Shown here in pieces: positions 1 through 64,000 of a stretch of 64,000 nt of DNA. This DNA comes from Gracilinema caldarium (GTDB lineage Bacteria; Spirochaetota; Spirochaetia; Treponematales; Breznakiellaceae). The notes below the pieces were generated by a model. That model saw only the letters and a list, made by a program, of their open reading frames with translations. It did no database searches and had not been told where the DNA came from. Position 1 is the stretch's first letter, and each line of letters opens with the position of its first letter. The position numbers and the translations under genes were made by a program. The stretch is from positions 1 to 64,000 of the forward strand of contig NZ_JAJUHW010000005.1 in the NCBI RefSeq assembly GCF_029265695.1. Direction: 5' to 3'.

Positions 1-407
1 CCCTTGCTTGAATCATACTTAAAATAGGGAAGGGCTATAATGTTCCATGTGTCGGTAGTTCTAACAGCAAGATACACCGGAATACGGCCGTCTGTGTCAG
101 GTTCCCCCAGGGTATATTCCAACTGAGCGTCTTCTAAAACCCGATTATTCAGCAGAAGCTGAGTTCTATCTTTTATATAATTGTCAAGGTCGTTCTTGCT
201 GGAAAAGGCTTCTCCCTCTTTAAGACCTGCAGCATTCCGCAGTGCAAAGGGTTGGGTGATTCCTTGAATATTAAAAGTAATGGTATGGATATAATAGGGA
301 CTGTCAGTACTCTGTGCTGCTGCGGGCATTTGGATAAGAACAATCAATGAAAATAAAATGATAATGCCCGGATAAAAGACGTGTTTGTTATTTTTTGTGT
401 TTTTCAT
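1..407 (-). CDS. Outer-membrane POTRA/surface-antigen-like protein (N-terminal part, runs off the window)
   Basis: The reading frame opens with ATG at 407 after an AAAGGATAGG ribosome site and is still open at base 1, so only the first 135 or so residues are visible. Residues 1-32 form a signal peptide (basic start, IIILFSLIVLIQM core, AAAQ cleavage region). The next 90 residues look like one POTRA domain: a strand reading TITFNIQGIT, two helices, then strands ending PVYLAVRTTD, followed by TWNIIALPYFKYDSS, which resembles the entry into a BamA/TamA-type barrel region. It lies 30 bp downstream of aroB and is probably co-transcribed with it. The barrel itself is outside the window, so BamA/TamA-like is an inference from the N-terminus only. 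Confidence 0.65.
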   Translation of the reverse strand, partial: MKNTKNNKHVFYPGIIILFSLIVLIQMPAAAQSTDSPYYIHTITFNIQGITQPFALRNAAGLKEGEAFSSKNDLDNYIKDRTQLLLNNRVLEDAQLEYTLGEPDTDGRIPVYLAVRTTDTWNIIALPYFKYDSSK

Positions 408-437
408 AATACCTATCCTTTTTTATTTATTTTTATT

Positions 438-1535
438 TTATCCCAGAGTCTTAAGTACAAGGTCTATATCGCTTTTATCAATAGTTTTAATTACCGCACC
501 TTCGGCGGCGGGGATGATAAATCGGAGCTTTCCCTGCTGCTTTTTCTTGTCTGAATACATGGCTTGAATGATTTTTTCAGGGTCCCAGAAAGAAAGAGGA
601 TAGCGGGAAGCAATACAATAACCCAGCTTTTCAAGTAAAGTAAGAATACGGGTTTTCCTTTCTTTTGGGGTAATGCCGAGTAATTCGCCGAGTTCACATG
701 CCCTTCCGATCCCCCAAGCCACCGCTTCTCCGTGGCTCACCGTTCCAAGTCCTGCGACCGCTTCCAAAGCATGTCCGTAGGTGTGTCCCAGGTTGAGCAG
801 CGCTCGTTCCGTCCCCGTTTCTTCGGGATCGGATTCTACAATTTTCCCCTTTGCGGCAACACAGCGGTGAATCAGATCAGAAAGCCATTCTTGTTTTGAT
901 GTATACGAAAGAAAATCTGGATCATCAAAATTGATAGGATACTGCTGCAAAATATCGATAATAGCAGGATCCGCTAAAATACCAGTCTTAAGAATTTCTG
1001 CGAAGCCCGATTTCCATTCGGAAGCAGGCAGGGTTTCTAAAACCGAAAGGGGCATAAAAATTTCATCCGCCGGATGAAAGGCTCCGACGAGGTTTTTAAT
1101 GCCAAGAAAGTCAAAGCCGGTTTTGCCGCCCACCGAAGCGTCCACCATGCCAAGAACTGTGGTAGATACAAGGCGCACCACAATGCCCCGCATGTAAATA
1201 GCCGCCGCAAAAGCGGTAAGATCAGTAACAACACCGCCGCCAATACCGATAAATAGACCGTCTCGGCCAATACCAGCTTCGGCAGCGGCTCTTAATATCT
1301 GTTCCACCGATTGCCAATTTTTAGCATCCTCGCCGCTCCGGATAACGCAAAGACGAGCATGATTTATACCAGGAATTGATGATGCTATCGTCTTAGTGTT
1401 TGTATCACACACAACAAGACTCTGGGACAGGGAATAACCAGCGCTCAGCCGTTCCATCTCTGGGATACTTTGGCTTATGAGCACCGAACTTGTTTTCCCC
1501 TTAAAAGTAAAGGAGTGAAGCACATCACGAACCAT
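438..1535 (-). CDS. aroB: 3-dehydroquinate synthase
   Basis: This enzyme converts DAHP to 3-dehydroquinate, the second step of the shikimate pathway, in the cytoplasm using NAD and a divalent metal. The 365-residue length is normal for the family. The NAD-binding GGGVVTD motif is at about residues 99-105 and DASVGGKTG at 132-140. The metal-site segments GFAEILK (near 177-183), NLGHTYGHALE and SHGEAVAWG follow in the expected order. The ATG has a CCGGAG ribosome site and overlaps the end of the upstream regulator gene by 11 bp, so the two are probably translated together. Pairing aroB with a regulator rather than with other aro genes is slightly unusual; aroH is elsewhere in this window. Confidence 0.97.
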   Translation of the reverse strand: MVRDVLHSFTFKGKTSSVLISQSIPEMERLSAGYSLSQSLVVCDTNTKTIASSIPGINHARLCVIRSGEDAKNWQSVEQILRAAAEAGIGRDGLFIGIGGGVVTDLTAFAAAIYMRGIVVRLVSTTVLGMVDASVGGKTGFDFLGIKNLVGAFHPADEIFMPLSVLETLPASEWKSGFAEILKTGILADPAIIDILQQYPINFDDPDFLSYTSKQEWLSDLIHRCVAAKGKIVESDPEETGTERALLNLGHTYGHALEAVAGLGTVSHGEAVAWGIGRACELGELLGITPKERKTRILTLLEKLGYCIASRYPLSFWDPEKIIQAMYSDKKKQQGKLRFIIPAAEGAVIKTIDKSDIDLVLKTLG

Positions 1536-2094
1536 GTATTTCTCCGGAGCCTGCCAGAAGGGATATCAAATACAAATGATGAGGTTTTTTAATTAGATGG
1601 ACATCTTCAAAACTTTCAGAAAAAATAAAAAAATAATCTTTTGAAAAGAGTGGTGTTGCCGTTTCTAGATCAACCACCTTTAAATAAGTAAGACCATGAC
1701 GTATGCAACTGTGTTCGACAATAAAATCTAAATCGCTAACACCAATCAAAACTACCGTAGTGCAGCCACGAATTTTTGCCCTGTTAATTTCTGCATCAAT
1801 ACTATCCCGGTACATAGCTACGTTTCTAATAGTACGCTTGAAGTACCGGTAACTGCGTCGGGCTATTTCATTGATCCCATCGGGCGTAATCGCATATTGA
1901 ATGTTCCGGCTATTGATTTTTTTAATCGTAATCCAGCCCTTAAGGGTAAGACGCTTAAGTATTGCATTGGTCATGCCAAGGGATGTACCCGTACTATGGG
2001 CAAGATCCCGCTGTTTTACGGTTCCTGACTGCCGGCTAGAATCATAAATGGTTTCAAGAATTGCGAGTTCTGGGTCTGTTATTTCAACATTCAT
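1525..2094 (-). CDS. Winged helix-turn-helix regulator with C-terminal Rossmann-like domain
   Basis: A 189-residue protein of two parts. Residues 5-80 look like a winged helix-turn-helix of the MarR-like kind (PELAILETIYDSS, then QRDLAHSTGTSLGMTNAILKRL as the recognition region, then a wing at GWITIKKINSRNIQYAITPDG). Residues 105-185 alternate hydrophobic strands and helices (TTVVLIGVSDLDFIVEHSC, LTYLKVVDLETATPL) like a small nucleotide- or ligand-sensing fold. This layout recalls the regulators annotated as EPS-associated MarR family, which fits the nearby polysaccharide genes. The stop overlaps aroB by 11 bp. Its targets are not known. A palindrome and a promoter lie 110-160 bp upstream, so autoregulation is possible. 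Confidence 0.75.
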   Translation of the reverse strand: MNVEITDPELAILETIYDSSRQSGTVKQRDLAHSTGTSLGMTNAILKRLTLKGWITIKKINSRNIQYAITPDGINEIARRSYRYFKRTIRNVAMYRDSIDAEINRAKIRGCTTVVLIGVSDLDFIVEHSCIRHGLTYLKVVDLETATPLFSKDYFFIFSESFEDVHLIKKPHHLYLISLLAGSGEIHGS

Positions 2095-2207
2095 AGGATG
2101 ATATAGAAACGAAGCACAACGCCGTTATGGCTGTACACAATGAGGGGTAAAAGCAGGACACGGATAGTATGTGCGGCCGAAACACGCTCCAATTCCAGTA
2201 TCCAAAT

Positions 2208-2222
2208 GTTCAAGTTTTGAAC
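2208..2222. promoter_or_regulatory. 15-bp palindrome, possible operator
   Basis: GTTCAA-GTT-TTGAAC is a perfect 6-bp inverted repeat around a 3-bp centre. It lies immediately downstream of the candidate -10 box of the regulator-aroB unit. A third half-site GTTCAA occurs at 2234-2239 between the -35 and -10 boxes. Position and symmetry suit a dimeric winged-helix repressor. Binding by the adjacent regulator is an inference. Confidence 0.35.
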
Positions 2223-2251
2223 AACATATCACGGTTCAAAGACTATTTCAA
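2223..2251 (-). promoter_or_regulatory. Candidate sigma70 promoter for the regulator-aroB unit
   Basis: On the minus strand TTGAAA (2251-2246) and TATGTT (2228-2223) are separated by 17 bp. This would start transcription inside or just after the GTTCAA palindrome, about 120 bp before the regulator gene. The -10 match is only moderate. The rest of 2095-2263 shows no gene. Confidence 0.35.
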
Positions 2252-2263
2252 GCGCTACAGCAT

Positions 2264-3106
2264 TCAAAAAGTGAGAGCAGTCTCGATGCAACGGTACAGG
2301 CTTTTCTGTAAAAAATGGTGATTGCTCAGTTTTTCTTCTAATAATGCTGAACAATTGGCCAGTATGGTTTCCATATTTTTATTTCCAAGAGGTATGTTCT
2401 GGCCTACAAGATTTGTTTCGACATCCTTAAACCGTACAATCACAGAACCTACAAAAATGAGGTGTATCTCTGTAATTGTATTTTTCATGACATTACAAAG
2501 AATTAAAAAGGTCCCGCCCTCTGGATCATCACGGTGAAGGTCTCCTATCTTTTTATGAAAAATATAGCTCCAGCTTGTAAGGGGGATTCTGATTCGGCTA
2601 ATAAGAGCTTTTTCTTCCTGCAAAAGATCCGCCCCGGCGGTAATAAATTTGCTGGCTGAGATCCATCGCGAACTAGCAGCGGACTTGAGTTCATAGGTTG
2701 CATCCAATGCAATTAAAACCGCATGGAGATCCGAATATCGGTGGGTGCTCATGATAGCTCCACCGATTGTAGCAAGATTACGGATCCTCGGATTCCCTAT
2801 AGCGTTGATAATAGTGACCAGGGCCTCTGGAACTATTTTCCCCAGCCGGATGATATCAGAAAGACAAAGGGCAGCCCCGAGCTCAAGATGCCGTTCTGTT
2901 CTGCTGTATTTTTTTAATTCTTCTACCTTATCCAGTGAAATAAGATTTTTAGGCATATTGAATATCCTGCCGGTTTGCCCTCTCAGTAAATCGGTGCCTC
3001 CGGCAAAAAGAACTGAATCAGGAAAACGATTCCAGAATGTAAAAAGTTCTGAAAGGTTATAGGGGTTAAATACCTGGTTATGGGGTATGTTATTAAGATC
3101 TTCCAT
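2264..3106 (-). CDS. FAD-binding subunit of a xanthine-dehydrogenase-type molybdenum hydroxylase
   Basis: This 280-residue protein matches the middle (FAD) subunit of three-subunit molybdenum hydroxylases (XdhB/CoxM type), which passes electrons from the iron-sulfur subunit to FAD. The FAD-binding signatures are LFAGGTDLLRG near residue 34 and the second motif NPRIRNLATIGGAIMST near 105, followed by SDLHAVLIALDATYEL. The usual TIGGN reads TIGGA. The start ATG lies 14 bp inside the preceding iron-sulfur subunit gene, so the subunits are translationally coupled. It is the last gene of the LoaP-headed run. Substrate cannot be told from this subunit. Confidence 0.88.
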   Translation of the reverse strand: MEDLNNIPHNQVFNPYNLSELFTFWNRFPDSVLFAGGTDLLRGQTGRIFNMPKNLISLDKVEELKKYSRTERHLELGAALCLSDIIRLGKIVPEALVTIINAIGNPRIRNLATIGGAIMSTHRYSDLHAVLIALDATYELKSAASSRWISASKFITAGADLLQEEKALISRIRIPLTSWSYIFHKKIGDLHRDDPEGGTFLILCNVMKNTITEIHLIFVGSVIVRFKDVETNLVGQNIPLGNKNMETILANCSALLEEKLSNHHFLQKSLYRCIETALTF

Positions 3107-3575
3107 AGAGCCTTCTTTGCCGGATTTCTGAAACTGTTTTAACCGCCTGGATTAAAAGATTTGGATCGATACAGCGGCATTGTACGTCGATAAAAGCTGA
3201 TAAAATCTCCTGTTGTTCAGGACGCAAGTTGTGGGAAAGCAGGGCCTCGGTCCCTAAAATAACCGGGGTTTGGCAGAATACGCAGGGATTAAAATTGGAT
3301 TGGCTAAAACCAGAAAGGATATCCTGATATTCTATAGTTTGCATAAAACCTTCGATGGTAATCACTTCGCCGTCCTTAACCCTGAATGCAGGTATCATGC
3401 AAGATGGAACAAGTCTGCCATTAAAAATCACAGAACAGGCTCCACAGAAACCGCTGCGGCAGTCAGCCCTGGTTCCGGTGAGTTTAAAATTATCCCTTAA
3501 TATATCAACGAGACGTTTATCAACAGAACACTGAGCGACTACATCTTCTCCATTCAAAATAAACGGAATAGTCAT
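3093..3575 (-). CDS. [2Fe-2S] subunit of the molybdenum hydroxylase
   Basis: A 160-residue electron-transfer subunit (XdhC/CoxS type). The N-terminal plant-ferredoxin cluster is complete: Cys39, Cys44, Cys47 and Cys59 in the C-x4-C-x2-C-x11-C arrangement. The C-terminal helical domain has Cys98, Cys101, Cys133 and Cys135 for the second cluster. The usual QCGFCTPG loop reads PCVFCQTPV here, with one extra residue after the second cysteine. The ATG at 3575 overlaps the stop of the large subunit (ATGA) and follows GAGGGAG; a longer in-frame start at 3593 lacks this support. All eight cluster cysteines being intact argues that the enzyme is functional. Confidence 0.9.
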   Translation of the reverse strand: MTIPFILNGEDVVAQCSVDKRLVDILRDNFKLTGTRADCRSGFCGACSVIFNGRLVPSCMIPAFRVKDGEVITIEGFMQTIEYQDILSGFSQSNFNPCVFCQTPVILGTEALLSHNLRPEQQEILSAFIDVQCRCIDPNLLIQAVKTVSEIRQRRLYGRS

Positions 3576-5656
3576 AGAGCTCCCTCTGTACATACCAGAG
3601 CCTGCTCAATATCCTGAGGCAATACCGGCATGTTTCGTATCGGTTTTCCGATTGCCTGGGCAACCGCCTGGGCAAAGGACCCAGGAATCAGCGTATAAGG
3701 CAATTCTCCGATTCCCTTAGGTTGTTCATTGTTATTCCATAAAAATTCAAGATACACCGGAGGAGGAGTGTTTTGCATCATAATTGAATAATATTCCATC
3801 GTTTTTGATGGGATTTTTCCATCTACATATTGAAGCCTATTACCGGATACCCACTGCAGGGCATGAATGCTCGATGTATTGAGAGATCTTCTAGCCGCAT
3901 CTTCCGACAGAATTTTCCCGCCGTCAATGATAAGCCATATTCCGCGTGTTATGGGCTGTAACGTGATGGGTTCAATCTCAACCTCGACCACCGCGGCCCC
4001 CCAGCTGAGCATACTGAAGGGTAGTCCATCTTTCATAGCCTTGGTAGGTCGAAATTGGCGCTTTACCGTTATAGGCAAGGGATCCCGGAAACGCTGCCGG
4101 CGAATTGCTTCACAAGCCCGCTGTATCAATTTAGTCATGATAGTGGTATTTCGGGAAAGCGAAGAGGGCCCAAAATCAGGCACCATATCGGTTCTTACTG
4201 GCGCAAAGGAGATCTGAGAAGTCTCGATGCCAAGGATATCACTTGCAATTGTTGCCCAAATAGACCAGGTTTCAGGACTGGAAACAATGGCACTGCTTTT
4301 AATGAGTAAAGAACCATCTTTTTCAAGAGTTGCTTCTATTCCATAGGTTCCAGTATCAGCTCCTTCAAAAAGGAGTCCATTACCTTGGTAGCCCAGACTT
4401 ACCCCTATACCCCTTAAAACTTTGTCTGTGGGGAAACGGGCTAGACTTCGATGATACCTGCTGATCATTTCATAGGATGCCCATTTACGATGAAAATCGC
4501 TCATGGCTGCAACCGTATCAAGCAGCGCCTCTGAAGGAACCGTGTCGCGAATTAAAGTGCCAGTTATAAGGCTGTCACCCTTACAGAGCGCATTCCGTTT
4601 TCTCCAGGCAAGCGGGTTTTCATGCAATTGGTCTGTCAGAGTCCAGATGTGGTTTTCTATTGCAAAACTTGCTTGTGAAAAACCGAAACCAGCAAAGGGG
4701 CCGGCGGGAGGAATGTTGCTCGAAACGGCATAGCCTTCGACTCTGGTATGGGTACAGCGATACGCGCCGGCGGATCCAAGACTCAAACGGGTTATAAATT
4801 CTTCCGCAAAGGGCCCAGCGGCTCCCATATTTACAATTGGTCTGCTTTCCAGCGCGAGAAGGGTTCCTTCATCGTTAGTAAGGCTTCTTAAAAAAAAATG
4901 TGAGGCAGGCCGTTTGGGACTGAACTGGAAATCCTCCAACCGGTTCAACATCATTTTAACCGGTTTTTTGCAGATGTATGTGGCAAGTCCTGCAAGACAT
5001 GCCAGGAGGGAGGGGTACCATATTTTCCCATCCAAATGTATTCCCAGTTCTAAGGGTTCTACGAGTATATCCTCTACAGAAACGGCAAGAACCGATGCTA
5101 CAGATTTACGAACCTGAAAAGGCCACTGGGTTGCGGTTCGTATCAACATTTTATCATAACTATAGCTTGCAACTGCTCCATGACATTCGGGATACCAGTG
5201 TTCCTGGATACCGGTTCTGTAGGTCCCTTCAAGTATGTTTTTATTCCGCTTAAAAAGCCCGTCGATTTCTTTATTTTGAATGTTTTTTTTTGCTAAAATC
5301 CGATCAGAATCAAAGGTTTCGCACTCAAAACGGCCATTGGTTTCTTCTACGACGATTTCGCTTGAGGCTGCCAAATCTTCGAGTTTGTTTCGGTCAGGTC
5401 CAATCAGGAGTGCCACCGGTTCGCCAATATAGCGAACTTCTGATGCTGCGAGTATCGGAACCGGATCAGAAAGACCTTCGAGGCGATTATTGCCGGGAAT
5501 ATCACGGGCTGTAATAAGGGTATAGGAACTGGTAAGTTTTGGCGTGTTTATTTTTACAAGGGAGCCTGCGGCTACAGGCGATCTTAATATCGTACCGTAC
5601 AGCATGCCTTGCAATAATATGTCTTCTAATATTCCAGCAGCCCGTGACTGTGCCAT
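3572..5656 (-). CDS. Molybdenum-cofactor (large) subunit, xanthine-dehydrogenase family, atypical motifs
   Basis: A 694-residue protein with the overall layout of CoxL/XdhA large subunits: an N-terminal aldehyde-oxidase-type domain (LQGMLYGTILRSPVAAG, then EVRYIGEPVALLIG) and a long molybdopterin domain. The C-terminal active-site motif GIGELPYTLIPGSFAQAVAQ keeps the catalytic Glu of the family GxGE. Two other hallmarks are altered: the GGGFGGK loop reads LGIHLDGK, and the AFRGFG loop reads PFAGFGFSQASFAIE with the Arg lost. It is shorter than typical large subunits of about 750-800 residues. The ATG at 5656 sits 4 nt after the aminotransferase stop with AAAGGA just before it; an alternative start at 5680 would overlap that gene. 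The substrate is unknown, and classical xanthine oxidation should not be assumed. Confidence 0.85.
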   Translation of the reverse strand: MAQSRAAGILEDILLQGMLYGTILRSPVAAGSLVKINTPKLTSSYTLITARDIPGNNRLEGLSDPVPILAASEVRYIGEPVALLIGPDRNKLEDLAASSEIVVEETNGRFECETFDSDRILAKKNIQNKEIDGLFKRNKNILEGTYRTGIQEHWYPECHGAVASYSYDKMLIRTATQWPFQVRKSVASVLAVSVEDILVEPLELGIHLDGKIWYPSLLACLAGLATYICKKPVKMMLNRLEDFQFSPKRPASHFFLRSLTNDEGTLLALESRPIVNMGAAGPFAEEFITRLSLGSAGAYRCTHTRVEGYAVSSNIPPAGPFAGFGFSQASFAIENHIWTLTDQLHENPLAWRKRNALCKGDSLITGTLIRDTVPSEALLDTVAAMSDFHRKWASYEMISRYHRSLARFPTDKVLRGIGVSLGYQGNGLLFEGADTGTYGIEATLEKDGSLLIKSSAIVSSPETWSIWATIASDILGIETSQISFAPVRTDMVPDFGPSSLSRNTTIMTKLIQRACEAIRRQRFRDPLPITVKRQFRPTKAMKDGLPFSMLSWGAAVVEVEIEPITLQPITRGIWLIIDGGKILSEDAARRSLNTSSIHALQWVSGNRLQYVDGKIPSKTMEYYSIMMQNTPPPVYLEFLWNNNEQPKGIGELPYTLIPGSFAQAVAQAIGKPIRNMPVLPQDIEQALVCTEGAL

Positions 5657-5660
5657 CAAG

Positions 5661-6917
5661 TTATCCTTTAAGTTGCCCAATCGTTTTCATGACCGTTTCG
5701 ATAACCCGATCTATTTGTTCTTCAGTCATGCCTGGCCAGATTGGAAGTGAAACGGTACGTATGAAGGTATCCATTGCATTTGGAAAATCTGATTCGGAAA
5801 AATGATAAAGGTCTGCGTAATAGGGCATAGTATGGAGTGGTATAAAATGGACTGAAACCCCAATACCCTGGTTTTGCAGTAGTTCTATGAATCGATCCCG
5901 CGCAGCCGAATCTGAAAAATCAGCGAGTCTCAGGGGATAGAGGTGCCAAGCATTTTCTATTCCTGAAGGGGGAACTATCAATTCAGGCACACTACTGAAT
6001 CCCTGGTTATACCGTTCAGCAATGTGCCGGCGCATTTCGAGGAGATCGAAAGCTCTTCCAAGTTGGATTCGCCCGATTGCAGCAAGTACATCCGGCATAT
6101 TGTATTTGTATCCCGGAGCCACAACAGCATATTTCCAGCTGGCCTTAGTGTCTGTATAACGATTCCAAATAGATCTGTCGATTCCATGGGATCGCATAAC
6201 CGAAATATGATTTGCCACATCTTTATTGTGAGTTACCACCATACCGCCTTCACCGGTCGTGATTGTTTTTGTGGCATAAAACGAAAAGACACCTATGTCT
6301 CCAAGCAGTCCGACCCAACGGCCATCAGCAAGACGAGAAGGAAATGAATGCGCCGCGTCTTCGATAACCTGAGCACCGTATTTATGTGCAAGGCTCACTA
6401 TTCTATCCATATCACAGGCAAGGCCTGCCACATGAACCGGGATAATAGCTTTGACTTTCCCTGTTGGACCATAGCCCATCGCCGGATCTCGGCCGCTTTG
6501 TCGGGGGCTATAAGCTGGCAGCCCCTGGGAAAGCCGCTCTAGCGTTCGTTCCAAACTATCAGGATCCATGAGATAGGTGCCGACTTTTACATCAACGAAC
6601 ACCACATGGGCGCCCAGATACCGGACCACTTCGGCGGTGGCAGTAAACGTATATGTGGATGTCACCACAATATCACCGGGGCCCACTCCGCAGGCCTCAA
6701 GGGCAAGATGCAAACCGCTTGTAGCAGAATTGACCGCCAGGGCATGAATTTCATCCTGTCTTTCACGAGAAAGGAAAGCAGCAAATTCTTTTTCGAATGA
6801 AAGCGCCTCTGTTCCCGTGGTCAGCCAGCCCGATCGGAGTACTCTAAGAACAGCTTCTTCTTCTTCCGCACCGATAAAGGGGCGGGCAAAGGGTATGGGA
6901 TCAATGGTTTTGCTCAT
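5661..6917 (-). CDS. DegT/DnrJ/EryC1/StrS-family sugar aminotransferase
   Basis: A PLP-dependent aminotransferase (418 residues from the ATG at 6917) that typically aminates a keto group of a nucleotide-linked sugar. IPFARPFIGAEEEEAVLRVLRSGWLTTG is the standard N-terminus. EDAAHSF near 186-192 precedes the PLP lysine, Lys217, in FYATKTITTGEGG. An insertion near residues 135-153 (around YSPRQSG and GYGPTG) is longer than usual. The start was chosen from the family pattern and overlaps the CapD-like gene by 17 bp; ATG at 6950 is also possible and neither has a strong ribosome site. The preceding 4,6-dehydratase makes a 4-keto sugar, a natural substrate. The next gene, a molybdenum hydroxylase, starts 4 nt later. 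Confidence 0.92.
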   Translation of the reverse strand: MSKTIDPIPFARPFIGAEEEEAVLRVLRSGWLTTGTEALSFEKEFAAFLSRERQDEIHALAVNSATSGLHLALEACGVGPGDIVVTSTYTFTATAEVVRYLGAHVVFVDVKVGTYLMDPDSLERTLERLSQGLPAYSPRQSGRDPAMGYGPTGKVKAIIPVHVAGLACDMDRIVSLAHKYGAQVIEDAAHSFPSRLADGRWVGLLGDIGVFSFYATKTITTGEGGMVVTHNKDVANHISVMRSHGIDRSIWNRYTDTKASWKYAVVAPGYKYNMPDVLAAIGRIQLGRAFDLLEMRRHIAERYNQGFSSVPELIVPPSGIENAWHLYPLRLADFSDSAARDRFIELLQNQGIGVSVHFIPLHTMPYYADLYHFSESDFPNAMDTFIRTVSLPIWPGMTEEQIDRVIETVMKTIGQLKG

Positions 6918-8382
6918 GTTCAGGAATGATAACCGTCGGAATGAACTCATGCAAGAGCCGTCTCAGGAGTACCTTGTCCCGATACTGTTCTGCTTTAGCA
7001 GGATCAAAACGGCAAATAGGACGGAGCCCTTCGAGAAGTTGGTGTGGGTTTACGAGCGGCGCTTCCTTCCGCTCCACCCGGCGAATTCGCGGATACTCGG
7101 TTTCTACCGGAATTTCATCCTGGCTCCAGAGCCGTTCATCAATCCGTTCACCAGGTCTGAGCCCTATATATTCAATCTTAATTTCCTTGTCCGGTTCAAA
7201 ACCATAAAACCGGATCATCTGTTCTGCCAGTTCCCGGATTTTTACTGGTTCTCCCATATCAAGAAGGTAGAGCCTGCCATTTTCGCCGACCCCTCCTGCC
7301 TTAAGAACCAATGAACAGGCTTCTGGAATTGTCATAAACCAGCGGCGCGCCTCTGGATGGGTTACTGTAACAGGACCGCCCTTTTCAATCTGTTTTTGGA
7401 ATAAGGGCATAATAGAGCCTCGGGAGCCAAGCACATTGCCAAAACGAACCACCATAAACTGGGAAGCTCCTGAGGCTGAAGCGGAGAGGACCAGCTGTTC
7501 GCAGAGAAATTTTGATGCCCCGTAAACTGATACGGGTTCTACTGCTTTGTCGGTCGAAATAAGCACAAAACGTTTGACCCCATATTTTCTAGCTGCTTTT
7601 ATAAGGTTTTCTGTGCCAAACACGTTGTTTTCTATGGCTGCTACCGGGTTTTCTTCCATCATAGGAACGTGTTTGTAAGCCGCAGCATGAAAAATGACAT
7701 CAACTTTTAATTTTCCAAGTATGTAATCCACATAGGCTTTATCTTTGAGATCCCCAATAATGGGAACAATCGTTGCCTTTTCGCCAACCCCTTCTTCCTG
7801 CAGTATCCTGAGTTCCTTATCAATTTGATAAATTGAATTTTCCCCGTGTCCTAGAAGGTAAAGCCGTTGGGCGCCTCCTGACAAAAGCTGTCTACATAGT
7901 TCGCTACCGATCGAACCGCCGGCTCCAGTTACTAGCACACGCTTGCCCCGGAGATATGCTAGGCTTTCTTTGAGGCCAATGGCGACAGGGGTTCTTCCTA
8001 GAAGATCCTGGGGATCGATAGAACGGGTTTGAATCAGGTGGGCATCCCCTTCGATAATTTGGGAAATGCCGGGGAGTATGCGGATTTTTTCGAATCCAGC
8101 CTTTTTTAAAATCTGGTACAGTTCCCGCAAATACTCCCGGCTTGCGCTGGGAATGGCTATGATAGCTTCGTCGGCGGGATTCATGCGCAAAAGCCGAGCC
8201 ACATCTCTAATGGGACCCAATACGGGAACCCCTTCAATACTGCGGCCAATTTTTTCAGGATCATCATCAAGGAAGGCGACAACTTCACCAAAAATCCCTT
8301 TGGACTTTATTTCCTTAGCCAGGGTTTGTCCGGCAAAACCGGCGCCGATAATGTACAAACGGGCAGATTTGTAAGATGTCAT
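6901..8382 (-). CDS. CapD-type nucleotide-sugar 4,6-dehydratase/epimerase, soluble form
   Basis: A 493-residue protein with two Rossmann-type domains. Residues 1-125 carry RLYIIGAGFAGQTLAKEI and resemble the CoA-binding-like domain of CapD/WbpM proteins. From about residue 145 there is a short-chain dehydrogenase domain with VLVTGAGGSIGSELCRQLL, then STDKAVEPVSVYGASK carrying a Y-x3-K pair. Members with this domain convert UDP-GlcNAc to 4-keto-6-deoxy sugars. The four membrane helices found in WbpM are absent, so this form is probably cytoplasmic. It ends inside the aminotransferase gene and begins 30 bp after the LoaP-like gene without a clear ribosome site. It likely feeds a surface glycan or secreted saccharide. 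Confidence 0.9.
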   Translation of the reverse strand: MTSYKSARLYIIGAGFAGQTLAKEIKSKGIFGEVVAFLDDDPEKIGRSIEGVPVLGPIRDVARLLRMNPADEAIIAIPSASREYLRELYQILKKAGFEKIRILPGISQIIEGDAHLIQTRSIDPQDLLGRTPVAIGLKESLAYLRGKRVLVTGAGGSIGSELCRQLLSGGAQRLYLLGHGENSIYQIDKELRILQEEGVGEKATIVPIIGDLKDKAYVDYILGKLKVDVIFHAAAYKHVPMMEENPVAAIENNVFGTENLIKAARKYGVKRFVLISTDKAVEPVSVYGASKFLCEQLVLSASASGASQFMVVRFGNVLGSRGSIMPLFQKQIEKGGPVTVTHPEARRWFMTIPEACSLVLKAGGVGENGRLYLLDMGEPVKIRELAEQMIRFYGFEPDKEIKIEYIGLRPGERIDERLWSQDEIPVETEYPRIRRVERKEAPLVNPHQLLEGLRPICRFDPAKAEQYRDKVLLRRLLHEFIPTVIIPEHEQNH

Positions 8383-8412
8383 TCGATTTATGCGAAAGCG
8401 GCCGATCGATTT

Positions 8413-8928
8413 TTAGACCCTGCTGATAACTTCAAAAGCCAGGTCGATGGTAAAGGGTGCGTTGTCCAGATCGAGCCGTATTTTCGCCCTCCCTTTTCTT
8501 TTATCGACCTTTATAATAGATCCCTCCAGTCCTTTTAGCGGCCCTTCTTGCACAACGATGCGATCCTGTTCATCAAAATAAACCTTGGATTTTTCTGCGA
8601 TAGAACCGGATTTAATAAAATGGGTAACGATTTCTAAATCATGTCCGGAAAGGGGGTGTACATCCTGGTTTGATTTTAGAAATCTGAAAAAACCGTCGGT
8701 TTTTCGCAGGGCCCAGTACAGGGTGTTTGGAATTGGACCCTCGAGTTCGGCGAAAAGATAGCCGGGAAAAATGGGGGCCAGTTCCTGCAGTACCTTACCG
8801 TTTCTCCGGATTGCCATGCGCCGCTGGAGAAAGTGAAGGGTAATCGGGGATCCAGGATGCTTTGAGGTAAAAAGATGTATATATTTTTCTTCCGAACCAG
8901 TTTTAACTTGAATCGCATAGTATTCCAT
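8413..8928 (-). CDS. LoaP/NusG-like specialised transcription antiterminator
   Basis: A 171-residue NusG paralogue. Residues 1-105 form the NGN domain (YYAIQVKTGSEEKYIHLF, PGYLFAEL, DGFFRFL), which contacts RNA polymerase. Residues 115-150 form a KOW domain (DRIVVQEGPLKGLEGSIIKV). Its sequence pattern and place at the head of a saccharide gene run match LoaP-type factors, which let RNA polymerase read through terminators in their own long operon. The ATG at 8928 gives the family N-terminus; a GTG at 8949 preceded closely by GGAG is an alternative. A stem-loop sits just upstream and overlaps that GGAG. Housekeeping nusG is not in this window. Confidence 0.85.
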   Translation of the reverse strand: MEYYAIQVKTGSEEKYIHLFTSKHPGSPITLHFLQRRMAIRRNGKVLQELAPIFPGYLFAELEGPIPNTLYWALRKTDGFFRFLKSNQDVHPLSGHDLEIVTHFIKSGSIAEKSKVYFDEQDRIVVQEGPLKGLEGSIIKVDKRKGRAKIRLDLDNAPFTIDLAFEVISRV

Positions 8929-8953
8929 AGGCTTGTAATACCATAGCACAGAC

Positions 8954-8972
8954 TCCGTTCTTGAGCAACGGA
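8954..8972 (-). promoter_or_regulatory. Leader stem-loop before the LoaP-like gene
   Basis: On the minus-strand transcript UCCGUU and AACGGA pair perfectly (6 bp) around a 7-nt loop GCUCAAG. The 3' arm overlaps the GGAG that could serve the GTG start at 8949. LoaP-type factors are known to need small RNA hairpins in the leaders of their target operons, so this could be a recruitment element or a translation switch. Function is inferred. Confidence 0.4.
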
Positions 8973-9050
8973 AAGGAACTCACAACCGATTTTAGAAATT
9001 GGCTCAGTATTACAAAAATTGTTCCGATATTGAAAACGGAGTATAGGTAG

Positions 9051-9524
9051 ATGAAACGTGCCTTTATATTGTTTTTATTAGCCATAGGGTTAGGCCTTTA
9101 TATGGAGGCAGAAACTATTTTTGTATCCGTTCTAGAAAAAACGCCCGATGCTGCCCTATACAATTTTGAATCCTCATCAGCGTGGGAATCGGGGGTTTTG
9201 GATGCTCTCTTTGATATGGGAGCCATAGTGAGTAACACTCCTATCCAGAACGCTTCCTCTTTTGAGCTTCAAAAAACACTACAGAAAGCACAAGAAGGCG
9301 GTGCTAGTTCTATATTAGTGGTTGAACTCGTGTATTTTGCTCTTCCAAATACCCAAAAAAAGGAGCGAGCAGCCCCTGCGGCTGCTAAGTTTTATCGATA
9401 CTCTGTTGTCTCGGGAAAACTGCTTAAGCAGATAGAATATAATTTGCCTTCTTTGTCAAAGAACTTAGAAGAGGATATGCAGCAGGCAAAAGAACAGACC
9501 CGACGGCTGTTCGCAAAACAGTAA
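9051..9524 (+). CDS. Exported protein of unknown function
   Basis: I do not recognise the family. The 157-residue product starts with a signal peptide (MKRAFILFLLAIGLGLYMEAE) and continues with a mixed alpha/beta domain: FVSVLEKTP, an acidic helix region near WESGVLDALFDMGA, and SILVVELVYF. A charged helix ends the protein (NLEEDMQQAKEQTRRLF). The fold hints at a small periplasmic domain. GGAG stands 9 nt before the ATG. It is 23 bp ahead of the DPBB/SPOR envelope protein on the same strand, so the two probably form one unit. It diverges from the LoaP-headed operon across a gap of about 100 bp. Confidence 0.75.
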   Translation: MKRAFILFLLAIGLGLYMEAETIFVSVLEKTPDAALYNFESSSAWESGVLDALFDMGAIVSNTPIQNASSFELQKTLQKAQEGGASSILVVELVYFALPNTQKKERAAPAAAKFYRYSVVSGKLLKQIEYNLPSLSKNLEEDMQQAKEQTRRLFAKQ

Positions 9525-9547
9525 GTTATACAAAAGGCAGGTAGAAT

Positions 9548-11119
9548 ATGAAAAAATTGATGACGATAGTATTCATTCTCATTTCCTGCGTTAATCTGAT
9601 GGCTGCCTCTATTTGGGAAGGAGCCGCCGCGATGGCTTCTGGCGGAGAATTACCAGAGAAGGGCTATTATATCGCTACGAATTCATTCCCCAGAAATACC
9701 ATGGTTGATGTCATGAATCTGGAAAACGGCAAAACACTCCGTGCTGTGGTCGTGAGCGGTATAGATACTCCTGGCCTTTTAGGTATACTTTCTCGGGAAG
9801 CCGCTATGGTGCTTGGTATTGATAAGGGCATGGTAGGACGAATTAGGGTTAATATGCCTGCGGACCCTATAGCATTTTCGCGATATACTGAGGAACTTAA
9901 TAGAAGGGGAGACCCTGATCGGGATCCTGTGGCGGCCCTCTCTTTGGTCGAAGATTCAAAACCTGAGACAAAAAGCGAGAATTCGGATGCATCAACGGCT
10001 GCAGTAACTGCCGCTCCAGATGCAGCTGCGGTCATGCCTAACAGGGTAGCCCAGGAACCAACCCCTGCGACTTCTGAACCCCTGTCTCAAACAGCTCTCG
10101 AGATTGCAGAACCACAAAACGATACAATACAGGAACTTGCAGATACGGTTCCGCAATCTCAAAATATGGAGACTGAAAAGCCAGAAAGCCAAGTTGCAGC
10201 GCAGCCAGAAATTGCCGTTTTAGATACAACACCAAGTAGTACTAATGGCGATGCTCTAGTAGAACCGGTTTCGGAAATCGTATCGAAAGAGACCCCAGAA
10301 ATTCCGGAGACTGTGTCCCAGACTACTCCTGAAGATACAGAAGCCCAAACATTAGCAGAAGCAACTATAACATCCGCAATTGATGAGCGTTCTGAAGCAT
10401 CAGAGGCTCCAAATGCCGGTCCGGTAAGCCCAGAAGCTACAACACCAGCTATTGAAGACACGATACCTGAAGGACCGGTAGAACTGGTTCTTGAGCCTGC
10501 GGAGGAACGGCCACCTGTTGCAGCTGCGCCAATTGAAAAACCGGCAGTCCCTGAGGCTGTACCGGACAGTGTATTGAAATCTCAAGCTCCTGTGCTGGTT
10601 GGCCCTATTCCGGAGGCAGCTCCAAAATTGGTAGATTCTGAACCAGCGCCGATGGTGCCGGAGAAGCCTGCTGTCACAGCACCGGTAGTGCCGGAAAAAC
10701 CGGATGTCACAGAGCCGCTTGTGCAGGATATACCACCGGTGACGGTATCTCCTATCCAGGAAAAACCTGCCGTAACCCTGCCCATGGTACAGGAAAAACC
10801 AATCGTCACAGTACCAACAGTGCAGCCAGAAAAAAAGCCCGAGCTAGGAATCGTAACATTTAGTGTGCCCCTGGTTACCAGTCTTGAAAAGGGAAAATAC
10901 TATGTACAGCTTGGATCCTTTACTCATGCCGATTCTGTGGAGTTACAGATTAAAAAAATAAGCGGCAAGTATCCCCTGCTTATACAGCTTGCGGGGACCG
11001 CTGATAAACCAGTTTATCGTCTTATGATAGGGCCCTTAAATCATGGTGAGAGCGGAGCTGTGGTAACCTATTTTAAAAAATCTGGCTATAAAGATGCCTT
11101 TGTGAAACAAGAAGGCTGA
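9548..11119 (+). CDS. Exported RlpA-like (DPBB) and SPOR-domain cell-envelope protein
   Basis: A 523-residue exported protein. Residues 1-20 are a signal peptide. Residues 30-115 resemble the double-psi barrel of RlpA-type proteins (NSFPRNTMVDVMNLENGKTLRAVVVSG). Residues 125-440 are a low-complexity linker rich in Pro, Glu, Val and Ala, ending in five 11-residue repeats of the form V-x-E-K-P-x-V-T-x-P. Residues 444-520 form a SPOR domain (GKYYVQLGSFTHADSVE, YRLMIGPLNHGESGAVV), which binds denuded septal peptidoglycan strands. A role at the cell wall, probably in division, follows from the domains. Whether the barrel is an active lytic transglycosylase cannot be judged. A strong two-way terminator follows. 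Confidence 0.85.
   Translation: MKKLMTIVFILISCVNLMAASIWEGAAAMASGGELPEKGYYIATNSFPRNTMVDVMNLENGKTLRAVVVSGIDTPGLLGILSREAAMVLGIDKGMVGRIRVNMPADPIAFSRYTEELNRRGDPDRDPVAALSLVEDSKPETKSENSDASTAAVTAAPDAAAVMPNRVAQEPTPATSEPLSQTALEIAEPQNDTIQELADTVPQSQNMETEKPESQVAAQPEIAVLDTTPSSTNGDALVEPVSEIVSKETPEIPETVSQTTPEDTEAQTLAEATITSAIDERSEASEAPNAGPVSPEATTPAIEDTIPEGPVELVLEPAEERPPVAAAPIEKPAVPEAVPDSVLKSQAPVLVGPIPEAAPKLVDSEPAPMVPEKPAVTAPVVPEKPDVTEPLVQDIPPVTVSPIQEKPAVTLPMVQEKPIVTVPTVQPEKKPELGIVTFSVPLVTSLEKGKYYVQLGSFTHADSVELQIKKISGKYPLLIQLAGTADKPVYRLMIGPLNHGESGAVVTYFKKSGYKDAFVKQEG
10655..10819 (+). repeat. Five in-frame 33-bp tandem repeats
   Basis: Five consecutive 33-bp units encode 11-residue repeats (VPEKPAVTAPV, VPEKPDVTEPL, VQDIPPVTVSP, IQEKPAVTLPM, VQEKPIVTVPT). 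They have diverged at the base level but keep the period. They form the end of the linker before the SPOR domain and may vary in copy number between strains. Confidence 0.8.
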
Positions 11120-11145
11120 GCAGCTTTTAAGACTCCCTGAGTTAA

Positions 11146-11178
11146 AAAAGGCGGGGTCGGCAATTGGCCCCGCCTTTT
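11146..11178. terminator. Bidirectional Rho-independent terminator between the SPOR gene and secA
   Basis: AAAAGGCGGGG and CCCCGCCTTTT form a GC-rich stem around the loop, with A-runs on one side and T-runs on the other, so it can end transcription from either strand. It lies between the two convergent genes. Confidence 0.85.
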
Positions 11179-11209
11179 ATTAATGGTTAATCTTGCTTTT
11201 ATAGTACTC

Positions 11210-14008
11210 TTATTTTCCGTGACAGTACTTGTATTTTTTGCCGCTGCCGCAGGGGCAGGGATCGTTTCGTCCAACCTTGGGGTAAGATCGGACCACTGTT
11301 ACCGATTCCGGTTCTGAACGGCTCGACGGACCTGCAGGCCTGGAGGCGCTCGAAATGGGAGCCGCGCCGGAAGAGGAGGAACTGCTGCTCGCAGCTGCGG
11401 CTCCTGCAAAAGATCCTACACTGCCATGGCTTGCCGATTGAATCGTCGCAACTGGCCGAACACGTACTTCCCGATTGTCTGCGCTTTGTACTCTGACCAA
11501 ATGAACTCGGCTGGCTATTTCTTCGCGGATATCGTCGATCATTTTTTCAAAAATCTGGAAGCCTTCAATCTTATACTCGGTGAGGGGATTTTTCTGTCCG
11601 TAACTTCTCAGGTAAACAGCCTCGCGAAGGGCTTCCATGCTTTCAAGATGATCCAACCATTTGCGGTCAATCGCCTGGAGATACTGCATCCTGATAAAGG
11701 TGTTCAGGTTTTCGCTGCCCACCAGTGATTCTTTGGCCTCAATATCCTGCTTTAGCTCTTCAATGATACGCTGTTCAAGTTCTTCGGGCCGCTGTGCCTC
11801 CGTTGAAGATGCATCAAGATGAATTTGATAGCCAAATTTATTTTTAAGATATTCAAGAAGTTCTTTTACCGCGGCAGATGGATCCCGCCGGAACGTGCTG
11901 CGGTACTCTTCCAGGGCTGCTCGGACCATATCGTTGGTAGCATTATGGACCCGTTCAACCAGATGCTGGTCCGCAAGAATTGCATCCCGCTGTTCATATA
12001 TAAATTTACGCTGCTGGTTAAGTACATCGTCATATTCCAACAGGTGTTTACGAATTTCAAAGTTCCGCTCTTCTACCTTTTTCTGAGCCCGTTCAATACT
12101 CTTATTGAGCCAGGGATGATAAATAGGCTCACCTGGTTCCATGCCGATTTTGGACATGAGGTTCTTTATATTGGAACCGCCGAAAAGCCTCATGAGGTCA
12201 TCGTCCATGGAGATAAAGAACTTTGAACGGCCCGGGTCGCCCTGCCGTCCCGAACGGCCCCTGAGCTGGTTATCGATACGGCGGCTTTCATGACGTTCAG
12301 TACCGATAACGTAGAGGCCCCCGAGGTTCTTTACCTCTTCATAATCGGCCTTCCATTTTTCGTATTCTTCTTTATAAATCTTAGCATATTGTTCGGGACT
12401 TGCTCCGGTTCCGGCTCGTTTTCGAGCCCGGTGTTCCGGGTTTCCGCCCAGCTTAATGTCCGTACCGCGGCCAGCCATATTGGTTGCGATAGTGACTGCT
12501 CCCTTGGCACCAGCTTCTGCAATAATGACCGCTTCCCTGGCATGATTTTTCGCATTCAGTACTTCGTGGCGAATACCGCGGCGGGTAAGCAGGCCAGAGA
12601 CCTTTTCAGATTTTTCGATAGATACCGTACCCACCAGAACGGGCTGTCCTTTTTTATGAGCCGCTTCAATTTCATCGCAGAGGGCGTCGAATTTTTCTTT
12701 CTCGTTGAGATATACCACATCGTCTTCATCGATACGGGCGACAGGTAAGTTGGTGGGAATAACAACCACATCCAGGTTGTATATTTTATTAAACTCTACC
12801 GCTTCAGTATCGGCGGTGCCAGTCATACCGGATATTTTTTCATACAACCTAAAGTAGTTTTGAAAGGTGATGGTGGCGAGGGTGCGGTTCCTTTGGGCTA
12901 TTTTTATCCGTTCTTTAGCCTCAATCGCCTGGTGCAGTCCGTCTGAATAACGGCGGCCATGGAGAATGCGGCCGGTAAATTCATCGACAATCTGGACTTG
13001 GCCATCCTGAACGACATAATCCACATCAATATGAAAGAGCTTATGGGCCCGCAGCGCCTGAGTAAAATAGTGAATGTATTCGAAATTTTCTTCATCAAAT
13101 AGTGAACCTTTAATGAGACCACGTTTTTGGAGAAGCTTTTCTATTTTATTCATCCCCGCATTGGTAAATGAGATATTTTTATTTTTCTCATTTATTTTAT
13201 AGTCCCCAATGACTTCTTCACCCTGGGCTTCATCAGGATATTCTCCATCTTCTTTCTTTTTTACCTCTTCCAGGGTATCCAGCAGCTTGTCGACTTCGAA
13301 AAATTTAAAGGTGTCATCTTCTGCGGCACCAGAAATAATGAGGGGGGTTCGGGCTTCATCAATCAATATGGAGTCGATTTCATCAACCACACAGAAGTGG
13401 TGTCCTCGTTGTACCCGTCCTTCCAGGTCCCAGCGCATATTATCCCGTAGATAGTCAAAGCCGAATTCGTTGTTGGTACCATAGGTAATGTCGCACGCAT
13501 AGTTTTCTCTACGGCGATCATTATCCATGTCGGAAAGGATCGTACCAACGGTCATTCCGAGATAGTTAAAGACCGGGCTCATCCAGGCGGCATCGCGGCT
13601 TGCAAGGTAGTCGTTAACGGTAACTACATGAACTCCCTTGCCGGTTATGGCATTCAGGTATGTAGCGGCGACGCTCATGAGGGTTTTACCTTCGCCGGTT
13701 TTCATTTCTACAATTTTGCCCTGATGCAGGACGATAGAACCCAGCACCTGTACATCGTAGGGCCGTTCACCCAAGTTTCTTCGGGCTGCCTCACGGGCTA
13801 ACGCAAAGGCTTCGGGCAACATGGAATCCAGACTTTCTCCATTACGATACCGTTCCCGGAACCGGTCGGTCATGCGTTTGAATTCTTCCGGCGGGAGGGA
13901 AGCCGCCCAAGCTTCTTTTTCATTTACTGCGTGCAGAATAGGCAAAAGGGCCTTGAGGTCCCGTTCGTGCTGCGACCCAAAAAGGGCCTTAACTAAATTG
14001 TCCAACAT
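11210..14008 (-). CDS. secA: Preprotein translocase ATPase SecA
   Basis: SecA drives unfolded preproteins through SecYEG using ATP. The product is 932 residues from the ATG at 14008. It shows the Walker A motif MKTGEGKT, the DEAD-type box [17 protein letters not shown], the SAT-like segment [15 protein letters not shown] and helicase motif VI ([13 protein letters not shown]). A Ser/Ala-rich linker precedes the zinc-binding tail [16 protein letters not shown] that contacts SecB or ribosomes. A TTG 36 bp upstream is in frame, but [17 protein letters not shown] is the family N-terminus. No Shine-Dalgarno precedes the ATG, and the candidate -10 box ends 8 nt before it, so the mRNA may be leaderless. 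Confidence 0.98.
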
Positions 14009-14015
14009 AGTTTTG

Positions 14016-14044
14016 AATGTACCGCTATAAACGACGGTTGACAA
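14016..14044 (-). promoter_or_regulatory. Candidate secA promoter giving a leaderless start
   Basis: On the minus strand TTGTCA (14044-14039) and TACATT (14021-14016) are 17 bp apart. The A of the secA ATG is the eighth base after the -10 box, which places the expected start point at or next to the start codon. Its -35 box overlaps that of the divergent promoter on the plus strand. Confidence 0.5.
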
Positions 14045-14066
14045 GCGTCTCGCAGGCGTCTATCGT
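14038..14066 (+). promoter_or_regulatory. Consensus -35 promoter for the lipoprotein-nnr unit
   Basis: TTGACA (14038-14043) and TATCGT (14061-14066) with a 17-bp spacer. The ATG at 14076 begins 10 nt after the -10 box and no ribosome site precedes it, so the transcript would have almost no leader. The -35 hexamer overlaps the -35 of the secA promoter on the other strand. Confidence 0.6.
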
Positions 14067-14075
14067 GAATTTATC

Positions 14076-15272
14076 ATGATTAGATTTGTCACTGTTGCCT
14101 TTTGTAGTTTTTTAGTCTTTTTTTCCTGTTCCAATGCGGAAATCCAATCTGTAGACCGGCAAAATCTCTTTAGACTGGATATCGGCCGGCTCGAAAACCA
14201 GATAGACCTGTTCGGCCTGGACCAGTCACCGGCTATGATTAAAACCAATATCGCCATGAGAGATGGTATTTTCTATATATCTGACAGTAAGGGACAAAAG
14301 GTTACCAAATTTACATCCTATGGGGACCTCTTATCTATGATTTACAATCCGGAAACCAATCCCCCGCCCTTTACCCTTAAAAAGGGGGACCAAAGTTCGG
14401 AGGTTGTAACCCGAAAAGCGATTTCTTATCCGCTGATTCAAAATGGTAATTTGGTCGTAGACTCACGAAAACACCTGTATGTCGAAGACCGATTGCCCCC
14501 GGATCGCAGGACCTATGACAATGAAAAACGGGTTCTCTTTGATTCAACGGTGCTCCATTTTGATAACGAAGGAAATTTTATAGAATATTTAGGACAGGAA
14601 GGCATCGGCGGTACTCCCTTCCCCTACATAACCAATATTTATACGTCGGTTCATGATGAACTTGCGGTTGTTTGTCGTCTCCCTACCGGATGGAATGTTT
14701 ATTGGTTCGACTCAAATGGCACCGTGCTCTATGTGGTCCTCATACGGAACGAGGACTTGCCCCTACCTAAAGGGGAAAGCCTGTATCCCTCTCTGGATTC
14801 TATAAATGCAGCCCCAGATGGCCGGCGGCTTATCATTAAGGTGGATTATTATAAAGACAGTTACGACGAATCTACAAAAACTAAATCGGGTATCGTATTT
14901 GACCGTTCCATACTTTGGGTTATGAATGTTGAAGATGGAACGTATCAAAATAATGTAGAAATTCCTCCCTTTGATCAGGCCCAGCAGAATATAAAAGAAA
15001 AGGTAGAACTTGTTTATTCTGTATTGGGGGTAAGCAGGGGCGGCAAGATATTTCTTTCTATTCCTGACACGGGAGGCTACCACATTTTGGTACTGGATCT
15101 AGAATCCAAAGACCAAAAGCGTGGTTTTATCCGGGTCGAACAGGATGAACTAGCCTTTAATACTTTTTACCTTTCGGAAGAAGGTATTTTATCTGCCCTG
15201 CTTGCCACCGACTATGAGGCAAAAATTGTGTGGTGGAGAACAGAGAAATTTACCGGAGATGTGCGGAAATGA
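14076..15272 (+). CDS. Spirochaetal lipoprotein, probable beta-propeller fold
   Basis: A 398-residue protein with a lipoprotein signal (MIRFVTVAFCSFLVFFSCSN; the lipobox FFSC is of the relaxed spirochaetal kind). The mature part consists of repeated strand-turn units such as MRDGIFYISDSKGQKVTKF, STVLHFDNEGNFIEYLG and NVYWFDSNGTVLYVVL, typical of NHL/YVTN-like propellers. It resembles proteins annotated as the LIC_12708 family in spirochaetes, as I recall them; I could not check this. Its stop overlaps the ATG of the NAD(P)HX repair gene (ATGA), so the two are co-translated, although no functional link is evident. Confidence 0.75.
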   Translation: MIRFVTVAFCSFLVFFSCSNAEIQSVDRQNLFRLDIGRLENQIDLFGLDQSPAMIKTNIAMRDGIFYISDSKGQKVTKFTSYGDLLSMIYNPETNPPPFTLKKGDQSSEVVTRKAISYPLIQNGNLVVDSRKHLYVEDRLPPDRRTYDNEKRVLFDSTVLHFDNEGNFIEYLGQEGIGGTPFPYITNIYTSVHDELAVVCRLPTGWNVYWFDSNGTVLYVVLIRNEDLPLPKGESLYPSLDSINAAPDGRRLIIKVDYYKDSYDESTKTKSGIVFDRSILWVMNVEDGTYQNNVEIPPFDQAQQNIKEKVELVYSVLGVSRGGKIFLSIPDTGGYHILVLDLESKDQKRGFIRVEQDELAFNTFYLSEEGILSALLATDYEAKIVWWRTEKFTGDVRK

Positions 15273-16921
15273 TCCTTGCGGATAACCATGCGGCTCGTCA
15301 CATTGATGAAATTGCTATGCAGGACTGGGGCCTCGCTTCCTCTGCATTGGTAGAAGCCGCTGGCAGGGAATGCGCTTATGCGCTTGTGCGCTCTTTCCGC
15401 CGTTTTCATGGTTTTAACATAAAAAATCTTTTTATTCTTCTTGCAGCAGGCTCGGGTAATAACGGCGCCGACGGCATGGTGTTACTAAAAACCCTTATAC
15501 TTAAGGGCTTCTGTAGACCGGACCAATGTACGGTGGTGCTTTCAAAGAAACCAAGCAGTGCAACGACTGAGTCAGAACCAGTTAATCCGCAGACCCAGGC
15601 TTTGCGGGCTCTCCTCACTATGGGCCTGACGGTCGTTGCATGGCAGGATCTAGCAACTACCGAACGGGAAAAGCTTTTTTCTAAGGCCGACATAGTAATA
15701 GATGCGCTGAGCGGTACGGGACTGCAGGGCCCGCCAAAAGGGTCTGTTGCTGAACTTATTTTCTTTATCAATGAGAATAGAACAAAAAAAGATGCTCAGC
15801 GGATTGTTGCGATAGATGTACCTTCAGGTCTTTCTGATCTATGGGATAAGAGGACTCCTCTCGTTCATGCAGACCTGTGTCTTGCAGTAGAACCGGTTAA
15901 GGTGTGTCTTTATAAGCCTGCAGCGCGGCTTTTTGCAGGCAGAATTGTTCCCGTACAGGGCATATTCCCTCAACAGCTTTTAGAAAAAGACGGACAATAT
16001 AAGCTCGTGTCTTATACACAGATCTCTCTGGATAAGGCCGCGATAGCCCCCTTTGTGGTACCTCCTTATGCCTATAAGCACCGCCGAGGGGTAGTGCAGG
16101 TTTTTGCAGGCGCACCCGGTACGAGCGGGGCTGCTTTGCTTGCTGCGCGGGGCGCCCAATCAGGCGGGGCAGGGCTTGTTCAGCTGGTTACCGATGACAG
16201 GCTTGCAGAGCACCTCCTGTCCCACGCAGGAGGAATACTGCTTACCTGTCCTACATGGTTAAAGGAACAGGTCCAATCCGGTTCCAGATCCCCCCTCAGT
16301 CCCGATGCGGTGGTTATCGGTCCCGGCCTATCCTGGAACGAAGATCTGCAAACCCGATTAGATGCTATCTATGAAAGCCAAAACCAGAAGGCTGTCGGAC
16401 TCGTCATCGATGCGGAGGCTCTCATCCATGCTTCCCGGAAAACCTTTAGAGGTCCCACCGTCTTTACTCCCCATCCGGCTGAATTTGCGCGGATGCTCAT
16501 CAATCTCAATGCTTCATCACAAGAGCCAATTCAGGGTGCCACTGATACAGTCATAGAAACACTAAGCGTAGATCCAGTTCCGCTGCTGCGTCTGGCTTCG
16601 CAAAATACCAACGCGGTCATGCTGCTGAAAGGCCATGTGATTCACATTGTTGCCCCCGACGGCACTTGTTATATAGTGGATGGGCTGGAACCGGTTCTTG
16701 CCATGGGCGGCAGCGGAGACCTGCTCTCCGGCATCATCGGGGCTCTTATGGCCCGTATGAAACGGAACACCGGCCATATCGATCCCGTCCTCTGTGCCCG
16801 ATGGGCTGCGGTATTGCTGGTAAAAGCAGGGCATCTGCTCTGTCGACAGCATGGCTTTACCGATCCTGGCTCTTTGGCTGAAATAGTTGGAAACTTGGCA
16901 GGTGAACTTTGGTTGCAATAA
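15269..16921 (+). CDS. nnr: Bifunctional NAD(P)H-hydrate epimerase / ADP-dependent dehydratase
   Basis: This enzyme repairs hydrated NADH and NADPH: the N-terminal domain epimerises NAD(P)HX and the C-terminal domain dehydrates it with ADP. The product has 550 residues from the ATG at 15269. The YjeF_N domain has GSGNNGADGMVLLKTL near residue 60, and ALSGTGLQGPPKG later. The kinase-like domain has FTPHPAEFARM and the signature MGGSGDLLSGIIGAL near 490. An in-frame start at 15230 would overlap the lipoprotein gene by 43 bp; the ATG at 15269 forms a 4-bp ATGA overlap with it and gives the family N-terminus. Confidence 0.95.
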   Translation: MILADNHAARHIDEIAMQDWGLASSALVEAAGRECAYALVRSFRRFHGFNIKNLFILLAAGSGNNGADGMVLLKTLILKGFCRPDQCTVVLSKKPSSATTESEPVNPQTQALRALLTMGLTVVAWQDLATTEREKLFSKADIVIDALSGTGLQGPPKGSVAELIFFINENRTKKDAQRIVAIDVPSGLSDLWDKRTPLVHADLCLAVEPVKVCLYKPAARLFAGRIVPVQGIFPQQLLEKDGQYKLVSYTQISLDKAAIAPFVVPPYAYKHRRGVVQVFAGAPGTSGAALLAARGAQSGGAGLVQLVTDDRLAEHLLSHAGGILLTCPTWLKEQVQSGSRSPLSPDAVVIGPGLSWNEDLQTRLDAIYESQNQKAVGLVIDAEALIHASRKTFRGPTVFTPHPAEFARMLINLNASSQEPIQGATDTVIETLSVDPVPLLRLASQNTNAVMLLKGHVIHIVAPDGTCYIVDGLEPVLAMGGSGDLLSGIIGALMARMKRNTGHIDPVLCARWAAVLLVKAGHLLCRQHGFTDPGSLAEIVGNLAGELWLQ

Positions 16922-16933
16922 AACGGAGCAAAT

Positions 16934-17473
16934 ATGGAAGGTGAAAAAAAAGGGCGAAACAACGAAGAACTGGCCTTTTATTATTCCCGGGATCGTCGTA
17001 TCGCGTCAGCCCCTGAAAGGGTCAAAATGCTTTATTCCGGATCCTTTGGCCGGCGAAGGAGCTTGTTTGGTTCTTTATTAGCCACAAAATCTCTGGCATT
17101 TCTCTTCCTTGCTATTCTCATGCTCAGCGCCACCGCCATGGTAATGTCCTTTCTCTTGCATCGTGAAACTAACCAAACAGTCCTGGGTAATGTGTTTTCA
17201 CTGGAGGCTTTCAGGTTTCAGGGAGCAACCTATATCGCCATTAAAAAAGAAGCCCGCAGCGATGATGCCTACTCTGGACCCATGGATGTGGCCGTATCTC
17301 CCTCTACTAAATCAACTAACCCAGAACAGGTCCAGGTATACACACAGTCCTTTTTTATCGGACTAAAACCACATGAAGAATTTCGGTTTTCTGTACCCTT
17401 GGAAGCGGAAAAAATAGTCGTTTTACTTAGATTAAACGAATCTCTCAGTCGTTTTGTCCTTTCAGTAAAGTAG
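16934..17473 (+). CDS. Single-pass membrane protein of unknown function
   Basis: I do not recognise this family. The 179-residue product has a charged cytoplasmic N-terminus (residues 1-52), one membrane helix at about 53-76 (SLAFLFLAILMLSATAMVMSF) and a C-terminal domain rich in beta strands (VLGNVFSLEAFRFQGATYIAIKK, FFIGLKPHEEFRFSVPL, KIVVLLRLNESLSRFVLSV). The layout suggests an extracytoplasmic beta domain tethered to the inner membrane. GGAG lies 7 nt before the ATG. It starts 12 bp after the nnr gene and is probably in the same unit. Confidence 0.7.
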   Translation: MEGEKKGRNNEELAFYYSRDRRIASAPERVKMLYSGSFGRRRSLFGSLLATKSLAFLFLAILMLSATAMVMSFLLHRETNQTVLGNVFSLEAFRFQGATYIAIKKEARSDDAYSGPMDVAVSPSTKSTNPEQVQVYTQSFFIGLKPHEEFRFSVPLEAEKIVVLLRLNESLSRFVLSVK

Positions 17474-17489
17474 TATCCATCTGGCTCCA

Positions 17490-17518
17490 TTGACCCAAAA
17501 TAGGATATTCAGTATTGT
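17490..17518 (+). promoter_or_regulatory. Candidate promoter upstream of the 17.55-kb membrane-protein gene
   Basis: TTGACC (17490-17495) and TATTGT (17513-17518) are separated by 17 bp. Transcription would begin near 17525, ahead of the GAGG ribosome site at about 17538. A TTG in the -35 box is in frame with the gene, but is better explained as promoter than as start codon. Confidence 0.5.
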
Positions 17519-17549
17519 AAAATCGGAATCAAGAGGCGAGGTCTTAAGC

Positions 17550-17957
17550 ATGTTACAGTTTTATTTTTTGTCGATTCTATGCAATGCGCTGGCTGGCTAT
17601 GCACTTATAACCGACTCTGAAGCCAAATCCTCTATTTTAGATGGTATCCGTTCTTATGTTCTCGATGAAACCTTCCGGCTTGTTTTAGGGGTGCTTACCA
17701 TGGTCGTAGGGTTCTTTAAAATACTCTCGGTAATCCGGGGAGACATTCCAGTCATTGGGGATATTCTGCCTGCGGCGGCGGGATTAGTTGCCGGTTTTTC
17801 GCTTTTATTTGAATTTTATAAATCCCGATCTACGGTAATTGATGAGCAGACAGAAAAAATCGAAACCTTTCTGACCTCCAATCGTAAATGGGTTGGATAT
17901 GCGGCCATTATAAGCGCCGGAACCCATTTCCTTTTCCCGACTGTACTGTTTTTTTGA
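17550..17957 (+). CDS. Small multi-pass membrane protein
   Basis: A 135-residue membrane protein of unknown function. Hydrophobic segments are near residues 3-22 (LQFYFLSILCNALAGYALI), 45-62 (LVLGVLTMVVGFFKILSV), 70-90 (IGDILPAAAGLVAGFSLLFEF) and 115-133. A charged loop (KSRSTVIDEQTEKIETFLTSNRK) lies before the last helix. The ATG at 17550 follows GAGGCGAGG at a normal distance; a longer frame starting at a TTG at 17490 begins inside a -35 box and is not preferred. The NUDIX gene follows 12 bp later. Confidence 0.7.
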   Translation: MLQFYFLSILCNALAGYALITDSEAKSSILDGIRSYVLDETFRLVLGVLTMVVGFFKILSVIRGDIPVIGDILPAAAGLVAGFSLLFEFYKSRSTVIDEQTEKIETFLTSNRKWVGYAAIISAGTHFLFPTVLFF

Positions 17958-17969
17958 TATGGGGAGCCT

Positions 17970-18386
17970 GTGGAAAGGGATAAAAAACAACGGTCTGTGG
18001 CCGGAATTTGTATTAAAGGAGAAAAACTCTTTATTGCAAAACGTATTCCGGGCGGCTCAATGGGAGAACGATGGGAATTCCCTGGCGGAAAGGTAGAAGC
18101 AGAAGAGTCGGACCAGGACGCCCTCATTCGGGAGTACAAAGAAGAATTTGGAGTTCCCGTCACGGTCGGCCCCTGTATCGCCACTTCAGAATTTGAACAC
18201 CACCAGCAAAAACGCTACCTTTTTGCATACCTCGTACATATTCCGGACCTGCAGTTTGAGATGACAGAACACACCCAATATCGCTGGGCAACCCTGGATG
18301 AAATAAAAGAGCTCAATTTTGCCGATTCGGATAAAAAACTCATACCTGATATTGCTCACTATTTACAGAATATACAGGGAAATTAA
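17970..18386 (+). CDS. NUDIX hydrolase, MutT-like (8-oxo-dGTP diphosphatase type)
   Basis: A 138-residue NUDIX enzyme. The complete NUDIX box G-x5-E-x7-REx2EE-x-G is present from GGKVEAEE to REYKEEFG, at about residues 39-62. RSVAGICIKGEKLFIAKR before it and YRWATLDEIKELNF near the end match the MutT group that removes oxidised dGTP. The start is a GTG with GGGGAG three bases upstream, which is close but usable. It directly precedes a lipoprotein gene with no gap, so they share a transcript. The exact nucleotide substrate is not proven by sequence. Confidence 0.88.
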   Translation: MERDKKQRSVAGICIKGEKLFIAKRIPGGSMGERWEFPGGKVEAEESDQDALIREYKEEFGVPVTVGPCIATSEFEHHQQKRYLFAYLVHIPDLQFEMTEHTQYRWATLDEIKELNFADSDKKLIPDIAHYLQNIQGN

Positions 18387-18779
18387 ATGTATAAAATGAA
18401 AAATCTTCTTAAAAGTGGTCTTCTAGTCGCTCTCATGCTCAGCAGTTCATCCTGTTTTATTGCAAGTCCCGAAAAGGAACTTAAACCTCCCGCAACTTTT
18501 CCTCTTTCGCGTTCAGCTATCGGTTATGTTTTAATTACCGATACATACACCCAGTTGCTTGACAGCCTTGGAAATAACAGTGTATCCCTCGGCGTTTTAA
18601 GAAAAGGATCTATTCTGCCCGTCTTAGAGCGTAGAATCGTGCAAAGCGAAAGCAAGGCTGAACACTGGATTCTGGTGACGGCCCAAGAAAAGGGCTGGAT
18701 TCGGGAAGCTTCGGGCCGCCTTTTTGCAACAGAAGCCCAGGCAAAAACAGCTCTCAATTTCATGCAAGAAAGGGAATGA
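18387..18779 (+). CDS. Small lipoprotein with SH3-like domain
   Basis: A 130-residue predicted lipoprotein: MYKMKNLLKSGLLVALMLSSSSC is a lipoprotein signal with the acylated Cys at about residue 23. Residues 45-110 (AIGYVLITDTYTQLLDSLG, SLGVLRKGSILPVLERRI, WILVTAQEKGWIREA) follow the pattern of a bacterial SH3-like domain, often used to bind cell-wall peptides or proteins. It starts one base after the NUDIX stop, and its own stop overlaps the next ATG (ATGA). The ligand is unknown. Confidence 0.72.
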   Translation: MYKMKNLLKSGLLVALMLSSSSCFIASPEKELKPPATFPLSRSAIGYVLITDTYTQLLDSLGNNSVSLGVLRKGSILPVLERRIVQSESKAEHWILVTAQEKGWIREASGRLFATEAQAKTALNFMQERE

Positions 18780-20141
18780 TGAACACTATTATTTTATACC
18801 TGGCCCCGCTGGTGATTGGGGCGATCATTGGCTATGTAACAAACGCAATTGCAATAAAAATGCTTTTTAGGCCCCTGTATCCCATTAAAATAGGTCCCTT
18901 TCAATTACCCTTTACTCCTGGTATTCTTCCCCGGGAACGACACAAACTTGCTGATAACATAGGACGCATGGTAGAACGGGAACTTCTTACCGAAGAAATA
19001 ATCCGTCAACGTTTATCCAAACCGGATGTTATCCAAGCTGTCGAACAAGGAGTATCCTCTGCCACAGAACAGCTGCTCGATACAAAACTGCAGGGCAGTT
19101 CCGATTTCGCCAAAGAAGCTATTGATTTTCTTGTGCACACGATTCATAACCCAGGCTTTATCAATACTGTAGGTTCTCTGTTAGATAACGTTGCGATGGA
19201 CCTCCAGGGACGGAAAATATCAGACCTTTCAGGAATAGAGATTGATGAACTGCAGGCAAAGGTGCAGCTTGTAATTTCCCAACAGCTTGAACAGCTGCTC
19301 CCCGCCGCATCCAGCAGTATCGGAAGCCTCCTGGATTCCCATTACATGGAATTAAAGGATAGGCTTATTAATTTTTTGCGTCTCCCAGAAATTCATGAAC
19401 AGCTGGAAGTACAGGGCAGGATTTTTTTTGCAAAAAACGTTTCTTAAGCTCAATACATTCCAGAGATTTTTTATTTCCGCAGCCCAGTATGACAAAACCC
19501 TGGATGAACGGATGGGCGATATTATCGATGACCTCATTTACCAAATTGATGTTCTTTTAAGCAAAGAAGAAAATAAAATCATGCTTGTCCGTCATGTCCA
19601 ATCTTTTATAGCCGATTTAGGAACAAAGCGAGAGACCCTGTATCGTCTCACGGGGATGCTGAACGGCCTTATTGCACCAGCCCTCCATAAAGAACTGGGA
19701 GACCTTGTACAAAGCATTACCGGCCTAGATCGGAAAGCCCAACGAGAAGTCCTCTGCACCAGGTTTCAGTCATGGATACAGGCAAGCAGCGAAGAAGCCA
19801 TTAAGGCTTCTCTATTGAAGTATTTAAATCAACATGCAGACAGCCGTATAGGCGAAATAGTAAACATAGAAAAGACTCAAAAAGCCCATATTGATGGATT
19901 TATCGCCCATACTTTGATTGATATGGCACACAGAAAAATCGCCGATGCCCTCAAGATGATTAACATACGAAGCATCGTATCAGACCGCATCGAATCCCTC
20001 GATATGGAATCGGTAGAACGTATCGTGCTCGATGTTATGGCGAGCCAATTCAAATGGATTAACATATTTGGAGCTATTCTCGGGGCCCTCATCGGTGCAG
20101 GTCAGGTGGTGCTCTCATTCTTTCTTAAAGGTCTCAACTGA
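18776..20141 (+). pseudogene. DUF445-family membrane protein, split by a frameshift at an eight-T run
   Basis: Two overlapping frames together make one DUF445 protein of about 455 residues. The first frame (18776-19447) has the family hallmark GYVTNAIAIKMLFRPLYP in its N-terminal membrane segment. The second frame carries the rest, ending in WINIFGAILGALIGAGQVVLSFFL, the expected C-terminal helix. The break is at eight T residues at 19422-19429; with seven the product would read GRIFLQKTFLKLNTFQRFF without interruption. It could be a sequencing error, a real mutation, a phase-variable tract, or a site of transcriptional slippage. The start is coupled to the lipoprotein gene by ATGA. The end overlaps rlmN by 27 bp. 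Confidence 0.85.
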
Positions 20142-21158
20142 GCCAAGCTGTCCGCAGGCTCCGGACACGCCGCGGCCCTTTCGGTACCTTCTTGTCACCG
20201 TGAGTCCCCGCCGTTCAAGCTCCGCAACCATGGCATCTATTTCCCTGTCAGTAGGTTCTTCAAAATCTGTGCCATCAATACCCATACCATCCACCGGATT
20301 CCATGGAATAAGGTTGATGATAACATCGAGCCCTTTGGCAAACTGAGCCAGTGTGATGGCATCTTCTTTTTTGGTGTTCACGTCTTTAAGCAGAACCGCT
20401 TCCAAGGTTATCCGTTTGTCATGCTTTGACTGAAAGTATCTCAGGGCTTCCTTAAGCTCTGACAACGGATTGGTTTTACTGACGGGCATTAATTTTTCTC
20501 GCATTGCCTCATTTGCAGTCGTAAGGGATACAGCCAGTCTTACCTCAGGCCCATTATCCGCCAAATCTTTAATACCCGAAACAATACCGCTCGTAGAAAT
20601 GGTTATTCTGCGCCGAGACATTCCGAGGCCCGCGGGGTCGGACCAAATATTCATGGCTGTTCTTAAATTGATTAGGTTGAGCAGGGGCTCCCCCATTCCC
20701 ATGACTACAATATTTGATATATCACCAGCAGCAGCTTGGCAATGATAAAGCTGCTCGGCGATTTCTGCGGCATTTAGGTTTCGCAAAAAGCCAAGGCTGC
20801 CGGTTTTGCAGAACGCACAGGCCATAGGACAGCCAACCTGAGTAGAAATACAGGCTGTTTTCCGCCCCTCTCCGTCCACCAAAACCACAGCCTCAATTTT
20901 AGTTCCATCCTGGAGGGCAATCTGCAGCTTAATTGTACCATCCGAATCGGTGAGTGTATCGGCTACGTATGTTTCCATGACCAAAAAACGTTCACTCAGT
21001 GTTTTCCGCAATTCCTGGGAAAGATCGGTCATTTGGTCAAAATTTCGAGCTCCGCGGGAAATCCATTTAAAGATTTGCCGGGCCCGAAAAGCGGGTAGGG
21101 GTTTTAAAAGTTCGATTAACTCGCCAAGGGTATAGCCTGTGATACTCGGTAAAGCCAT
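20115..21158 (-). CDS. rlmN: 23S rRNA A2503 / tRNA A37 C2-methyltransferase
   Basis: RlmN is a radical-SAM enzyme that methylates C2 of A2503 in 23S rRNA and of A37 in some tRNAs. The 347-residue length is typical. The radical-SAM cysteines are Cys110, Cys114 and Cys117 (GCPMACAFC). Cys335 in GACGQL corresponds to the methyl-carrying cysteine near the C-terminus. VVMGMGEPLLN and RRITISTSG are further family motifs. The ATG overlaps the stop of the TPR gene (TAATG), so they are coupled. Its 3' end overlaps the convergent DUF445 gene by 27 bp. Confidence 0.97.
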   Translation of the reverse strand: MALPSITGYTLGELIELLKPLPAFRARQIFKWISRGARNFDQMTDLSQELRKTLSERFLVMETYVADTLTDSDGTIKLQIALQDGTKIEAVVLVDGEGRKTACISTQVGCPMACAFCKTGSLGFLRNLNAAEIAEQLYHCQAAAGDISNIVVMGMGEPLLNLINLRTAMNIWSDPAGLGMSRRRITISTSGIVSGIKDLADNGPEVRLAVSLTTANEAMREKLMPVSKTNPLSELKEALRYFQSKHDKRITLEAVLLKDVNTKKEDAITLAQFAKGLDVIINLIPWNPVDGMGIDGTDFEEPTDREIDAMVAELERRGLTVTRRYRKGRGVSGACGQLGSVETFKKE

Positions 21159-22312
21159 TATGCTTGTAATTTCTCTAAGTACTCGGATATGGCTGCATTT
21201 CGCTGACCTGTCTTTTGGAATTCAGCGAGAATTTCGATAGCCCGTTCTTTGTCGCCCTTCTTTATCCAGCAATCGGCCAGCTCAATGTACAGGCGGTAAT
21301 TTTTGGGATCCTGCTGTACAAGACGCCGTAGTGATTCAATCGCATCATCATATTTGCCTTGCATCTTTGAAACCACAGCAAGACCCAGCACCGCATATAT
21401 ATCAAATTCAATATTTAAGGCCCGGTGATAATAATCAGCGGCCTTGTCAAAGTCTCCCATATTGCGGTATGCGTCTCCAGCACGGGTAAGAATGACCTTA
21501 TTGCGGGGATCCTGTTCCAGAATTTTGTTCCAATATTCAAGAGATTTATGCTGTTGGTTCATGCCACGGTAACAGTCAGCGAGGCCAAATAGAGCATAGA
21601 AGTTGTAGGGATCCATTTTAAGGGCCCGTTCAAAATAAGGTACCCCTTCTGCAAAGGTTTTGAGCTTCCGGTGACAGTTCCCAATAGATGTAAGCACCCG
21701 GATATCAACATTGTCTTTGTGAAGGGAAAGCATCTTTTCCCAATAATATAATGCGTCCCGGTATTCTTTAAAATCGTAGTGCAGGTGTCCAAGGCCGATC
21801 AGTGCATAAGGATTGTTTTCTTCCATCTCAAGGACTCTTAAATAGACCGCCTTGGATTTGCGAAAATCCCGTACTTTCCGGTATGCGTCGGCAACACGGG
21901 TAAGCACCGTAATATTGTGATCATCATGGAGGAGGTACTGTTCCCAGATCTCAATAGCCTTTTGGTACTGATTTAATGCCTTGTAGCAATCTGCAAGACC
22001 AAAAAGGGCATAATTGTTACCCGGATGATGGGATAGACAGCGGCGGTAATATTCAACCGCTTCACGGAATGCACCCCGTTTGCGGGCTGTGTCTCCAAGG
22101 CCGACCAGGGCATAATTATTATCAGGATTCTTCGCTAAAATCTCTTCAAAGGCAGCCATGGCTTCTGCAAGTTTGTTCTCTTTTATAAGCTGATATCCCT
22201 TTTTAGACAGTTCAGAGATTTCAGAAAACTCATCCTTTTCTTTTTTATCCCCTTCATTGACAGGGGAGCTTTGTTCCATATTTGGATTTAAAAAATTCTG
22301 ATCGTCACCCAT
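21158..22312 (-). CDS. TPR-repeat protein
   Basis: A 384-residue cytoplasmic protein made almost entirely of 34-residue tetratricopeptide repeats. About nine units are visible, each with patterns such as NYALVGLGDTARKRGAFREAVEYYRR and NYALFGLADCYKALNQYQKAIEIWE. There is no signal peptide; the first 30 residues are polar and acidic. Repeats of this kind act as protein-binding scaffolds, and the partner is unknown. The ATG at 22312 has AGGA eight bases upstream and follows the previous stop by one base; an ATG at 22327 is less well placed. Gene order is small TPR-like protein, TPR protein, rlmN. Confidence 0.88.
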   Translation of the reverse strand: MGDDQNFLNPNMEQSSPVNEGDKKEKDEFSEISELSKKGYQLIKENKLAEAMAAFEEILAKNPDNNYALVGLGDTARKRGAFREAVEYYRRCLSHHPGNNYALFGLADCYKALNQYQKAIEIWEQYLLHDDHNITVLTRVADAYRKVRDFRKSKAVYLRVLEMEENNPYALIGLGHLHYDFKEYRDALYYWEKMLSLHKDNVDIRVLTSIGNCHRKLKTFAEGVPYFERALKMDPYNFYALFGLADCYRGMNQQHKSLEYWNKILEQDPRNKVILTRAGDAYRNMGDFDKAADYYHRALNIEFDIYAVLGLAVVSKMQGKYDDAIESLRRLVQQDPKNYRLYIELADCWIKKGDKERAIEILAEFQKTGQRNAAISEYLEKLQA

Positions 22313-22313
22313 A

Positions 22314-22646
22314 CTATTTTTCCTCATCCTGTATCAATTTTTGTATCAAAGCACTCAGTTTTTCAATTAACGGTTCTGCTTTGTTTTTATCCGGTGCAAG
22401 CCAATACATTTTAAGGGCATCGAGACTGCGGCCATGTTCCAAATACCAGTCTCCAAGGCGGATAAGTCCATCCGAATAGCCAGTGGTGATAAAAATACGT
22501 TCCGCCGCCTTAATGTCACCCTTGTTGAATAATTCGTTACCCTTTCTGTTGAGTTGAACTTTTTGTGTCGAATCAAGCTCTGGTCGTGTTGTTGTTTTTA
22601 TAAATCCGAGGTTTTCGAAACGACCAAACAAGGTATCCTTATTCAA
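22314..22646 (-). CDS. Small TPR-like protein
   Basis: A 110-residue protein not assigned to a named family. It contains one clear helical pair resembling a TPR unit (LNRKGNELFNKGDIKAAERIFITTGYSDGLIRLGDWYLEHGRSLDALKMYWLA). The start is TTG at 22646, supported by AGGG seven bases upstream; no ATG lies near. A TATAAT sequence stands about 13 bases before that site. The end is one base from the TPR gene start, so the proteins may act together. Confidence 0.7.
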   Translation of the reverse strand: MNKDTLFGRFENLGFIKTTTRPELDSTQKVQLNRKGNELFNKGDIKAAERIFITTGYSDGLIRLGDWYLEHGRSLDALKMYWLAPDKNKAEPLIEKLSALIQKLIQDEEK

Positions 22647-22738
22647 CTTTTATCCCTATAAATTATAATATAAAATATAGAGCAAGCGCAACCAAATTTG
22701 CAATAAAAAACTGTAAAAAACTCTAAAATATGAGATAT

Positions 22739-22888
22739 GAGCCAATTTCAAAAGTCGGTCACTTTTGAAATTGGCTTTGCGATTGCTTGCGGTTGCGCGC
22801 AGTTTCTCTAAAACTGCATGCAACCGCTACGCCAAATCGCGGATTTCAAGGTAGCTCTTTCAAAACTCTCTAAGTTTTGAAAGAGCTT
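22739..22888. repeat. Modular palindromic repeat, copy A
   Basis: This 150-bp non-coding element has three nested parts. First is a perfect 15-bp hairpin (GCCAATTTCAAAAGT at 22741-22755 with its complement at 22761-22775, 5-nt loop). Next is a central palindrome bounded by GCGATT and AATCGC that contains GGTTGC/GCAACC and CAGTTT/AAACTG arms. Last is a second perfect 15-bp hairpin (AGCTCTTTCAAAACT at 22853-22867 with 22873-22887, 5-nt loop). Both outer hairpins share the core TTTCAAAA. A close second copy occurs at 62.37 kb. It fills most of the gap between the TPR gene and rsmD. No coding capacity is seen. Confidence 0.85.
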
Positions 22889-22894
22889 TAGATA

Positions 22895-23428
22895 TTATTG
22901 TTCCATTCGATAAAAATCGACTATAGATCGCCCGTATTCTCTGCGATCTATCAATGTGAGTGTTTCAACCTGATCTGGAAAATGATCCTCCCGCGGCCGG
23001 TGAATAAGCAAAACAGAGCCCGGTTTCATCAATTTAGACCGTGCAATTGACGCAACGAGCTGCTGCTTAAAACGGTAAGGGAAGGGGGGATCGCAAAAAA
23101 TGTAATCGAATGAGTGTTTTGCCCGTTTTACAAAGAGTTCGGCGGACATAAAATGACAATTTATCCGTACCGGCGATATAGAAACATTTTTAATGAGGGT
23201 GCTTCGTTTTAAGCTGTCCATTTCCACCGCATCAATCGGATCTGCTCCGCGGCTTGCGGCCTCCAGGGCAATAATACCCGAGCCGGAAAAAATATCTAAA
23301 AAGGACTTTCCTGTTAAGTCTCCCAGAATTGCGAATACCGATTCGCGCATGCGGTCCATAGCAGGCCGTATAACCCCGTCAGGGACTTCAACTTTTCTTC
23401 CGCATAATTGACCTCCGGTTATTCTCAT
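22895..23428 (-). CDS. rsmD: 16S rRNA guanine-966 N2-methyltransferase
   Basis: RsmD uses SAM to methylate N2 of G966 in 16S rRNA during 30S assembly. The 177-residue protein has MRITGGQLCGRKVEVP at the start, the SAM-binding motif FLDIFSGSGIIALEAASRGA near residue 43, and the catalytic DPPF motif in YIFCDPPFPYRF near 115. Length is normal. CAGGAG precedes the ATG. It begins 4 bp after the flavoprotein gene and ends next to repeat copy A. Confidence 0.94.
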   Translation of the reverse strand: MRITGGQLCGRKVEVPDGVIRPAMDRMRESVFAILGDLTGKSFLDIFSGSGIIALEAASRGADPIDAVEMDSLKRSTLIKNVSISPVRINCHFMSAELFVKRAKHSFDYIFCDPPFPYRFKQQLVASIARSKLMKPGSVLLIHRPREDHFPDQVETLTLIDRREYGRSIVDFYRMEQ

Positions 23429-23432
23429 AGGC

Positions 23433-24716
23433 TTACTCCTGTTTTAGGATCCCGTCGGCTACGCGGAGGCCGCTTGCCCAGGCTGCTGTAATGCCCCGGC
23501 TTGTACCAGCACCGTCCCCTGCAAGGTAGACCCCATCCAGGGCCATAAAATAGCGGGGATCCTTAAATTGGGGCTTATTAGCATAGAGCTTTATTTCGGG
23601 GTAATACATAATAGTGCTTGGATGTAATACTCCGGGCACGATAGTATCCAGCAGTTTCAGGGCTTTCCAGATGGATCTCAGAAATTTGGCCGGCATGACT
23701 AAGCTTATGTCTCCGGGGGTGCAGTCTTTAAGGGTCGGTTCAAAATCAAATAAATCATGATTAAAACCATCCCTAGTTGAACGCTTTCCCATCCTAAAGT
23801 CCCCGACCCGCTGCATTAAGGGTTTGCCGCCCCCGGCAAGCATAGCCTGGAGACCGAGCATTTCTGCAAAATCTTGCCCTGATGCTAAGGGTTCGGTAAA
23901 TTCAACACTCCGGAGCATGGCAAAGTTAACTAATCCATTGGCAGGACGTTCCGCAGACCAGGCGTGGCCGTTCACACTGTAATAGGTTTGACCATGACCT
24001 GTTTCATACCGTTCTTTAACCACATGGGCACTACGAGAGTTGGTGCAGAAAGTACGTACCCGTTCGGGAAACAGAAATTTTGGGTCGTAATAATCTTTAA
24101 CGATAGGGTAGTGGACTTCTCTGGTTTCTACCCGGATACCAACATCAATTGAATTGTCCGAATAGGGAATTCCTATGGTGGCCATGAGTTTTCTAAGGAA
24201 GTCAAAACCGCCCCTGCCGGGAGCAATGAGGATAGCCTTATACTCCAGTTCCCGTTTGTTAGTTTGAATAATCTTTTTTTGGGGATCGATACTGATCAAC
24301 GTCTCTTCCAGGGAGACCTCAACTCCTTTGCTCTGCAGTTCTCCGATCAGTCTATTGATGAGACGCAAGCCCCCATCGGTACCCAAATGGGCCTGCTTTA
24401 CATCCAGGAGTTCAACACCAATTTTTTGTGCCCGCTGGCCGTAGGCGCTCACATTTTTCCGTTCCATGAGGGATGGTTTTAAGAATGCAGTAACCCGTTC
24501 TAGATAATGCTCGGCCATATCTCGGGGCCAAAAATCTATGGGAAAACCTATAGGGTAGGTAAAATTCATTTTGCAATCATTTCGAAGGCCCCCAGAAGAT
24601 ACTTTTGCCTTATCGAGCAGAATGATACGGGATTGTGGCCTTTTTTCTATCAATTCAAATGCCGCACCGAGACCCGTCGGGCCTGTTCCAACAAGAATAA
24701 CATCAGCCTTTTCCAT
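23433..24716 (-). CDS. FAD-dependent oxidoreductase
   Basis: A 427-residue flavoprotein with the Rossmann dinucleotide motif ILVGTGPTGLGAAFELIE at the N-terminus and the second FAD contact YLAGDGAGTSRGITAAWASGLRVADGIL at the C-terminus. The middle segment (APGRGGFDFLRKLMATIGIPYSDNSIDVGIRVE) matches the family of conserved NAD(P)/FAD-dependent dehydrogenases related to HI0933/BaiN-type proteins. The reaction is unknown. The ATG at 24716 gives the motif at the usual place; a TTG at 24746 is in frame, and neither has a good ribosome site. It is coupled to rsmD 4 bp downstream. Confidence 0.82.
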   Translation of the reverse strand: MEKADVILVGTGPTGLGAAFELIEKRPQSRIILLDKAKVSSGGLRNDCKMNFTYPIGFPIDFWPRDMAEHYLERVTAFLKPSLMERKNVSAYGQRAQKIGVELLDVKQAHLGTDGGLRLINRLIGELQSKGVEVSLEETLISIDPQKKIIQTNKRELEYKAILIAPGRGGFDFLRKLMATIGIPYSDNSIDVGIRVETREVHYPIVKDYYDPKFLFPERVRTFCTNSRSAHVVKERYETGHGQTYYSVNGHAWSAERPANGLVNFAMLRSVEFTEPLASGQDFAEMLGLQAMLAGGGKPLMQRVGDFRMGKRSTRDGFNHDLFDFEPTLKDCTPGDISLVMPAKFLRSIWKALKLLDTIVPGVLHPSTIMYYPEIKLYANKPQFKDPRYFMALDGVYLAGDGAGTSRGITAAWASGLRVADGILKQE

Positions 24717-24761
24717 GGGAGTTATAGTAACATATTTAGATGGCAAAAGACGAGGGGGCTT

Positions 24762-25202
24762 TTAGTCCTGCAATAATTCTCTCAGTTCCTGGGGACTTAC
24801 CACCATTCCGTTATCCTGTTCGGCAGGACGCATAGAAAGAAGCTGTTCCAACTGAACAATGCGATTTTTAGAACCCGCTTTGTACTGTTCAAGCTTTTCG
24901 GATATCGGGATAAAAGCTGCCCCAATAGTTCCTTTACCCTGTAAGAGGGTATCCAAAAGCTCCACTAAATCTTCCTCTAGATCAAGCACATTATGGACCT
25001 GTTCTTCCCAGTCTATGAATTTTTCATTTTCTTGAATTGCATTAATGCAAAATTCCAGCAGGGACTGAAGGTTATCCAGATCCTGGATATAAAGCTCAAG
25101 AAACAAGTCCGGTTCAAGTATAAGAGATACCCCTTCGCTTAATAGCTTGAGCTTGCTGTGCAAATAAAATAGGGTGTCTTCAATGTTGATACGTTTTGGC
25201 AT
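24762..25202 (-). CDS. Helical protein of unknown function
   Basis: A 146-residue, acidic, leucine-rich and mainly helical protein that I do not recognise. It has no signal peptide or membrane segment and contains no Cys/His metal pattern. Segments such as LQSLLEFCINAIQENEKFIDWEEQ and NVLDLEEDLVELLDTLLQ suggest a helical bundle or coiled coil. The ATG at 25202 follows GAGG at a good distance; a start at 25214 is also open. It diverges from the S6 operon and stands first in a possible unit with the flavoprotein and rsmD. Confidence 0.7.
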   Translation of the reverse strand: MPKRINIEDTLFYLHSKLKLLSEGVSLILEPDLFLELYIQDLDNLQSLLEFCINAIQENEKFIDWEEQVHNVLDLEEDLVELLDTLLQGKGTIGAAFIPISEKLEQYKAGSKNRIVQLEQLLSMRPAEQDNGMVVSPQELRELLQD

Positions 25203-25254
25203 CACAATCCTCACTTAAGGTATCGGTATGGCAAGTATTCGACTTAAACCTTAC

Positions 25255-25283
25255 TTGACAAGGAAAAACGCTTTCTATAGACT
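25255..25283 (+). promoter_or_regulatory. Promoter of the S6-SSB-S18-L9-DnaB cluster
   Basis: TTGACA (25255-25260) and TAGACT (25278-25283) with a 17-bp spacer. This gives a leader of about 55 nt before rpsF. Confidence 0.6.
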
Positions 25284-25297
25284 ACCATAGCCTCTTT

Positions 25298-25317
25298 ATC
25301 CGTCTGTGTCGACGGAT
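25298..25317 (+). promoter_or_regulatory. rpsF leader stem-loop
   Basis: ATCCGTC and GACGGAT form a 7-bp stem around TGTGTC in the rpsF leader, followed by the AAGGAGGA ribosome site at 25333-25340. S6:S18 autoregulatory RNA structures with CCG-containing stems are known in rpsF leaders of many bacteria. Assignment here is tentative. Confidence 0.4.
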
Positions 25318-25343
25318 CAATCATAAGTCCGTAAGGAGGACCC

Positions 25344-25625
25344 ATGCGTCAGTATGAACTGACGGTCATCTTCCCACTAGAAGAAGACCTCTACAAAGCT
25401 GGACGTGAGCTTGTTCTGGCAGATCTTGCCAACCATGGAGCTCAGGTCGAAAAAACCGATGAAATGGGAGATAGAGACCTCGCCTATCCCATCAACAAAA
25501 AAACTCGCGGTCGTTACACCCTGTATACCGTCAAAATGGATCCAGCGCAGCTTGTTGCTCTGGAACGGGCCTTTAAACTGAATAATAACATTATTCGCCA
25601 CCTCTTTGTAAAAGTAGAGGAATAA
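25344..25625 (+). CDS. rpsF: Ribosomal protein S6
   Basis: S6 binds the central domain of 16S rRNA as a heterodimer with S18, which is encoded two genes later. The 93-residue product starts MRQYELTVIFPLEEDL and contains GDRDLAYPINKKTRGRYTLYTV and LNNNIIRHLFVK, all typical. An AAGGAGGA site precedes the ATG. It is the first gene of the rpsF-ssb-rpsR-DUF2232-rplI-dnaB cluster, and its leader contains a stem-loop that may take part in S6:S18 feedback. Confidence 0.97.
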   Translation: MRQYELTVIFPLEEDLYKAGRELVLADLANHGAQVEKTDEMGDRDLAYPINKKTRGRYTLYTVKMDPAQLVALERAFKLNNNIIRHLFVKVEE

Positions 25626-25634
25626 GGAAATAGT

Positions 25635-26096
25635 ATGGCCGATCTTAACCATGTTATTCTGATCGGACGGCTTACCCGGGATGCGGAACTTAAATATACT
25701 GCCAATGGTCAGGCGGTATGTAAATTTTCTGTAGCCGTCAACCGGCGTCGAAAAAATGGTGACCAATGGGTCGATGAACCTAATTTTTTCGATGTAGTTC
25801 TCTGGGGCAGATCAGGAGAAACCCTGAATCAATATTTGGTTAAGGGGAAACAAGTCGCCGTAGAAGGTGAGCTCAAGCAGGATCGGTGGGAACAGGACGG
25901 CCAGAATCGGTCAAAAGTGGAAATCCTGGCAAACAATGTACAGCTTCTGGGCGGCGGTCAGGGGGGAGGTTCTGCCTCCGCAGGTGAAAATGGTTTTTCA
26001 CCATCCCGCCGTCAGTCAGAAGCTCCGCAGGGAAGAGGCCCATCGGTGAATGATGGCCCTGGGGATGATGGTTTTGCCGATGATATTCCATTCTAA
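25635..26096 (+). CDS. ssb: Single-stranded DNA-binding protein
   Basis: SSB coats single-stranded DNA during replication and repair and recruits partners through its C-terminal tip. The 153-residue protein has an OB-fold at residues 1-107 (NHVILIGRLTRDAELKYT, VDEPNFFDVVLWGR), a Gly/Ser/Pro-rich flexible linker, and the acidic tip DDGFADDIPF needed for partner binding. It sits between rpsF and rpsR, with 9 and 24 bp gaps and good ribosome sites. Confidence 0.97.
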   Translation: MADLNHVILIGRLTRDAELKYTANGQAVCKFSVAVNRRRKNGDQWVDEPNFFDVVLWGRSGETLNQYLVKGKQVAVEGELKQDRWEQDGQNRSKVEILANNVQLLGGGQGGGSASAGENGFSPSRRQSEAPQGRGPSVNDGPGDDGFADDIPF

Positions 26097-26120
26097 GGCT
26101 TTTTGTTAAGGAGATATTTC

Positions 26121-26456
26121 ATGTCTGATGAGAATATGATGCAGAATGAACGGCCCGGACGGGATCGTTCAATGGATGCCCAGATGGATATGGGTATGAC
26201 TGGTCGTGACGGCGAAGACCGCAGCGGTCGGGGCGGAAAAGGTAAAGTATATTTTAAGAAAAAGGTCTGCAAGTTCTGCACCCAAAAACAGAAGATCGAT
26301 TATAAAGACGCTGATGGACTGCGCCGGTATACCACCGAACGGGGAAAGATACTCCCTCGCCGCATCACCGGCACCTGTGCCAAGCACCAGCGTGAGCTTG
26401 CGGTAGCAATTAAGCGGGCCCGAATCATCGCACTGTTACCCTTCGTCGCCGACTGA
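26121..26456 (+). CDS. rpsR: Ribosomal protein S18, zinc-ligand form with long N-terminal tail
   Basis: S18 pairs with S6 on the 30S platform. The conserved part begins [22 protein letters not shown] and ends [28 protein letters not shown]. The CxxC and C-x2-H residues look like the zinc-type (C+) form. The first 40 residues form an unusually long tail rich in Met, Asp and Gly ([20 protein letters not shown] and beyond), making 111 residues compared with about 75-85 in most bacteria. ATG at 26121 follows AAGGAG; a TTG at 26103 is not needed. Confidence 0.97.
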
Positions 26457-26468
26457 TAGGGGTTTTTC

Positions 26469-27452
26469 ATGACTTTCCGTACAAGAATCGTACCCTTTCT
26501 GTATCCAGCCTTTACGGCGGTCGTAATGGTGCTGCTTGTACGGAGCGGCCTTTTAACTCCGCTTTTTCTTCTTCCCTTAGGGCTCTTAGGGCAACGGGAG
26601 AAAAAAAACGAGGTTTTTTTAGCTATCCTGTTGATGGTACTTATCAATGGGGGACTATCGATCGGTGCATTGCGCACCGATCCTTCTGCATGGAAGCTTA
26701 TTGCCGCTGATACCTTGTATGTATCTGCTCTGGCTCTGATTTTTGCGATACTGTTGATACCCGGTATAGCTCTTCGTGTTTTTTCATCGAATTTTCGCGG
26801 TACCTATCGGGTATTGCTTGCATCGGTAATTGGTACGCTTTTTTTGCTTCCCCTCGTGCTTCTTTCAATGTATGACGAGGGCGTTGCAGGCCTATTTAAG
26901 AAACAGGCCGAGACTATAGCGTCGATGCTGACAGAAATGTCTCAAGATACGGTGCAGGGAACTATAAGTGCCGATATCATATTAGAGCTTCTGAAATCAG
27001 TTGCTTTACGGGGCGGCCTTTTTGTAAGCCACCTGATGCTCTTTGGTTTTTCTGCATTTTTAAGCAGACAGGGCAGCAAATATCGCTGGGTTCTTTCCAA
27101 CTTTCATGTTGATTTTATCATGATTTGGTTTTTTTCTTGTTTTTTACTTGCCATTTTAGCAGGCTATGTGTTCAATATCTCAATATTGGAAATAGCCGGG
27201 TGGAATGGGGCTTTAAGTCTCGCCCTGCTTTATTTTTTACAGGGATTGGGAATAGTGTTTTTTAATCTTTCCCATCCTATGATTTCGCGATCGGGGCGTT
27301 TTTTGCTTCGTACCTTATTGCTTGTTTTGCTGATTAGTCCTGGAATCAACGCAATAGTCCTGACAGGTGTTTTCCTGCTAGGTGTTGCTGAGAATTGGGT
27401 TTCCCTAAGGAGACCCCATATTACTGGGCCATCCTCTACTCCGGGGATGTGA
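26469..27452 (+). CDS. DUF2232-like (YybS-type) multi-pass membrane protein
   Basis: A 327-residue integral membrane protein with about eight hydrophobic segments, for example IVPFLYPAFTAVVMVLLV, LYVSALALIFAILLIPGIAL, VLLASVIGTLFLLPLVLLS and LLRTLLLVLLISPGINAIVLTGVFLLG. The position between rpsR and rplI is that of YybS/DUF2232 proteins in other bacteria, and the hydrophobic pattern agrees. Function is not established for the family. AGGGG precedes the ATG. Confidence 0.78.
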   Translation: MTFRTRIVPFLYPAFTAVVMVLLVRSGLLTPLFLLPLGLLGQREKKNEVFLAILLMVLINGGLSIGALRTDPSAWKLIAADTLYVSALALIFAILLIPGIALRVFSSNFRGTYRVLLASVIGTLFLLPLVLLSMYDEGVAGLFKKQAETIASMLTEMSQDTVQGTISADIILELLKSVALRGGLFVSHLMLFGFSAFLSRQGSKYRWVLSNFHVDFIMIWFFSCFLLAILAGYVFNISILEIAGWNGALSLALLYFLQGLGIVFFNLSHPMISRSGRFLLRTLLLVLLISPGINAIVLTGVFLLGVAENWVSLRRPHITGPSSTPGM

Positions 27453-27500
27453 AACCGGCGCGTTCGGTTTCTGTGTCCATAAACATAAGGAGCTTGTATC

Positions 27501-28079
27501 ATGAAGGTCATTCTGAACAAGGATGTCAATCCTCTTGGCGAAGAAGGGGATGTCAAAGACGTAGCGAAGGGCTATGCCCGGAACTACCTGTTCCCCCGCG
27601 GGCTTGCAGTTCCCTATACGGAACGAAATATGAAAGTTTTCGAAGCCCGCCGGGAAGAAATTGAAGCCCGCAAGGCCGAAAAGCGCAAAGACGCTGCCAG
27701 TCTTAAAGAGCGTCTGGAAGGAACTGAACTGGTTATTACCATGCCCGCCGGTGCAAATGGCAAACTCTATGGCGCGGTTACCAACCAGACAATTGCGGAT
27801 GAACTTATTAAACAGGGCTTCCAGGTAGAACGGAAACGAATTGAAGTACCCGGCAACCATATTAAGAGTGTTGGCAAATTCAAAATCCATGTAAAGCTCT
27901 ATGAATCCACCACTGCTGAAGTTACCGTGGTGATTCAGGCTCAGGTTACCAAAACTGAAGAAAAGCCCGAAGCCCACAAGGGACACCAGCGGGGTCATCG
28001 TGGGGCTCATAAGGAAGAAGCGGCTGCTGAAACTTCCGCCCAAGAGAATGCTTCGGACGCAGCGGAAGCTCGCGAATAA
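27501..28079 (+). CDS. rplI: Ribosomal protein L9 with C-terminal extension
   Basis: L9 binds 23S rRNA near the L1 stalk and helps reading-frame maintenance. The N-terminal domain is standard (MKVILNKDVNPLGEEGDVKDVAKGYARNYLFPRGLA), followed by the long connecting helix and the C-terminal RNA-binding domain (NGKLYGAVTNQTIADELIKQ, KSVGKFKIHVKLY). After residue 150 there is a tail of about 40 residues rich in Lys, His, Glu and Ala that normal L9 (about 150 residues) lacks. AAGGAG precedes the ATG. A large stem-loop follows before dnaB. Confidence 0.97.
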   Translation: MKVILNKDVNPLGEEGDVKDVAKGYARNYLFPRGLAVPYTERNMKVFEARREEIEARKAEKRKDAASLKERLEGTELVITMPAGANGKLYGAVTNQTIADELIKQGFQVERKRIEVPGNHIKSVGKFKIHVKLYESTTAEVTVVIQAQVTKTEEKPEAHKGHQRGHRGAHKEEAAAETSAQENASDAAEARE

Positions 28080-28095
28080 TTTTTTTAACCAATCT

Positions 28096-28149
28096 ATTCC
28101 CCTGTGCTACATCATTTGCCATATAAAATGGAGTGTAGTGCAGGGGAAT
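28096..28149 (+). terminator. Large stem-loop between rplI and dnaB, possible attenuator
   Basis: ATTCCCCTGTGCTACA and TGTAGTGCAGGGGAAT pair over 16 positions with two wobble pairs. An inner CATTT/AAATG arm closes the top. The downstream tract is T-rich but interrupted (TTTGCTTTTT), so partial termination or a processing/stability signal seems more likely than complete termination. Confidence 0.5.
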
Positions 28150-28171
28150 TTGCTTTTTAGGAAAGATAATT

Positions 28172-29512
28172 ATGGCTGGAATACTAAAAGATAAAATTCC
28201 GCCCCATAACGATGAAGCGGAACAGGCAACCCTGGGGGCTCTCCTTTTAGACGAAGACGCTATCGCAGTTGCAATCCGCTATCTAAGACCCGACGATTTC
28301 TATTCGAACGCAAACCGCCGAATCTACAAAGCTATCCTTAATCTGTTTAACCAGGGCCGGAAAGCAGATATCATTACCGTCATAGAAGAACTAAAGCAAT
28401 CAGGCGAGCTCGATAGCGCAGGCGGTCCCGCTTATGTGGCTTCTTTGACGAACGTAGTTCCCACCAGTGCTAATATCGATTATTATGCACAAATTGTTCA
28501 GGACCATTCAGTACGCCGGTCTTTGCTGCGCATTTCAAGTGAAATTTCAGCTAAATCATACGATGAATCTACCGAGTCCCGTCTTATTGTAGAAGAAGCT
28601 CAGCGATATATTTTTGATCTTACCGATAACCGGCAAACCCTTACCTATAAGAGCGCAAAGGAAATAATTCCTAAAACTATTGAGGCTATCGAAAAATTAT
28701 ATAATACCAAAGATGCCTTTACCGGTATTCCTTCGGGCTTGCATGATCTGGATTCTATGACGAGCGGTTTTCAGCGTTCTGAGCTTATTATTATTGGTGC
28801 TCGGCCTTCGGTCGGAAAGACAGCTCTTGCGCTTACCATGGCAGCCCACACATCAATTAAAGAAAGAATACCGACCGCATTCTTTACGCTCGAGATGTCA
28901 GACATGGCCCTCATGCAGCGTCTTATCTCTGCAGAAGCCAGAATTGAATCGGAAAAAATAAGAACTGGACTCCTAAAACCCAGTGATTTTCATAGCTTGA
29001 TGGAAGCAGCGGGCAGAATTTATGATGCACCCCTGTATATTGTAGATATGCCGAACATGAAGCTGCTCGATTTGCGCGCTCAGGCACGGCGGCTGAGGGC
29101 CCAGCAAAAGGTAGAAATTATATTCATCGACTATCTTACCCTGATTACTTCTGAAAATTACCAGCTACCCCGGCATGAACAGATAGCGGAGATTTCCCGG
29201 TCATTAAAAAGCCTGGCTAGAGAGCTCGATATTCCTGTTGTTGCCCTTTCCCAGGTACGCCGCGATGCAGAAGGCAAGCGCCCAACCCTTTCTGATATCC
29301 GGGAATCCGGTTCAATAGAACAAGACGCCGACGTGGTTATGTTCCTGCACCGAGAGCGTGAATCGGATAAAAAAAGCGACGCCGAACGATCAAAGGCTAT
29401 TACAACTGAGCTCATTATCGCAAAACAGCGTAATGGGCCTGTCGGAACAGTGGAAATTGTCTTCCTTCCGTCGTACACTAAATTTGAGAATTTATCTCGA
29501 GCCAGCGTGTAA
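28172..29512 (+). CDS. dnaB: Replicative DNA helicase DnaB
   Basis: The hexameric 5'-3' helicase of the replication fork, loading together with primase DnaG (also in this window). The 446-residue protein has the N-terminal primase-interacting helical domain (PHNDEAEQATLGALLLDEDAI) and a RecA-type ATPase domain with Walker A GARPSVGKTALAL, Walker B IIFIDYLTLI, and the arginine-finger region ADVVMFLHRERESD. No intein is present. AGGAAAG precedes the ATG. It is the last large gene of the rpsF cluster. Confidence 0.97.
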   Translation: MAGILKDKIPPHNDEAEQATLGALLLDEDAIAVAIRYLRPDDFYSNANRRIYKAILNLFNQGRKADIITVIEELKQSGELDSAGGPAYVASLTNVVPTSANIDYYAQIVQDHSVRRSLLRISSEISAKSYDESTESRLIVEEAQRYIFDLTDNRQTLTYKSAKEIIPKTIEAIEKLYNTKDAFTGIPSGLHDLDSMTSGFQRSELIIIGARPSVGKTALALTMAAHTSIKERIPTAFFTLEMSDMALMQRLISAEARIESEKIRTGLLKPSDFHSLMEAAGRIYDAPLYIVDMPNMKLLDLRAQARRLRAQQKVEIIFIDYLTLITSENYQLPRHEQIAEISRSLKSLARELDIPVVALSQVRRDAEGKRPTLSDIRESGSIEQDADVVMFLHRERESDKKSDAERSKAITTELIIAKQRNGPVGTVEIVFLPSYTKFENLSRASV

Positions 29513-29530
29513 ATACGGAGGATTTCTATT

Positions 29531-29827
29531 ATGGCATTCAAAGATAATTATGATTTTGACCAGCTCGTAAATGAAGCTGAACGGCTTGTTATCAGCGAAC
29601 TGGAAAAACAAATATCAGATTATCCAGAACCGCTCTGTCTCTGTGAGGATTGCGTTCTTGATATGGCAACTCTTGCGCTTAATTCAGTAAAACCCCTCTA
29701 TAGGGTTTCGCTGCTCGGAAGCCTTTATGCAGCCCATGCGATGGATGAGGCATCCTATGCTGAAAGCGTAAGGAATGCTGTCTCCACTGCTATTGCAAAG
29801 GTAAAATCTCACCCATCCCATGATTAG
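29531..29827 (+). CDS. ComFB-family protein
   Basis: A 98-residue member of the late competence ComFB family. The hallmark segment PLCLCEDCVLDMATLALNSVKPLY is complete with three cysteines. ComFB proteins have been reported as cyclic-di-nucleotide-binding regulators, so a signalling role is more likely than a direct part in DNA uptake; no competence genes are nearby. GGAGGA precedes the ATG, and the gene follows dnaB by 18 bp in the same direction. Confidence 0.85.
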   Translation: MAFKDNYDFDQLVNEAERLVISELEKQISDYPEPLCLCEDCVLDMATLALNSVKPLYRVSLLGSLYAAHAMDEASYAESVRNAVSTAIAKVKSHPSHD

Positions 29828-29839
29828 TTAAGCTCTATC

Positions 29840-29863
29840 GGCCCCTCGGATTACAGAAGGGCC
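29840..29863. terminator. Stem-loop between convergent genes
   Basis: GGCCC and GGGCC pair around a 14-nt loop between the ComFB and CpXC genes. There is no T-run, so it is a weak terminator candidate at best. Confidence 0.3.
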
Positions 29864-29868
29864 ACCGC

Positions 29869-30483
29869 TTAGTCTAACTCAGGCCGCAAGAGGTTTTGAA
29901 CAGAAGTGTAGGCTCCAGATTTAATAGATTTAAATGGTTCTGTATCGGGATTTTTGCGGTATTCTTCGCGAGTTTTTGTATAGACTGAGTATGGGATGCG
30001 GCTCACGGCTACCTCTTCATTTCTGAGACCATGGACATGGAATTCTAAATAATCGCCCTGTTTTCCCACAAACCAGGCAGTAGCCTCTGCTTCTGGATTT
30101 GTTTCATCCGCTTTAAGAAGAAGATAGTATTTTAAGGCTTCTATAATGATGGGCTCTAACCCTTCTTTTATAACAATTATTCGGTCTGCAGCTTCTGGAT
30201 ATCCAATGACTATCTCTGTCTGGTCCGTCTGTTTCGTCTGGCCTCGGTAAAAGGCACCGCGGTCAAATTCAGGCAGTACCTGCAGATGGAGGTTCCGGCT
30301 CGGCCAATCGATAATAAGAGGAAACTCAGGCTTGAGCGGCGAATCACAGGATGGACAAACTATGGTAAGAAAACTGCCATTACAAAGTTCTTCGATGGCG
30401 TTTGGGTTTTGATCAAGATTAACTTCATCGGGAATCTCTACCTCAAAGGGGTGTTCGCATTGGCATGTAATTGTATGTTTCAT
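29869..30483 (-). CDS. CpXC-domain protein
   Basis: A 204-residue protein. Residues 1-125 carry the CpXC signature: HTITCQCEHPFEVEIPDEVNL with a C-x-C pair, and FLTIVCPSCDSPLKPEFPLII with a C-P-S-C pair, which together suggest a metal-binding domain. The remainder is mixed alpha/beta (RIIVIKEGLEPIIIEALKYYLLLK). Function of the family is unknown. AGGAGGA precedes the ATG, 12 bp after the rseP stop, so it is the last gene of the rpsB operon. Confidence 0.85.
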   Translation of the reverse strand: MKHTITCQCEHPFEVEIPDEVNLDQNPNAIEELCNGSFLTIVCPSCDSPLKPEFPLIIDWPSRNLHLQVLPEFDRGAFYRGQTKQTDQTEIVIGYPEAADRIIVIKEGLEPIIIEALKYYLLLKADETNPEAEATAWFVGKQGDYLEFHVHGLRNEEVAVSRIPYSVYTKTREEYRKNPDTEPFKSIKSGAYTSVQNLLRPELD

Positions 30484-30495
30484 AACAACTTCCTC

Positions 30496-31851
30496 CTATT
30501 TTTTCCCGAATAAAAATAAAATATCTCCAAATACTGAAAATATAAGCAGACTTAATATAAAAAGGGCGCCAAGCATCTGGAACCAATATACGGCTTTAGG
30601 ATGGAGAGGCTTTCTCGTGATAAGTTCAATGAAAAATAAAAGAATAAGTCCGCCATCGAGGGCTGGTATGGGAAGTAAATTCATAATGCTCAGGGAAATA
30701 GAAATGAGGGCAAGGAAACTTGCGATTGCGGTGAAACCGGCTCCAAAACCTTGGCCAAAACCTTCGGCTGCAATATCCCCGACCATATAGGTAATCCGAA
30801 CGGGTCCAGATACGGCCTTGGAAAGATTCACCCCCTTAAAAAGAACAGTAAGACTTTTAAGAGATACTGTAAGTGTTTTCAAGGTTTCGCTTGCTCCTTT
30901 TACAAAGGCGTCGGGAATAGAATGGGCTGCATTTCGATACCGTATGGTTTTAAACTCTATTCCAATATTGGTTTGCCCCTGTTCATCGTAGGAAAGGATG
31001 AGTTCTTTTGAAAGGGTTTGGCCGTTCCGCTCAATTTCAATTGGCAATACTGTCGGTCGATCTTTAAGAATACGATACAAGGCAACAGAATAGGGGATCG
31101 GGATTCCCTGTATGCTTACGATTCGATCACCCTGCATAAGGCCGGCTATGTGAGCGGGACTTCCTGTCTTTACTGTTTCTATAATGGGATCGGTCCAAAA
31201 ATAGATACCGATTCTGCCAGCTCCGGTGTTCGTATCAAGCTGAGGTTTAACCTGTAAAGAAATCTGTTCCCCATTCCGATCAACGAGCAGATTCAGTGTT
31301 TCTCCCGGATTTGGTGCTATTTGCTCTTGAATCTCAGTGTAGTTGGAAACTTTCTTCCCATTAATACCGATAATTCGGTCTCCGCTTTTAAGGCCCGCCG
31401 CATCGGCAGGGAAACTGGTTCCCTCTATTTCCGATGCAAGTACAATTTTATTGTCCAAGGTTTGTACATCAAAACCTATAGCCCAGACCAAGGTAAGAAC
31501 CAGCACCGCAAAGATGGCATTTGCAAAGGGGCCTGCAAAGGCAGTAAAGATACGCTTTAATGGACTTGCACCGTAAAAGGTCCCCGGTTCGCGGGGAATG
31601 CTTATTGAATTATTTGTTAAGGCTTCCTTAAACTCCGCTTCGCCTTTCATGCGGCAATAGCCGCCGACAGGGAATATACCTATACGATACTCAACGCCGT
31701 GGAAGTTTTTTGAAAAGATGGGCTTCCCCCAACCGATAGAAAAGGCTTCCACATCAATACCAGAAAGACGGGCTGCAATAAAATGACCTAATTCATGAAC
31801 AAAAACGACAACGCCAAGGCCTATAAGACCCAAAATAATTTTTACAATCAA
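30496..31851 (-). CDS. rseP: Site-2 membrane metalloprotease RseP
   Basis: RseP cuts membrane segments of anti-sigma factors or leftover signal peptides inside the inner membrane, using zinc. The 451-residue protein has the active-site HELGH at residues 19-23 in the first helix and two PDZ domains in the middle (PADAAGLKSGDRIIGINGKKV and PAHIAGLMQGDRIVSIQG). The second metal motif NLLPIPALDGG is near the C-terminus. The start is TTG, supported by AAGGAG eight bases upstream and by a 4-bp overlap with dxr. Confidence 0.95.
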   Translation of the reverse strand: MIVKIILGLIGLGVVVFVHELGHFIAARLSGIDVEAFSIGWGKPIFSKNFHGVEYRIGIFPVGGYCRMKGEAEFKEALTNNSISIPREPGTFYGASPLKRIFTAFAGPFANAIFAVLVLTLVWAIGFDVQTLDNKIVLASEIEGTSFPADAAGLKSGDRIIGINGKKVSNYTEIQEQIAPNPGETLNLLVDRNGEQISLQVKPQLDTNTGAGRIGIYFWTDPIIETVKTGSPAHIAGLMQGDRIVSIQGIPIPYSVALYRILKDRPTVLPIEIERNGQTLSKELILSYDEQGQTNIGIEFKTIRYRNAAHSIPDAFVKGASETLKTLTVSLKSLTVLFKGVNLSKAVSGPVRITYMVGDIAAEGFGQGFGAGFTAIASFLALISISLSIMNLLPIPALDGGLILLFFIELITRKPLHPKAVYWFQMLGALFILSLLIFSVFGDILFLFGKK

Positions 31852-33002
31852 TGGTGTAACTCCTTAATACATTCCTGAGCAGCAGCTCGAGACCTCTGAT
31901 CTACATCAAGAATGGACTGTAAATCAAATTCATCACAGGACCACTCTTTTTCAAGCACCTGTGCAACTATCCGGCCAATATCAACAAATGAAATATGGCC
32001 CTTCATGAAAGCCGCAACCGCTTCTTCATTTGCCGCATTATATGCTGCAGGATATCCTTCTCCTAGTCTTGCTGCTTCATAAGCGAGGGGTAAAAGCGGA
32101 AACAGTTCAGTTTTGGGCTGTTCAAAATGTATGGTTTGCCCCACAAGATCAAGCCGGCCAAATTGGCAGTAACGCACCTCCGGCCAGAAAAGCGCATTGT
32201 GAATAGGCACCCGCATATCAGGTTTGGATATCTGCGCATAGAGCGAACCGTCTTTGAGACGTATTAAGGAATGTACATAACTTTGGGGATGAACCAATAC
32301 AGAGACCTGTTCAACTTTGAGCGAAAAAAGGCGCACCGCTTCGATTACTTCAAGTCCCTTGTTGGCAAGACTCGCAGAATCTATGGTGATTTTTCCGCCC
32401 ATTTTCCATGTTGGGTGATTGAGGGCATCCTGCAGGCTAACCTGTTCAAGTTGTTCTCTGCTGTATTGACGGAAAGGGCCTCCCGATGCGGTAAGGATTA
32501 CCTCTTCTATCGCATCTGCTCCATGGGCTTCGAGAAGATGAAATACCGCGGAGTGTTCCGAGTCCACAGGCAGAATTCGGCAGTGGTTCTTTTTGGCGAT
32601 AGAAGCAACCAGGGGCCCCGCCATTACGATGGTTTCCTTATTGGCTAAAGCTAAATCGGCTCCTGTTTCAAGGGCTGTAATAGAAGGTAGAAGCCCTGCG
32701 GCTCCGGCAATCCCGTTTACTACAATATCGGCACCACTTTCTCTGATTGCCTGTACAAGCCCATCCTGACCCCAATAAGTAATAGCAGATCGGGTCTCTG
32801 GAGTTTGCTTTTCCCATTTTTGATGATCAGTTATCACTATTTTTGCTCTCGGGAATTGAGTCCCTAAGGAAAGCAATCCACGAGTATCCTGATGAGCGGA
32901 AAGTAAGACTATTTCAAAATCGTTTTCATTAGCAGCAATAACATCCAAGGTGCTCTTTCCGATGGAACCAGTTGCGCCAAGGACTGCAATTTTGCGTTTC
33001 AT
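31848..33002 (-). CDS. dxr: 1-deoxy-D-xylulose 5-phosphate reductoisomerase
   Basis: Dxr makes MEP from DXP with NADPH and a divalent metal, the committed step of non-mevalonate isoprenoid synthesis. The 384-residue protein starts with the NADPH motif IAVLGATGSIGKSTLDVI. It has the metal-binding VDSEHSAVFHLLE, the flexible loop ILTASGGPFR and the segment HPTWKMGGKITIDSASLANKGLEVIEA in order. It is coupled to cdsA by TAATG and to rseP by a 4-bp overlap. Neighbouring uppS uses the isoprenoid product, which is a sensible grouping. Confidence 0.97.
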   Translation of the reverse strand: MKRKIAVLGATGSIGKSTLDVIAANENDFEIVLLSAHQDTRGLLSLGTQFPRAKIVITDHQKWEKQTPETRSAITYWGQDGLVQAIRESGADIVVNGIAGAAGLLPSITALETGADLALANKETIVMAGPLVASIAKKNHCRILPVDSEHSAVFHLLEAHGADAIEEVILTASGGPFRQYSREQLEQVSLQDALNHPTWKMGGKITIDSASLANKGLEVIEAVRLFSLKVEQVSVLVHPQSYVHSLIRLKDGSLYAQISKPDMRVPIHNALFWPEVRYCQFGRLDLVGQTIHFEQPKTELFPLLPLAYEAARLGEGYPAAYNAANEEAVAAFMKGHISFVDIGRIVAQVLEKEWSCDEFDLQSILDVDQRSRAAAQECIKELHH

Positions 33003-33856
33003 TAGAATAATATCCAGTAGAGGGCATAAAAAACAGGGGCAGCAAGGGCAATCGAATCAACCGAATCGAGTATGCCTCCCCGTCCAGGAATTATAAACCC
33101 AGAATCCTTTACTTCCCCGCTTCGCTTAATTGTGGATTCAGCCAGGTCCCCTATAATTGCCACAATACCGACGCAGATTCCCAAAATAATACCAGCTAAG
33201 AGCCTGGGAAGAGTATGATTGGTGGTAAAAGCGATCGGAAAGAGCAGGGGAGCTATGATACCAATGAGCAATGACCCCGCCATGCCGCCGATAAACCCTG
33301 CAATACTCTTATTGGGACTTGCGGGAATGAGGCCCCGGTTCCCTTTGCCAAAGAGCATACCAATAGCCCACGCAAGAGAGTCGTTGGCAAAGACCATGAG
33401 TAAGAAACTAAGGATGATGACCGTCGCATGACTGAGACGGGTCATTCTAATAATCCAAAGCATGAACATACCAGGATAAACCATGACAGAAAGACCGGTT
33501 GAAATACGGTCCAGCACAAGGGAAATATCCTGCAGGGAAGAAAACACTCGAGAGGCAATGAGCCAACCAGCTCCAAAAATAAAGGCCGCGGGCACAAGCT
33601 CTCCTGGAATTTGAAGACTAATACTTATAGTCATAGCCACAGGGGCTAAGGAGCCCAGGATGGCAGCCTCTATAACAGGCAATCTATAATGTTTTTTTGC
33701 TAGAATTTGAGAAAACTCGACAGCCCCTAAGGCGCTGATAATAGTAACGACAATATTTACCGCCAAATGATTGTAAAAGGGTAAATAAGCCACAAGCCCT
33801 ATAATAGCAGGGATTCCTAAAGAAAAAATGAGCAGACGCTGAGCCAGTTTTGTCAT
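33002..33856 (-). CDS. cdsA: Phosphatidate cytidylyltransferase
   Basis: CdsA makes CDP-diacylglycerol from phosphatidate and CTP in the inner membrane. The 284-residue protein has about eight membrane helices. The C-terminal signature STIKRSGEVKDSGFIIPGRGGILDSVDS fits the family (S-x-x-K-R-x4-K-D), although the usual PGHGG...DR-x-D reads PGRGG...DS-x-D. It overlaps uppS at ATGA and dxr at TAATG. Operon context (uppS-cdsA-dxr-rseP) strongly supports the call. Confidence 0.94.
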   Translation of the reverse strand: MTKLAQRLLIFSLGIPAIIGLVAYLPFYNHLAVNIVVTIISALGAVEFSQILAKKHYRLPVIEAAILGSLAPVAMTISISLQIPGELVPAAFIFGAGWLIASRVFSSLQDISLVLDRISTGLSVMVYPGMFMLWIIRMTRLSHATVIILSFLLMVFANDSLAWAIGMLFGKGNRGLIPASPNKSIAGFIGGMAGSLLIGIIAPLLFPIAFTTNHTLPRLLAGIILGICVGIVAIIGDLAESTIKRSGEVKDSGFIIPGRGGILDSVDSIALAAPVFYALYWILF

Positions 33857-34554
33857 GCTGTGATACCACCAAAACGACGTGTTCTTTTCTGAAAGTTATC
33901 AAGTGCAGCTTTTAAATCTGCTGCATCCCAATCGGGCCATAGTTTATCTGCGAAATAGAATTCGCTGTAAGCACTTTCCCAAAGCAAAAAGTTACTTGAC
34001 CGCTGTTCAGAAGCAGTGCGGATTATGAGATCCGGATCGGGCACATCGGGATTGTCAAGGTGCAAACGGACTAATTCTTCAGTAATTTCGTTCTCTGGTA
34101 TGCCTTTTTGGATAATTTTTCTGATAGCTCGTACTATTTCGTCTCTGCCGCCATAGTTAAGGGCAAGAATTACTGAAAGGCCAGAAAAATGGGATGTTTT
34201 TTCACAGGCTTCTACCACTTCATCAGCAATCTCTTGAGGAAGCCCACTTAAATTGCCTGTAAAACGTATTCTGATCTGGTTTTCTTTGTAAAACTCAAAT
34301 TCAGCCATAAGGTATTTTTTAACCAGCCCCATAATAAAACCTACCTCTTCCTGGGTACGTTTCCAGTTTTCGGTAGAAAAAGTATACAGGGTCAGATATG
34401 AAATACCCATATCCGAGGCGGCTTTTACAATTCTTTTTGCAGCCTTAAGCCCTTCTATATGACCCTGGGTCCGCGGCATATTACGGTTTTGCGCCCATCG
34501 GCCGTTGCCGTCCATAATTATGCCGACATGGGCTGGTATTTTATGGCTTGTCAT
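33853..34554 (-). CDS. uppS: Undecaprenyl-diphosphate synthase
   Basis: UppS extends farnesyl diphosphate by cis-condensation to C55 undecaprenyl diphosphate, the lipid carrier for peptidoglycan and surface polysaccharide. The 233-residue protein has the catalytic MDGNGRWA motif near residue 14, YLTLYTFSTENWKR near 55, and the C-terminal DLIIRTASEQRSSNFLLWESAYSEFYF region. It overlaps frr at TAATG and cdsA at ATGA. Confidence 0.97.
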   Translation of the reverse strand: MTSHKIPAHVGIIMDGNGRWAQNRNMPRTQGHIEGLKAAKRIVKAASDMGISYLTLYTFSTENWKRTQEEVGFIMGLVKKYLMAEFEFYKENQIRIRFTGNLSGLPQEIADEVVEACEKTSHFSGLSVILALNYGGRDEIVRAIRKIIQKGIPENEITEELVRLHLDNPDVPDPDLIIRTASEQRSSNFLLWESAYSEFYFADKLWPDWDAADLKAALDNFQKRTRRFGGITA

Positions 34555-35108
34555 TAGACTTCCATTATTTCTTTTTCTTTTTCTTCGAGAATATGATTAA
34601 TTTCTTTAATATATTTATCGGTAAGATTTTGCAGTTCCGTTTCTGCCTTAGCTTCCTCATCCTCAGTCAGCTCTCCGTTTTTCTGAGCCTTTTTTAGTTC
34701 CTCATTACCGTCTCGGCGGATATTGCGAATTGCTACCCGACTCTGCTCAGCCAGATTTTTTGCTTGTTTTGCTAAATCTTTGCGGCGTTCCTCGGTGAGC
34801 GGAGGAATAGAGATTCGGATTACTTTACCATCATTGGACGGATTGAGGGAAAGTTCGGATGTCCTAATAGCCTTTTCAATCTCTCCAATCATGGCCCGAT
34901 CCCAGGGCTGAATGACAATAAGACGGGCTTCGGGAATAGAAATATTTGCAACCTGGTTGAGAGGAGTTTTATCACCATAATAGTCGACTCTGATCTTATC
35001 AAACAAAGCCGCAGAGGCTCGACCGGTTCTGATGGCGGCTAAATCTTCTTTCAAACTTGAAATGGTTTTCTTCATCCGATCTTCAGAGTTTTTTATGGCC
35101 GTATGCAT
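34554..35108 (-). CDS. frr: Ribosome recycling factor
   Basis: RRF splits post-termination ribosomes together with EF-G. The 184-residue protein has the long helical bundle and the standard segments IRTGRASAALFDKIRVDYYGDKTPLNQVANIS and IPPLTEERRKDLAKQAKNLAE. The ATG at 35108 follows AAGGAGAC and gives the family length; the in-frame start at 35150 lacks this support and would lie close to an upstream stem-loop. A 10-bp GC-rich hairpin separates it from tsf. Confidence 0.98.
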   Translation of the reverse strand: MHTAIKNSEDRMKKTISSLKEDLAAIRTGRASAALFDKIRVDYYGDKTPLNQVANISIPEARLIVIQPWDRAMIGEIEKAIRTSELSLNPSNDGKVIRISIPPLTEERRKDLAKQAKNLAEQSRVAIRNIRRDGNEELKKAQKNGELTEDEEAKAETELQNLTDKYIKEINHILEEKEKEIMEV

Positions 35109-35140
35109 GAATGTCTCCTTCCTGTTCAGGTTTGCAAAAT

Positions 35141-35168
35141 GAGGGGCCACTATAACAGGTGGCCCCTC
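35141..35168 (-). terminator. GC-rich stem-loop between tsf and frr, possible partial terminator
   Basis: GAGGGGCCAC and GTGGCCCCTC form a perfect 10-bp stem with an 8-nt loop. On the minus transcript it is followed by ATTTTGC, an imperfect U-run. It could lower expression of the downstream isoprenoid/lipid genes relative to rpsB-tsf, or mark a processing site. Confidence 0.55.
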
Positions 35169-35188
35169 GAATTATCGTAAAAATAGGT

Positions 35189-36037
35189 TTACTGACCTAC
35201 CCGGAAATATACATAGTCGACGATAGAAATTTTCGCGCCGACCTGTTTTCCCAGGTCTTCAACAACCTTGGCAACGGTAAGCTTTTCGTCCTTAACAAAG
35301 CCCTGGTCTACTAGGCAGATTTCAGCAAGATACTTGTTTACCTTGCCTTTCAGGATGTTATCTACCACATTAGCGGGCTTGCCTTTCATTTTTTCATCCT
35401 GTTCCATCTGTTTGCGGAAGATTTCTTCCTGTTCGGCCAGATGGGCGGGATCAACCTTGCTGCGATCCAGTGCATAGGGATTAAAGGCTGCAATATGGAG
35501 GGCCAGGTCGAAAGCAAAAGTTTTAACCCGTTCATCCTGAAGGGCTTCAGCCTTGTCAGCTGCAAGCTTTACCACAACACCGATGAGCCCATCACCATGG
35601 ATATAGCTTGTCAGGTATTCATTAGCCGCTGCATTGACTACCTTAAGACGCTTAAGCCCCATATTTTCCCGAATCTTGGTGGCCAAATCGGTCACCATGC
35701 TATTAAGCTCATCGTTGGGTTCGCTGTAGCCTTTCTGGAGAGCCACTTCGGCAATTTTATTACCCAGGGCAATAAAATCGGGATTCCGGGCGACAAAGTC
35801 GGTTTCGGAAGCGAGTTCAACAAGGACAGCCTTATTGTTAGCAATCTTGATGAACACCTTTCCCTCATTGGTTGCGCGGTCGGAACGTTTTTCGACAGCG
35901 GCAAGCCCCTTTTCCTTGAGGTATTTCTCTGCCTTGGCAAAGTCACCTTCACAGGCTACAAGGGCATTTTTGCATTCCATCATGCCTGCACCGGTCTTTT
36001 CGCGCAGGGCCTTTACATCGGAAGCTTTAATTTCCAC
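35189..36037 (-). CDS. tsf: Elongation factor Ts
   Basis: EF-Ts exchanges GDP on EF-Tu. The 282-residue protein begins (V)EIKASDVKALREKTGAGMMECKNAL, the invariant N-terminal motif, and has the core VELASETDFVARNPDF. The start is GTG at 36037 after AAGGAG; an ATG at 36076 lies inside rpsB and adds residues foreign to the family. The gene starts 10 bp after rpsB. Confidence 0.98.
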   Translation of the reverse strand: MEIKASDVKALREKTGAGMMECKNALVACEGDFAKAEKYLKEKGLAAVEKRSDRATNEGKVFIKIANNKAVLVELASETDFVARNPDFIALGNKIAEVALQKGYSEPNDELNSMVTDLATKIRENMGLKRLKVVNAAANEYLTSYIHGDGLIGVVVKLAADKAEALQDERVKTFAFDLALHIAAFNPYALDRSKVDPAHLAEQEEIFRKQMEQDEKMKGKPANVVDNILKGKVNKYLAEICLVDQGFVKDEKLTVAKVVEDLGKQVGAKISIVDYVYFRVGQ

Positions 36038-36047
36038 GCTGTTCTCC

Positions 36048-36932
36048 TTATTTGGATTCGTATACCCGGTCCACATCTACCGGAAGTTCATCCTCATCGG
36101 TATCCTCATCGATTTCACTGGAAGCAGGAGCTTCACCATTGTACGAATCGATATCAATTTCCCGATCCTCTTCACGGATGGACATATCGGTCATCATTTC
36201 TTCGGCGGATTCATCGTCTTCGCCCAGGGTTTCAATAATCTTGAGGCCCGCTTCGTTATCGGCTTCGACAACCGCATTAGCAATAATCTGGGTAAAGAGG
36301 GTAATAGCCCGAATAGCATCATCATTGCCGGGAATCGGATAGTCAATACCTTCGGGATTGCAGTTAGTATCGACAACTGCAACGATGGGGATTCCCATCC
36401 GCTGGGCTTCGGCAACAGCAATAGCTTCCTTGCGGGTATCGATGACAAAGAGAATGCCGGGAAGTTCCTTCATCTCCTTGATACCACCAAGGTTTTTCTG
36501 GAGCTTTGCCCGTTCTTTTGCGAGGGCTGCGATTTCTTTCTTGGTAAGATTGTCAAAGGTTCCATCAACTTCCATTTTCTCCAGCTTCTTAAGACGGAGA
36601 AGGGATTTTTTGATGGTTGCAAAGTTGGTAAGCATACCGCCAAGCCAGCGGTTGTTTACATAGAACATGCCGCAGCGTTCGGCTTCTTTCTGAATAGCCT
36701 GCTGGGCCTGTTTTTTGGTTCCGACAAAGAGCACAGTCTTGCCGGAGCTTACGGTCTTGCGAACCGCGTCGTAGGCATCTTTAATTGCCTGAATAGTTTT
36801 CTGCAGGTCGATAATGTGAATCCCGTTTCGTTCGGCGAAGATGTATTTCTTCATCCGCGGATCCCATCGCTTGACCTGATGGCCGAAGTGCACGCCTGAT
36901 TCAAGCAGGCTCTTCATGGTAACTACTGCCAA
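36048..36932 (-). CDS. rpsB: Ribosomal protein S2 with acidic C-terminal tail
   Basis: S2 joins the 30S subunit late with S1. The first 230 residues are standard ([38 protein letters not shown] and later [18 protein letters not shown]). The last 55 residues form a very acidic tail that is absent from most S2 proteins (total 294 against about 240-260). The start is TTG with GGAGGAAAT immediately upstream, and the resulting [11 protein letters not shown] matches the family start, so TTG is preferred to the ATG five codons later. Confidence 0.98.
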
Positions 36933-37027
36933 AATTTCCTCCCTGTTCGTTTTCTACGGTTTTTCCCCGTTTTGAAAACCAAACCTTCTCTGTATCTCAC
37001 CGCTATTGCGGCGGAAAATTAAATGGT

Positions 37028-37615
37028 TTAGGCCCCGTAGGGATAACCATTCTCCCGTAACATGCCATAAAATTCATGAATTGGCAAGCCTACTATACCG
37101 CTATAAGAGCCTTCTATATGAGAAATAAAACAGGATGCAAGCCCTTGAATCTGGTAGGCCCCCGCAACGCCCTGCCATTCTCCGGTTTCCAGGTACCATT
37201 CTATTTCTTCTGTACTTAAAGAAGCAAAGCGTACCTTACTCGAAACCGATTTTATAGCTATTCTTTTTTCCCGCCCTACATACAAGGCCATGGCGGTAAT
37301 TACTTCATGGGTTCTCCCGGATAGAGTTTTGAGCATTCTATAGGCACTGTCCCGATCTTCCGGTTTCCCGAACACCCGATTATCGATGCAAATAATTGTA
37401 TCCGCCCCCAGCACCCAGAGCGGGAGCCGTCCATCCAGAACCTTTAGGATGGCAGATACTTTGCGTTCCGCAATTTGTTCAGCCTGCTCGCGGGGTTCCA
37501 AATCTGCCGGAGCAGTTTCATCCACATAGGAGGGCATAATATTGAAAGGAAGGCCCAGAAGCCTAAAGTACTCCTGCCGCCGTAGAGACCCCGATGCCAG
37601 TATGATTGGTTCCAT
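37028..37615 (-). CDS. maf: Maf-family nucleoside triphosphate pyrophosphatase
   Basis: Maf proteins hydrolyse non-canonical or excess nucleoside triphosphates to monophosphates. The 195-residue protein has PIILASGSLRRQEYFRLLG at the N-terminus, the catalytic VLGADTIICIDNRVFGKPED near residue 70, LSGRTHEVITAM, and GVAGAYQIQGLASCFISHIEGSYSGIVGLP near the end. It lies 95 bp upstream of rpsB on the same strand. No Shine-Dalgarno is visible, and a promoter ends only 5-6 bases before the ATG. Confidence 0.95.
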   Translation of the reverse strand: MEPIILASGSLRRQEYFRLLGLPFNIMPSYVDETAPADLEPREQAEQIAERKVSAILKVLDGRLPLWVLGADTIICIDNRVFGKPEDRDSAYRMLKTLSGRTHEVITAMALYVGREKRIAIKSVSSKVRFASLSTEEIEWYLETGEWQGVAGAYQIQGLASCFISHIEGSYSGIVGLPIHEFYGMLRENGYPYGA

Positions 37616-37620
37616 AATTT

Positions 37621-37650
37621 TTTATGCCGTACCGAAGCATAGTCTGTCAA
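37621..37650 (-). promoter_or_regulatory. Candidate maf promoter close to its ATG
   Basis: On the minus strand TTGACA (37650-37645) and CATAAA (37626-37621) have an 18-bp spacer. The ATG starts 6 nt after the -10 box, so a leaderless message is expected. The -10 match is imperfect. Confidence 0.4.
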
Positions 37651-37670
37651 GCGGAGATGCAGGCGGCGAC

Positions 37671-37699
37671 TTGACAAGCGGCGCAGAATACTATAGGGT
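37671..37699 (+). promoter_or_regulatory. Promoter of tRNA-Arg
   Basis: TTGACA (37671-37676), 17-bp spacer, TAGGGT (37694-37699). The expected start is about 8 bp before the tRNA. Confidence 0.5.
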
Positions 37700-37714
37700 A
37701 TGGCCATACAAAAT

Positions 37715-37788
<74 letters not shown>

Positions 37789-37795
37789 TGAGAGT

Positions 37796-37830
37796 GGGCT
37801 ATTTCCTTGCAGGGAATAGCCCTTTTTTTT
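37796..37830 (+). terminator. Terminator after tRNA-Arg
   Basis: GGGCTATTTCC and GGGAATAGCCC form an 11-bp stem (one wobble) with loop TTGCA, followed by eight T residues. Confidence 0.9.
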
Positions 37831-37849
37831 ATTTGTTCTCATATTGGTC

Positions 37850-37855
37850 TATAAT
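37850..37855 (+). promoter_or_regulatory. -10 box upstream of the adenylate cyclase gene
   Basis: A perfect TATAAT lies about 50 bp before the gene. The -35 region (TTTTAT at 37827-37832) is poor and overlaps the tRNA terminator, which suggests an activated promoter. A palindrome ATGATATCAT follows at 37869-37878 in the leader. Confidence 0.35.
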
Positions 37856-37905
37856 ATATCTATAAATCATGATATCATCGTACATCTATACTGCTAAATT
37901 ACAGG

Positions 37906-40056
37906 ATGGGATCGATGAATAAACGATGGTTGAGCAGTTTGTGTATTGCTATATTTTGTGCCGGCTCTCTCTTTTCTCAAGCAATTCCAAAGGCAAAAAA
38001 CGGCAGTATTGATCTTTCTTCATATCAGTTTTCAGACCTCAAAACTGTTGAACTCTCAGGCGAATGGGCATTCTGGTGGAATAAAAAGTACACTAATGCT
38101 ACTGAACTTGAGTCTGCCCCAACTCCAGATTCATACCCTCCGATACCAAGCTATTGGGGAAGCGGTTCTCATGGAGGAAAACAATTTCCTGCCCAGGGGA
38201 GTGCAACCTATCGACTCACCATACATTTACCCGATTCTCAAGTGTACGGCCTCTATGTTCCCCAGATGGTCAGTTCCTATGACCTGTATATAAACGGTGT
38301 ATTGGTTGGTTCAAATGGGCTTACTGACATTAATCCTGCAAAGGTCCATGGAGTGTTCAAGCCCAACGTGTATTTTGTTACCCCACAAAATAATACACTG
38401 GATATTTTTCTCTTTATTGCCAATAGAGACTACCGTCATGGGGGGCAATGGAAACCGATTCTTATTGGCACGGCCCAGGCAGTACAAAACTATTATAACC
38501 GCTCCTTGATGATAGAACTTTTTCTGTTTGGTTCTATTTTGGTTATCGGTTTGTATAACATTGCGCTGTTTCTATTTAGGCCAAAAGACAGGTCACCCCT
38601 CTTTTTCGGTCTTTTTTGTATCATAGTAGCTCTGAGGGTCATTACAACGGGGACCATAGCGCTCTCCCATCTAACTTCCATTGTACCTTGGGAGATTCAA
38701 ATTAAATTAGAACTCAGCGTGTTCTATCTTGGGGCCCTCTTTTTTGGGCTTTTTTTCAAAGAGCTTTTTCCCACTGATATTCCCTCTATCGGTTTAGGAA
38801 TAATGCTGGCTCCTGCGGTCCTTTTTACATTATTAGCTCTTGTATTACCCTTAAAACTGTTCAATTTGCTGGTTACACCGATGGAAATAACAGCTATTGC
38901 GGGCCTGCTTTTTGTGTTGGTCTGCATTACTGTTGCTTGGATTCGAAAACGGGAAAACGCAGCCCTTATTTTAATAGGCTTTTTGCTCTTTACCATTACT
39001 GCAATTAATGATGTCCTGTATTCAAAAAATATTATCGCCACGGCCTATATGCTGCCCTTGGGTCTATTTAGTTTTATATTTTTACAGGCCATTGCGCTCG
39101 CAAGGGTTTTTTCTAATTCCTTTACGAGGGTGGAACAGCTTTCTGATGAGCTTTCTACGGTTAACAAATCCATGTCCCGCTTTGTTCCGAATGAGTTTTT
39201 AACCTTCCTGAACAAAAAAAGCATCAACGATATCAAACTGGGCGATCAGGTACTGCGCTCCATTACGATTCTGTTCGCCGATATCCGTTCTTTTACCACC
39301 CTTTCGGAGACCATGAGCCCCCAGGACAATTTTAATTTTATCAATTCGTACTTTAATAGGATTGGCCCCATTATCCGCAATCATCATGGATTTATTGATA
39401 AATATATCGGAGATGGAATCATGGCCCTCTTTCCTGAAATGCCCCAGGATGCGGTGCAGGCGAGCCTGGCCATTCAGGAACAACTCAACGAATATAATAA
39501 AGAACGTTTATCCTACGGATTGCAGCCCATATCAATTGGTATTGGCATCCATACGGGACTCGTCATGCTGGGAATAATTGGGGAGCAGCAGCGAATCGAA
39601 AGCACAGTCATTTCGGATACGGTAAATCTGGCAAGCCGTATAGAAAACTTAACGAGAACCTACAATGTACCGATTTTACTTTCCGGAAATATGCAGAGTT
39701 ACCTTCAGGAAGCCGGTTTTCATGGAAGACTGATTGATACGGTTCTCGTAAAAGGTAAATCCCAGCCCTGTGATATTTATGAACTTTTAGACGTATATTC
39801 ATCTCGGGAACGGATCTATTTCTTAGAAACACAAGGTATTTTTGAACAGGGTGTCCGGCTGTACCACGAAAAGGACTACGAAAAGGCAATGAAACTATTC
39901 AAATTGTGCTATGCAAAAAATCCTCAGGATAACCTCTCAGCCCTGTACATTTATCGTATACGAAATGCTCAGAGGCTTCGGACACTCCAGAAAGACGGAG
40001 CCTCAGCCAATAGCAAAATCGAGACTGATTCACAGCCTGTGCCCCGCAATTCTTAA
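37906..40056 (+). CDS. Seven-helix receptor (7TMR-DISM) fused to a class III adenylate cyclase
   Basis: A 716-residue membrane sensor. Residues 1-26 are a signal peptide. Residues 30-195 form an extracytoplasmic 7TMR-DISMED2-like beta domain (GEWAFWWNKKY, ATYRLTIHLPDSQVYGLYVP, SYDLYINGVLVGSNG). About seven helices span residues 200-400. Residues 452-625 are a class III cyclase: metal-binding FADIRSF near 460, FIDKYIGDGIMALF near 503 with the substrate Lys, and ISDTVNLASRIE with the Asp, Asn and Arg needed for ATP cyclisation. The tail at 645-700 holds one or two TPR units. An ATG nine bases in (37915) is an alternative start. It probably turns binding of an external carbohydrate-like ligand into cAMP. 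The 3' end overlaps dnaE2 by 27 bp. Confidence 0.93.
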   Translation: MGSMNKRWLSSLCIAIFCAGSLFSQAIPKAKNGSIDLSSYQFSDLKTVELSGEWAFWWNKKYTNATELESAPTPDSYPPIPSYWGSGSHGGKQFPAQGSATYRLTIHLPDSQVYGLYVPQMVSSYDLYINGVLVGSNGLTDINPAKVHGVFKPNVYFVTPQNNTLDIFLFIANRDYRHGGQWKPILIGTAQAVQNYYNRSLMIELFLFGSILVIGLYNIALFLFRPKDRSPLFFGLFCIIVALRVITTGTIALSHLTSIVPWEIQIKLELSVFYLGALFFGLFFKELFPTDIPSIGLGIMLAPAVLFTLLALVLPLKLFNLLVTPMEITAIAGLLFVLVCITVAWIRKRENAALILIGFLLFTITAINDVLYSKNIIATAYMLPLGLFSFIFLQAIALARVFSNSFTRVEQLSDELSTVNKSMSRFVPNEFLTFLNKKSINDIKLGDQVLRSITILFADIRSFTTLSETMSPQDNFNFINSYFNRIGPIIRNHHGFIDKYIGDGIMALFPEMPQDAVQASLAIQEQLNEYNKERLSYGLQPISIGIGIHTGLVMLGIIGEQQRIESTVISDTVNLASRIENLTRTYNVPILLSGNMQSYLQEAGFHGRLIDTVLVKGKSQPCDIYELLDVYSSRERIYFLETQGIFEQGVRLYHEKDYEKAMKLFKLCYAKNPQDNLSALYIYRIRNAQRLRTLQKDGASANSKIETDSQPVPRNS

Positions 40057-43000
40057 TTCCCTTTTGGGACGGCGCATGCTGTCAATTTTTTCTAGATGTT
40101 CCAATTCCAGGCTGACTGCACCCTGTTGCTGTGTCACAATACCGGTAAGAAGAAATGGCTGGATATCAAATAACATGGTTTGGTATTTCTGGTATACTTG
40201 GGGAAAAAGGACAGTTTCATACAGGGCTGTTTCATCTTCATAGCTGATGAACGCCATAGATTCTCCGCGCAGGGTCCAGACGTCTTTTCTCGTAATAGGC
40301 CAGCCGAGAACACGGACCCGCTGCCCGATATGCTTATGCAAGTCCTTTGCATATACCCTGTTTTTACCAACCATAACCGCTTCCCAGTTCCAGAGGTCCA
40401 GCGGATGCCCGGAACGGAGAAAACCCAGCCGTTCAAATTCCTGGATGCGTTCCTCCAGTGTCACCGCTCTATGCTGCTGCTGCGGGGCAAGCGGTTCATC
40501 AATAGGGCGGTGAACTATTGTTCTGGGAAAGCCGTTTTGAATTACTGTGTCTGTCGATGAAAAGAGCTCTGTCTCAGTTGCTTTATACTGGGCGGTGAGC
40601 AAAATACGGAATTGCAGAGCACGGTTTACCGATGAGATACTGTCAAAAATGCCGACACTGGTCATGGCCGCAAGCTCGTCCCGGGGTATACGGAGCCGCT
40701 TGGCCACATCCTGGAGGGTTTTGAAGGGCCCCCGTTTGTCCCGCTCCGCTACCAGTCGCTCCGCCGTGGCTTTTCCAAGCCCTTGAATTGCCATAAGGCC
40801 GATAAGAACACGATTTCCCTTTCCAACATACTGGTACAGGCTCGTATTGATATCCGGACCTTCCACAACTAATCCCATACGGTGGCATTCGCTGATATAT
40901 GCCAGCGGGTGGTAGTATCCGCCCTGGTTAGAAAGGACTGCGGCCATAAAATACGCGGGGTAGTGCACCCGCAGGTATGCGGACTGGAAAGATACCATAG
41001 CGTAAGATGCCGAATGGGGTTTATTAAAGGAGTACCCATCAAAGGACAGCATCATGGACCAGATTTCATCAATGACCGGCAAGGGCACCTGGTTTTCCAT
41101 ACAGCCTGCATAAAATTTATCCTTATATGCGGCGAGTTTTGCTCCTCCTGCTTTTTTCGCGATAATTTTTCTCAGCCCATCCGCATCGGCCTCGCTAAAG
41201 GATGCCAGTGCAACCGCCACCTTGGATACATCTTCCTGGTAGCACATAATTCCGTAGGTTTCGGCCAAAATAGTTTCAAGCCGCGGATGCAGCACCTGGT
41301 AGGCCCCGCCCTTAAGACGGCGTACATACTCTTCTATAAACCGATTAGCCGCAGGACGTATGATTGAACTATGGATCACAATATGGTCAAAGTCTCCCCT
41401 GCCTGTTTTTTTCTGCAATTGGCGCATGGCGGGCGATTCAATATAAAAAACCCCCATGGTATCTCCCCGGGCAAGGGCGTCTATGGTTGCCTGGTCCCGG
41501 GTAGGGTCTTTATGTAGAAAGTCTATTTCGATTCCATCGGCCAGGAGGTTTTTCAGGGCGTCCCGAATAACTGAAAGGGAACGATTTCCCAAGAGATCCA
41601 ATTTTACTAGTCCCGCCGCTTCGGTCCCTTCCTTTTCCCATGCAAGCAAAGGAAAACCTCCTGCGGACATTTCAACGGGAGCATAGCGGCTTACCGGTTC
41701 GGGAGTTATCACCAGGCCTCCGCAATGCATTGAAAGGCCCCGAGGAAGCCCTTCGAGCCGCCGGGCTATGCGTACCACGTCGGCCCACTCAGATCGATCT
41801 TGTTGGGCTAGTTCCGACAAGTCCAGTGACCTCTTTTGCAGTTCCCCTTCGAGGGCGGATATTTCGACCTCTGAATAACCGTATACTTTGGCGGTTTCCC
41901 GCAGGGCTGAACGAAAACGAAATCGGTTGTGATTTGCGACCCGGGCACAATAGGCCTTTCCGAAACGTTCAATCACCTGTTCGATCAGTTTGTCCCGTTC
42001 GTCCCAGGGAAAATCCACATCGATGTCGGGCGGATCCATCCGTGACAAATTAAGGAATCTTTCAAAATAGAGTCGGTGCGCGATAGGGTCCACATTGGTG
42101 ATCCCAAGACAGTAGGCAACAATGGATGCCGCTCCGGAACCTCGTCCGCAGGTTCGGTTCGCAAGGGAAACGATGTCATGCATGAACAAAAAATATGATG
42201 CAAAGCCTTTCTGAATAATGATGCCCAGCTCATATTCGATTCGATCAAGTATGGCATCGGATAATTCTCCGTACCGGTGTTCTGCCCCCTCAAAAACGAG
42301 GCGCCGCAGCAGGGCTTCAGGATTTTCCGTGCCTTGTGTTTTATAGACAGGAAACACAAGGCGGCCAAAGAGATCGGAGGTTTGAATCTGGTTTACCAAT
42401 TTTTCAGCCTCACAAAGAGCCTCCGGCCAAGAATGGTAAAAGTTGATGAATGTCCGCTGGTCCATCAGAACCCGATCTATAACTTCGCGGCTTGTAATGC
42501 AGTCCCCAGAGTCAAGGGTCCCCAGGGTCTTGTTTGTTCCTATAGCACGGAGCACTCGATGGATGTCATAGTCTTCCGCCGAGAGAAACGCCGCCTTCTG
42601 TATAGCCAGGAGAGGGATCTGGTGAGATCGGGCCCATCTTATTGCAGAAAGGCTGCCCGGCCCGCAGGCTCCATAGAGACGCGGGACCTTCCCCATCAGG
42701 TATTCAAGCCACACCGATTCGGAACTAACCAGTGAAAGATCCGGCTGGCTCCCTATGTCCTGGCTTGCAGCTGCGTTCACGATAAGGGGGCCCAACACTG
42801 AAAAAGGAATCTCCCTTCCCTTTGAACGGTATGGCCCCTGGGCGGTAAGCAGTTCGCAGAGCCGGGAAAAACCTTCCTTGTTCATAGCTAAAACGATTAC
42901 CGATCCGGCGCTGCTTGTCAGTTCGCATCCAATAATGGGTTGTATATGCCTTTCTTTACAGGCTTCAAGAAATTCATGAAGTCCGTAAAGACTGTTCCGA

Positions 43001-43116
43001 TCGATAATTGCCAACGCTTGTGTTCCATAGGACGCCGCCTGAGCTACCAGTGTTTCTGGATTATGCGGCCCATACAAGAGAGAGTAGGATGTCTGGATAC
43101 CGAGCCGTATATTCAT
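40030..43116 (-). CDS. dnaE2: DnaE2/ImuC-like error-prone DNA polymerase III alpha subunit
   Basis: A C-family polymerase of 1028 residues, shorter than replicative DnaE (about 1160). The polymerase aspartates are intact in PPDIDVDFPWDERD, and GLVKLDLLGNRSLSVI supplies the third. GRGSGAASIVAYCLGITNVDP is standard. The N-terminal PHP domain has lost its metal ligands (IQTSYSLL in place of HxHSxYS, IIDRNSLYG in place of TDH), as in the DnaE2 subfamily. An OB-fold region follows near the end. The ATG overlaps the stop of the Y-family-like gene (ATGA). Such pairs form damage-induced mutasomes in other bacteria; that role is inferred here. Confidence 0.85.
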   Translation of the reverse strand: MNIRLGIQTSYSLLYGPHNPETLVAQAASYGTQALAIIDRNSLYGLHEFLEACKERHIQPIIGCELTSSAGSVIVLAMNKEGFSRLCELLTAQGPYRSKGREIPFSVLGPLIVNAAASQDIGSQPDLSLVSSESVWLEYLMGKVPRLYGACGPGSLSAIRWARSHQIPLLAIQKAAFLSAEDYDIHRVLRAIGTNKTLGTLDSGDCITSREVIDRVLMDQRTFINFYHSWPEALCEAEKLVNQIQTSDLFGRLVFPVYKTQGTENPEALLRRLVFEGAEHRYGELSDAILDRIEYELGIIIQKGFASYFLFMHDIVSLANRTCGRGSGAASIVAYCLGITNVDPIAHRLYFERFLNLSRMDPPDIDVDFPWDERDKLIEQVIERFGKAYCARVANHNRFRFRSALRETAKVYGYSEVEISALEGELQKRSLDLSELAQQDRSEWADVVRIARRLEGLPRGLSMHCGGLVITPEPVSRYAPVEMSAGGFPLLAWEKEGTEAAGLVKLDLLGNRSLSVIRDALKNLLADGIEIDFLHKDPTRDQATIDALARGDTMGVFYIESPAMRQLQKKTGRGDFDHIVIHSSIIRPAANRFIEEYVRRLKGGAYQVLHPRLETILAETYGIMCYQEDVSKVAVALASFSEADADGLRKIIAKKAGGAKLAAYKDKFYAGCMENQVPLPVIDEIWSMMLSFDGYSFNKPHSASYAMVSFQSAYLRVHYPAYFMAAVLSNQGGYYHPLAYISECHRMGLVVEGPDINTSLYQYVGKGNRVLIGLMAIQGLGKATAERLVAERDKRGPFKTLQDVAKRLRIPRDELAAMTSVGIFDSISSVNRALQFRILLTAQYKATETELFSSTDTVIQNGFPRTIVHRPIDEPLAPQQQHRAVTLEERIQEFERLGFLRSGHPLDLWNWEAVMVGKNRVYAKDLHKHIGQRVRVLGWPITRKDVWTLRGESMAFISYEDETALYETVLFPQVYQKYQTMLFDIQPFLLTGIVTQQQGAVSLELEHLEKIDSMRRPKRELRIAGHRL

Positions 43117-44357
43117 CGTCGAGCCGCCTGTAAACCTCTCGGTCTCTCTAAGGGCAAGGCTCCTGCATACCCTTGGGCTAAGAGGGTAGTTCCGCGGACC
43201 AGAATGGCAGGGCCAAAGCGGCGGCGGTTGGCATCCAGGGTATTCTGAAGACAGGTATGGATATGCCTGTGCTCAGGGATAAAAAGATCCTGTTCGCCAT
43301 AGTCCCGGTCAAGCTGTTCAAGCCGCAGCCCAATCATCTGGACCCGCACTCGCCGGTCGAGGGCCGCATTAAGACAAGCTTCAGCTCCCTGATACAGCGC
43401 GTCATCCATGGATTGGGGACTGTGAAAGTTCTTCCGGACAACCCGCCGCACGCCGTCACCGTATATGAGCTCGAGCCGCAATGCACAGGCAGCCAAATGC
43501 TGCTGACGCAGGGCCATGCCGGCTTCTTCTGCGAGGGCCATGAGGCTCCCCCGCAGTACCTCCCGTTCCGCTACGGCTCCTTGAAAATATAGTTGCCGTT
43601 CTATCGACGGGGGCCTTTGGCTGCAATCATGGACCGGTTCTGCATCGATCCCACGGGCCGAATCAAGAAGTTTTTTGTATTGTTTCCCCAAAAGAACGCT
43701 TGCTTCGGTATCCGACAGCACTGCCAGATCTCCAATGGTATAGACACCCGCGGCATGCAGGAGTTTCAGCAGAACCGGTCCAACCCCCGGCAAAAGCCGA
43801 ATATCCTGCCATGCAAGAAATTCTGCCGCTTCATCTCTACGGATCGCGGCAAATCCTACCGGTCGCAAAGTGCGGGTTACTACCTTGGCAGTCAGTTTGT
43901 TGGGAGCCAGCGCCATGGCCGGGTCTATATTAAGCCGTTTAATAATGTTGCGCCGTATCCGGAGGGCCGTATCCTGGAGCGGACCGAAGAGTCGTTCGGT
44001 GCCTGATAGATCCAGATACAGGTGTCCCCCCGGCACATATTCGATCAGGGGCGCAAATGCTTTGACCGCTTCGACCATTTCCTGGCTGGCTTTTTCAAGT
44101 GTTTTCGGTTCTGGGGGGAGAACCTGCAGTGACCGAAATCGCCGTTCCGCTTCAGCAAGGGCCATCCCCGGCATAAGGCCCTCTTCCCGCGCCCGGGGGG
44201 ACACATCGAGCAGTACCGCCCGGCCGGCCCGCGGTTCGGCCACCACAAAGACTTTATCACGTAATGTCTTATCCCGGGCCATGGCTACCGCCGAGGCAAA
44301 ACCGGTGACATTGACGTGTACAATCCCGGGAACCTTTTCGCTTAACTGGCGGCACAT
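43113..44357 (-). CDS. ImuB-like Y-family polymerase with lost catalytic acids
   Basis: A 414-residue protein with the order of domains of DinB/ImuB polymerases: palm-finger-thumb followed by a little-finger region. The first catalytic site, normally D-x-D, reads VHVNVTGFASAV, and the second, normally SxDE, reads VPGGHLYLDLSG, so both acidic centres are gone. The helix-hairpin-helix (LLPGVGPVLLKLLHAAGVYTIGDLA) is retained. EQDLF near residue 380 resembles a sliding-clamp motif. These features match ImuB, a scaffold that recruits DnaE2 to the clamp. It is coupled to both neighbours by overlap. Confidence 0.82.
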   Translation of the reverse strand: MCRQLSEKVPGIVHVNVTGFASAVAMARDKTLRDKVFVVAEPRAGRAVLLDVSPRAREEGLMPGMALAEAERRFRSLQVLPPEPKTLEKASQEMVEAVKAFAPLIEYVPGGHLYLDLSGTERLFGPLQDTALRIRRNIIKRLNIDPAMALAPNKLTAKVVTRTLRPVGFAAIRRDEAAEFLAWQDIRLLPGVGPVLLKLLHAAGVYTIGDLAVLSDTEASVLLGKQYKKLLDSARGIDAEPVHDCSQRPPSIERQLYFQGAVAEREVLRGSLMALAEEAGMALRQQHLAACALRLELIYGDGVRRVVRKNFHSPQSMDDALYQGAEACLNAALDRRVRVQMIGLRLEQLDRDYGEQDLFIPEHRHIHTCLQNTLDANRRRFGPAILVRGTTLLAQGYAGALPLERPRGLQAARR

Positions 44358-45145
44358 GGCACACCTGACTTTTCCAATAAGGAGAGAAGGCTTTTGGCAT
44401 TTTGAACCGCCTGACCTCGGCGATGGTTGTTAAAGAATACAAAAACCCGTTCAGCGTGGAGCAGTAAAAGCCCTATTCGTTCCACAAAGGACTGGAGTTC
44501 ATGCTCGTTGTACAGATAGTTATATCGTTCAGCTCCGTCGGATCCCCACCAGGTTTGTTCGTTCCGACCATGAAGTCTGAGATAGGCAAAGGGTGCGGTT
44601 ACCACATCCAGTACGGGGGGCAGCCCCTTAAGGGCAGGCATATCCAGCGATACAAGGCATATATTACGCTGACGGAAGGCGTCGATAACCCGATTGTTGA
44701 ACCATTGATTGTTTCTGAATTCTACCGCAACCGGATAAGAACAAAGTTCTTTGAGGAGTTTGTCCAAATAGCGCCGCCGATCCACATCATAGTGGAACGC
44801 ATAGGGAAATTGCAGCAGAATCGCGCCCAGTTTACCCGCTTCGGCTATAGGCTCCAAAGCTTTGCAGAAGTGGGCCGCATCTTCCTGCCAGGAAGCGGGA
44901 TTAATGGTATGGGTAAGAGATTCGTGACCTTTAACCGAAAATATCACTCGATACTGGCTTTCTTCGAGTATACGTTTTATCTGATCCTGTTCCGGCATCC
45001 GGTAGTAGCTAAAATTGAGCTCCACCGCAGAAAACAAGGTACTGTAGTAGGAGAGATATTCAGCAGTTTTTATGCCTTCAGGATACACCGGACCAACCCA
45101 TTCATGATAGGAATACCCCGAAGTCCCTGTCAGTACGATACCCAT
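44342..45145 (-). CDS. DUF72-family protein
   Basis: A 267-residue TIM-barrel-like protein of the DUF72 family (YecE type): VLTGTSGYSYHEWVGPVYPEG at the start, FSAVELNFSYYRMPEQDQIKRI, FSVKGHESLTHTI, GAILLQFPYAFHYD, AVEFRNNQWFN, and VFFNNHRRGQAVQNA at the end. Its biochemical activity is not established. The ATG at 45145 is the family start and lies seven bases after a perfect TATAAT box, so the mRNA is probably leaderless; the longer frame from 45223 begins inside a terminator. It leads an operon with the ImuB-like and DnaE2-like genes, which hints at a role in DNA damage response. Confidence 0.88.
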   Translation of the reverse strand: MGIVLTGTSGYSYHEWVGPVYPEGIKTAEYLSYYSTLFSAVELNFSYYRMPEQDQIKRILEESQYRVIFSVKGHESLTHTINPASWQEDAAHFCKALEPIAEAGKLGAILLQFPYAFHYDVDRRRYLDKLLKELCSYPVAVEFRNNQWFNNRVIDAFRQRNICLVSLDMPALKGLPPVLDVVTAPFAYLRLHGRNEQTWWGSDGAERYNYLYNEHELQSFVERIGLLLLHAERVFVFFNNHRRGQAVQNAKSLLSLLEKSGVPCAAS

Positions 45146-45151
45146 ACCATT

Positions 45152-45180
45152 ATTATACTTAACATTTGTATAGCTATCAA
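45152..45180 (-). promoter_or_regulatory. Strong promoter of the DUF72-imuB-dnaE2 operon
   Basis: On the minus strand TTGATA (45180-45175) and TATAAT (45157-45152) are 17 bp apart. The start codon A is the seventh base after the -10 box. No clear LexA-type palindrome was recognised around it. Confidence 0.75.
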
Positions 45181-45185
45181 GGGCG

Positions 45186-45221
45186 AAAAAAGGGGATGTC
45201 CTCAACTTATTGGACATCCCC
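45186..45221 (-). terminator. Terminator after the HEAT-repeat gene
   Basis: GGGGATGTCC and GGACATCCCC form a perfect 10-bp stem with a 10-nt loop. On the minus strand it is followed by TTTTTT. It separates the HEAT-repeat gene from the DUF72 promoter six bases further on. Confidence 0.88.
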
Positions 45222-45225
45222 ATCT

Positions 45226-45292
45226 AAGCCTTTTGAAATTGGCCGTGTGGTTGTTAAGTTGCAGCCGCACGGAATCGCAACTTTAAAAGCAA
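45226..45292. repeat. Remnant related to the palindromic repeat, copy C
   Basis: CCTTTTGAAATTGGCC matches the inner hairpin arm of copies A and B, followed by a GTTGC/GCAAC-rich palindrome (CCGTGTGG with CCGCACGG, and AAGTTGC with GCAACTT). The outer arms are missing or changed. It lies between the HEAT-repeat gene stop and its terminator. Confidence 0.5.
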
Positions 45293-46048
45293 CTATTTCT
45301 GGCCTGAAGTTTGACCGGAAGCCTTATTATTCTGCTGGGCTGTATATTTGCGCAACGTGTTCAGGGTCTCCCGGGCACGGGTCTGGACGGGACGGATATA
45401 ATTTCCCTCGGCAATTCTTATAATAGTGCGAATTGCGGAAGGATCCTTGATTCCCCCATTCTTTTCGGCGATTTTTTCATAGGTTTCCAGGGCAGAGAGG
45501 GCCAGAATGTTATCAGGATTCAAAATGTCAAAACGGGTAACAATCCAAGAAACGGCGGTGGTGACTTCATCATTGTCATTAATCGCTATTTTCCCAAGGG
45601 ATTTGATAGCCTCAGTCAATACCATAGGTTCAGGATCGCTCAACACAACTTTTACGAGAATATCTTTAGCTTCCTTCGTGCCCAGTTCTCCGAGATACTG
45701 AGCCGCCTTGGCCCGGACATCGGGATAGTTATTAACAAGCCTTCCAACACCGCCTTCTCTGGCTTGGTATACAATACCTTCCAAAGCAAGAAATTCAAGG
45801 GTTTTTTGAATTTCCGGATTGACCCGTCCGCCCTTAATAGCATCGCCGATATATTCCAGGGCTACTAATTTCATATCCCTGCTGTCGGCTCTAGCCTGTT
45901 CACGGATAACCATCTGTTCCACCGATTCCTGCAGATAGGATTCCTCTACAGAAAGCTCATTGCCCTTGTTTGCGGTCTGCGCAAACAAAGCGGTAGAAAC
46001 GAGAAAACTTGCTATAAGCAATACGCCAAATCGATACTGTGCACCCAT
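45293..46048 (-). CDS. Exported HEAT-repeat protein
   Basis: A 251-residue protein with a signal peptide (MGAQYRFGVLLIASFLVSTALFAQ). Residues 60-235 form about four or five HEAT-like helical repeats (DVRAKAAQYLGELGTKEAKDILVKVVL, EPMVLTEAIKSLGKIAIND, NILALSALETYEKIAEKN). A polar tail rich in Gln and Asn follows. HEAT arrays serve as protein-binding surfaces, here probably in the periplasm. GAGGAGGAAA precedes the ATG. A lipoprotein gene ends 18 bp upstream and likely shares the transcript. Confidence 0.85.
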   Translation of the reverse strand: MGAQYRFGVLLIASFLVSTALFAQTANKGNELSVEESYLQESVEQMVIREQARADSRDMKLVALEYIGDAIKGGRVNPEIQKTLEFLALEGIVYQAREGGVGRLVNNYPDVRAKAAQYLGELGTKEAKDILVKVVLSDPEPMVLTEAIKSLGKIAINDNDEVTTAVSWIVTRFDILNPDNILALSALETYEKIAEKNGGIKDPSAIRTIIRIAEGNYIRPVQTRARETLNTLRKYTAQQNNKASGQTSGQK

Positions 46049-46066
46049 TATTTCCTCCTCGGAAGC

Positions 46067-46675
46067 TTAGTTTACAATATTCCAATTCCCCGCTGTTTTT
46101 TCAAGTTCATACAGCCTGAGACGTTGTCCCTTATTGGTTATAGTATACGCCTTAACCCTGTTTTGGCCAATAAATTCAATATCGTCCACCCGGTCATTTG
46201 CACGGGATGGAACGACTACATATAAGAAATAATCTTTAACACTATTTAAAACAATTTTTTGGTTTTTTAACCGCGTTGATTCGGATGTTTTTTTAAGGAA
46301 TTCAGGATCGCTCAGTTCTGCAAGATAGCCAGGGCTGAGGTACTGTACCCAGGCATCATAGTTTTTATCCCTTATAATCTGGTTCAATTTTTCTATTAAG
46401 GTCTGAACCTCGGTTTTCGTGCTATCAAAGACTTCCTTCGTTATGGTTGAAGGATCAAAAACATCTATTTGTACTATGGGCTCAATCTTCTGATCCTGAC
46501 CGGCATCTGGGTTTACTACAACCTCGTTTGTCAGAGGTTCAGTTGCTGTACTTTCTGGATGATTCTCAGCATCCGTAGATTTTACAGGAGCAGTTGTCTG
46601 AGAAACACAGGAAACAAAAAGTAGCGCAATAAAGGAACAAAGGTGCATGACCATGGATCTCTTTGTAAATATCAT
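46067..46675 (-). CDS. Lipoprotein of unknown function
   Basis: A 202-residue predicted lipoprotein. The signal MVMHLCSFIALLFVSCVSQ ends in a relaxed lipobox with the acylated Cys at about residue 23. A polar, Thr/Glu-rich stretch (24-75) is followed by an alpha/beta domain: TEVQTLIEKLNQIIRDKNYDAWVQYLSPGYLAEL and ending in QRLRLYELEKTAGNWNIV, which looks like an NTF2-like or DUF4440-type fold, though I cannot assign it firmly. The ATG is eight bases after a TAAAAT box and lacks a ribosome site. It precedes the HEAT-repeat gene. Confidence 0.75.
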   Translation of the reverse strand: MIFTKRSMVMHLCSFIALLFVSCVSQTTAPVKSTDAENHPESTATEPLTNEVVVNPDAGQDQKIEPIVQIDVFDPSTITKEVFDSTKTEVQTLIEKLNQIIRDKNYDAWVQYLSPGYLAELSDPEFLKKTSESTRLKNQKIVLNSVKDYFLYVVVPSRANDRVDDIEFIGQNRVKAYTITNKGQRLRLYELEKTAGNWNIVN

Positions 46676-46682
46676 AGCCTAT

Positions 46683-46711
46683 ATTTTATCTGACCGGGGC
46701 TGGATCGTCAA
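46683..46711 (-). promoter_or_regulatory. Promoter of the lipoprotein-HEAT unit, leaderless geometry
   Basis: On the minus strand TTGACG (46711-46706) and TAAAAT (46688-46683) with a 17-bp spacer. The ATG begins eight bases after the -10 box. Confidence 0.6.
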
Positions 46712-46745
46712 ACCATATTCATAAAATCTTGGTCTGTATTGCCCC

Positions 46746-46774
46746 TTGACGGAGCTTGGTAGCTTCCGTATGCT
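46746..46774 (+). promoter_or_regulatory. Promoter of coaD
   Basis: TTGACG (46746-46751) and TATGCT (46769-46774) with a 17-bp spacer. The ATG at 46784 begins 10 nt after the -10 box, and no ribosome site is seen. Confidence 0.6.
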
Positions 46775-46783
46775 CTTTTTATT

Positions 46784-47272
46784 ATGTTACGAGCTGTTTT
46801 TCCGGGATCCTTTGATCCGCCAACCTTTGGACATCTTAATATTATTGAACGGGCCGTCGGTATTTTTGATGAACTTCATATCATTGTGGCGGTTAATCGG
46901 GAAAAGAAATCTCTTTTTTCACCGGAAGAGCGTGTTTCCATGATGAAAAACCTTGTTTCTCACTGGTCCAACGTTCGTGTCGATATGTGGGATTCTCTGA
47001 TCGTCAATTATCTCAGCAAAGAACAGATTCGGGTCTTGATTAGAGGTGTAAGGGGCGTTGCTGACTTTAGCTATGAGTTTGATCTTTCCATGATGAATAA
47101 GGGGCTTAACCCGTCTATCGAAACTATTTTTATGACCACCGATCCTAAATATTTTGTGCTTCGTTCTTCTGCCATTAAAGAACTTGCATCTTTTGGCGGA
47201 GATATTTCTTCCATGGTCCCTCCCATAGTTGCAGAAGCTTTGAAAAAAAAGTATGATAGAGCCTCTTTTTAA
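46784..47272 (+). CDS. coaD: Phosphopantetheine adenylyltransferase
   Basis: CoaD makes dephospho-CoA from 4'-phosphopantetheine and ATP. The 162-residue protein has the nucleotidyltransferase motif [21 protein letters not shown] at the start, [27 protein letters not shown] in the middle, and the late ATP-binding segment [25 protein letters not shown]. The message appears to be nearly leaderless. It is followed by rpmF and acpP, the latter needing the CoA-derived phosphopantetheine arm. Confidence 0.97.
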
Positions 47273-47292
47273 CACTATCCGGCATTTTGATC

Positions 47293-47321
47293 TTGACAAT
47301 CTACGACATTTTGTTTAGATT
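47293..47321 (+). promoter_or_regulatory. Promoter of rpmF-acpP-rnc
   Basis: TTGACA (47293-47298), 17-bp spacer, TAGATT (47316-47321). The leader to rpmF is about 40 nt. Confidence 0.6.
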
Positions 47322-47365
47322 GTGTCAGACTCTACCGGTACTACGACTTAAGTGAGGTTTTTGAT

Positions 47366-47554
47366 ATGGCAGTTCCTAAGTTTAAGACGTCCAAAGCTCG
47401 GACCCGGCGTCGGCAATCCATCAATATGAAGCTTGTCGCGCCCACACTCGTTGAGTGCAGTACCTGCGGAAACCGCGTTCTTCCCCATCGGGTATGCCCG
47501 AAGTGCGGATTCTACCGCGGCAAGCAGGTAATCGTACCCGAGTCCAAAGCCTAA
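47366..47554 (+). CDS. rpmF: Ribosomal protein L32
   Basis: A 62-residue L32 with the typical start AVPKFKTSKARTRRRQSINMKL and a zinc ribbon formed by CSTC and CPKC (residues 31-50), so it is the zinc-containing form. GTGAGG precedes the ATG. The rpmF-acpP-rnc order links ribosome and lipid genes, as in many bacteria. Confidence 0.97.
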   Translation: MAVPKFKTSKARTRRRQSINMKLVAPTLVECSTCGNRVLPHRVCPKCGFYRGKQVIVPESKA

Positions 47555-47575
47555 TAGGATAAGGAGATTATCAAG

Positions 47576-47812
47576 ATGGATGAATTATTCGAGAAAATGA
47601 AAAAGCTGATCGCCGAGAAGCTGGAGATTGATGAGGGTAAAATTACCCTTGATGCTTCTTTCCGACAGGATCTGGGTGCAGACAGTCTGGATACCTATGA
47701 GCTGGTTTACGCTATCGAAGAGGAAATGGGCATCTCCATTCCCGATGAAAAGGCTAACGAGTTCGAAACTGTCCGGGACGCATACGAGTTCATTAAATCC
47801 CAGCAAAAGTAA
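47576..47812 (+). CDS. acpP: Acyl carrier protein
   Basis: ACP carries growing acyl chains on a phosphopantetheine arm during fatty acid synthesis. The 78-residue acidic protein has the attachment Ser37 in LGADSLDTYELV, and helices typical of the family. AAGGAG precedes the ATG. It follows rpmF by 21 bp and is followed by rnc. Confidence 0.97.
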   Translation: MDELFEKMKKLIAEKLEIDEGKITLDASFRQDLGADSLDTYELVYAIEEEMGISIPDEKANEFETVRDAYEFIKSQQK

Positions 47813-47816
47813 GACC

Positions 47817-48575
47817 GTGAAGGATCGCATATTACAGGCGGTCCCCGCTGGGTCGGTCAACATCAACAGTGCCCGGAAACAGGCCCTGCTTGATTTTCAG
47901 AAGGCCGCAAGCATAAGGTTCAGAAGTCTTGAACTTCTGAACCTTTCTTTCATTCACCGCTCTGCTTCTAACGAGTTTCCTCAAAAAATTAATAATGAAC
48001 GTCTCGAATTCCTCGGGGATGCCATACTGGGCGCCTGTACCGCCACGTTGTTATACGAACAGTTATCAGAGCAGCCAGAGGGGGAACTAGCAAAAATTAA
48101 ATCCGTCGTTGTATCAGAGGATACCTTGGCGGGTATTGCCCGGGAACTCCAGATTGATGGACTGCTGATCCTGGGCAAGGGGGAAGAAATGTCCGGCGGC
48201 AGGACTAAAAAGGCAATCCTCGCCGATGCCCTAGAAGCCCTCATCGGAGCCTATTATCTGGATTCGGGGTACAAAACCGTCTTTGATTTCATCAGTCCCT
48301 ATATTTTAGAAGAAATCGAACGGGTTGTGGCTAATCAGCACCACCGGGACTATAAAACCCTGCTCCAGGAAACGAGCCAGCACCTGTTCAGAACCTATCC
48401 AACCTACACACTGCTCAAACGGACAGGCCCTGATCATGAACGGATGTTTTGGGTCGAAGTCAGCGTCAACGGCAATACCTACGGACCGGGAATCGGGAAA
48501 AACAAAAAAGAAGCTGAACAGGCAGCTGCCCGGCTTGCCTATGAGTCAATTTCCCAATCTGTGCAGCCAAAATAA
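47817..48575 (+). CDS. rnc: Ribonuclease III
   Basis: RNase III cuts double-stranded RNA in rRNA processing. The 252-residue protein has the signature NNERLEFLGDAILGACTATLLYEQ, the second active-site segment AILADALEALIGAYYLDSG, and a C-terminal dsRNA-binding domain (YKTLLQETSQHLFRTYPTYTLLKRTG, GIGKNKKEAEQAAARLAYE). The start is GTG at 47817, four bases after acpP; the open frame extends upstream through acpP in another phase, which is an artefact. The ribosome site is weak (TAAGA), consistent with coupling. Confidence 0.96.
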   Translation: MKDRILQAVPAGSVNINSARKQALLDFQKAASIRFRSLELLNLSFIHRSASNEFPQKINNERLEFLGDAILGACTATLLYEQLSEQPEGELAKIKSVVVSEDTLAGIARELQIDGLLILGKGEEMSGGRTKKAILADALEALIGAYYLDSGYKTVFDFISPYILEEIERVVANQHHRDYKTLLQETSQHLFRTYPTYTLLKRTGPDHERMFWVEVSVNGNTYGPGIGKNKKEAEQAAARLAYESISQSVQPK

Positions 48576-48576
48576 A

Positions 48577-48600
48577 CATAAATTGGCCGACTTTTGAAGT
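48577..48600. repeat. Short remnant of the palindromic repeat, copy D
   Basis: AAATTGGCCGACTTTTGAA followed by GTTGG matches, on the opposite strand, the arm and loop of the first hairpin of copies A and B. It fills the 30-bp gap between the convergent rnc and cca genes. Confidence 0.5.
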
Positions 48601-48605
48601 TGGTT

Positions 48606-49958
48606 TTACTGCTTCAGTTTTTCATACAGATTTCTGGCAATGAGGGATAGTTTTTCCTTCCTGTTTTCTTCCGGATCATCCAGTACGGTTTCAAAAAGTT
48701 CTTTAAGGATTCTTCCCATAATTGGTCCCCGGGGAATTCCAAGCTGAGCGAGGTCTTCCCCATTTACCGCAAGATCCTTTATCGAAAGGGCCTTATTTTT
48801 AGCCAAGAGTGCCATAATCCTATCCCGTAAGGGCTGATTCAATGCTGCCGGAGGTTCCCGCCCCGTGGTGCCCCAGGTATCGGCCCTGCGGAGATCAAAA
48901 AGGTCATTCAGAAAAGACTCTCCGACCCGGACAACAAAACGCCGCACCGCCGCATCGGTCCACTGGTCATCGTAATGGAACATGTGGACCGCAATAAGAT
49001 GGCAGACCTGATCCATAAGAGAATTCGGATATCTGAGACGGGTCATAATATCCCGGGCAAGCTGGGCAGACACTTCTTCATGCCGGTAAAAGGTCCAAAT
49101 CCCGAGTTCATCTTTATCTCTCACCGCAGGCTTTCCAATATCATGAAACAGCGCCGCAAGCCGCACCGCCGGCTTATCTTTTGGTGCGTAATCGCAGGCG
49201 AGCAGCAGATGGTCCAGCACATCAAATTGATGAAATCCCTTTTGGTCTACGCCGCGGCAGGCTTGCAGTTCCGGAAACAACAGTGCAAGGAGCCCCGTGG
49301 TCTCCATCAATCTAAAAGCTATCGAAGGCTTTTCGGATGCTAGAATTTTGTCCACTTCGTCCCGGACCCGTTCCATGGCTACCTTTTCAGTAATGTGGAT
49401 GGTAAGCGGTATCGCCTTAAGGGTTTCGCCTTCAATAGTAAACTTTAGTTGGGCTGCAAAACGCAGGGCCCGCAGAGGCCTAAGTCCATCCTCGGAAAAT
49501 CGTTCTATGGGATTGCCGACACAGCGGATCACCCTGTCCTTTATATCCTTTTGTCCCCCAAAGGGATCTACCAGGCGTTGTTCCGGCAGTTCAAGGGCCA
49601 GTGCATTCATAGTAAAGTCCCGGCGAGACAGGTCTTCCTCGATGGAGCTGGCATAGCTTACCGTATCGGGCCGTCTGCCATCGGAATAGGAACCTTCGAT
49701 TCTAAATGTGGTGGTTTCTATGGATAGGCACTTATACAGGATTGTGACGGTACCGTGCTTTATCCCCGTAGGAATAACCCGGCGGAACATGGCTTGAACC
49801 TCTTCCGGCCGTGCATCTGTTGCCAGATCCCAGTCTTTGGCGGGCTGCCCCCGAACCAGGTCTCTGACAGCACCTCCCACTAAGTATACTTCCTTCTGAT
49901 GCTTTTTAAAAATCTCTGCCACCTCAAGCACCGAGGGGTGTATGCGGAACTTGCCCAT
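48606..49958 (-). CDS. cca: CCA tRNA nucleotidyltransferase / poly(A) polymerase family, with HD domain
   Basis: A 450-residue class II nucleotidyltransferase. The head domain has VYLVGGAVRDLVRGQPAKDWDLATDARPEEV with the catalytic D-x-D, RRDFTMNALAL, and the neck segment RFSEDGLRPLRALRFAAQLKF. An HD domain follows with LAALFHDIGKPAVRDKDELG and FYRHEEVSAQLA. CCA addition is expected to be essential here because the tRNA genes in this window do not encode CCA. A poly(A) polymerase role cannot be excluded. The start sits at a GGGCCCATATGGGC palindrome. Confidence 0.9.
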   Translation of the reverse strand: MGKFRIHPSVLEVAEIFKKHQKEVYLVGGAVRDLVRGQPAKDWDLATDARPEEVQAMFRRVIPTGIKHGTVTILYKCLSIETTTFRIEGSYSDGRRPDTVSYASSIEEDLSRRDFTMNALALELPEQRLVDPFGGQKDIKDRVIRCVGNPIERFSEDGLRPLRALRFAAQLKFTIEGETLKAIPLTIHITEKVAMERVRDEVDKILASEKPSIAFRLMETTGLLALLFPELQACRGVDQKGFHQFDVLDHLLLACDYAPKDKPAVRLAALFHDIGKPAVRDKDELGIWTFYRHEEVSAQLARDIMTRLRYPNSLMDQVCHLIAVHMFHYDDQWTDAAVRRFVVRVGESFLNDLFDLRRADTWGTTGREPPAALNQPLRDRIMALLAKNKALSIKDLAVNGEDLAQLGIPRGPIMGRILKELFETVLDDPEENRKEKLSLIARNLYEKLKQ

Positions 49959-50020
49959 ATGGGCCCACTATAATACAATGGGCACGCACAGGAAAAGGGG
50001 AGCGGCAAGGGGGCTTTTTC

Positions 50021-50668
50021 ATGGATCAACATTCACAAGCACTGATATTTATAGGCGGTTCCGGTCCCGATCCTGAAAAATATAAAAAACTTTTGGGTCC
50101 AAGTGATATGGTCATTGCCGCCGATTCTGGGCTGATTCGAGCCGAAGCCTTCGGATATAAGCCTGACTGGATTGTGGGGGATATGGATTCTCTTACGGAT
50201 GTGTCGCGCCTTTATGCATATCCCCAGGACCGCATTATCCGGTATCCGCCGGACAAGGACTTTACAGACACGGAGCTTGCATTAAGCCTTGCCTGGGATA
50301 AGGGCTATATCACAACTACCCTTATAGGTGGAAGCGGCGGTCGAACCGATCATTTATTGGCTATCATTGCTCTTTTTGAACGAGAAAAAACACCAAGCCG
50401 TTGGTTTACCGATTCAGAGCTGGTTTTTCCCCTTGAACACAGCCTTGAACGGGATCTACCGCTTGATACAATGATTTCTCTTTTTCCTGTCGGACCGGGG
50501 CCCTGGGAAGCCGAAAGTGAGGGACTCAAATGGCCTCTGAATGGACTAAACTGGGAACGGGGAAATTTTGGCCTGAGCAACCGAACTTGTTACCCATCAG
50601 TTTCTATTAAGGTTCTGTCCGGACGCTTCCTTGTATTCATCCCCTTGGAAATTTTAGATCCCCTTTGA
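50021..50668 (+). CDS. thiN: Thiamine diphosphokinase
   Basis: This enzyme transfers a diphosphate from ATP to thiamine. The 215-residue protein has VIAADSGLIRAEAFGYKPDWIVGDMDSL near residue 30, the catalytic PPDKDFTDTELALSLA near 75, and TLIGGSGGRTDHLLAIIALF. The C-terminal beta domain is more diverged. A purine-rich AAGGGGG site precedes the ATG. The 3' end overlaps the convergent HIT gene by 15 bp. Confidence 0.92.
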   Translation: MDQHSQALIFIGGSGPDPEKYKKLLGPSDMVIAADSGLIRAEAFGYKPDWIVGDMDSLTDVSRLYAYPQDRIIRYPPDKDFTDTELALSLAWDKGYITTTLIGGSGGRTDHLLAIIALFEREKTPSRWFTDSELVFPLEHSLERDLPLDTMISLFPVGPGPWEAESEGLKWPLNGLNWERGNFGLSNRTCYPSVSIKVLSGRFLVFIPLEILDPL

Positions 50669-51154
50669 TTCTGCTGCCAACTGCTCAAAGGCCTGTTTCA
50701 GCCGTTCCAGGCTGTCTAATGGATGCTCAACAAGTACCCGTTTACCGGCAAATAGTTCAGCAATCCCGATCTCCCGGGGGTAACGGGGAATGATATGGTA
50801 ATGTAAATGTTCTATTGATGCACCGGCATTCAATCCCATGTTGCAGCCAATATTGTATGCCGATGGATGGTATTCCCGATCGAGCACCGAAAGGGACAGA
50901 TTCAAGATGCGATGGAAGGCGAGCTGTTCATCAATATGTAATTCCCTGAGATCCGTACAATGACGATGGGGAAACAAGATAAGATGTCCCGGATTGTAAG
51001 GATAGAGGTTTAAAGATACTGAAAATCCATCACGATCAAAAACGGTTAGATCCTGAACAAGGTCGCTCCTATCCCGAATGAGGCACAAAATACAGCCCTC
51101 AGGCCGTTGACCCTTTAGATAGGCAATCTTTTCAAAATTAAAAAAATACTCCAT
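50654..51154 (-). CDS. HIT-family hydrolase
   Basis: A 166-residue histidine-triad protein. The triad is in SIEHLHYHIIPRYP (H-x-H-x-H), with RPEGCILCLI carrying a zinc-type Cys pair near the N-terminus and NLYPYNPGHLILFPHRH as the strand before it. Such proteins hydrolyse dinucleoside polyphosphates or nucleoside phosphoramidates. The ATG at 51154 (MEYFFNFEKIAYLKGQRPEGC) is the family start; a longer frame to 51286 would run through the divergent membrane-protein gene and is rejected. Confidence 0.9.
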   Translation of the reverse strand: MEYFFNFEKIAYLKGQRPEGCILCLIRDRSDLVQDLTVFDRDGFSVSLNLYPYNPGHLILFPHRHCTDLRELHIDEQLAFHRILNLSLSVLDREYHPSAYNIGCNMGLNAGASIEHLHYHIIPRYPREIGIAELFAGKRVLVEHPLDSLERLKQAFEQLAAESKGI

Positions 51155-51194
51155 GCTGATATCAGCATAATCGAGCCTTGTTAAGGATGCAAGC

Positions 51195-51530
51195 ATGAAA
51201 TTCAGAAGGGTAGAGCCAAAATCGCTGCTCAGCATTTTAATAAAACGGACAGTTATTCTTTTATTTCTTATGAATTGCGTGCTCATTTTTTTGTATGGTA
51301 TAGGAAATTATCAGGGCTTTCTTGCAGAGACCCAATTGCTTTTACTTAACCTCCTGTTGAACAGCAGCTTATTGCTCACCCTTATTGGAATCGTTACCGT
51401 TTTTTATGTTTTAATAAAAGAATCAAAATCCCTTAGATCGGCCCTCATTTATGGTTTAATCGCATTTTTTGCCTGCCTACTTTCTTTGGTTGCTGCTTTT
51501 TTGATACAAGTTACCAAGGGGACAACATAG
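51195..51530 (+). CDS. Small membrane protein of unknown function
   Basis: A 111-residue protein with three hydrophobic stretches: about 14-36 (ILIKRTVILLFLMNCVLIFLY), 47-73 (LLLNLLLNSSLLLTLIGIVTVFYVL) and 82-105 (ALIYGLIAFFACLLSLVAAFL). No family is recognised. Its stop is followed at once by the GTG of aroH (TAGTG), so the genes are coupled. It diverges from the HIT gene with a 40-bp gap. Confidence 0.7.
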   Translation: MKFRRVEPKSLLSILIKRTVILLFLMNCVLIFLYGIGNYQGFLAETQLLLLNLLLNSSLLLTLIGIVTVFYVLIKESKSLRSALIYGLIAFFACLLSLVAAFLIQVTKGTT

Positions 51531-51904
51531 TGAAAGACAAATATGAAAAGCTTTTTGCCTTAAGAGGGGCTACCGGTTGCAGTAATACGGAACAGGATAT
51601 TCAGGATAAGGTATATGAACTCTACGAAGCTCTGTTAGAACGGAATAACTTGAAAGAAGACCAGATTGTATCCATTCAATTTACCGTTACACCGGATTTA
51701 ACCGCCCTTAACCCCGCAGCGGCACTGCGAAGATCTGGAAAGGCACAGGATTTGGCTCTTTTTGCAGCCGCTGAACCGATAATAGAGGGGATGCTGCCCC
51801 GCATTATACGTGTACTTATTCATTGTTATTTACCGATAGATCATAGGGTCCAGCATGTGTATATAAACGGAGCGGAGGTTTTAAGGCCTGACAGGGTGAG
51901 TTAA
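51530..51904 (+). CDS. aroH: Chorismate mutase, AroH type
   Basis: Monofunctional AroH converts chorismate to prephenate for Phe and Tyr synthesis. The 124-residue protein has ALRGATGCSNTEQDIQDKVYELYEALLERN, IVSIQFTVTPDLTALNPAAALRR with the active-site region, and VQHVYINGAEVLRPD at the end, matching the Bacillus-type trimeric fold. The start is GTG, overlapping the preceding stop. Together with aroB at the other end of the window it indicates aromatic amino acid synthesis. Confidence 0.93.
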   Translation: MKDKYEKLFALRGATGCSNTEQDIQDKVYELYEALLERNNLKEDQIVSIQFTVTPDLTALNPAAALRRSGKAQDLALFAAAEPIIEGMLPRIIRVLIHCYLPIDHRVQHVYINGAEVLRPDRVS

Positions 51905-51929
51905 AAACAAAAAAAGATAAAAATTCATA

Positions 51930-51958
51930 TTGACCAAAGCGATGGTTTTCTGTATAGT
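51930..51958 (+). promoter_or_regulatory. Promoter of the tRNA-Thr/tRNA-Tyr pair
   Basis: TTGACC (51930-51935), 17-bp spacer, TATAGT (51953-51958), about 15 bp before tRNA-Thr. Confidence 0.7.
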
Positions 51959-51973
51959 GCAAACCATCACAGA

Positions 51974-52048
51974 CGCCATCTTAGCTCAGTTGGCTAGAGC
52001 GCGTGACTTGTAATCTCGAGGTCCCCGGTTCGATTCCGGGAGATGGCT
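51974..52048 (+). tRNA. tRNA-Thr (anticodon TGT)
   Basis: The acceptor GCCATCT/AGATGGC, D-stem GCTC/GAGC and T-arm CCCGG-TTCGATT-CCGGG all pair. The anticodon stem CGTGA/TCTCG has one T-T mismatch at the middle pair (29-41), and the loop CTTGTAA gives anticodon TGT. Discriminator is T; CCA is not encoded. Confidence 0.95.
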
Positions 52049-52092
52049 GTAGAGCAAGCGGATGGCGCGTTGCATCTAAAAGGTATATTTAA

Positions 52093-52174
52093 GGGGAGAT
52101 TCCCGAGCGGTCAAAGGGGGCAGACTGTAAATCTGTTGGCTCAGCCTTCGAAGGTTCGAATCCTTCTCTCCCCA
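52093..52174 (+). tRNA. tRNA-Tyr (anticodon GTA)
   Basis: Acceptor GGGGAGA/TCTCCCC, D-arm CCC/GGG, anticodon stem GCAGA/TCTGT with loop CTGTAAA, a long variable arm of 13 nt as expected for class II tRNA, and T-arm GAAGG-TTCGAAT-CCTTC. Discriminator is A; CCA is not encoded. Confidence 0.95.
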
Positions 52175-52181
52175 ACAACGG

Positions 52182-52220
52182 GGCTGTAAAATAACAAGCG
52201 TTATTTTACAGCCTTTTTTT
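52182..52220 (+). terminator. Terminator after the tRNA pair
   Basis: GGCTGTAAAATAAC and GTTATTTTACAGCC form a perfect 14-bp stem with loop AAGC, followed by seven T residues. Confidence 0.93.
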
Positions 52221-52253
52221 ATTTTTTCCCTTTCTTAAAGGAACAGTCTCATT

Positions 52254-52700
52254 ATGGCAACAAAACCTTTTTATTCTGATGGACTTAAGTTTTCCTGTAT
52301 ACGCTGTTCAGCTTGCTGTCGTTTTGATCCGGGCTTTGTTTTTTTATCTGACTCGGATATAAACCGCCTGGCACAGGCGCTTCAGATGCATTACACTGAT
52401 TTTATAGAAACCTACTGCCGATGGATTCCATCCGGAGGCGGCTATGAACAGCTATCCCTTAAAGAACGGTCTAATTACGACTGTATTTTCTGGAAAGATG
52501 GCTGTACCGTCTACGATGCCCGGCCGCTTCAGTGCAGGACGTATCCATTTTGGGCTTCTATTGTTTTACATAAAGAATCCTGGGCAGCAGTAAAAGCTGA
52601 ATGTCCTGGCATTGACCAAGGCCAGTGGCACAGCAAAGAAGAAATTGCAGCGTTATTACAAATGAGGGAGAAGGATCCAATAGTCGTACGGAGGCGATAA
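52254..52700 (+). CDS. YkgJ-family cysteine-cluster protein
   Basis: A 148-residue protein of the YkgJ (CxxCxxCC) family. It has CIRCSACCRFDPGFVFLSDSD near residue 14, and later YDCIFWKDGCTVYDARPLQCRTYPFWAS, together giving about eight cysteines suited to zinc or iron-sulfur binding. The activity of the family is not known. AAAGGAAC precedes the ATG. The stop overlaps the start of the MBL-fold gene (TAATG), so they are coupled. Confidence 0.88.
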   Translation: MATKPFYSDGLKFSCIRCSACCRFDPGFVFLSDSDINRLAQALQMHYTDFIETYCRWIPSGGGYEQLSLKERSNYDCIFWKDGCTVYDARPLQCRTYPFWASIVLHKESWAAVKAECPGIDQGQWHSKEEIAALLQMREKDPIVVRRR

Positions 52701-53638
52701 TGAAAATACGGTTTTGGGGGGTACGCGGTTCAGTACCCGCTCCCCAATCGCCAGCCCAAATTAAAAGTAAAATTTCCAGTATACTAGAACGGATTACTCC
52801 CGCAGACATAGAATCAGCTATTTCTCGAGAACGGTTTCTCGCAGATCTTCCGCAATGGCTTTTTGGTACCGTGGGAGGCAATACTCCCTGCATTCAGGTA
52901 GAATCGGATCAACAGTATCAATTTATACTTGACGCTGGCAGCGGCATTCGAGAATTGGGGCTTGCGTTATCAAAAGCGCGGAGGAAACCAAAGCAGCTGC
53001 ATCTCTTTTTTTCTCATCTTCATTGGGATCATATTCAGGGACTGCCCTTTTTTGGACCCGCCTATGATCCTGGGGTAGAGCTGCATTTTTATTCTCCTCA
53101 CACCACGATGGAAGAGGCTCTGAAACAACAAATGAGTACCCCATGTTTTCCCATAACCATGGAGGCTATGAACGCACAAAAACATTTTCATGTTTTAGAC
53201 AGTCCGCTCCATATCGGTGATATGCACGTTTACTACAAAAAAATGAACCATCCCGGGTCTTCCTATTCATATATGTTTACCGACGGCAAAAAACGATTTA
53301 TTTATGCTACTGATACGGAACTGTCGCCGAACGATTTTCAGCGTATTGATGAAAATGCAGCATTTTTTGGCGGCGCTGACGTCCTTGTCATAGATGCCCA
53401 ATATACCCTTGGAGAAGCGATAGAAAAATATAACTGGGGCCACAGTGCTTTTTCACTTGCGGTTGACTTTGCTTCTAACTGGGGAATATCCAAGCTTGTG
53501 CTCTTTCATCATGATCCAGCCTATGATGATAAAAAGCTCTATGGCATCCTGCAATCAGCCCGTTGGTATACAGAACATTCGGCCATTAAGGGCCTTGAAG
53601 TGCTTCTCGCAACCGAAGGTATGGAAATTCAACTGTAA
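52700..53638 (+). CDS. MBL-fold metallo-hydrolase
   Basis: A 312-residue metallo-beta-lactamase-fold hydrolase. KIRFWGVRGSVPAP at the start, FILDAGSGIRELG, and the metal-binding FSHLHWDHIQGLPFF (H-x-H-x-DH) are typical, and YATDTELSPN and LFHHDPAYDD carry later ligands. The layout is that of the PhnP/phosphodiesterase-like group, so a phosphodiester substrate, possibly a cyclic nucleotide, is likely but unproven. It starts at ATG 52700; an upstream frame from 52625 overlaps the YkgJ gene. Confidence 0.88.
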   Translation: MKIRFWGVRGSVPAPQSPAQIKSKISSILERITPADIESAISRERFLADLPQWLFGTVGGNTPCIQVESDQQYQFILDAGSGIRELGLALSKARRKPKQLHLFFSHLHWDHIQGLPFFGPAYDPGVELHFYSPHTTMEEALKQQMSTPCFPITMEAMNAQKHFHVLDSPLHIGDMHVYYKKMNHPGSSYSYMFTDGKKRFIYATDTELSPNDFQRIDENAAFFGGADVLVIDAQYTLGEAIEKYNWGHSAFSLAVDFASNWGISKLVLFHHDPAYDDKKLYGILQSARWYTEHSAIKGLEVLLATEGMEIQL

Positions 53639-53640
53639 TT

Positions 53641-53823
53641 ATGAACAACAAAGAACCATCGATCGAACTGTCGTTATCGGAAATTTTAATTCTCTTTCCC
53701 CGGCTCAAGTCTCAAGAGGACCGGCTTTCCGAACCGGAACGGGATATCCTTTCTAAAATGGAAGCTCTGCTGTATGAGAATCTTTCCATTGATGAACTGG
53801 AATCCTTGTTGAAAAGGAAATGA
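53641..53823 (+). CDS. Small conserved-looking protein of unknown function
   Basis: A 60-residue, acidic, helical protein (MNNKEPSIELSLSEILILFP, then SEPERDILSKMEALLYENLSIDELESLLKRK). It begins 2 bp after the MBL-fold stop and ends 1 bp before the giant surface-protein gene, so tight spacing supports that it is real. No family is recognised. Confidence 0.6.
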   Translation: MNNKEPSIELSLSEILILFPRLKSQEDRLSEPERDILSKMEALLYENLSIDELESLLKRK

Positions 53824-53824
53824 A

Positions 53825-56800
53825 ATGCATAAATCCCGGTATATTCTTATCAGCTCGCTGCTGATGTTTACAGTACTTTTATATTCTGAAGCCTTTCCCA
53901 GTTCCGCGGGGCTTTCCCTGCCCGGAACCTATATGGGGTGGACAGATCCTTCGCTGTTCCTTGACAGCACCGTAGCAGATGCTCGATTGCCTTTGATTAA
54001 TCCCGCAGGAGCAGCATCTTTTGAATTGCCCCAATATACTTTCGCATTAGGAAGCATATTCCCCAAACATGCTTCATCCGAAATGGCCGCTGCTTTTGAT
54101 GTGTCCCTATCGGCGCTGTACCCTTTACCCTTTGCTGTGCTATGGGGAGGTATCGAAGGCCTCTTTATTCCGAAACAAATCCCCGATATGAAAGACGATG
54201 GCGGGCTGAGTCTTGCTGTGGGTTTATCGAAAAGACTGGGAGAACATTTTTCTGCCAGTTTTGGTATTAGTTCTGTTTGGCCCCTCAATCCTGGCAACAA
54301 TTGGACTCTCGGACTTGCTCTCGGGTTTCAGCAGTTTTTGCCTTCTTTGGGCGCCGGGGGCAGCATCTTTTATGGCTCTCTGGTAAACGGCGGCAATGGG
54401 CCTGAGCATTTTTATCCTTTTACCTTACTTGCAGGCTGGAAAACTATATTGCTCAAGTCTCCGGTAGATTTAGCCGTGGGGCTGCAAGTTGCCAGTCCCG
54501 CATTTAAGGACCTTCTTGTTCAGCCCGCCTTTTCAGCAAGCTTCGGCCGCCTTCTTTCACTGTCTGTGGGCTGGAACAGTTCACTGTTTTACGGAGATAA
54601 AAACTCGTGGTTCCCCACGATTTCACTAACCCTGACCAGCAACGGCAGCCTGAAGTTGCAGAATGTACATGTTATTCCCCGGTTAAAGGTCCAGCCTGTA
54701 TGGTCCCAAGGGATCGGCGCGGAAACAGCGGTTACCCTGACCAAGGGAGAAAAGGATCGTCAAGGTCCTCAGATACAAATAACCGCAAAAGGGGGAGATG
54801 TTTATTCATCAAAAGTACAGCGGGCTATTGATTGGGAAATCAATATGGAAGACGATACGGACATTGCAACCTGGAACGCATCGATTGAAGATGAATCAAA
54901 ATCTGTTCTGTTTACCCGATCAGAAACAAATCCAAAGCATGCAAGGTCACTTCGTTTTTCATTATCCGTACCGCTTGATTCATCATGGAAAGACGGCGCA
55001 TATACAATGGTGTTAATCGCCCAAGATCGCTATGGAAATTCAAGCAAGGCGAGCTATCCCTTTACACTCGATTCAAATCCGCCGGCCGCATCAATCCGCA
55101 TCGAAGCAAACGGCGGTTCTGGTTCGACAATTTTTAGTCCCAACGGAGATGGAGAAAGAGACCTCCTCTTTATATACCAACGGGGAACAAGAGAATCGCT
55201 GTGGACCGGTTCTCTTTTGAATGCCGCGGGAAATATAATTCGATCCTTTACATGGACTGAAATGGAAGCGCCGGATGTGGTCTGGGACGGCCGCGACGGC
55301 GAGGGCCGGCTTGTACCAGACGGAACCTATTTGTATCGACTCAGTTCTACCGATAAGGCGGGTAACAGCTTTTCTGTTATCTCAGAACCTATCATCGTGG
55401 ATGCCCAACCCAGAAGGCTTGCAATAAGCCTTTCTTATAGCACCATGTCAACAGATCCAGCCGCTAGTGTGTCTGGAATTGCGGCTCGTTTTTCTGACTA
55501 CCTATCCGCTGGTCTCTCTGGATGGACAATTCAGATAATAGATTCACAAGGACGGGTCTACCGATCTTGGCAAGGAAAAACGGCAAATCTTGACCAATTT
55601 CCAAACACGTTAACATTTAACGGTCTTACCGATCAGAAGGATGCAATTCCCGATGGAACCTATCGCTTTATGGTCATCATGGACTATACCAATGGTGATA
55701 GGGTACATCAGACTAGCGCCTTTTTTTCGGTAGTGTCACAAAAACCGTCTGGACATGTTCGTGCTTCCCAGAACATTGTATCCATTCAAAATCCTGAGGG
55801 GGTTCTGTTATTTCACGATCTGTCTCCCGATGCTGAATGGCAGGGAATCATAACCGATACCAACCAAAAGGTCATTAAACGTTTTCCGATAGGACGCATT
55901 ACCGAACCGGTTATTCGCTGGCAGGGGGATACTGATACAGGAGCCTTTGCTGAGCCTGGGACCTATTTGTACCTTGCGGAAGGAATGAATGCGGTGGGCC
56001 TTGTAGGCCGCACTGTTCCGGTTCGGCTTACTGTGGATCCTTTGAAGCGGGGCACCTTAGTTCTCCAACCTAATGTAACGCTCTTTTCAGGGAGAACAGG
56101 GGACGGCCGAATTGTCATTACTCCCCGGTATCAAGATATAGGAACAATAACAGCCTTCGCGTTTTCTATTCGGAATGTACAAAGCCAGATTGTCGTAAAA
56201 GAAGAGAAGGGTACACTGCCAGGGATTTTTTTATGGGATGGACGGGATTCGCTCGGCATTCTTTGTCCAGATGGCACATATCAGGCGGAACTTACCCTGT
56301 ATCTGGGAAACGGCTCTGTTCTAAGCGCAGCAAGCCTCCCTGTTACTCTGGATTCTACGCCACCGAAGGTTGCTGTTTCTGCCAAGGAAACTATTTTTTC
56401 GCCGAACGGCGATGGAAATCTCGATACAGTGACCTTTACTATTTCAGCGGAAGGATCTGCAACATGGACAGCTTCCATTGTTGATTTTGAAGGAAATACG
56501 GTACGACAATATGCCTGGAAAGAGGCCATACCTGCAACACTGGTATGGGATGGAAAAGATGGGGGCAATATGCTCGTACGGGACGGCTCATATCGTCTCT
56601 TTTTGGAAGGAACCGACCTGGCGGGCAACAAAAGCACCGCCATGTCAAATCCTGTGAGGCTCGATGCACGGACCCCTTCCGCCGCAATTACCAGTGACCT
56701 TCTTGCCTTCGCCCCCAATGGAGATGGGTTTGCTGATTCGGTGCAAATACGGCTCGTCACGGCCTTTTCTGATGGCATATCCCGACTTCAGGTAGCCGTG

Positions 56801-57715
56801 AAAGACCGGAACGGCGCTATTATACGCCGGTTCATTACTGGCTCTACGCTATCCCAAAGCAGCCAGTACCTGTGGGATGGAACAGCGGATAACGGCACCA
56901 TAGCCCCTGACGGGGAATACATCCCCTGGGCAGAGGTCGAGTATCTTAAAGGGGATCTTATCACTGTTTCAGGAAAACCGATTCGGTTGGATAGAAGTGC
57001 ACCCCAGGTGTCTATTACATTAGAGCCCCAGCCCTTTTCGCCCGACGATGATGGGGTCAATGATATTCTTAGCATAGCGATCACCGCAGTTGATGCAAGC
57101 GGCATAAATGGCTGGAAGCTGAGCATCGTGGATCCTGCGGGCAACATATTTACCAGTTTTTCTGGAAAAACCCTGCCTCCCGAACCGATCCGCTGGGATG
57201 GCTATAATCTGGATAATGAACTCATTGAAGCAGCCCAGGAATATTCGTATATTGTACAAGTACGGGATACCCTTGGTAACATGGCAACCGTAAAAGGCAC
57301 ACTGTCTACCGACGTATTTGTCATTAAAGATGGTGACCGGCTTAAAATAAGAATTTCTTCGATCGTATTTCCACCAAATTCTGCTAGTCTTTACGGTACC
57401 GATCAGGAAACTACCAGCCGGAACAAGGTTATTCTTGATCGTGTCGCAGCGGTCCTTAAAAAATATGCCTCCTACCGAATCCGAGTAGAAGGCCATGGAG
57501 TTAATCTGTCGGGGACCGAACGGGAAGAACGGACTGAACTAGAAGCCCTGTCACTGGCCAGAGCGAGGGCGGTATTGGATGCGCTCGTTGAACGTGGAAT
57601 AGACCGAAGCAGGCTTGAAGCCCGCGGACTGGGTGGCCGTGAACCCCTGGTGCCCCATACCGATCAAGCCAATCGGTGGAAAAACAGAAGGGTTGAATTC
57701 ATATTGATGAGGTAA
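53825..57715 (+). CDS. Giant surface protein: barrel-like N-terminus, FlgD-type Ig repeats, OmpA C-terminus
   Basis: A 1296-residue exported protein. Residues 1-25 are a signal peptide. Residues 30-290 are rich in alternating beta strands and may form an outer-membrane barrel. Residues 300-1150 contain repeated Ig-like FlgD-type modules, each with a turn such as VWDGRDGEGRLVPDGTYLYRL and, at about 436, 857, 961 and 1070, a calcium-type loop FSPNGDG or FSPDDDG. Residues 1165-1296 are an OmpA-like peptidoglycan-binding domain (YRIRVEGHGVNL, ALSLARARAVLDALVERGID, NRRVEFIL). It probably links outer membrane and cell wall and projects Ig modules; this is inferred. It is followed 2 bp later by mltG. 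Confidence 0.85.
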   Translation: MHKSRYILISSLLMFTVLLYSEAFPSSAGLSLPGTYMGWTDPSLFLDSTVADARLPLINPAGAASFELPQYTFALGSIFPKHASSEMAAAFDVSLSALYPLPFAVLWGGIEGLFIPKQIPDMKDDGGLSLAVGLSKRLGEHFSASFGISSVWPLNPGNNWTLGLALGFQQFLPSLGAGGSIFYGSLVNGGNGPEHFYPFTLLAGWKTILLKSPVDLAVGLQVASPAFKDLLVQPAFSASFGRLLSLSVGWNSSLFYGDKNSWFPTISLTLTSNGSLKLQNVHVIPRLKVQPVWSQGIGAETAVTLTKGEKDRQGPQIQITAKGGDVYSSKVQRAIDWEINMEDDTDIATWNASIEDESKSVLFTRSETNPKHARSLRFSLSVPLDSSWKDGAYTMVLIAQDRYGNSSKASYPFTLDSNPPAASIRIEANGGSGSTIFSPNGDGERDLLFIYQRGTRESLWTGSLLNAAGNIIRSFTWTEMEAPDVVWDGRDGEGRLVPDGTYLYRLSSTDKAGNSFSVISEPIIVDAQPRRLAISLSYSTMSTDPAASVSGIAARFSDYLSAGLSGWTIQIIDSQGRVYRSWQGKTANLDQFPNTLTFNGLTDQKDAIPDGTYRFMVIMDYTNGDRVHQTSAFFSVVSQKPSGHVRASQNIVSIQNPEGVLLFHDLSPDAEWQGIITDTNQKVIKRFPIGRITEPVIRWQGDTDTGAFAEPGTYLYLAEGMNAVGLVGRTVPVRLTVDPLKRGTLVLQPNVTLFSGRTGDGRIVITPRYQDIGTITAFAFSIRNVQSQIVVKEEKGTLPGIFLWDGRDSLGILCPDGTYQAELTLYLGNGSVLSAASLPVTLDSTPPKVAVSAKETIFSPNGDGNLDTVTFTISAEGSATWTASIVDFEGNTVRQYAWKEAIPATLVWDGKDGGNMLVRDGSYRLFLEGTDLAGNKSTAMSNPVRLDARTPSAAITSDLLAFAPNGDGFADSVQIRLVTAFSDGISRLQVAVKDRNGAIIRRFITGSTLSQSSQYLWDGTADNGTIAPDGEYIPWAEVEYLKGDLITVSGKPIRLDRSAPQVSITLEPQPFSPDDDGVNDILSIAITAVDASGINGWKLSIVDPAGNIFTSFSGKTLPPEPIRWDGYNLDNELIEAAQEYSYIVQVRDTLGNMATVKGTLSTDVFVIKDGDRLKIRISSIVFPPNSASLYGTDQETTSRNKVILDRVAAVLKKYASYRIRVEGHGVNLSGTEREERTELEALSLARARAVLDALVERGIDRSRLEARGLGGREPLVPHTDQANRWKNRRVEFILMR

Positions 57716-57717
57716 GC

Positions 57718-58800
57718 ATGCCAAAAATACTGCGTTTAATGTTTCGATTGCTCGCCTGGTTCGTAGGTGCCATACTTTTTATTATTATCGCCACACTTGG
57801 ATTTTTTGCGTATATCAATTCTGCACCGGCCTGGTCCGCTTATAGGCCAGGTATTGAACGGGGAATTGAACAGCAGGAAGACGGCTCTCTCTTATTCGAA
57901 ATATTCCAAGGCGAGTCGGCCTACAATGTAGGAAAACGGCTTGCCGCTGCAGGACTTATTCGTTCCCGTTTCGCATGGAACCTGGTGAGCCGCTTTTCCC
58001 GTGAGACGGTAAAAACCGGGTTTTATATTATCAACAAACCTGAAACAATGTTGGGGTACTATGATAAATTTACCCGCGGACAGCAATTGCAGATTCGAAT
58101 TACCATACCCGAAGGGGTAACGCTCTCTAAAATCGCTCAACTATTAGAACGGAGCGGTATTTGCAAAAGCCAAGACTTTATGCTTGCTGCGGTAAACCGG
58201 GAATTACTTGCAAACTATCGTATCCCCGGTTCCTCATTCGAAGGATACCTTTTCCCCGACACATATCTCTTTCCTAAGGGCTTTAAACCGGAAAAGATAA
58301 TAGCTCTTATGGTGGAAACTTTTTTTTCTAAACTTAAAGGAATTGAACCAAATGCAGCAGCTTTGGCCCCCAAGGATTTGCATGAGAAGGTTATCCTTGC
58401 TTCGATTATCGAACGGGAATACCGGCAGGATGATGAAGCTCCCCTTATGGCCAGCGTGTTTTATAACCGGCTTAAAATCGGTATGGCTCTGCAATCCTGC
58501 GCTACAGTTGAATACATCATTACCGAGATACAGGGGAAGCCCCACCCAGAAGTACTCTATTTTAAGGATATAGCCATACAAAACCCCTTTAACACCTATA
58601 TCAGGCCCGGTCTTCCTCCAGGTCCAATTTCAAATCCCGGTATGGTAGCACTCCGAGCAACATTTTCCCCTGCACAGACAAATTTTCTCTATTTCCGCCT
58701 TATTGATCCCACCGAAGGCCGCCATCATTTTTCAAAAACTTTGGAGGAACACAAAAGCGCTGGTCTTATCTATGTAAAACGGAGTGCGGGTAGCAAATGA
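57718..58800 (+). CDS. mltG: Endolytic peptidoglycan transglycosylase MltG
   Basis: MltG cuts nascent glycan strands at the inner membrane and limits their length. The 360-residue protein has one N-terminal membrane helix (residues 8-32), a LysM-like region (SAYNVGKRLAAAGLI), and the YceG catalytic domain with IPGSSFEGYLFPDTYLFP, the catalytic Glu in LASIIEREYRQDDEAPLMASVFYNRL, and NPFNTYIRPGLPPGPISNPG. Its stop overlaps the dnaG ATG (ATGA). Confidence 0.96.
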   Translation: MPKILRLMFRLLAWFVGAILFIIIATLGFFAYINSAPAWSAYRPGIERGIEQQEDGSLLFEIFQGESAYNVGKRLAAAGLIRSRFAWNLVSRFSRETVKTGFYIINKPETMLGYYDKFTRGQQLQIRITIPEGVTLSKIAQLLERSGICKSQDFMLAAVNRELLANYRIPGSSFEGYLFPDTYLFPKGFKPEKIIALMVETFFSKLKGIEPNAAALAPKDLHEKVILASIIEREYRQDDEAPLMASVFYNRLKIGMALQSCATVEYIITEIQGKPHPEVLYFKDIAIQNPFNTYIRPGLPPGPISNPGMVALRATFSPAQTNFLYFRLIDPTEGRHHFSKTLEEHKSAGLIYVKRSAGSK

Positions 58801-60638
58801 GCCGAATTGCTGAAGAAACCATTCAGGAAATACAAAACCATATTAATGCGGTTTCTATTATCGGCGAATATGTTCGTCTGGAAAAAAGAGGGGGCCGATA
58901 CTGGGGCTTATGCCCATTCCATAATGAAAAGACTCCTTCCTTTACAGTGGATCCGGACAAAAACTTCTTTTATTGTTTTGGCTGTCACAAGGGCGGCGGA
59001 GTGATCTCTTTTGTTATGGAGCAGGAAAAGCTTTCCTATCCAGAAACACTGGAGCTATTGGCGAAAAAGCTCAATATATCGGTTAAATATGATTCTTCAG
59101 GCGAAGATCCTGCATTAGCACAGCGCAACAGGCAGCTTGAAGATATCGCAGAACTCTACCGCAGGGTCGCGATAAGCTTTCATCATATTCTTACCGCTAC
59201 CGAGAAAGGTAAGCAGGCTTTGCAATATGTCCATAACCGGGGCATTTCGGATGAGATGATCAACCAGTTCCGGCTTGGCTATGCTCCCCCTGATAGGCAG
59301 TGGCTTTTCCAGTTTTTAATGAAAAAAGGATACTCAGAAGAATTTCTTAAAAAAAGCGGTCTTTTTTCCTCACGGTACAATGAGCAATCAGCCTTTTTTG
59401 CGGACCGTCTCATGTTTCCCATTTCCGACAAAAAAGGAAGAACCGTTGCATTTGGAGGGCGGCTTTTGCATGGTGAAGGGCCCAAGTACCTCAATTCCGC
59501 AGAATCAGAGCTTTATAAAAAGCGGGAAAATCTTTATGCCATCGATATAGCTCTGCCTAAGATCCGGCAATCGGAAGAAGTGCATATCTGTGAAGGCTAT
59601 ATGGATGTCATTGCCCTGCATCAGGCCGGCATTGGAACCGCAGTAGCCCCCTTGGGGACCGCCTTTACCGATGAACAGGCCCGTCTTTTGCGGCAGTGGG
59701 TTAAAACAGTGTATCTCGTATTTGACAACGATTCAGCGGGGCAATCTGCTACTATAAAAGGAATCCTTACCTGTCGTCGCAATGGCCTTGTATGTAAGGT
59801 TGTATCCATGGGAAAAACGGGAGAAAATGGCACTATTTTCAAGGATCCTGCAGATATTTTAAAAGAAGATGGCCCAGAGGCGTTGCAAAATTATGTAAAA
59901 TGTTTTATAAATGATTTCGATTATCTTGTGGATCAAGCACGAGCCCTATTCGATACTACTCATACAGAAGGCCTTGCCCAAGCAGTGGCCTTCTTTTTTC
60001 CGTATCTAGAAACTTTGGATTCCGAAGTTGCTCGAGACGGATGTATTGGGTCTGTAGCGGATGTATTTGGAATCGACCGTTCGGCGATTCTACGGGACTT
60101 TGCCAAGTATTCAAAAGAATATCATGGAGCTCAATCTTATAATAGGGAAGACATAAAGCAAGGGAAATCTGAACAGGCTCGCAGCTATGCTCCGATCCGA
60201 ATGAACGATGAATTGTTTTTGCTGCTGACGATAATATCAAACCGCAGCCTCTATCCACGGCTGCGTGCATCCTTGTCTATAGAGGAGGTTGAAGATTCAC
60301 GGGCAAAAGAGCTTTTTATTGCCCTGGAAGAGTGTTATAGAAAGGATATACAAGATATTGATGGTCTCTTGTCCCATATACAGGATGAGGCCCTTCGGTC
60401 GTTTGTCCTTGAAAAGGCTTCATCTGAAGCGTTTTCTCAAAAAAGCGAACAGCTTGTTTCTGATGGCATTAAAAGAATTCGTATAAAACGCCTTGAGCGG
60501 CGCCGGGCGGAGATTATACTTAAGCTCAGGACCGCACGGACAGGGGGTCTCCATTCAGAACAAAAAATGGAAGAGCTTTTGTCCGAAAAAGTTCACATAG
60601 ATGCCGAATTAGTTCGGCTTAAGGAAGAGCAGGAATGA
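58797..60638 (+). CDS. dnaG: DNA primase
   Basis: DnaG lays RNA primers at the replication fork. The 613-residue protein has the CHC2 zinc finger (Cys39, His42, Cys60, Cys63), the Toprim domain with [17 protein letters not shown] and [13 protein letters not shown], and a C-terminal helicase-binding region. Both start and stop overlap neighbours by 4 bp (mltG and rpoD), which keeps the classical macromolecular-synthesis pairing dnaG-rpoD but without rpsU. Confidence 0.97.
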
Positions 60639-62371
60639 CGGAATTGCAGCTTGACCCCGCAGTTGCGAAGCTGATCGAATACGCTAAAGAAAAAAAAAGC
60701 CTCTCCTACGATGAACTTTCCGATTTTTTACCGGAACATATCGTCAATTCCGAAAAAATCGAAGAAGTTCTGGCATTGTTAGAAGAAAACAATGTACAGC
60801 TCATCGAAGAAGAAAATCTTTCAGAAGAAGAGGAAGTCGAAGAACACAAGGAACCGGAGACGGAGAAAAAGAGGCTCGTCTATAGCGATAAAGAGTCCTC
60901 TGTTGACGATCCTATTCGCTTGTATCTTCGGGAAATTGGAAAGGAAAGCCTCCTGACCGCAGAGCAGGAAGTGGAACTTTCAAAACAGATGGAAGAAGGG
61001 GAAAATATCATTAAACGGGTAGTCAAAAAATCCGGCATGATAATTCCCGAATATTACGCTATAGCCCAGCGGGCCTTTTCAAAAAAAGATCCGCGGGAAA
61101 TGAATTTGTCTAAAAAAGAAATTACCGAATATATGGCCGAACGGCGCCGGCTCAACCAGTACTATCGGGAAACACTTAAACTTATCGGCCCTGATTTAAA
61201 ACAGTACATGGACATTAAGCGTCATATTCTGGCCCGGGGCGGTGATATTTTTGAAAACCCTGAGCTCACCGAATTACGGAGCAAAATTATGCCCGTACTT
61301 GCGGAAGCGGAAATTCACCCTGAAGAAATCAGTGGTTTTTCAGAAAAATTCGTCCAGGCCGCAAAAAAAATTAAAAAATATAGAAAAGAGCAGGAACGAA
61401 TAGAAAAACGGCTCAGGGTTGGTTCCGTAAAAGAATTGCGGTCCCTGGGACGGGGTCTTACTATTAAAGAAGAACGGGAGCGAATCGAAGAAGAACTGGG
61501 GCTTCCCTCCGATGAAATAAAAGAACTGATACGACACATACAGGTAACCGAGAAAAAGCTTCATCAATTAGAAGCCGAATTCGAAGAACCGATTGAAAAC
61601 ATTAATAAAATGGCCAAGGAAATAAACCGGGGCCGGGTTATGATGAAGAGCGCTAAGGATCGCCTCATAAAGGCCAACCTCAGGCTCGTAGTTTCTATTG
61701 CTAAAAAATATACCAACCGAGGGCTTCACTTCTTTGATCTCGTTCAAGAAGGAAATATCGGTCTTATTAAGGCGGTAGAAAAATTTGAATACCGAAAGGG
61801 ATACAAATTCTCAACCTATGCAACCTGGTGGATCCGGCAGGCTATTACCCGATCCATTTCTGACCAGGCCCGAACTATCCGCGTTCCAGTCCATATGATC
61901 GAACAGATAAATAAGGTGGTGCGCGAATCCCGCCAGCTTATGCAGGTCCTGGGCCGTGAACCGACCGATGAAGAGATCGCAGAACGGCTTGGGTGGACAG
62001 CGCAACGGGTAAAATCGGTTAAAAATGTTGCTCGTGAACCTATATCTCTTGAAACCCCCATTGGTGAGGAAGAAGATTCACTTCTGGGAGATTTTATCGA
62101 AGACAAGGATGTGGAAAATCCAGCAAATCAAACCGCGTTTACCCTGTTGCAAGAACAGCTGCGCACCGTATTGCAAACTCTGCCTCCGCGGGAACAGGAA
62201 GTATTAAAGATGCGGTTTGGCCTCGACGATGGATATTCTCTCACTTTGGAAGAAGTGGGGTTATATTTTAATGTTACACGGGAACGAATCAGACAGATAG
62301 AAGCAAAAGCATTGCGGAGACTCCGACATCCAAAGAGAAGCCGCAGGCTAAAAGATTATCTGGACCACTGA
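60635..62371 (+). CDS. rpoD: Principal sigma factor (sigma70)
   Basis: The housekeeping sigma factor, 578 residues. Region 1.1-like helices are at 1-60, followed by a very acidic linker. Region 1.2 is [26 protein letters not shown]. Region 2 is [37 protein letters not shown] with [20 protein letters not shown]. Regions 3 and 4 end in [32 protein letters not shown]. This fits the TTGACA-17-TATAAT promoters seen in the window. Its stop codon is the first three bases of repeat copy B. Confidence 0.97.
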
Positions 62372-62501
62372 GCCAATTTCAAAAGTCGGTCATTTTTGAA
62401 ATTGGCTTTGCGATTGCTTGCGTTTGCGTTGCAACCGCGGCGCTTAATCGCAGATTTCAAGGTAGCTCTTTCAAAACTCCCTGAGTTTTGAAAGAGCTAC
62501 C
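62369..62501. repeat. Modular palindromic repeat, copy B
   Basis: The same architecture as copy A at 22.74 kb. The first hairpin has arms at 62372-62386 and 62392-62406 (one G-T pair). The central module is bounded by GCGATT and AATCGC but is about 20 bp shorter, lacking the inner CAGTTT hairpin. The second hairpin, GGTAGCTCTTTCAAAACTC with its perfect complement, has a 19-bp stem (62461-62479 with 62483-62501) and a 3-nt loop. It starts at the rpoD stop codon and ends about 20 bp before the next ATG, so it lies within the transcript. Confidence 0.85.
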
Positions 62502-62520
62502 ATTAATAGAGGGGAAAAGC

Positions 62521-63372
62521 ATGGTAATGGATGAAGTATTTGATAAGCTGCGGACACTGCAGGATATTCTTTCGCAAAAAATCGAACTGGAACAGGCTAT
62601 CCAGGAAATCCCTAAGATTTTGACCACTCAAGAAGATGTTCTGTCCCGGCTTAAGAAATCGTTTATTGAGAAGAACCAGGAATATGATCGGGTAAAAGCT
62701 AATGTTGCGCAATTTAAGACTCTTTTGGCCGAGGCAGAGGCAAGCAGGGAACGGGCAGAGCGCAACATGGATACCATAACAACCCAGAGGGAGTATGAAG
62801 CGCTTGATAAAGAAATAAAGGATGCGACTGAAAAGGAACAGCAGTACCGGAAGGATCTGCAGCGGGAAGAAAAAAATCTTTCAGTATTAGCTGAGGAACT
62901 TCAGTCCGATGCATCCATGATAGAAGCAGCAGAAAAAGAACTGGCGGAACGCAGAGCAGGGATCGAGTCTGAAATTGCTGAAAAGAAAGCCCAAATCGAA
63001 GCCCTTGTTCAGGAAGAGCAGAACCTTACCCCCGGCCTTGATCCTGAAGTGTTTTTCAAATTTGAACGAATTATCCGTAACAAAATGGGCCTCGGCATTG
63101 TTCCCATAAAGGGCGGGGTCTGCAACGGATGTCATATGATATTGCCAGCCCAGTTTGCAAACCAGGTTCGAATGGGAGAGGAAATTGTCTTCTGTCCTTA
63201 TTGCTCGCGAATTCTCTTCTATGAAGAATCTGAACAGGAAGAACAGGACTTCTTTAATGACGAAGATTCTGGCAGCCTTTCAGATCTGGATGATCTGGAT
63301 ATGGACGAAGAAGAGGAAGACGAAGAAGAGGAAGATGAAGAAGATAAAGTAGATATGGATTACGACGAATGA
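62521..63372 (+). CDS. Coiled-coil protein with C4-type zinc ribbon
   Basis: A 283-residue protein. Residues 5-185 are a long antiparallel coiled coil (LQDILSQKIELEQAIQEIPK, AERNMDTITTQREYEALDKEI). Residues 205-245 form a C4 zinc ribbon with CNGC and CPYC. The last 50 residues are extremely acidic (runs of Asp and Glu). This is the YbgI/CT398-like family of predicted zinc-ribbon nucleic-acid or flagellar-associated factors; its role is not settled. The ATG at 62521 follows GAGGGG; an upstream TTG lies inside the repeat hairpin. RNase P RNA follows. Confidence 0.88.
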   Translation: MVMDEVFDKLRTLQDILSQKIELEQAIQEIPKILTTQEDVLSRLKKSFIEKNQEYDRVKANVAQFKTLLAEAEASRERAERNMDTITTQREYEALDKEIKDATEKEQQYRKDLQREEKNLSVLAEELQSDASMIEAAEKELAERRAGIESEIAEKKAQIEALVQEEQNLTPGLDPEVFFKFERIIRNKMGLGIVPIKGGVCNGCHMILPAQFANQVRMGEEIVFCPYCSRILFYEESEQEEQDFFNDEDSGSLSDLDDLDMDEEEEDEEEEDEEDKVDMDYDE

Positions 63373-63384
63373 TAAGTATTTTAA

Positions 63385-63802
63385 CGATGGATCCGGTTGC
63401 CGCTTATGGCTAGGCTATTGAGCTCAGCCATAAGAGGAAAGTCCGGGCTCCGTAGGGCATAATGCCGGGTAACTCCCGGGCTTAGGAAAAACGCCTGTGC
63501 ATTTTTTCTAAGACAGACAGTGCAACAGAAAGCAAACCGCTAAGCTGAAAAATCGTAAGATTTTTTAGTAAAGTAAGGGTGAAAGGGTGGGGTAAGAGCC
63601 CACCGCGCAGCTGGTAACAGTTGTGGCACGGCAAACCTCATTAGGAGCAAAGTTGAGCAGCGGAATGAAGGGCCCCTTCGCAACTCCGCGGGTAGACTGC
63701 GTTGACAGTATTGGCGACAATACTGCAAGATAGATGGCAACCTGCGGCTCCGTATTTCGGAACCGTTTGACAGAACCCGGCTTATGGATCCATCGTTTTT
63801 TT
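63385..63802 (+). ncRNA. rnpB: RNase P RNA
   Basis: The catalytic RNA of RNase P, which matures tRNA 5' ends. The ends pair as P1 (CGATGGATCC with GGATCCATCG). Universal segments are present in order: GAGGAAAGTCCGGGCTCC near 63434, ACAGAAAGCAAACCGC near 63524, AAGGGTGAAAGGGTGGGGTAAGAGCCCACCGC near 63575, and AGAACCCGGCTTAT near 63773. The length of about 411 nt and the layout indicate the bacterial A type. Seven T residues after the P1 arm can serve as terminator. Confidence 0.95.
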
Positions 63803-63805
63803 ACG

Positions 63806-63835
63806 TTGACTTTTTATATAAAAAAGGGTTATATC
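63806..63835 (+). promoter_or_regulatory. Promoter before the last gene
   Basis: TTGACT (63806-63811) and TATATC (63830-63835) with an 18-bp spacer, in an AT-rich stretch. The ATG begins 10 nt after the -10 box without a ribosome site. Confidence 0.5.
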
Positions 63836-63844
63836 TTAGCAATC

Positions 63845-64000
63845 ATGTTTTCTCGCTCCCGATCTTCCTATGCTGTTAATATACTCAGAAAGAGAGCCAT
63901 AAAACTTGTTGTGTTTTTGGCAGCAATCGTATTTGCAGGTGTATCGATTTTTTTATTTGTCCGTCATAACAGAATAGAGAAAGCATCGAGCAGAAGTCAT
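63845..64000 (+). CDS. Membrane-anchored protein, N-terminal part (runs off the window)
   Basis: Fifty-two residues are visible. A basic start (MFSRSRSSYAVNILRKRAIK) is followed by one hydrophobic helix (LVVFLAAIVFAGVSIFLFV) and a basic stretch (RHNRIEKASSRSH), which suggests a single-pass inner-membrane protein with its C-terminal part outside the cytoplasm. The family cannot be told from this part. The frame is open to the last base. Confidence 0.6.
   Translation, partial: MFSRSRSSYAVNILRKRAIKLVVFLAAIVFAGVSIFLFVRHNRIEKASSRSH

Follow-up and report, generated by a model that had tools for sequence, protein, structure and literature searches.

Background

ERIC and Correia elements are bacterial MITEs of about 100-160 bp that are non-coding and intergenic, carry terminal inverted repeats and are thought to be moved in trans. 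REPs are not known to create target duplications. Elements of the REP/BIME type (GTAG and CGTC superfamilies) are likewise short intergenic hairpins present in many copies, and the stems of GTAG REPs are reported as 5-13 bp (PMC3733652). In the IS1182 family, ISPse1 has 16-bp inverted repeats and a 4-bp duplication (PMC3281130), and IS1272 inserts into hairpins and removes them, leaving no duplication (PMC5678879, PMC4923244).

Here, we analyzed a window of 64,000 nucleotides from Gracilinema caldarium (positions 1 to 64,000 of contig NZ_JAJUHW010000005.1; genome G000), which contains two copies of a palindromic repeat. The repeat is very probably a non-autonomous DDE-type MITE of about 108-160 bp, intergenic and flanked by a 4-bp duplication, whose transposase would come in trans from an IS1182-like insertion sequence (IS) with the same two unlike ends. 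Compared by description with ERIC and Correia elements, it has three separate hairpins with both termini palindromic, and its ends and duplication differ. It is distinguished from REP/BIME elements by its target duplications, its longer stems and the lack of a Y1 transposase in six bearing genomes. Its usual 4-bp duplication sets it apart from IS1272 and matches that of ISPse1 in length.

Structure of the two copies in the window

The sequence-only reading had placed two copies at 22739-22888 and 62369-62501; both are present, with their boundaries corrected to those in Table 1. In each copy, a central stem separates the left hairpin H1 (AGCCAATTTCAAAAGT and its complement) from the right hairpin H2 (AGCTCTTTCAAAACT and its complement). 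The two shared outer hairpins were described correctly as nearly perfect, and their stems, perfect or near-perfect, measure 14-18 bp. The central stem-loop differs in length between the copies, so the proposed modularity also holds. It can be put more sharply, as each terminal hairpin resembles a mini-element of about 39 bp, and such mini-elements are also found alone with their own 4-bp duplication. Both copies folded better than all 200 dinucleotide shuffles, as DNA (z = -13.5 and -9.2) and as RNA (z = -11.8 and -8.5), and the end motif did not occur in any of 100 shuffles of the window.

Table 1. Coordinates of the two MITE copies and their parts in the window.
Feature	Position	Strand	Remarks
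MITE copy 1	22739..22889	+	~151 bp, GAGCC...GAGCTTT; CTC at the right end has become TTT by mutation; G002 carries the orthologous copy at this site (L053)
Hairpin H1, copy 1	22739..22777	+	5' arm is the left terminal inverted repeat
Central long stem-loop, copy 1	22778..22841	+	64 bases
Hairpin H2, copy 1	22853..22887	+	3' arm is the right terminal inverted repeat
Left flanking repeat AGATAT, copy 1	22733..22738	.	Identical to 22890-22895; 6 bp against the family's usual 4 bp
Right flanking repeat AGATAT, copy 1	22890..22895	.	Read directly from the sequence
MITE copy 2	62370..62500	+	131 bp, GAGCC...GAGCTAC; central module shorter; orthologous copy in G002 (L059)
Hairpin H1, copy 2	62370..62408	+	
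Central stem-loop, copy 2	62409..62452	+	44 bases
Hairpin H2, copy 2	62462..62500	+	
Left target duplication CACT, copy 2	62366..62369	.	T plus the element's first GA gives the TGA stop of the sigma-factor gene
Right target duplication CATT, copy 2	62501..62504	.	3/4 match to the left; AA then follows

The duplication length of copy 1 is uncertain because its flanking repeat is 6 bp long. Copy 2 abuts the primary sigma-factor gene and takes part in its stop codon (Table 1); the junction suggests that the older stop of this gene was TAA (CAY-TAA) after the same last residue, which would leave the protein end unchanged. The genes examined beside the copies encode this sigma factor, a zinc-ribbon protein and a Cons_hypoth95 (RsmD-like) methyltransferase, and none of them is a transposase, as previously observed.

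Two further traces lie in the window. A lone left end, GAGCCAATTTCTAAAATCGG, is found between two genes at 8986-9005 (-) without a partner hairpin and is probably a truncated relic of the MITE family; a lone degenerate arm, AAACCAACTTCAAAAGTCGG, at 48587-48606 (-) is likely another relic. Rfam matches within the window were limited to RNase P RNA and three tRNAs, the RNase P RNA (class A) being located at 63384-63800 (+), downstream of copy 2.

Ends, target-site duplications and shortened forms

Alignment of the copies and reading of their flanks showed that the element starts with GAG and ends with CTC. Its terminal inverted repeats are imperfect (left GAGCCAATTTCAAAAGTC, right GAGGCTCTTTCAAAACTC), as befits a MITE. 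A search for target-site duplications, which had been proposed as a check, revealed a 4-bp direct repeat in one register only, exact in 42 of 83 copies (shuffle mean 1.7, max 8). After removal of repeated flanks, the duplication was exact in 40 of 81 copies against a shuffled mean of about 1.7, and at least 3 of its 4 bases matched in 61 of 81, against a shuffled mean of 11.3 and a maximum of 22. The duplications lean to AATT, and about half of the copies have no exact duplication.

At eight loci, hairpins of 36-40 bp stand alone, each with an exact 4-bp duplication of its own. One orthologous site carries the full element in G002 (L062) and a 39-bp hairpin in G000 (L029); the ACCT duplication is the same in both, and the flanks are identical at 292 of 299 bases. 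In the 39-bp form, the left arm of H1 is joined to H2 across a TTTCAAAA repeat, which is consistent with a deletion across direct repeats if, as we infer, the full form is the older one. Empty sites in relatives had also been proposed as a check. The element at L009 in G000 is absent at the matching place in G002 (L063), although a few bases differ at the junction, which is not clean base for base.

Distribution and genomic context

The genome of origin (3.04 Mb, 88 contigs) contains at least 12 near-full-length copies, defined as covering 125 or more of the 150 query bases, plus many fragments; many of its 89 matches at E<=10 are lone hairpins or self-reverse matches. The family is thus not confined to the two copies in the window. 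Neither is it an annotated RNA family, since an Rfam search of the element, relaxed E included, matched no family. Among the 59 genomes searched (the own genome included), 14 showed element matches, and these belong to families f1, f4 and f5. The complete genome G001, from the same genus as the window genome, gave no element match, and the end matches seen there were dismissed as chance. Plasmid and phage records searched for the element gave no match. The hairpin pattern TTTCAAAAN{3,14}TTTTGAAA occurs 19-77 times in seven element-rich genomes, 7 times in G056 and 9 times in G058, and its backward control was found in none of them.

Genome G222, of family f3, has the same three-hairpin layout with other stem sequences and with duplications TAAT, CGGA and AACC. 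Four families of the order therefore share the layout, and their differing stem sequences are kept paired by compensatory changes. About ten copies of this variant, with ends GAGCCAGTTGCAAAAGTC and GAGGCAGTTTCAAAAGTC, were observed in G222 (L450-L455). In other genera of the order, GAGGCTGTTTCAAAA-type palindromes of 36-37 bp with 4-bp duplications were noted (L431:1493-1529, L449:1501-1536), and ends related to these palindromes occur in 50 of 394 genomes.

The element is short, non-coding, multi-copy and dispersed, as expected of a MITE. Among the 75 copies with enough flank, counted against ORFs of at least 80 aa, neighboring genes were in tandem in either direction for 42 (22 and 20), divergent for 18 and convergent for 14, and 1 copy lay inside an ORF. 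This lack of gene-orientation bias does not support a common regulatory role.

A candidate IS1182-like mobiliser

PF01609 is uninformative alone, and the ends of each IS copy had to be compared. In G046, a DUF772/DDE_Tnp_1 transposase is flanked by GAGCCTCTTTCAAAAC and AAGCCTCTTTCAAAAC ends lying 1366 bp apart, and its homologue in G020 has GAGGCTCTTTCAAAA-like ends. The best NCBIfam match of the G046-type transposase is IS1182, but with 83.7 bits it falls below the curated model cut-off of 270, so we use the label IS1182-like only. Plasmid homologues with 32-35% identity are annotated as IS1182, and homologues were found in 37 of 394 genomes of the order.

A candidate partner IS with the same ends was found in another genome, G106, which belongs to the same genus as the MITE-bearing G058. 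This copy (L494/L523), 1322 bp long, has the two unlike ends of the MITE and is flanked by an ATAT duplication. Its left end, GAGCCAATTTCAAAAGTC, agrees with the MITE left end at 18/18 bases, and its right end, GAGGCTCTTGCAAAAGTC, agrees at 16/18 with the MITE right-end consensus GAGGCTCTTTCAAAACTC and at 17/18 with the G058/G042 form ending in GTC. It is the sole IS with both near-exact MITE ends, and stop codons interrupt its gene. In homologous IS copies, the ends are of the GAG...CAAA type; 4-bp duplications (TCAA, TTAA, TCTA) flank some of these copies, and several are without duplication. The IS copies themselves have no terminal hairpins, indicating that the hairpins are not needed by the insertion sequences.

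Homologues of this transposase were not found in G000, G001, G002, G003 and G025, and none is listed for G042, G052 and G056. Due to its absence from element-bearing genomes among these, the link between mobiliser and MITE rests on the ends and the duplication length, not on co-residence. For G000, G002 and G003, mobilisation would have been past, imported or performed by a copy missing from the assembly. A search for the end pair in named genomic loci and viral contigs gave no autonomous copy, and a transposase search of the viral contigs gave no hit. The open-access papers searched report no MITE that has hairpin ends and is linked to IS1182 (subscription papers and ISfinder lay outside the search), and the end sequences were not found in the paper text searched. 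Judging from the ends and duplications, an IS1182-like DDE insertion sequence supplied in trans is the likely mobiliser.

Several other candidates were rejected. PF01610 (ISL3) and PF13340 (DUF4096) were tested as mobilisers and do not fit, and L238, which resembled an IS end, proved to be a MITE end, truncated and next to an HD-domain-like gene. An ISAzo13-type element with near-perfect inverted repeats GGCATCGCGTCATAATAACTTGAC was observed in G020 (L292:1111-2423).

A scan of named genomes revealed a different MITE with the exact left end GAGCCAATTTCAAAAGTC in Desulfobacteraceae-type MAGs, which belong to another phylum (L173-L291, e.g. L173:2250). It is 120-166 bp long, with lengths clustering at 122, 143 and 166 bp, has inverted repeats at both ends and shows an exact 4-bp duplication in 51 of 62 copies. 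It shares the left end and the duplication length with the spirochaete MITE, but its ends are not hairpins and its center is a dRS3-like CCGGCGAAAGCCGG-type palindrome. Therefore, these ends are widely used, and the hairpins characterise the spirochaete element.

Hairpin conservation and alternative explanations

In 29 diverse copies, the terminal hairpins are 95.5% paired, and 14 of the 31 pairs within them show changes on both sides. The compensatory changes in both hairpins were not reached in any of 500 shuffles, which ignore the kinship of the sequences, and the covariation signal was gone when the pairing partners were slid by one to three bases. The center forms a hairpin in almost every copy, with its sequence entirely exchanged between lineages. 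It is thus the three-hairpin structure, not the sequence, that is conserved.

These compensatory changes, together with the stable three-hairpin RNA fold, could point to a structured RNA (a regulatory 3'/5' element or a terminator) instead of a mobile element. However, Rfam gave no match, gene orientation shows no preference, H1 and H2 have no T-run terminator and the target duplications show mobility, which makes this explanation improbable, although the element may have been co-opted secondarily as RNA at single sites. The sequence-only reading had proposed a MITE or REP-like family mobilised in trans. The MITE part is supported by the terminal repeats, 4-bp duplications, dispersal, the element-free site in a relative and the lack of a matching transposase in the genome. 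The REP part, in which a Y1 (TnpA-REP/RAYT) transposase would move REP/BIME-like palindromes in single-stranded form, accords with the hairpin shape, the intergenic dispersal and the GTAG motif that many H2 hairpins have at their inner foot, but is contradicted by the target duplications and by stems longer than those of GTAG REPs (PMC3733652). Moreover, the TnpA-REP relative that it called for was not detected, PF01797 being absent from six element-bearing genomes (G000, G002, G003, G042, G046 and G052), and we regard this part as highly improbable. An ISAzo13-type mobiliser has the slimmest chance of all: PF07592 is present in the element-bearing G020, G046, G060 and G061, but its inverted repeats (CGCGTCATAATAACTTGAC and CGCGCATTATTAACTTGA, in G020 and G046) do not resemble the ends of the MITE, which refutes it for the copies examined, and the type is absent from most element-bearing genomes.

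The remaining alternative accepts the same mobile element and competes only with a functional reading of its hairpins. Through template switching during replication, one hairpin arm can be copied onto the other, and such neutral palindrome correction in DNA could also yield covariation, which is therefore not proof of function. That the hairpins were kept in this way, with no role in transposition, is a real possibility, if somewhat short of an even one. The hairpins are near-perfect DNA palindromes, and both the IS copies and the Desulfobacteraceae MITE have the same ends without terminal hairpins; nevertheless, correction alone poorly explains a three-hairpin layout across four families with a fully exchanged central sequence. 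Since IS1272 targets hairpins, the terminal hairpins might instead be a substrate: an IS1182-type transposase would act on extruded hairpins, selection would act on the MITEs as landing pads or structure-based ends, and the minimal mobile units would be the hairpins of 39 bp. This specific scheme, drawn by analogy, is rather unlikely; a structural role of the hairpins in general is plausible but unproven.

Proposed mechanism and implications

In the MITE that we propose, each end is a hairpin in which a terminal inverted repeat (GAGCCAATTTCAAAAGTC or GAGGCTCTTTCAAAACTC) is backed by its inverted copy, with a variable third hairpin occupying the middle. Insertion between genes would proceed via a 4-bp staggered cut leaning to AATT-like targets. 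The transposase would have been given in trans by an IS1182-like IS with the same unlike ends, which may since have been lost from, or be missing in, the window genome. The MITE family described here occurs in four families of a single spirochaete order and has a candidate mobiliser among insertion sequences of the IS1182 kind. The full element, the 39-bp hairpin and the element-free site offer a natural series for testing the role of hairpins in DDE transposition.
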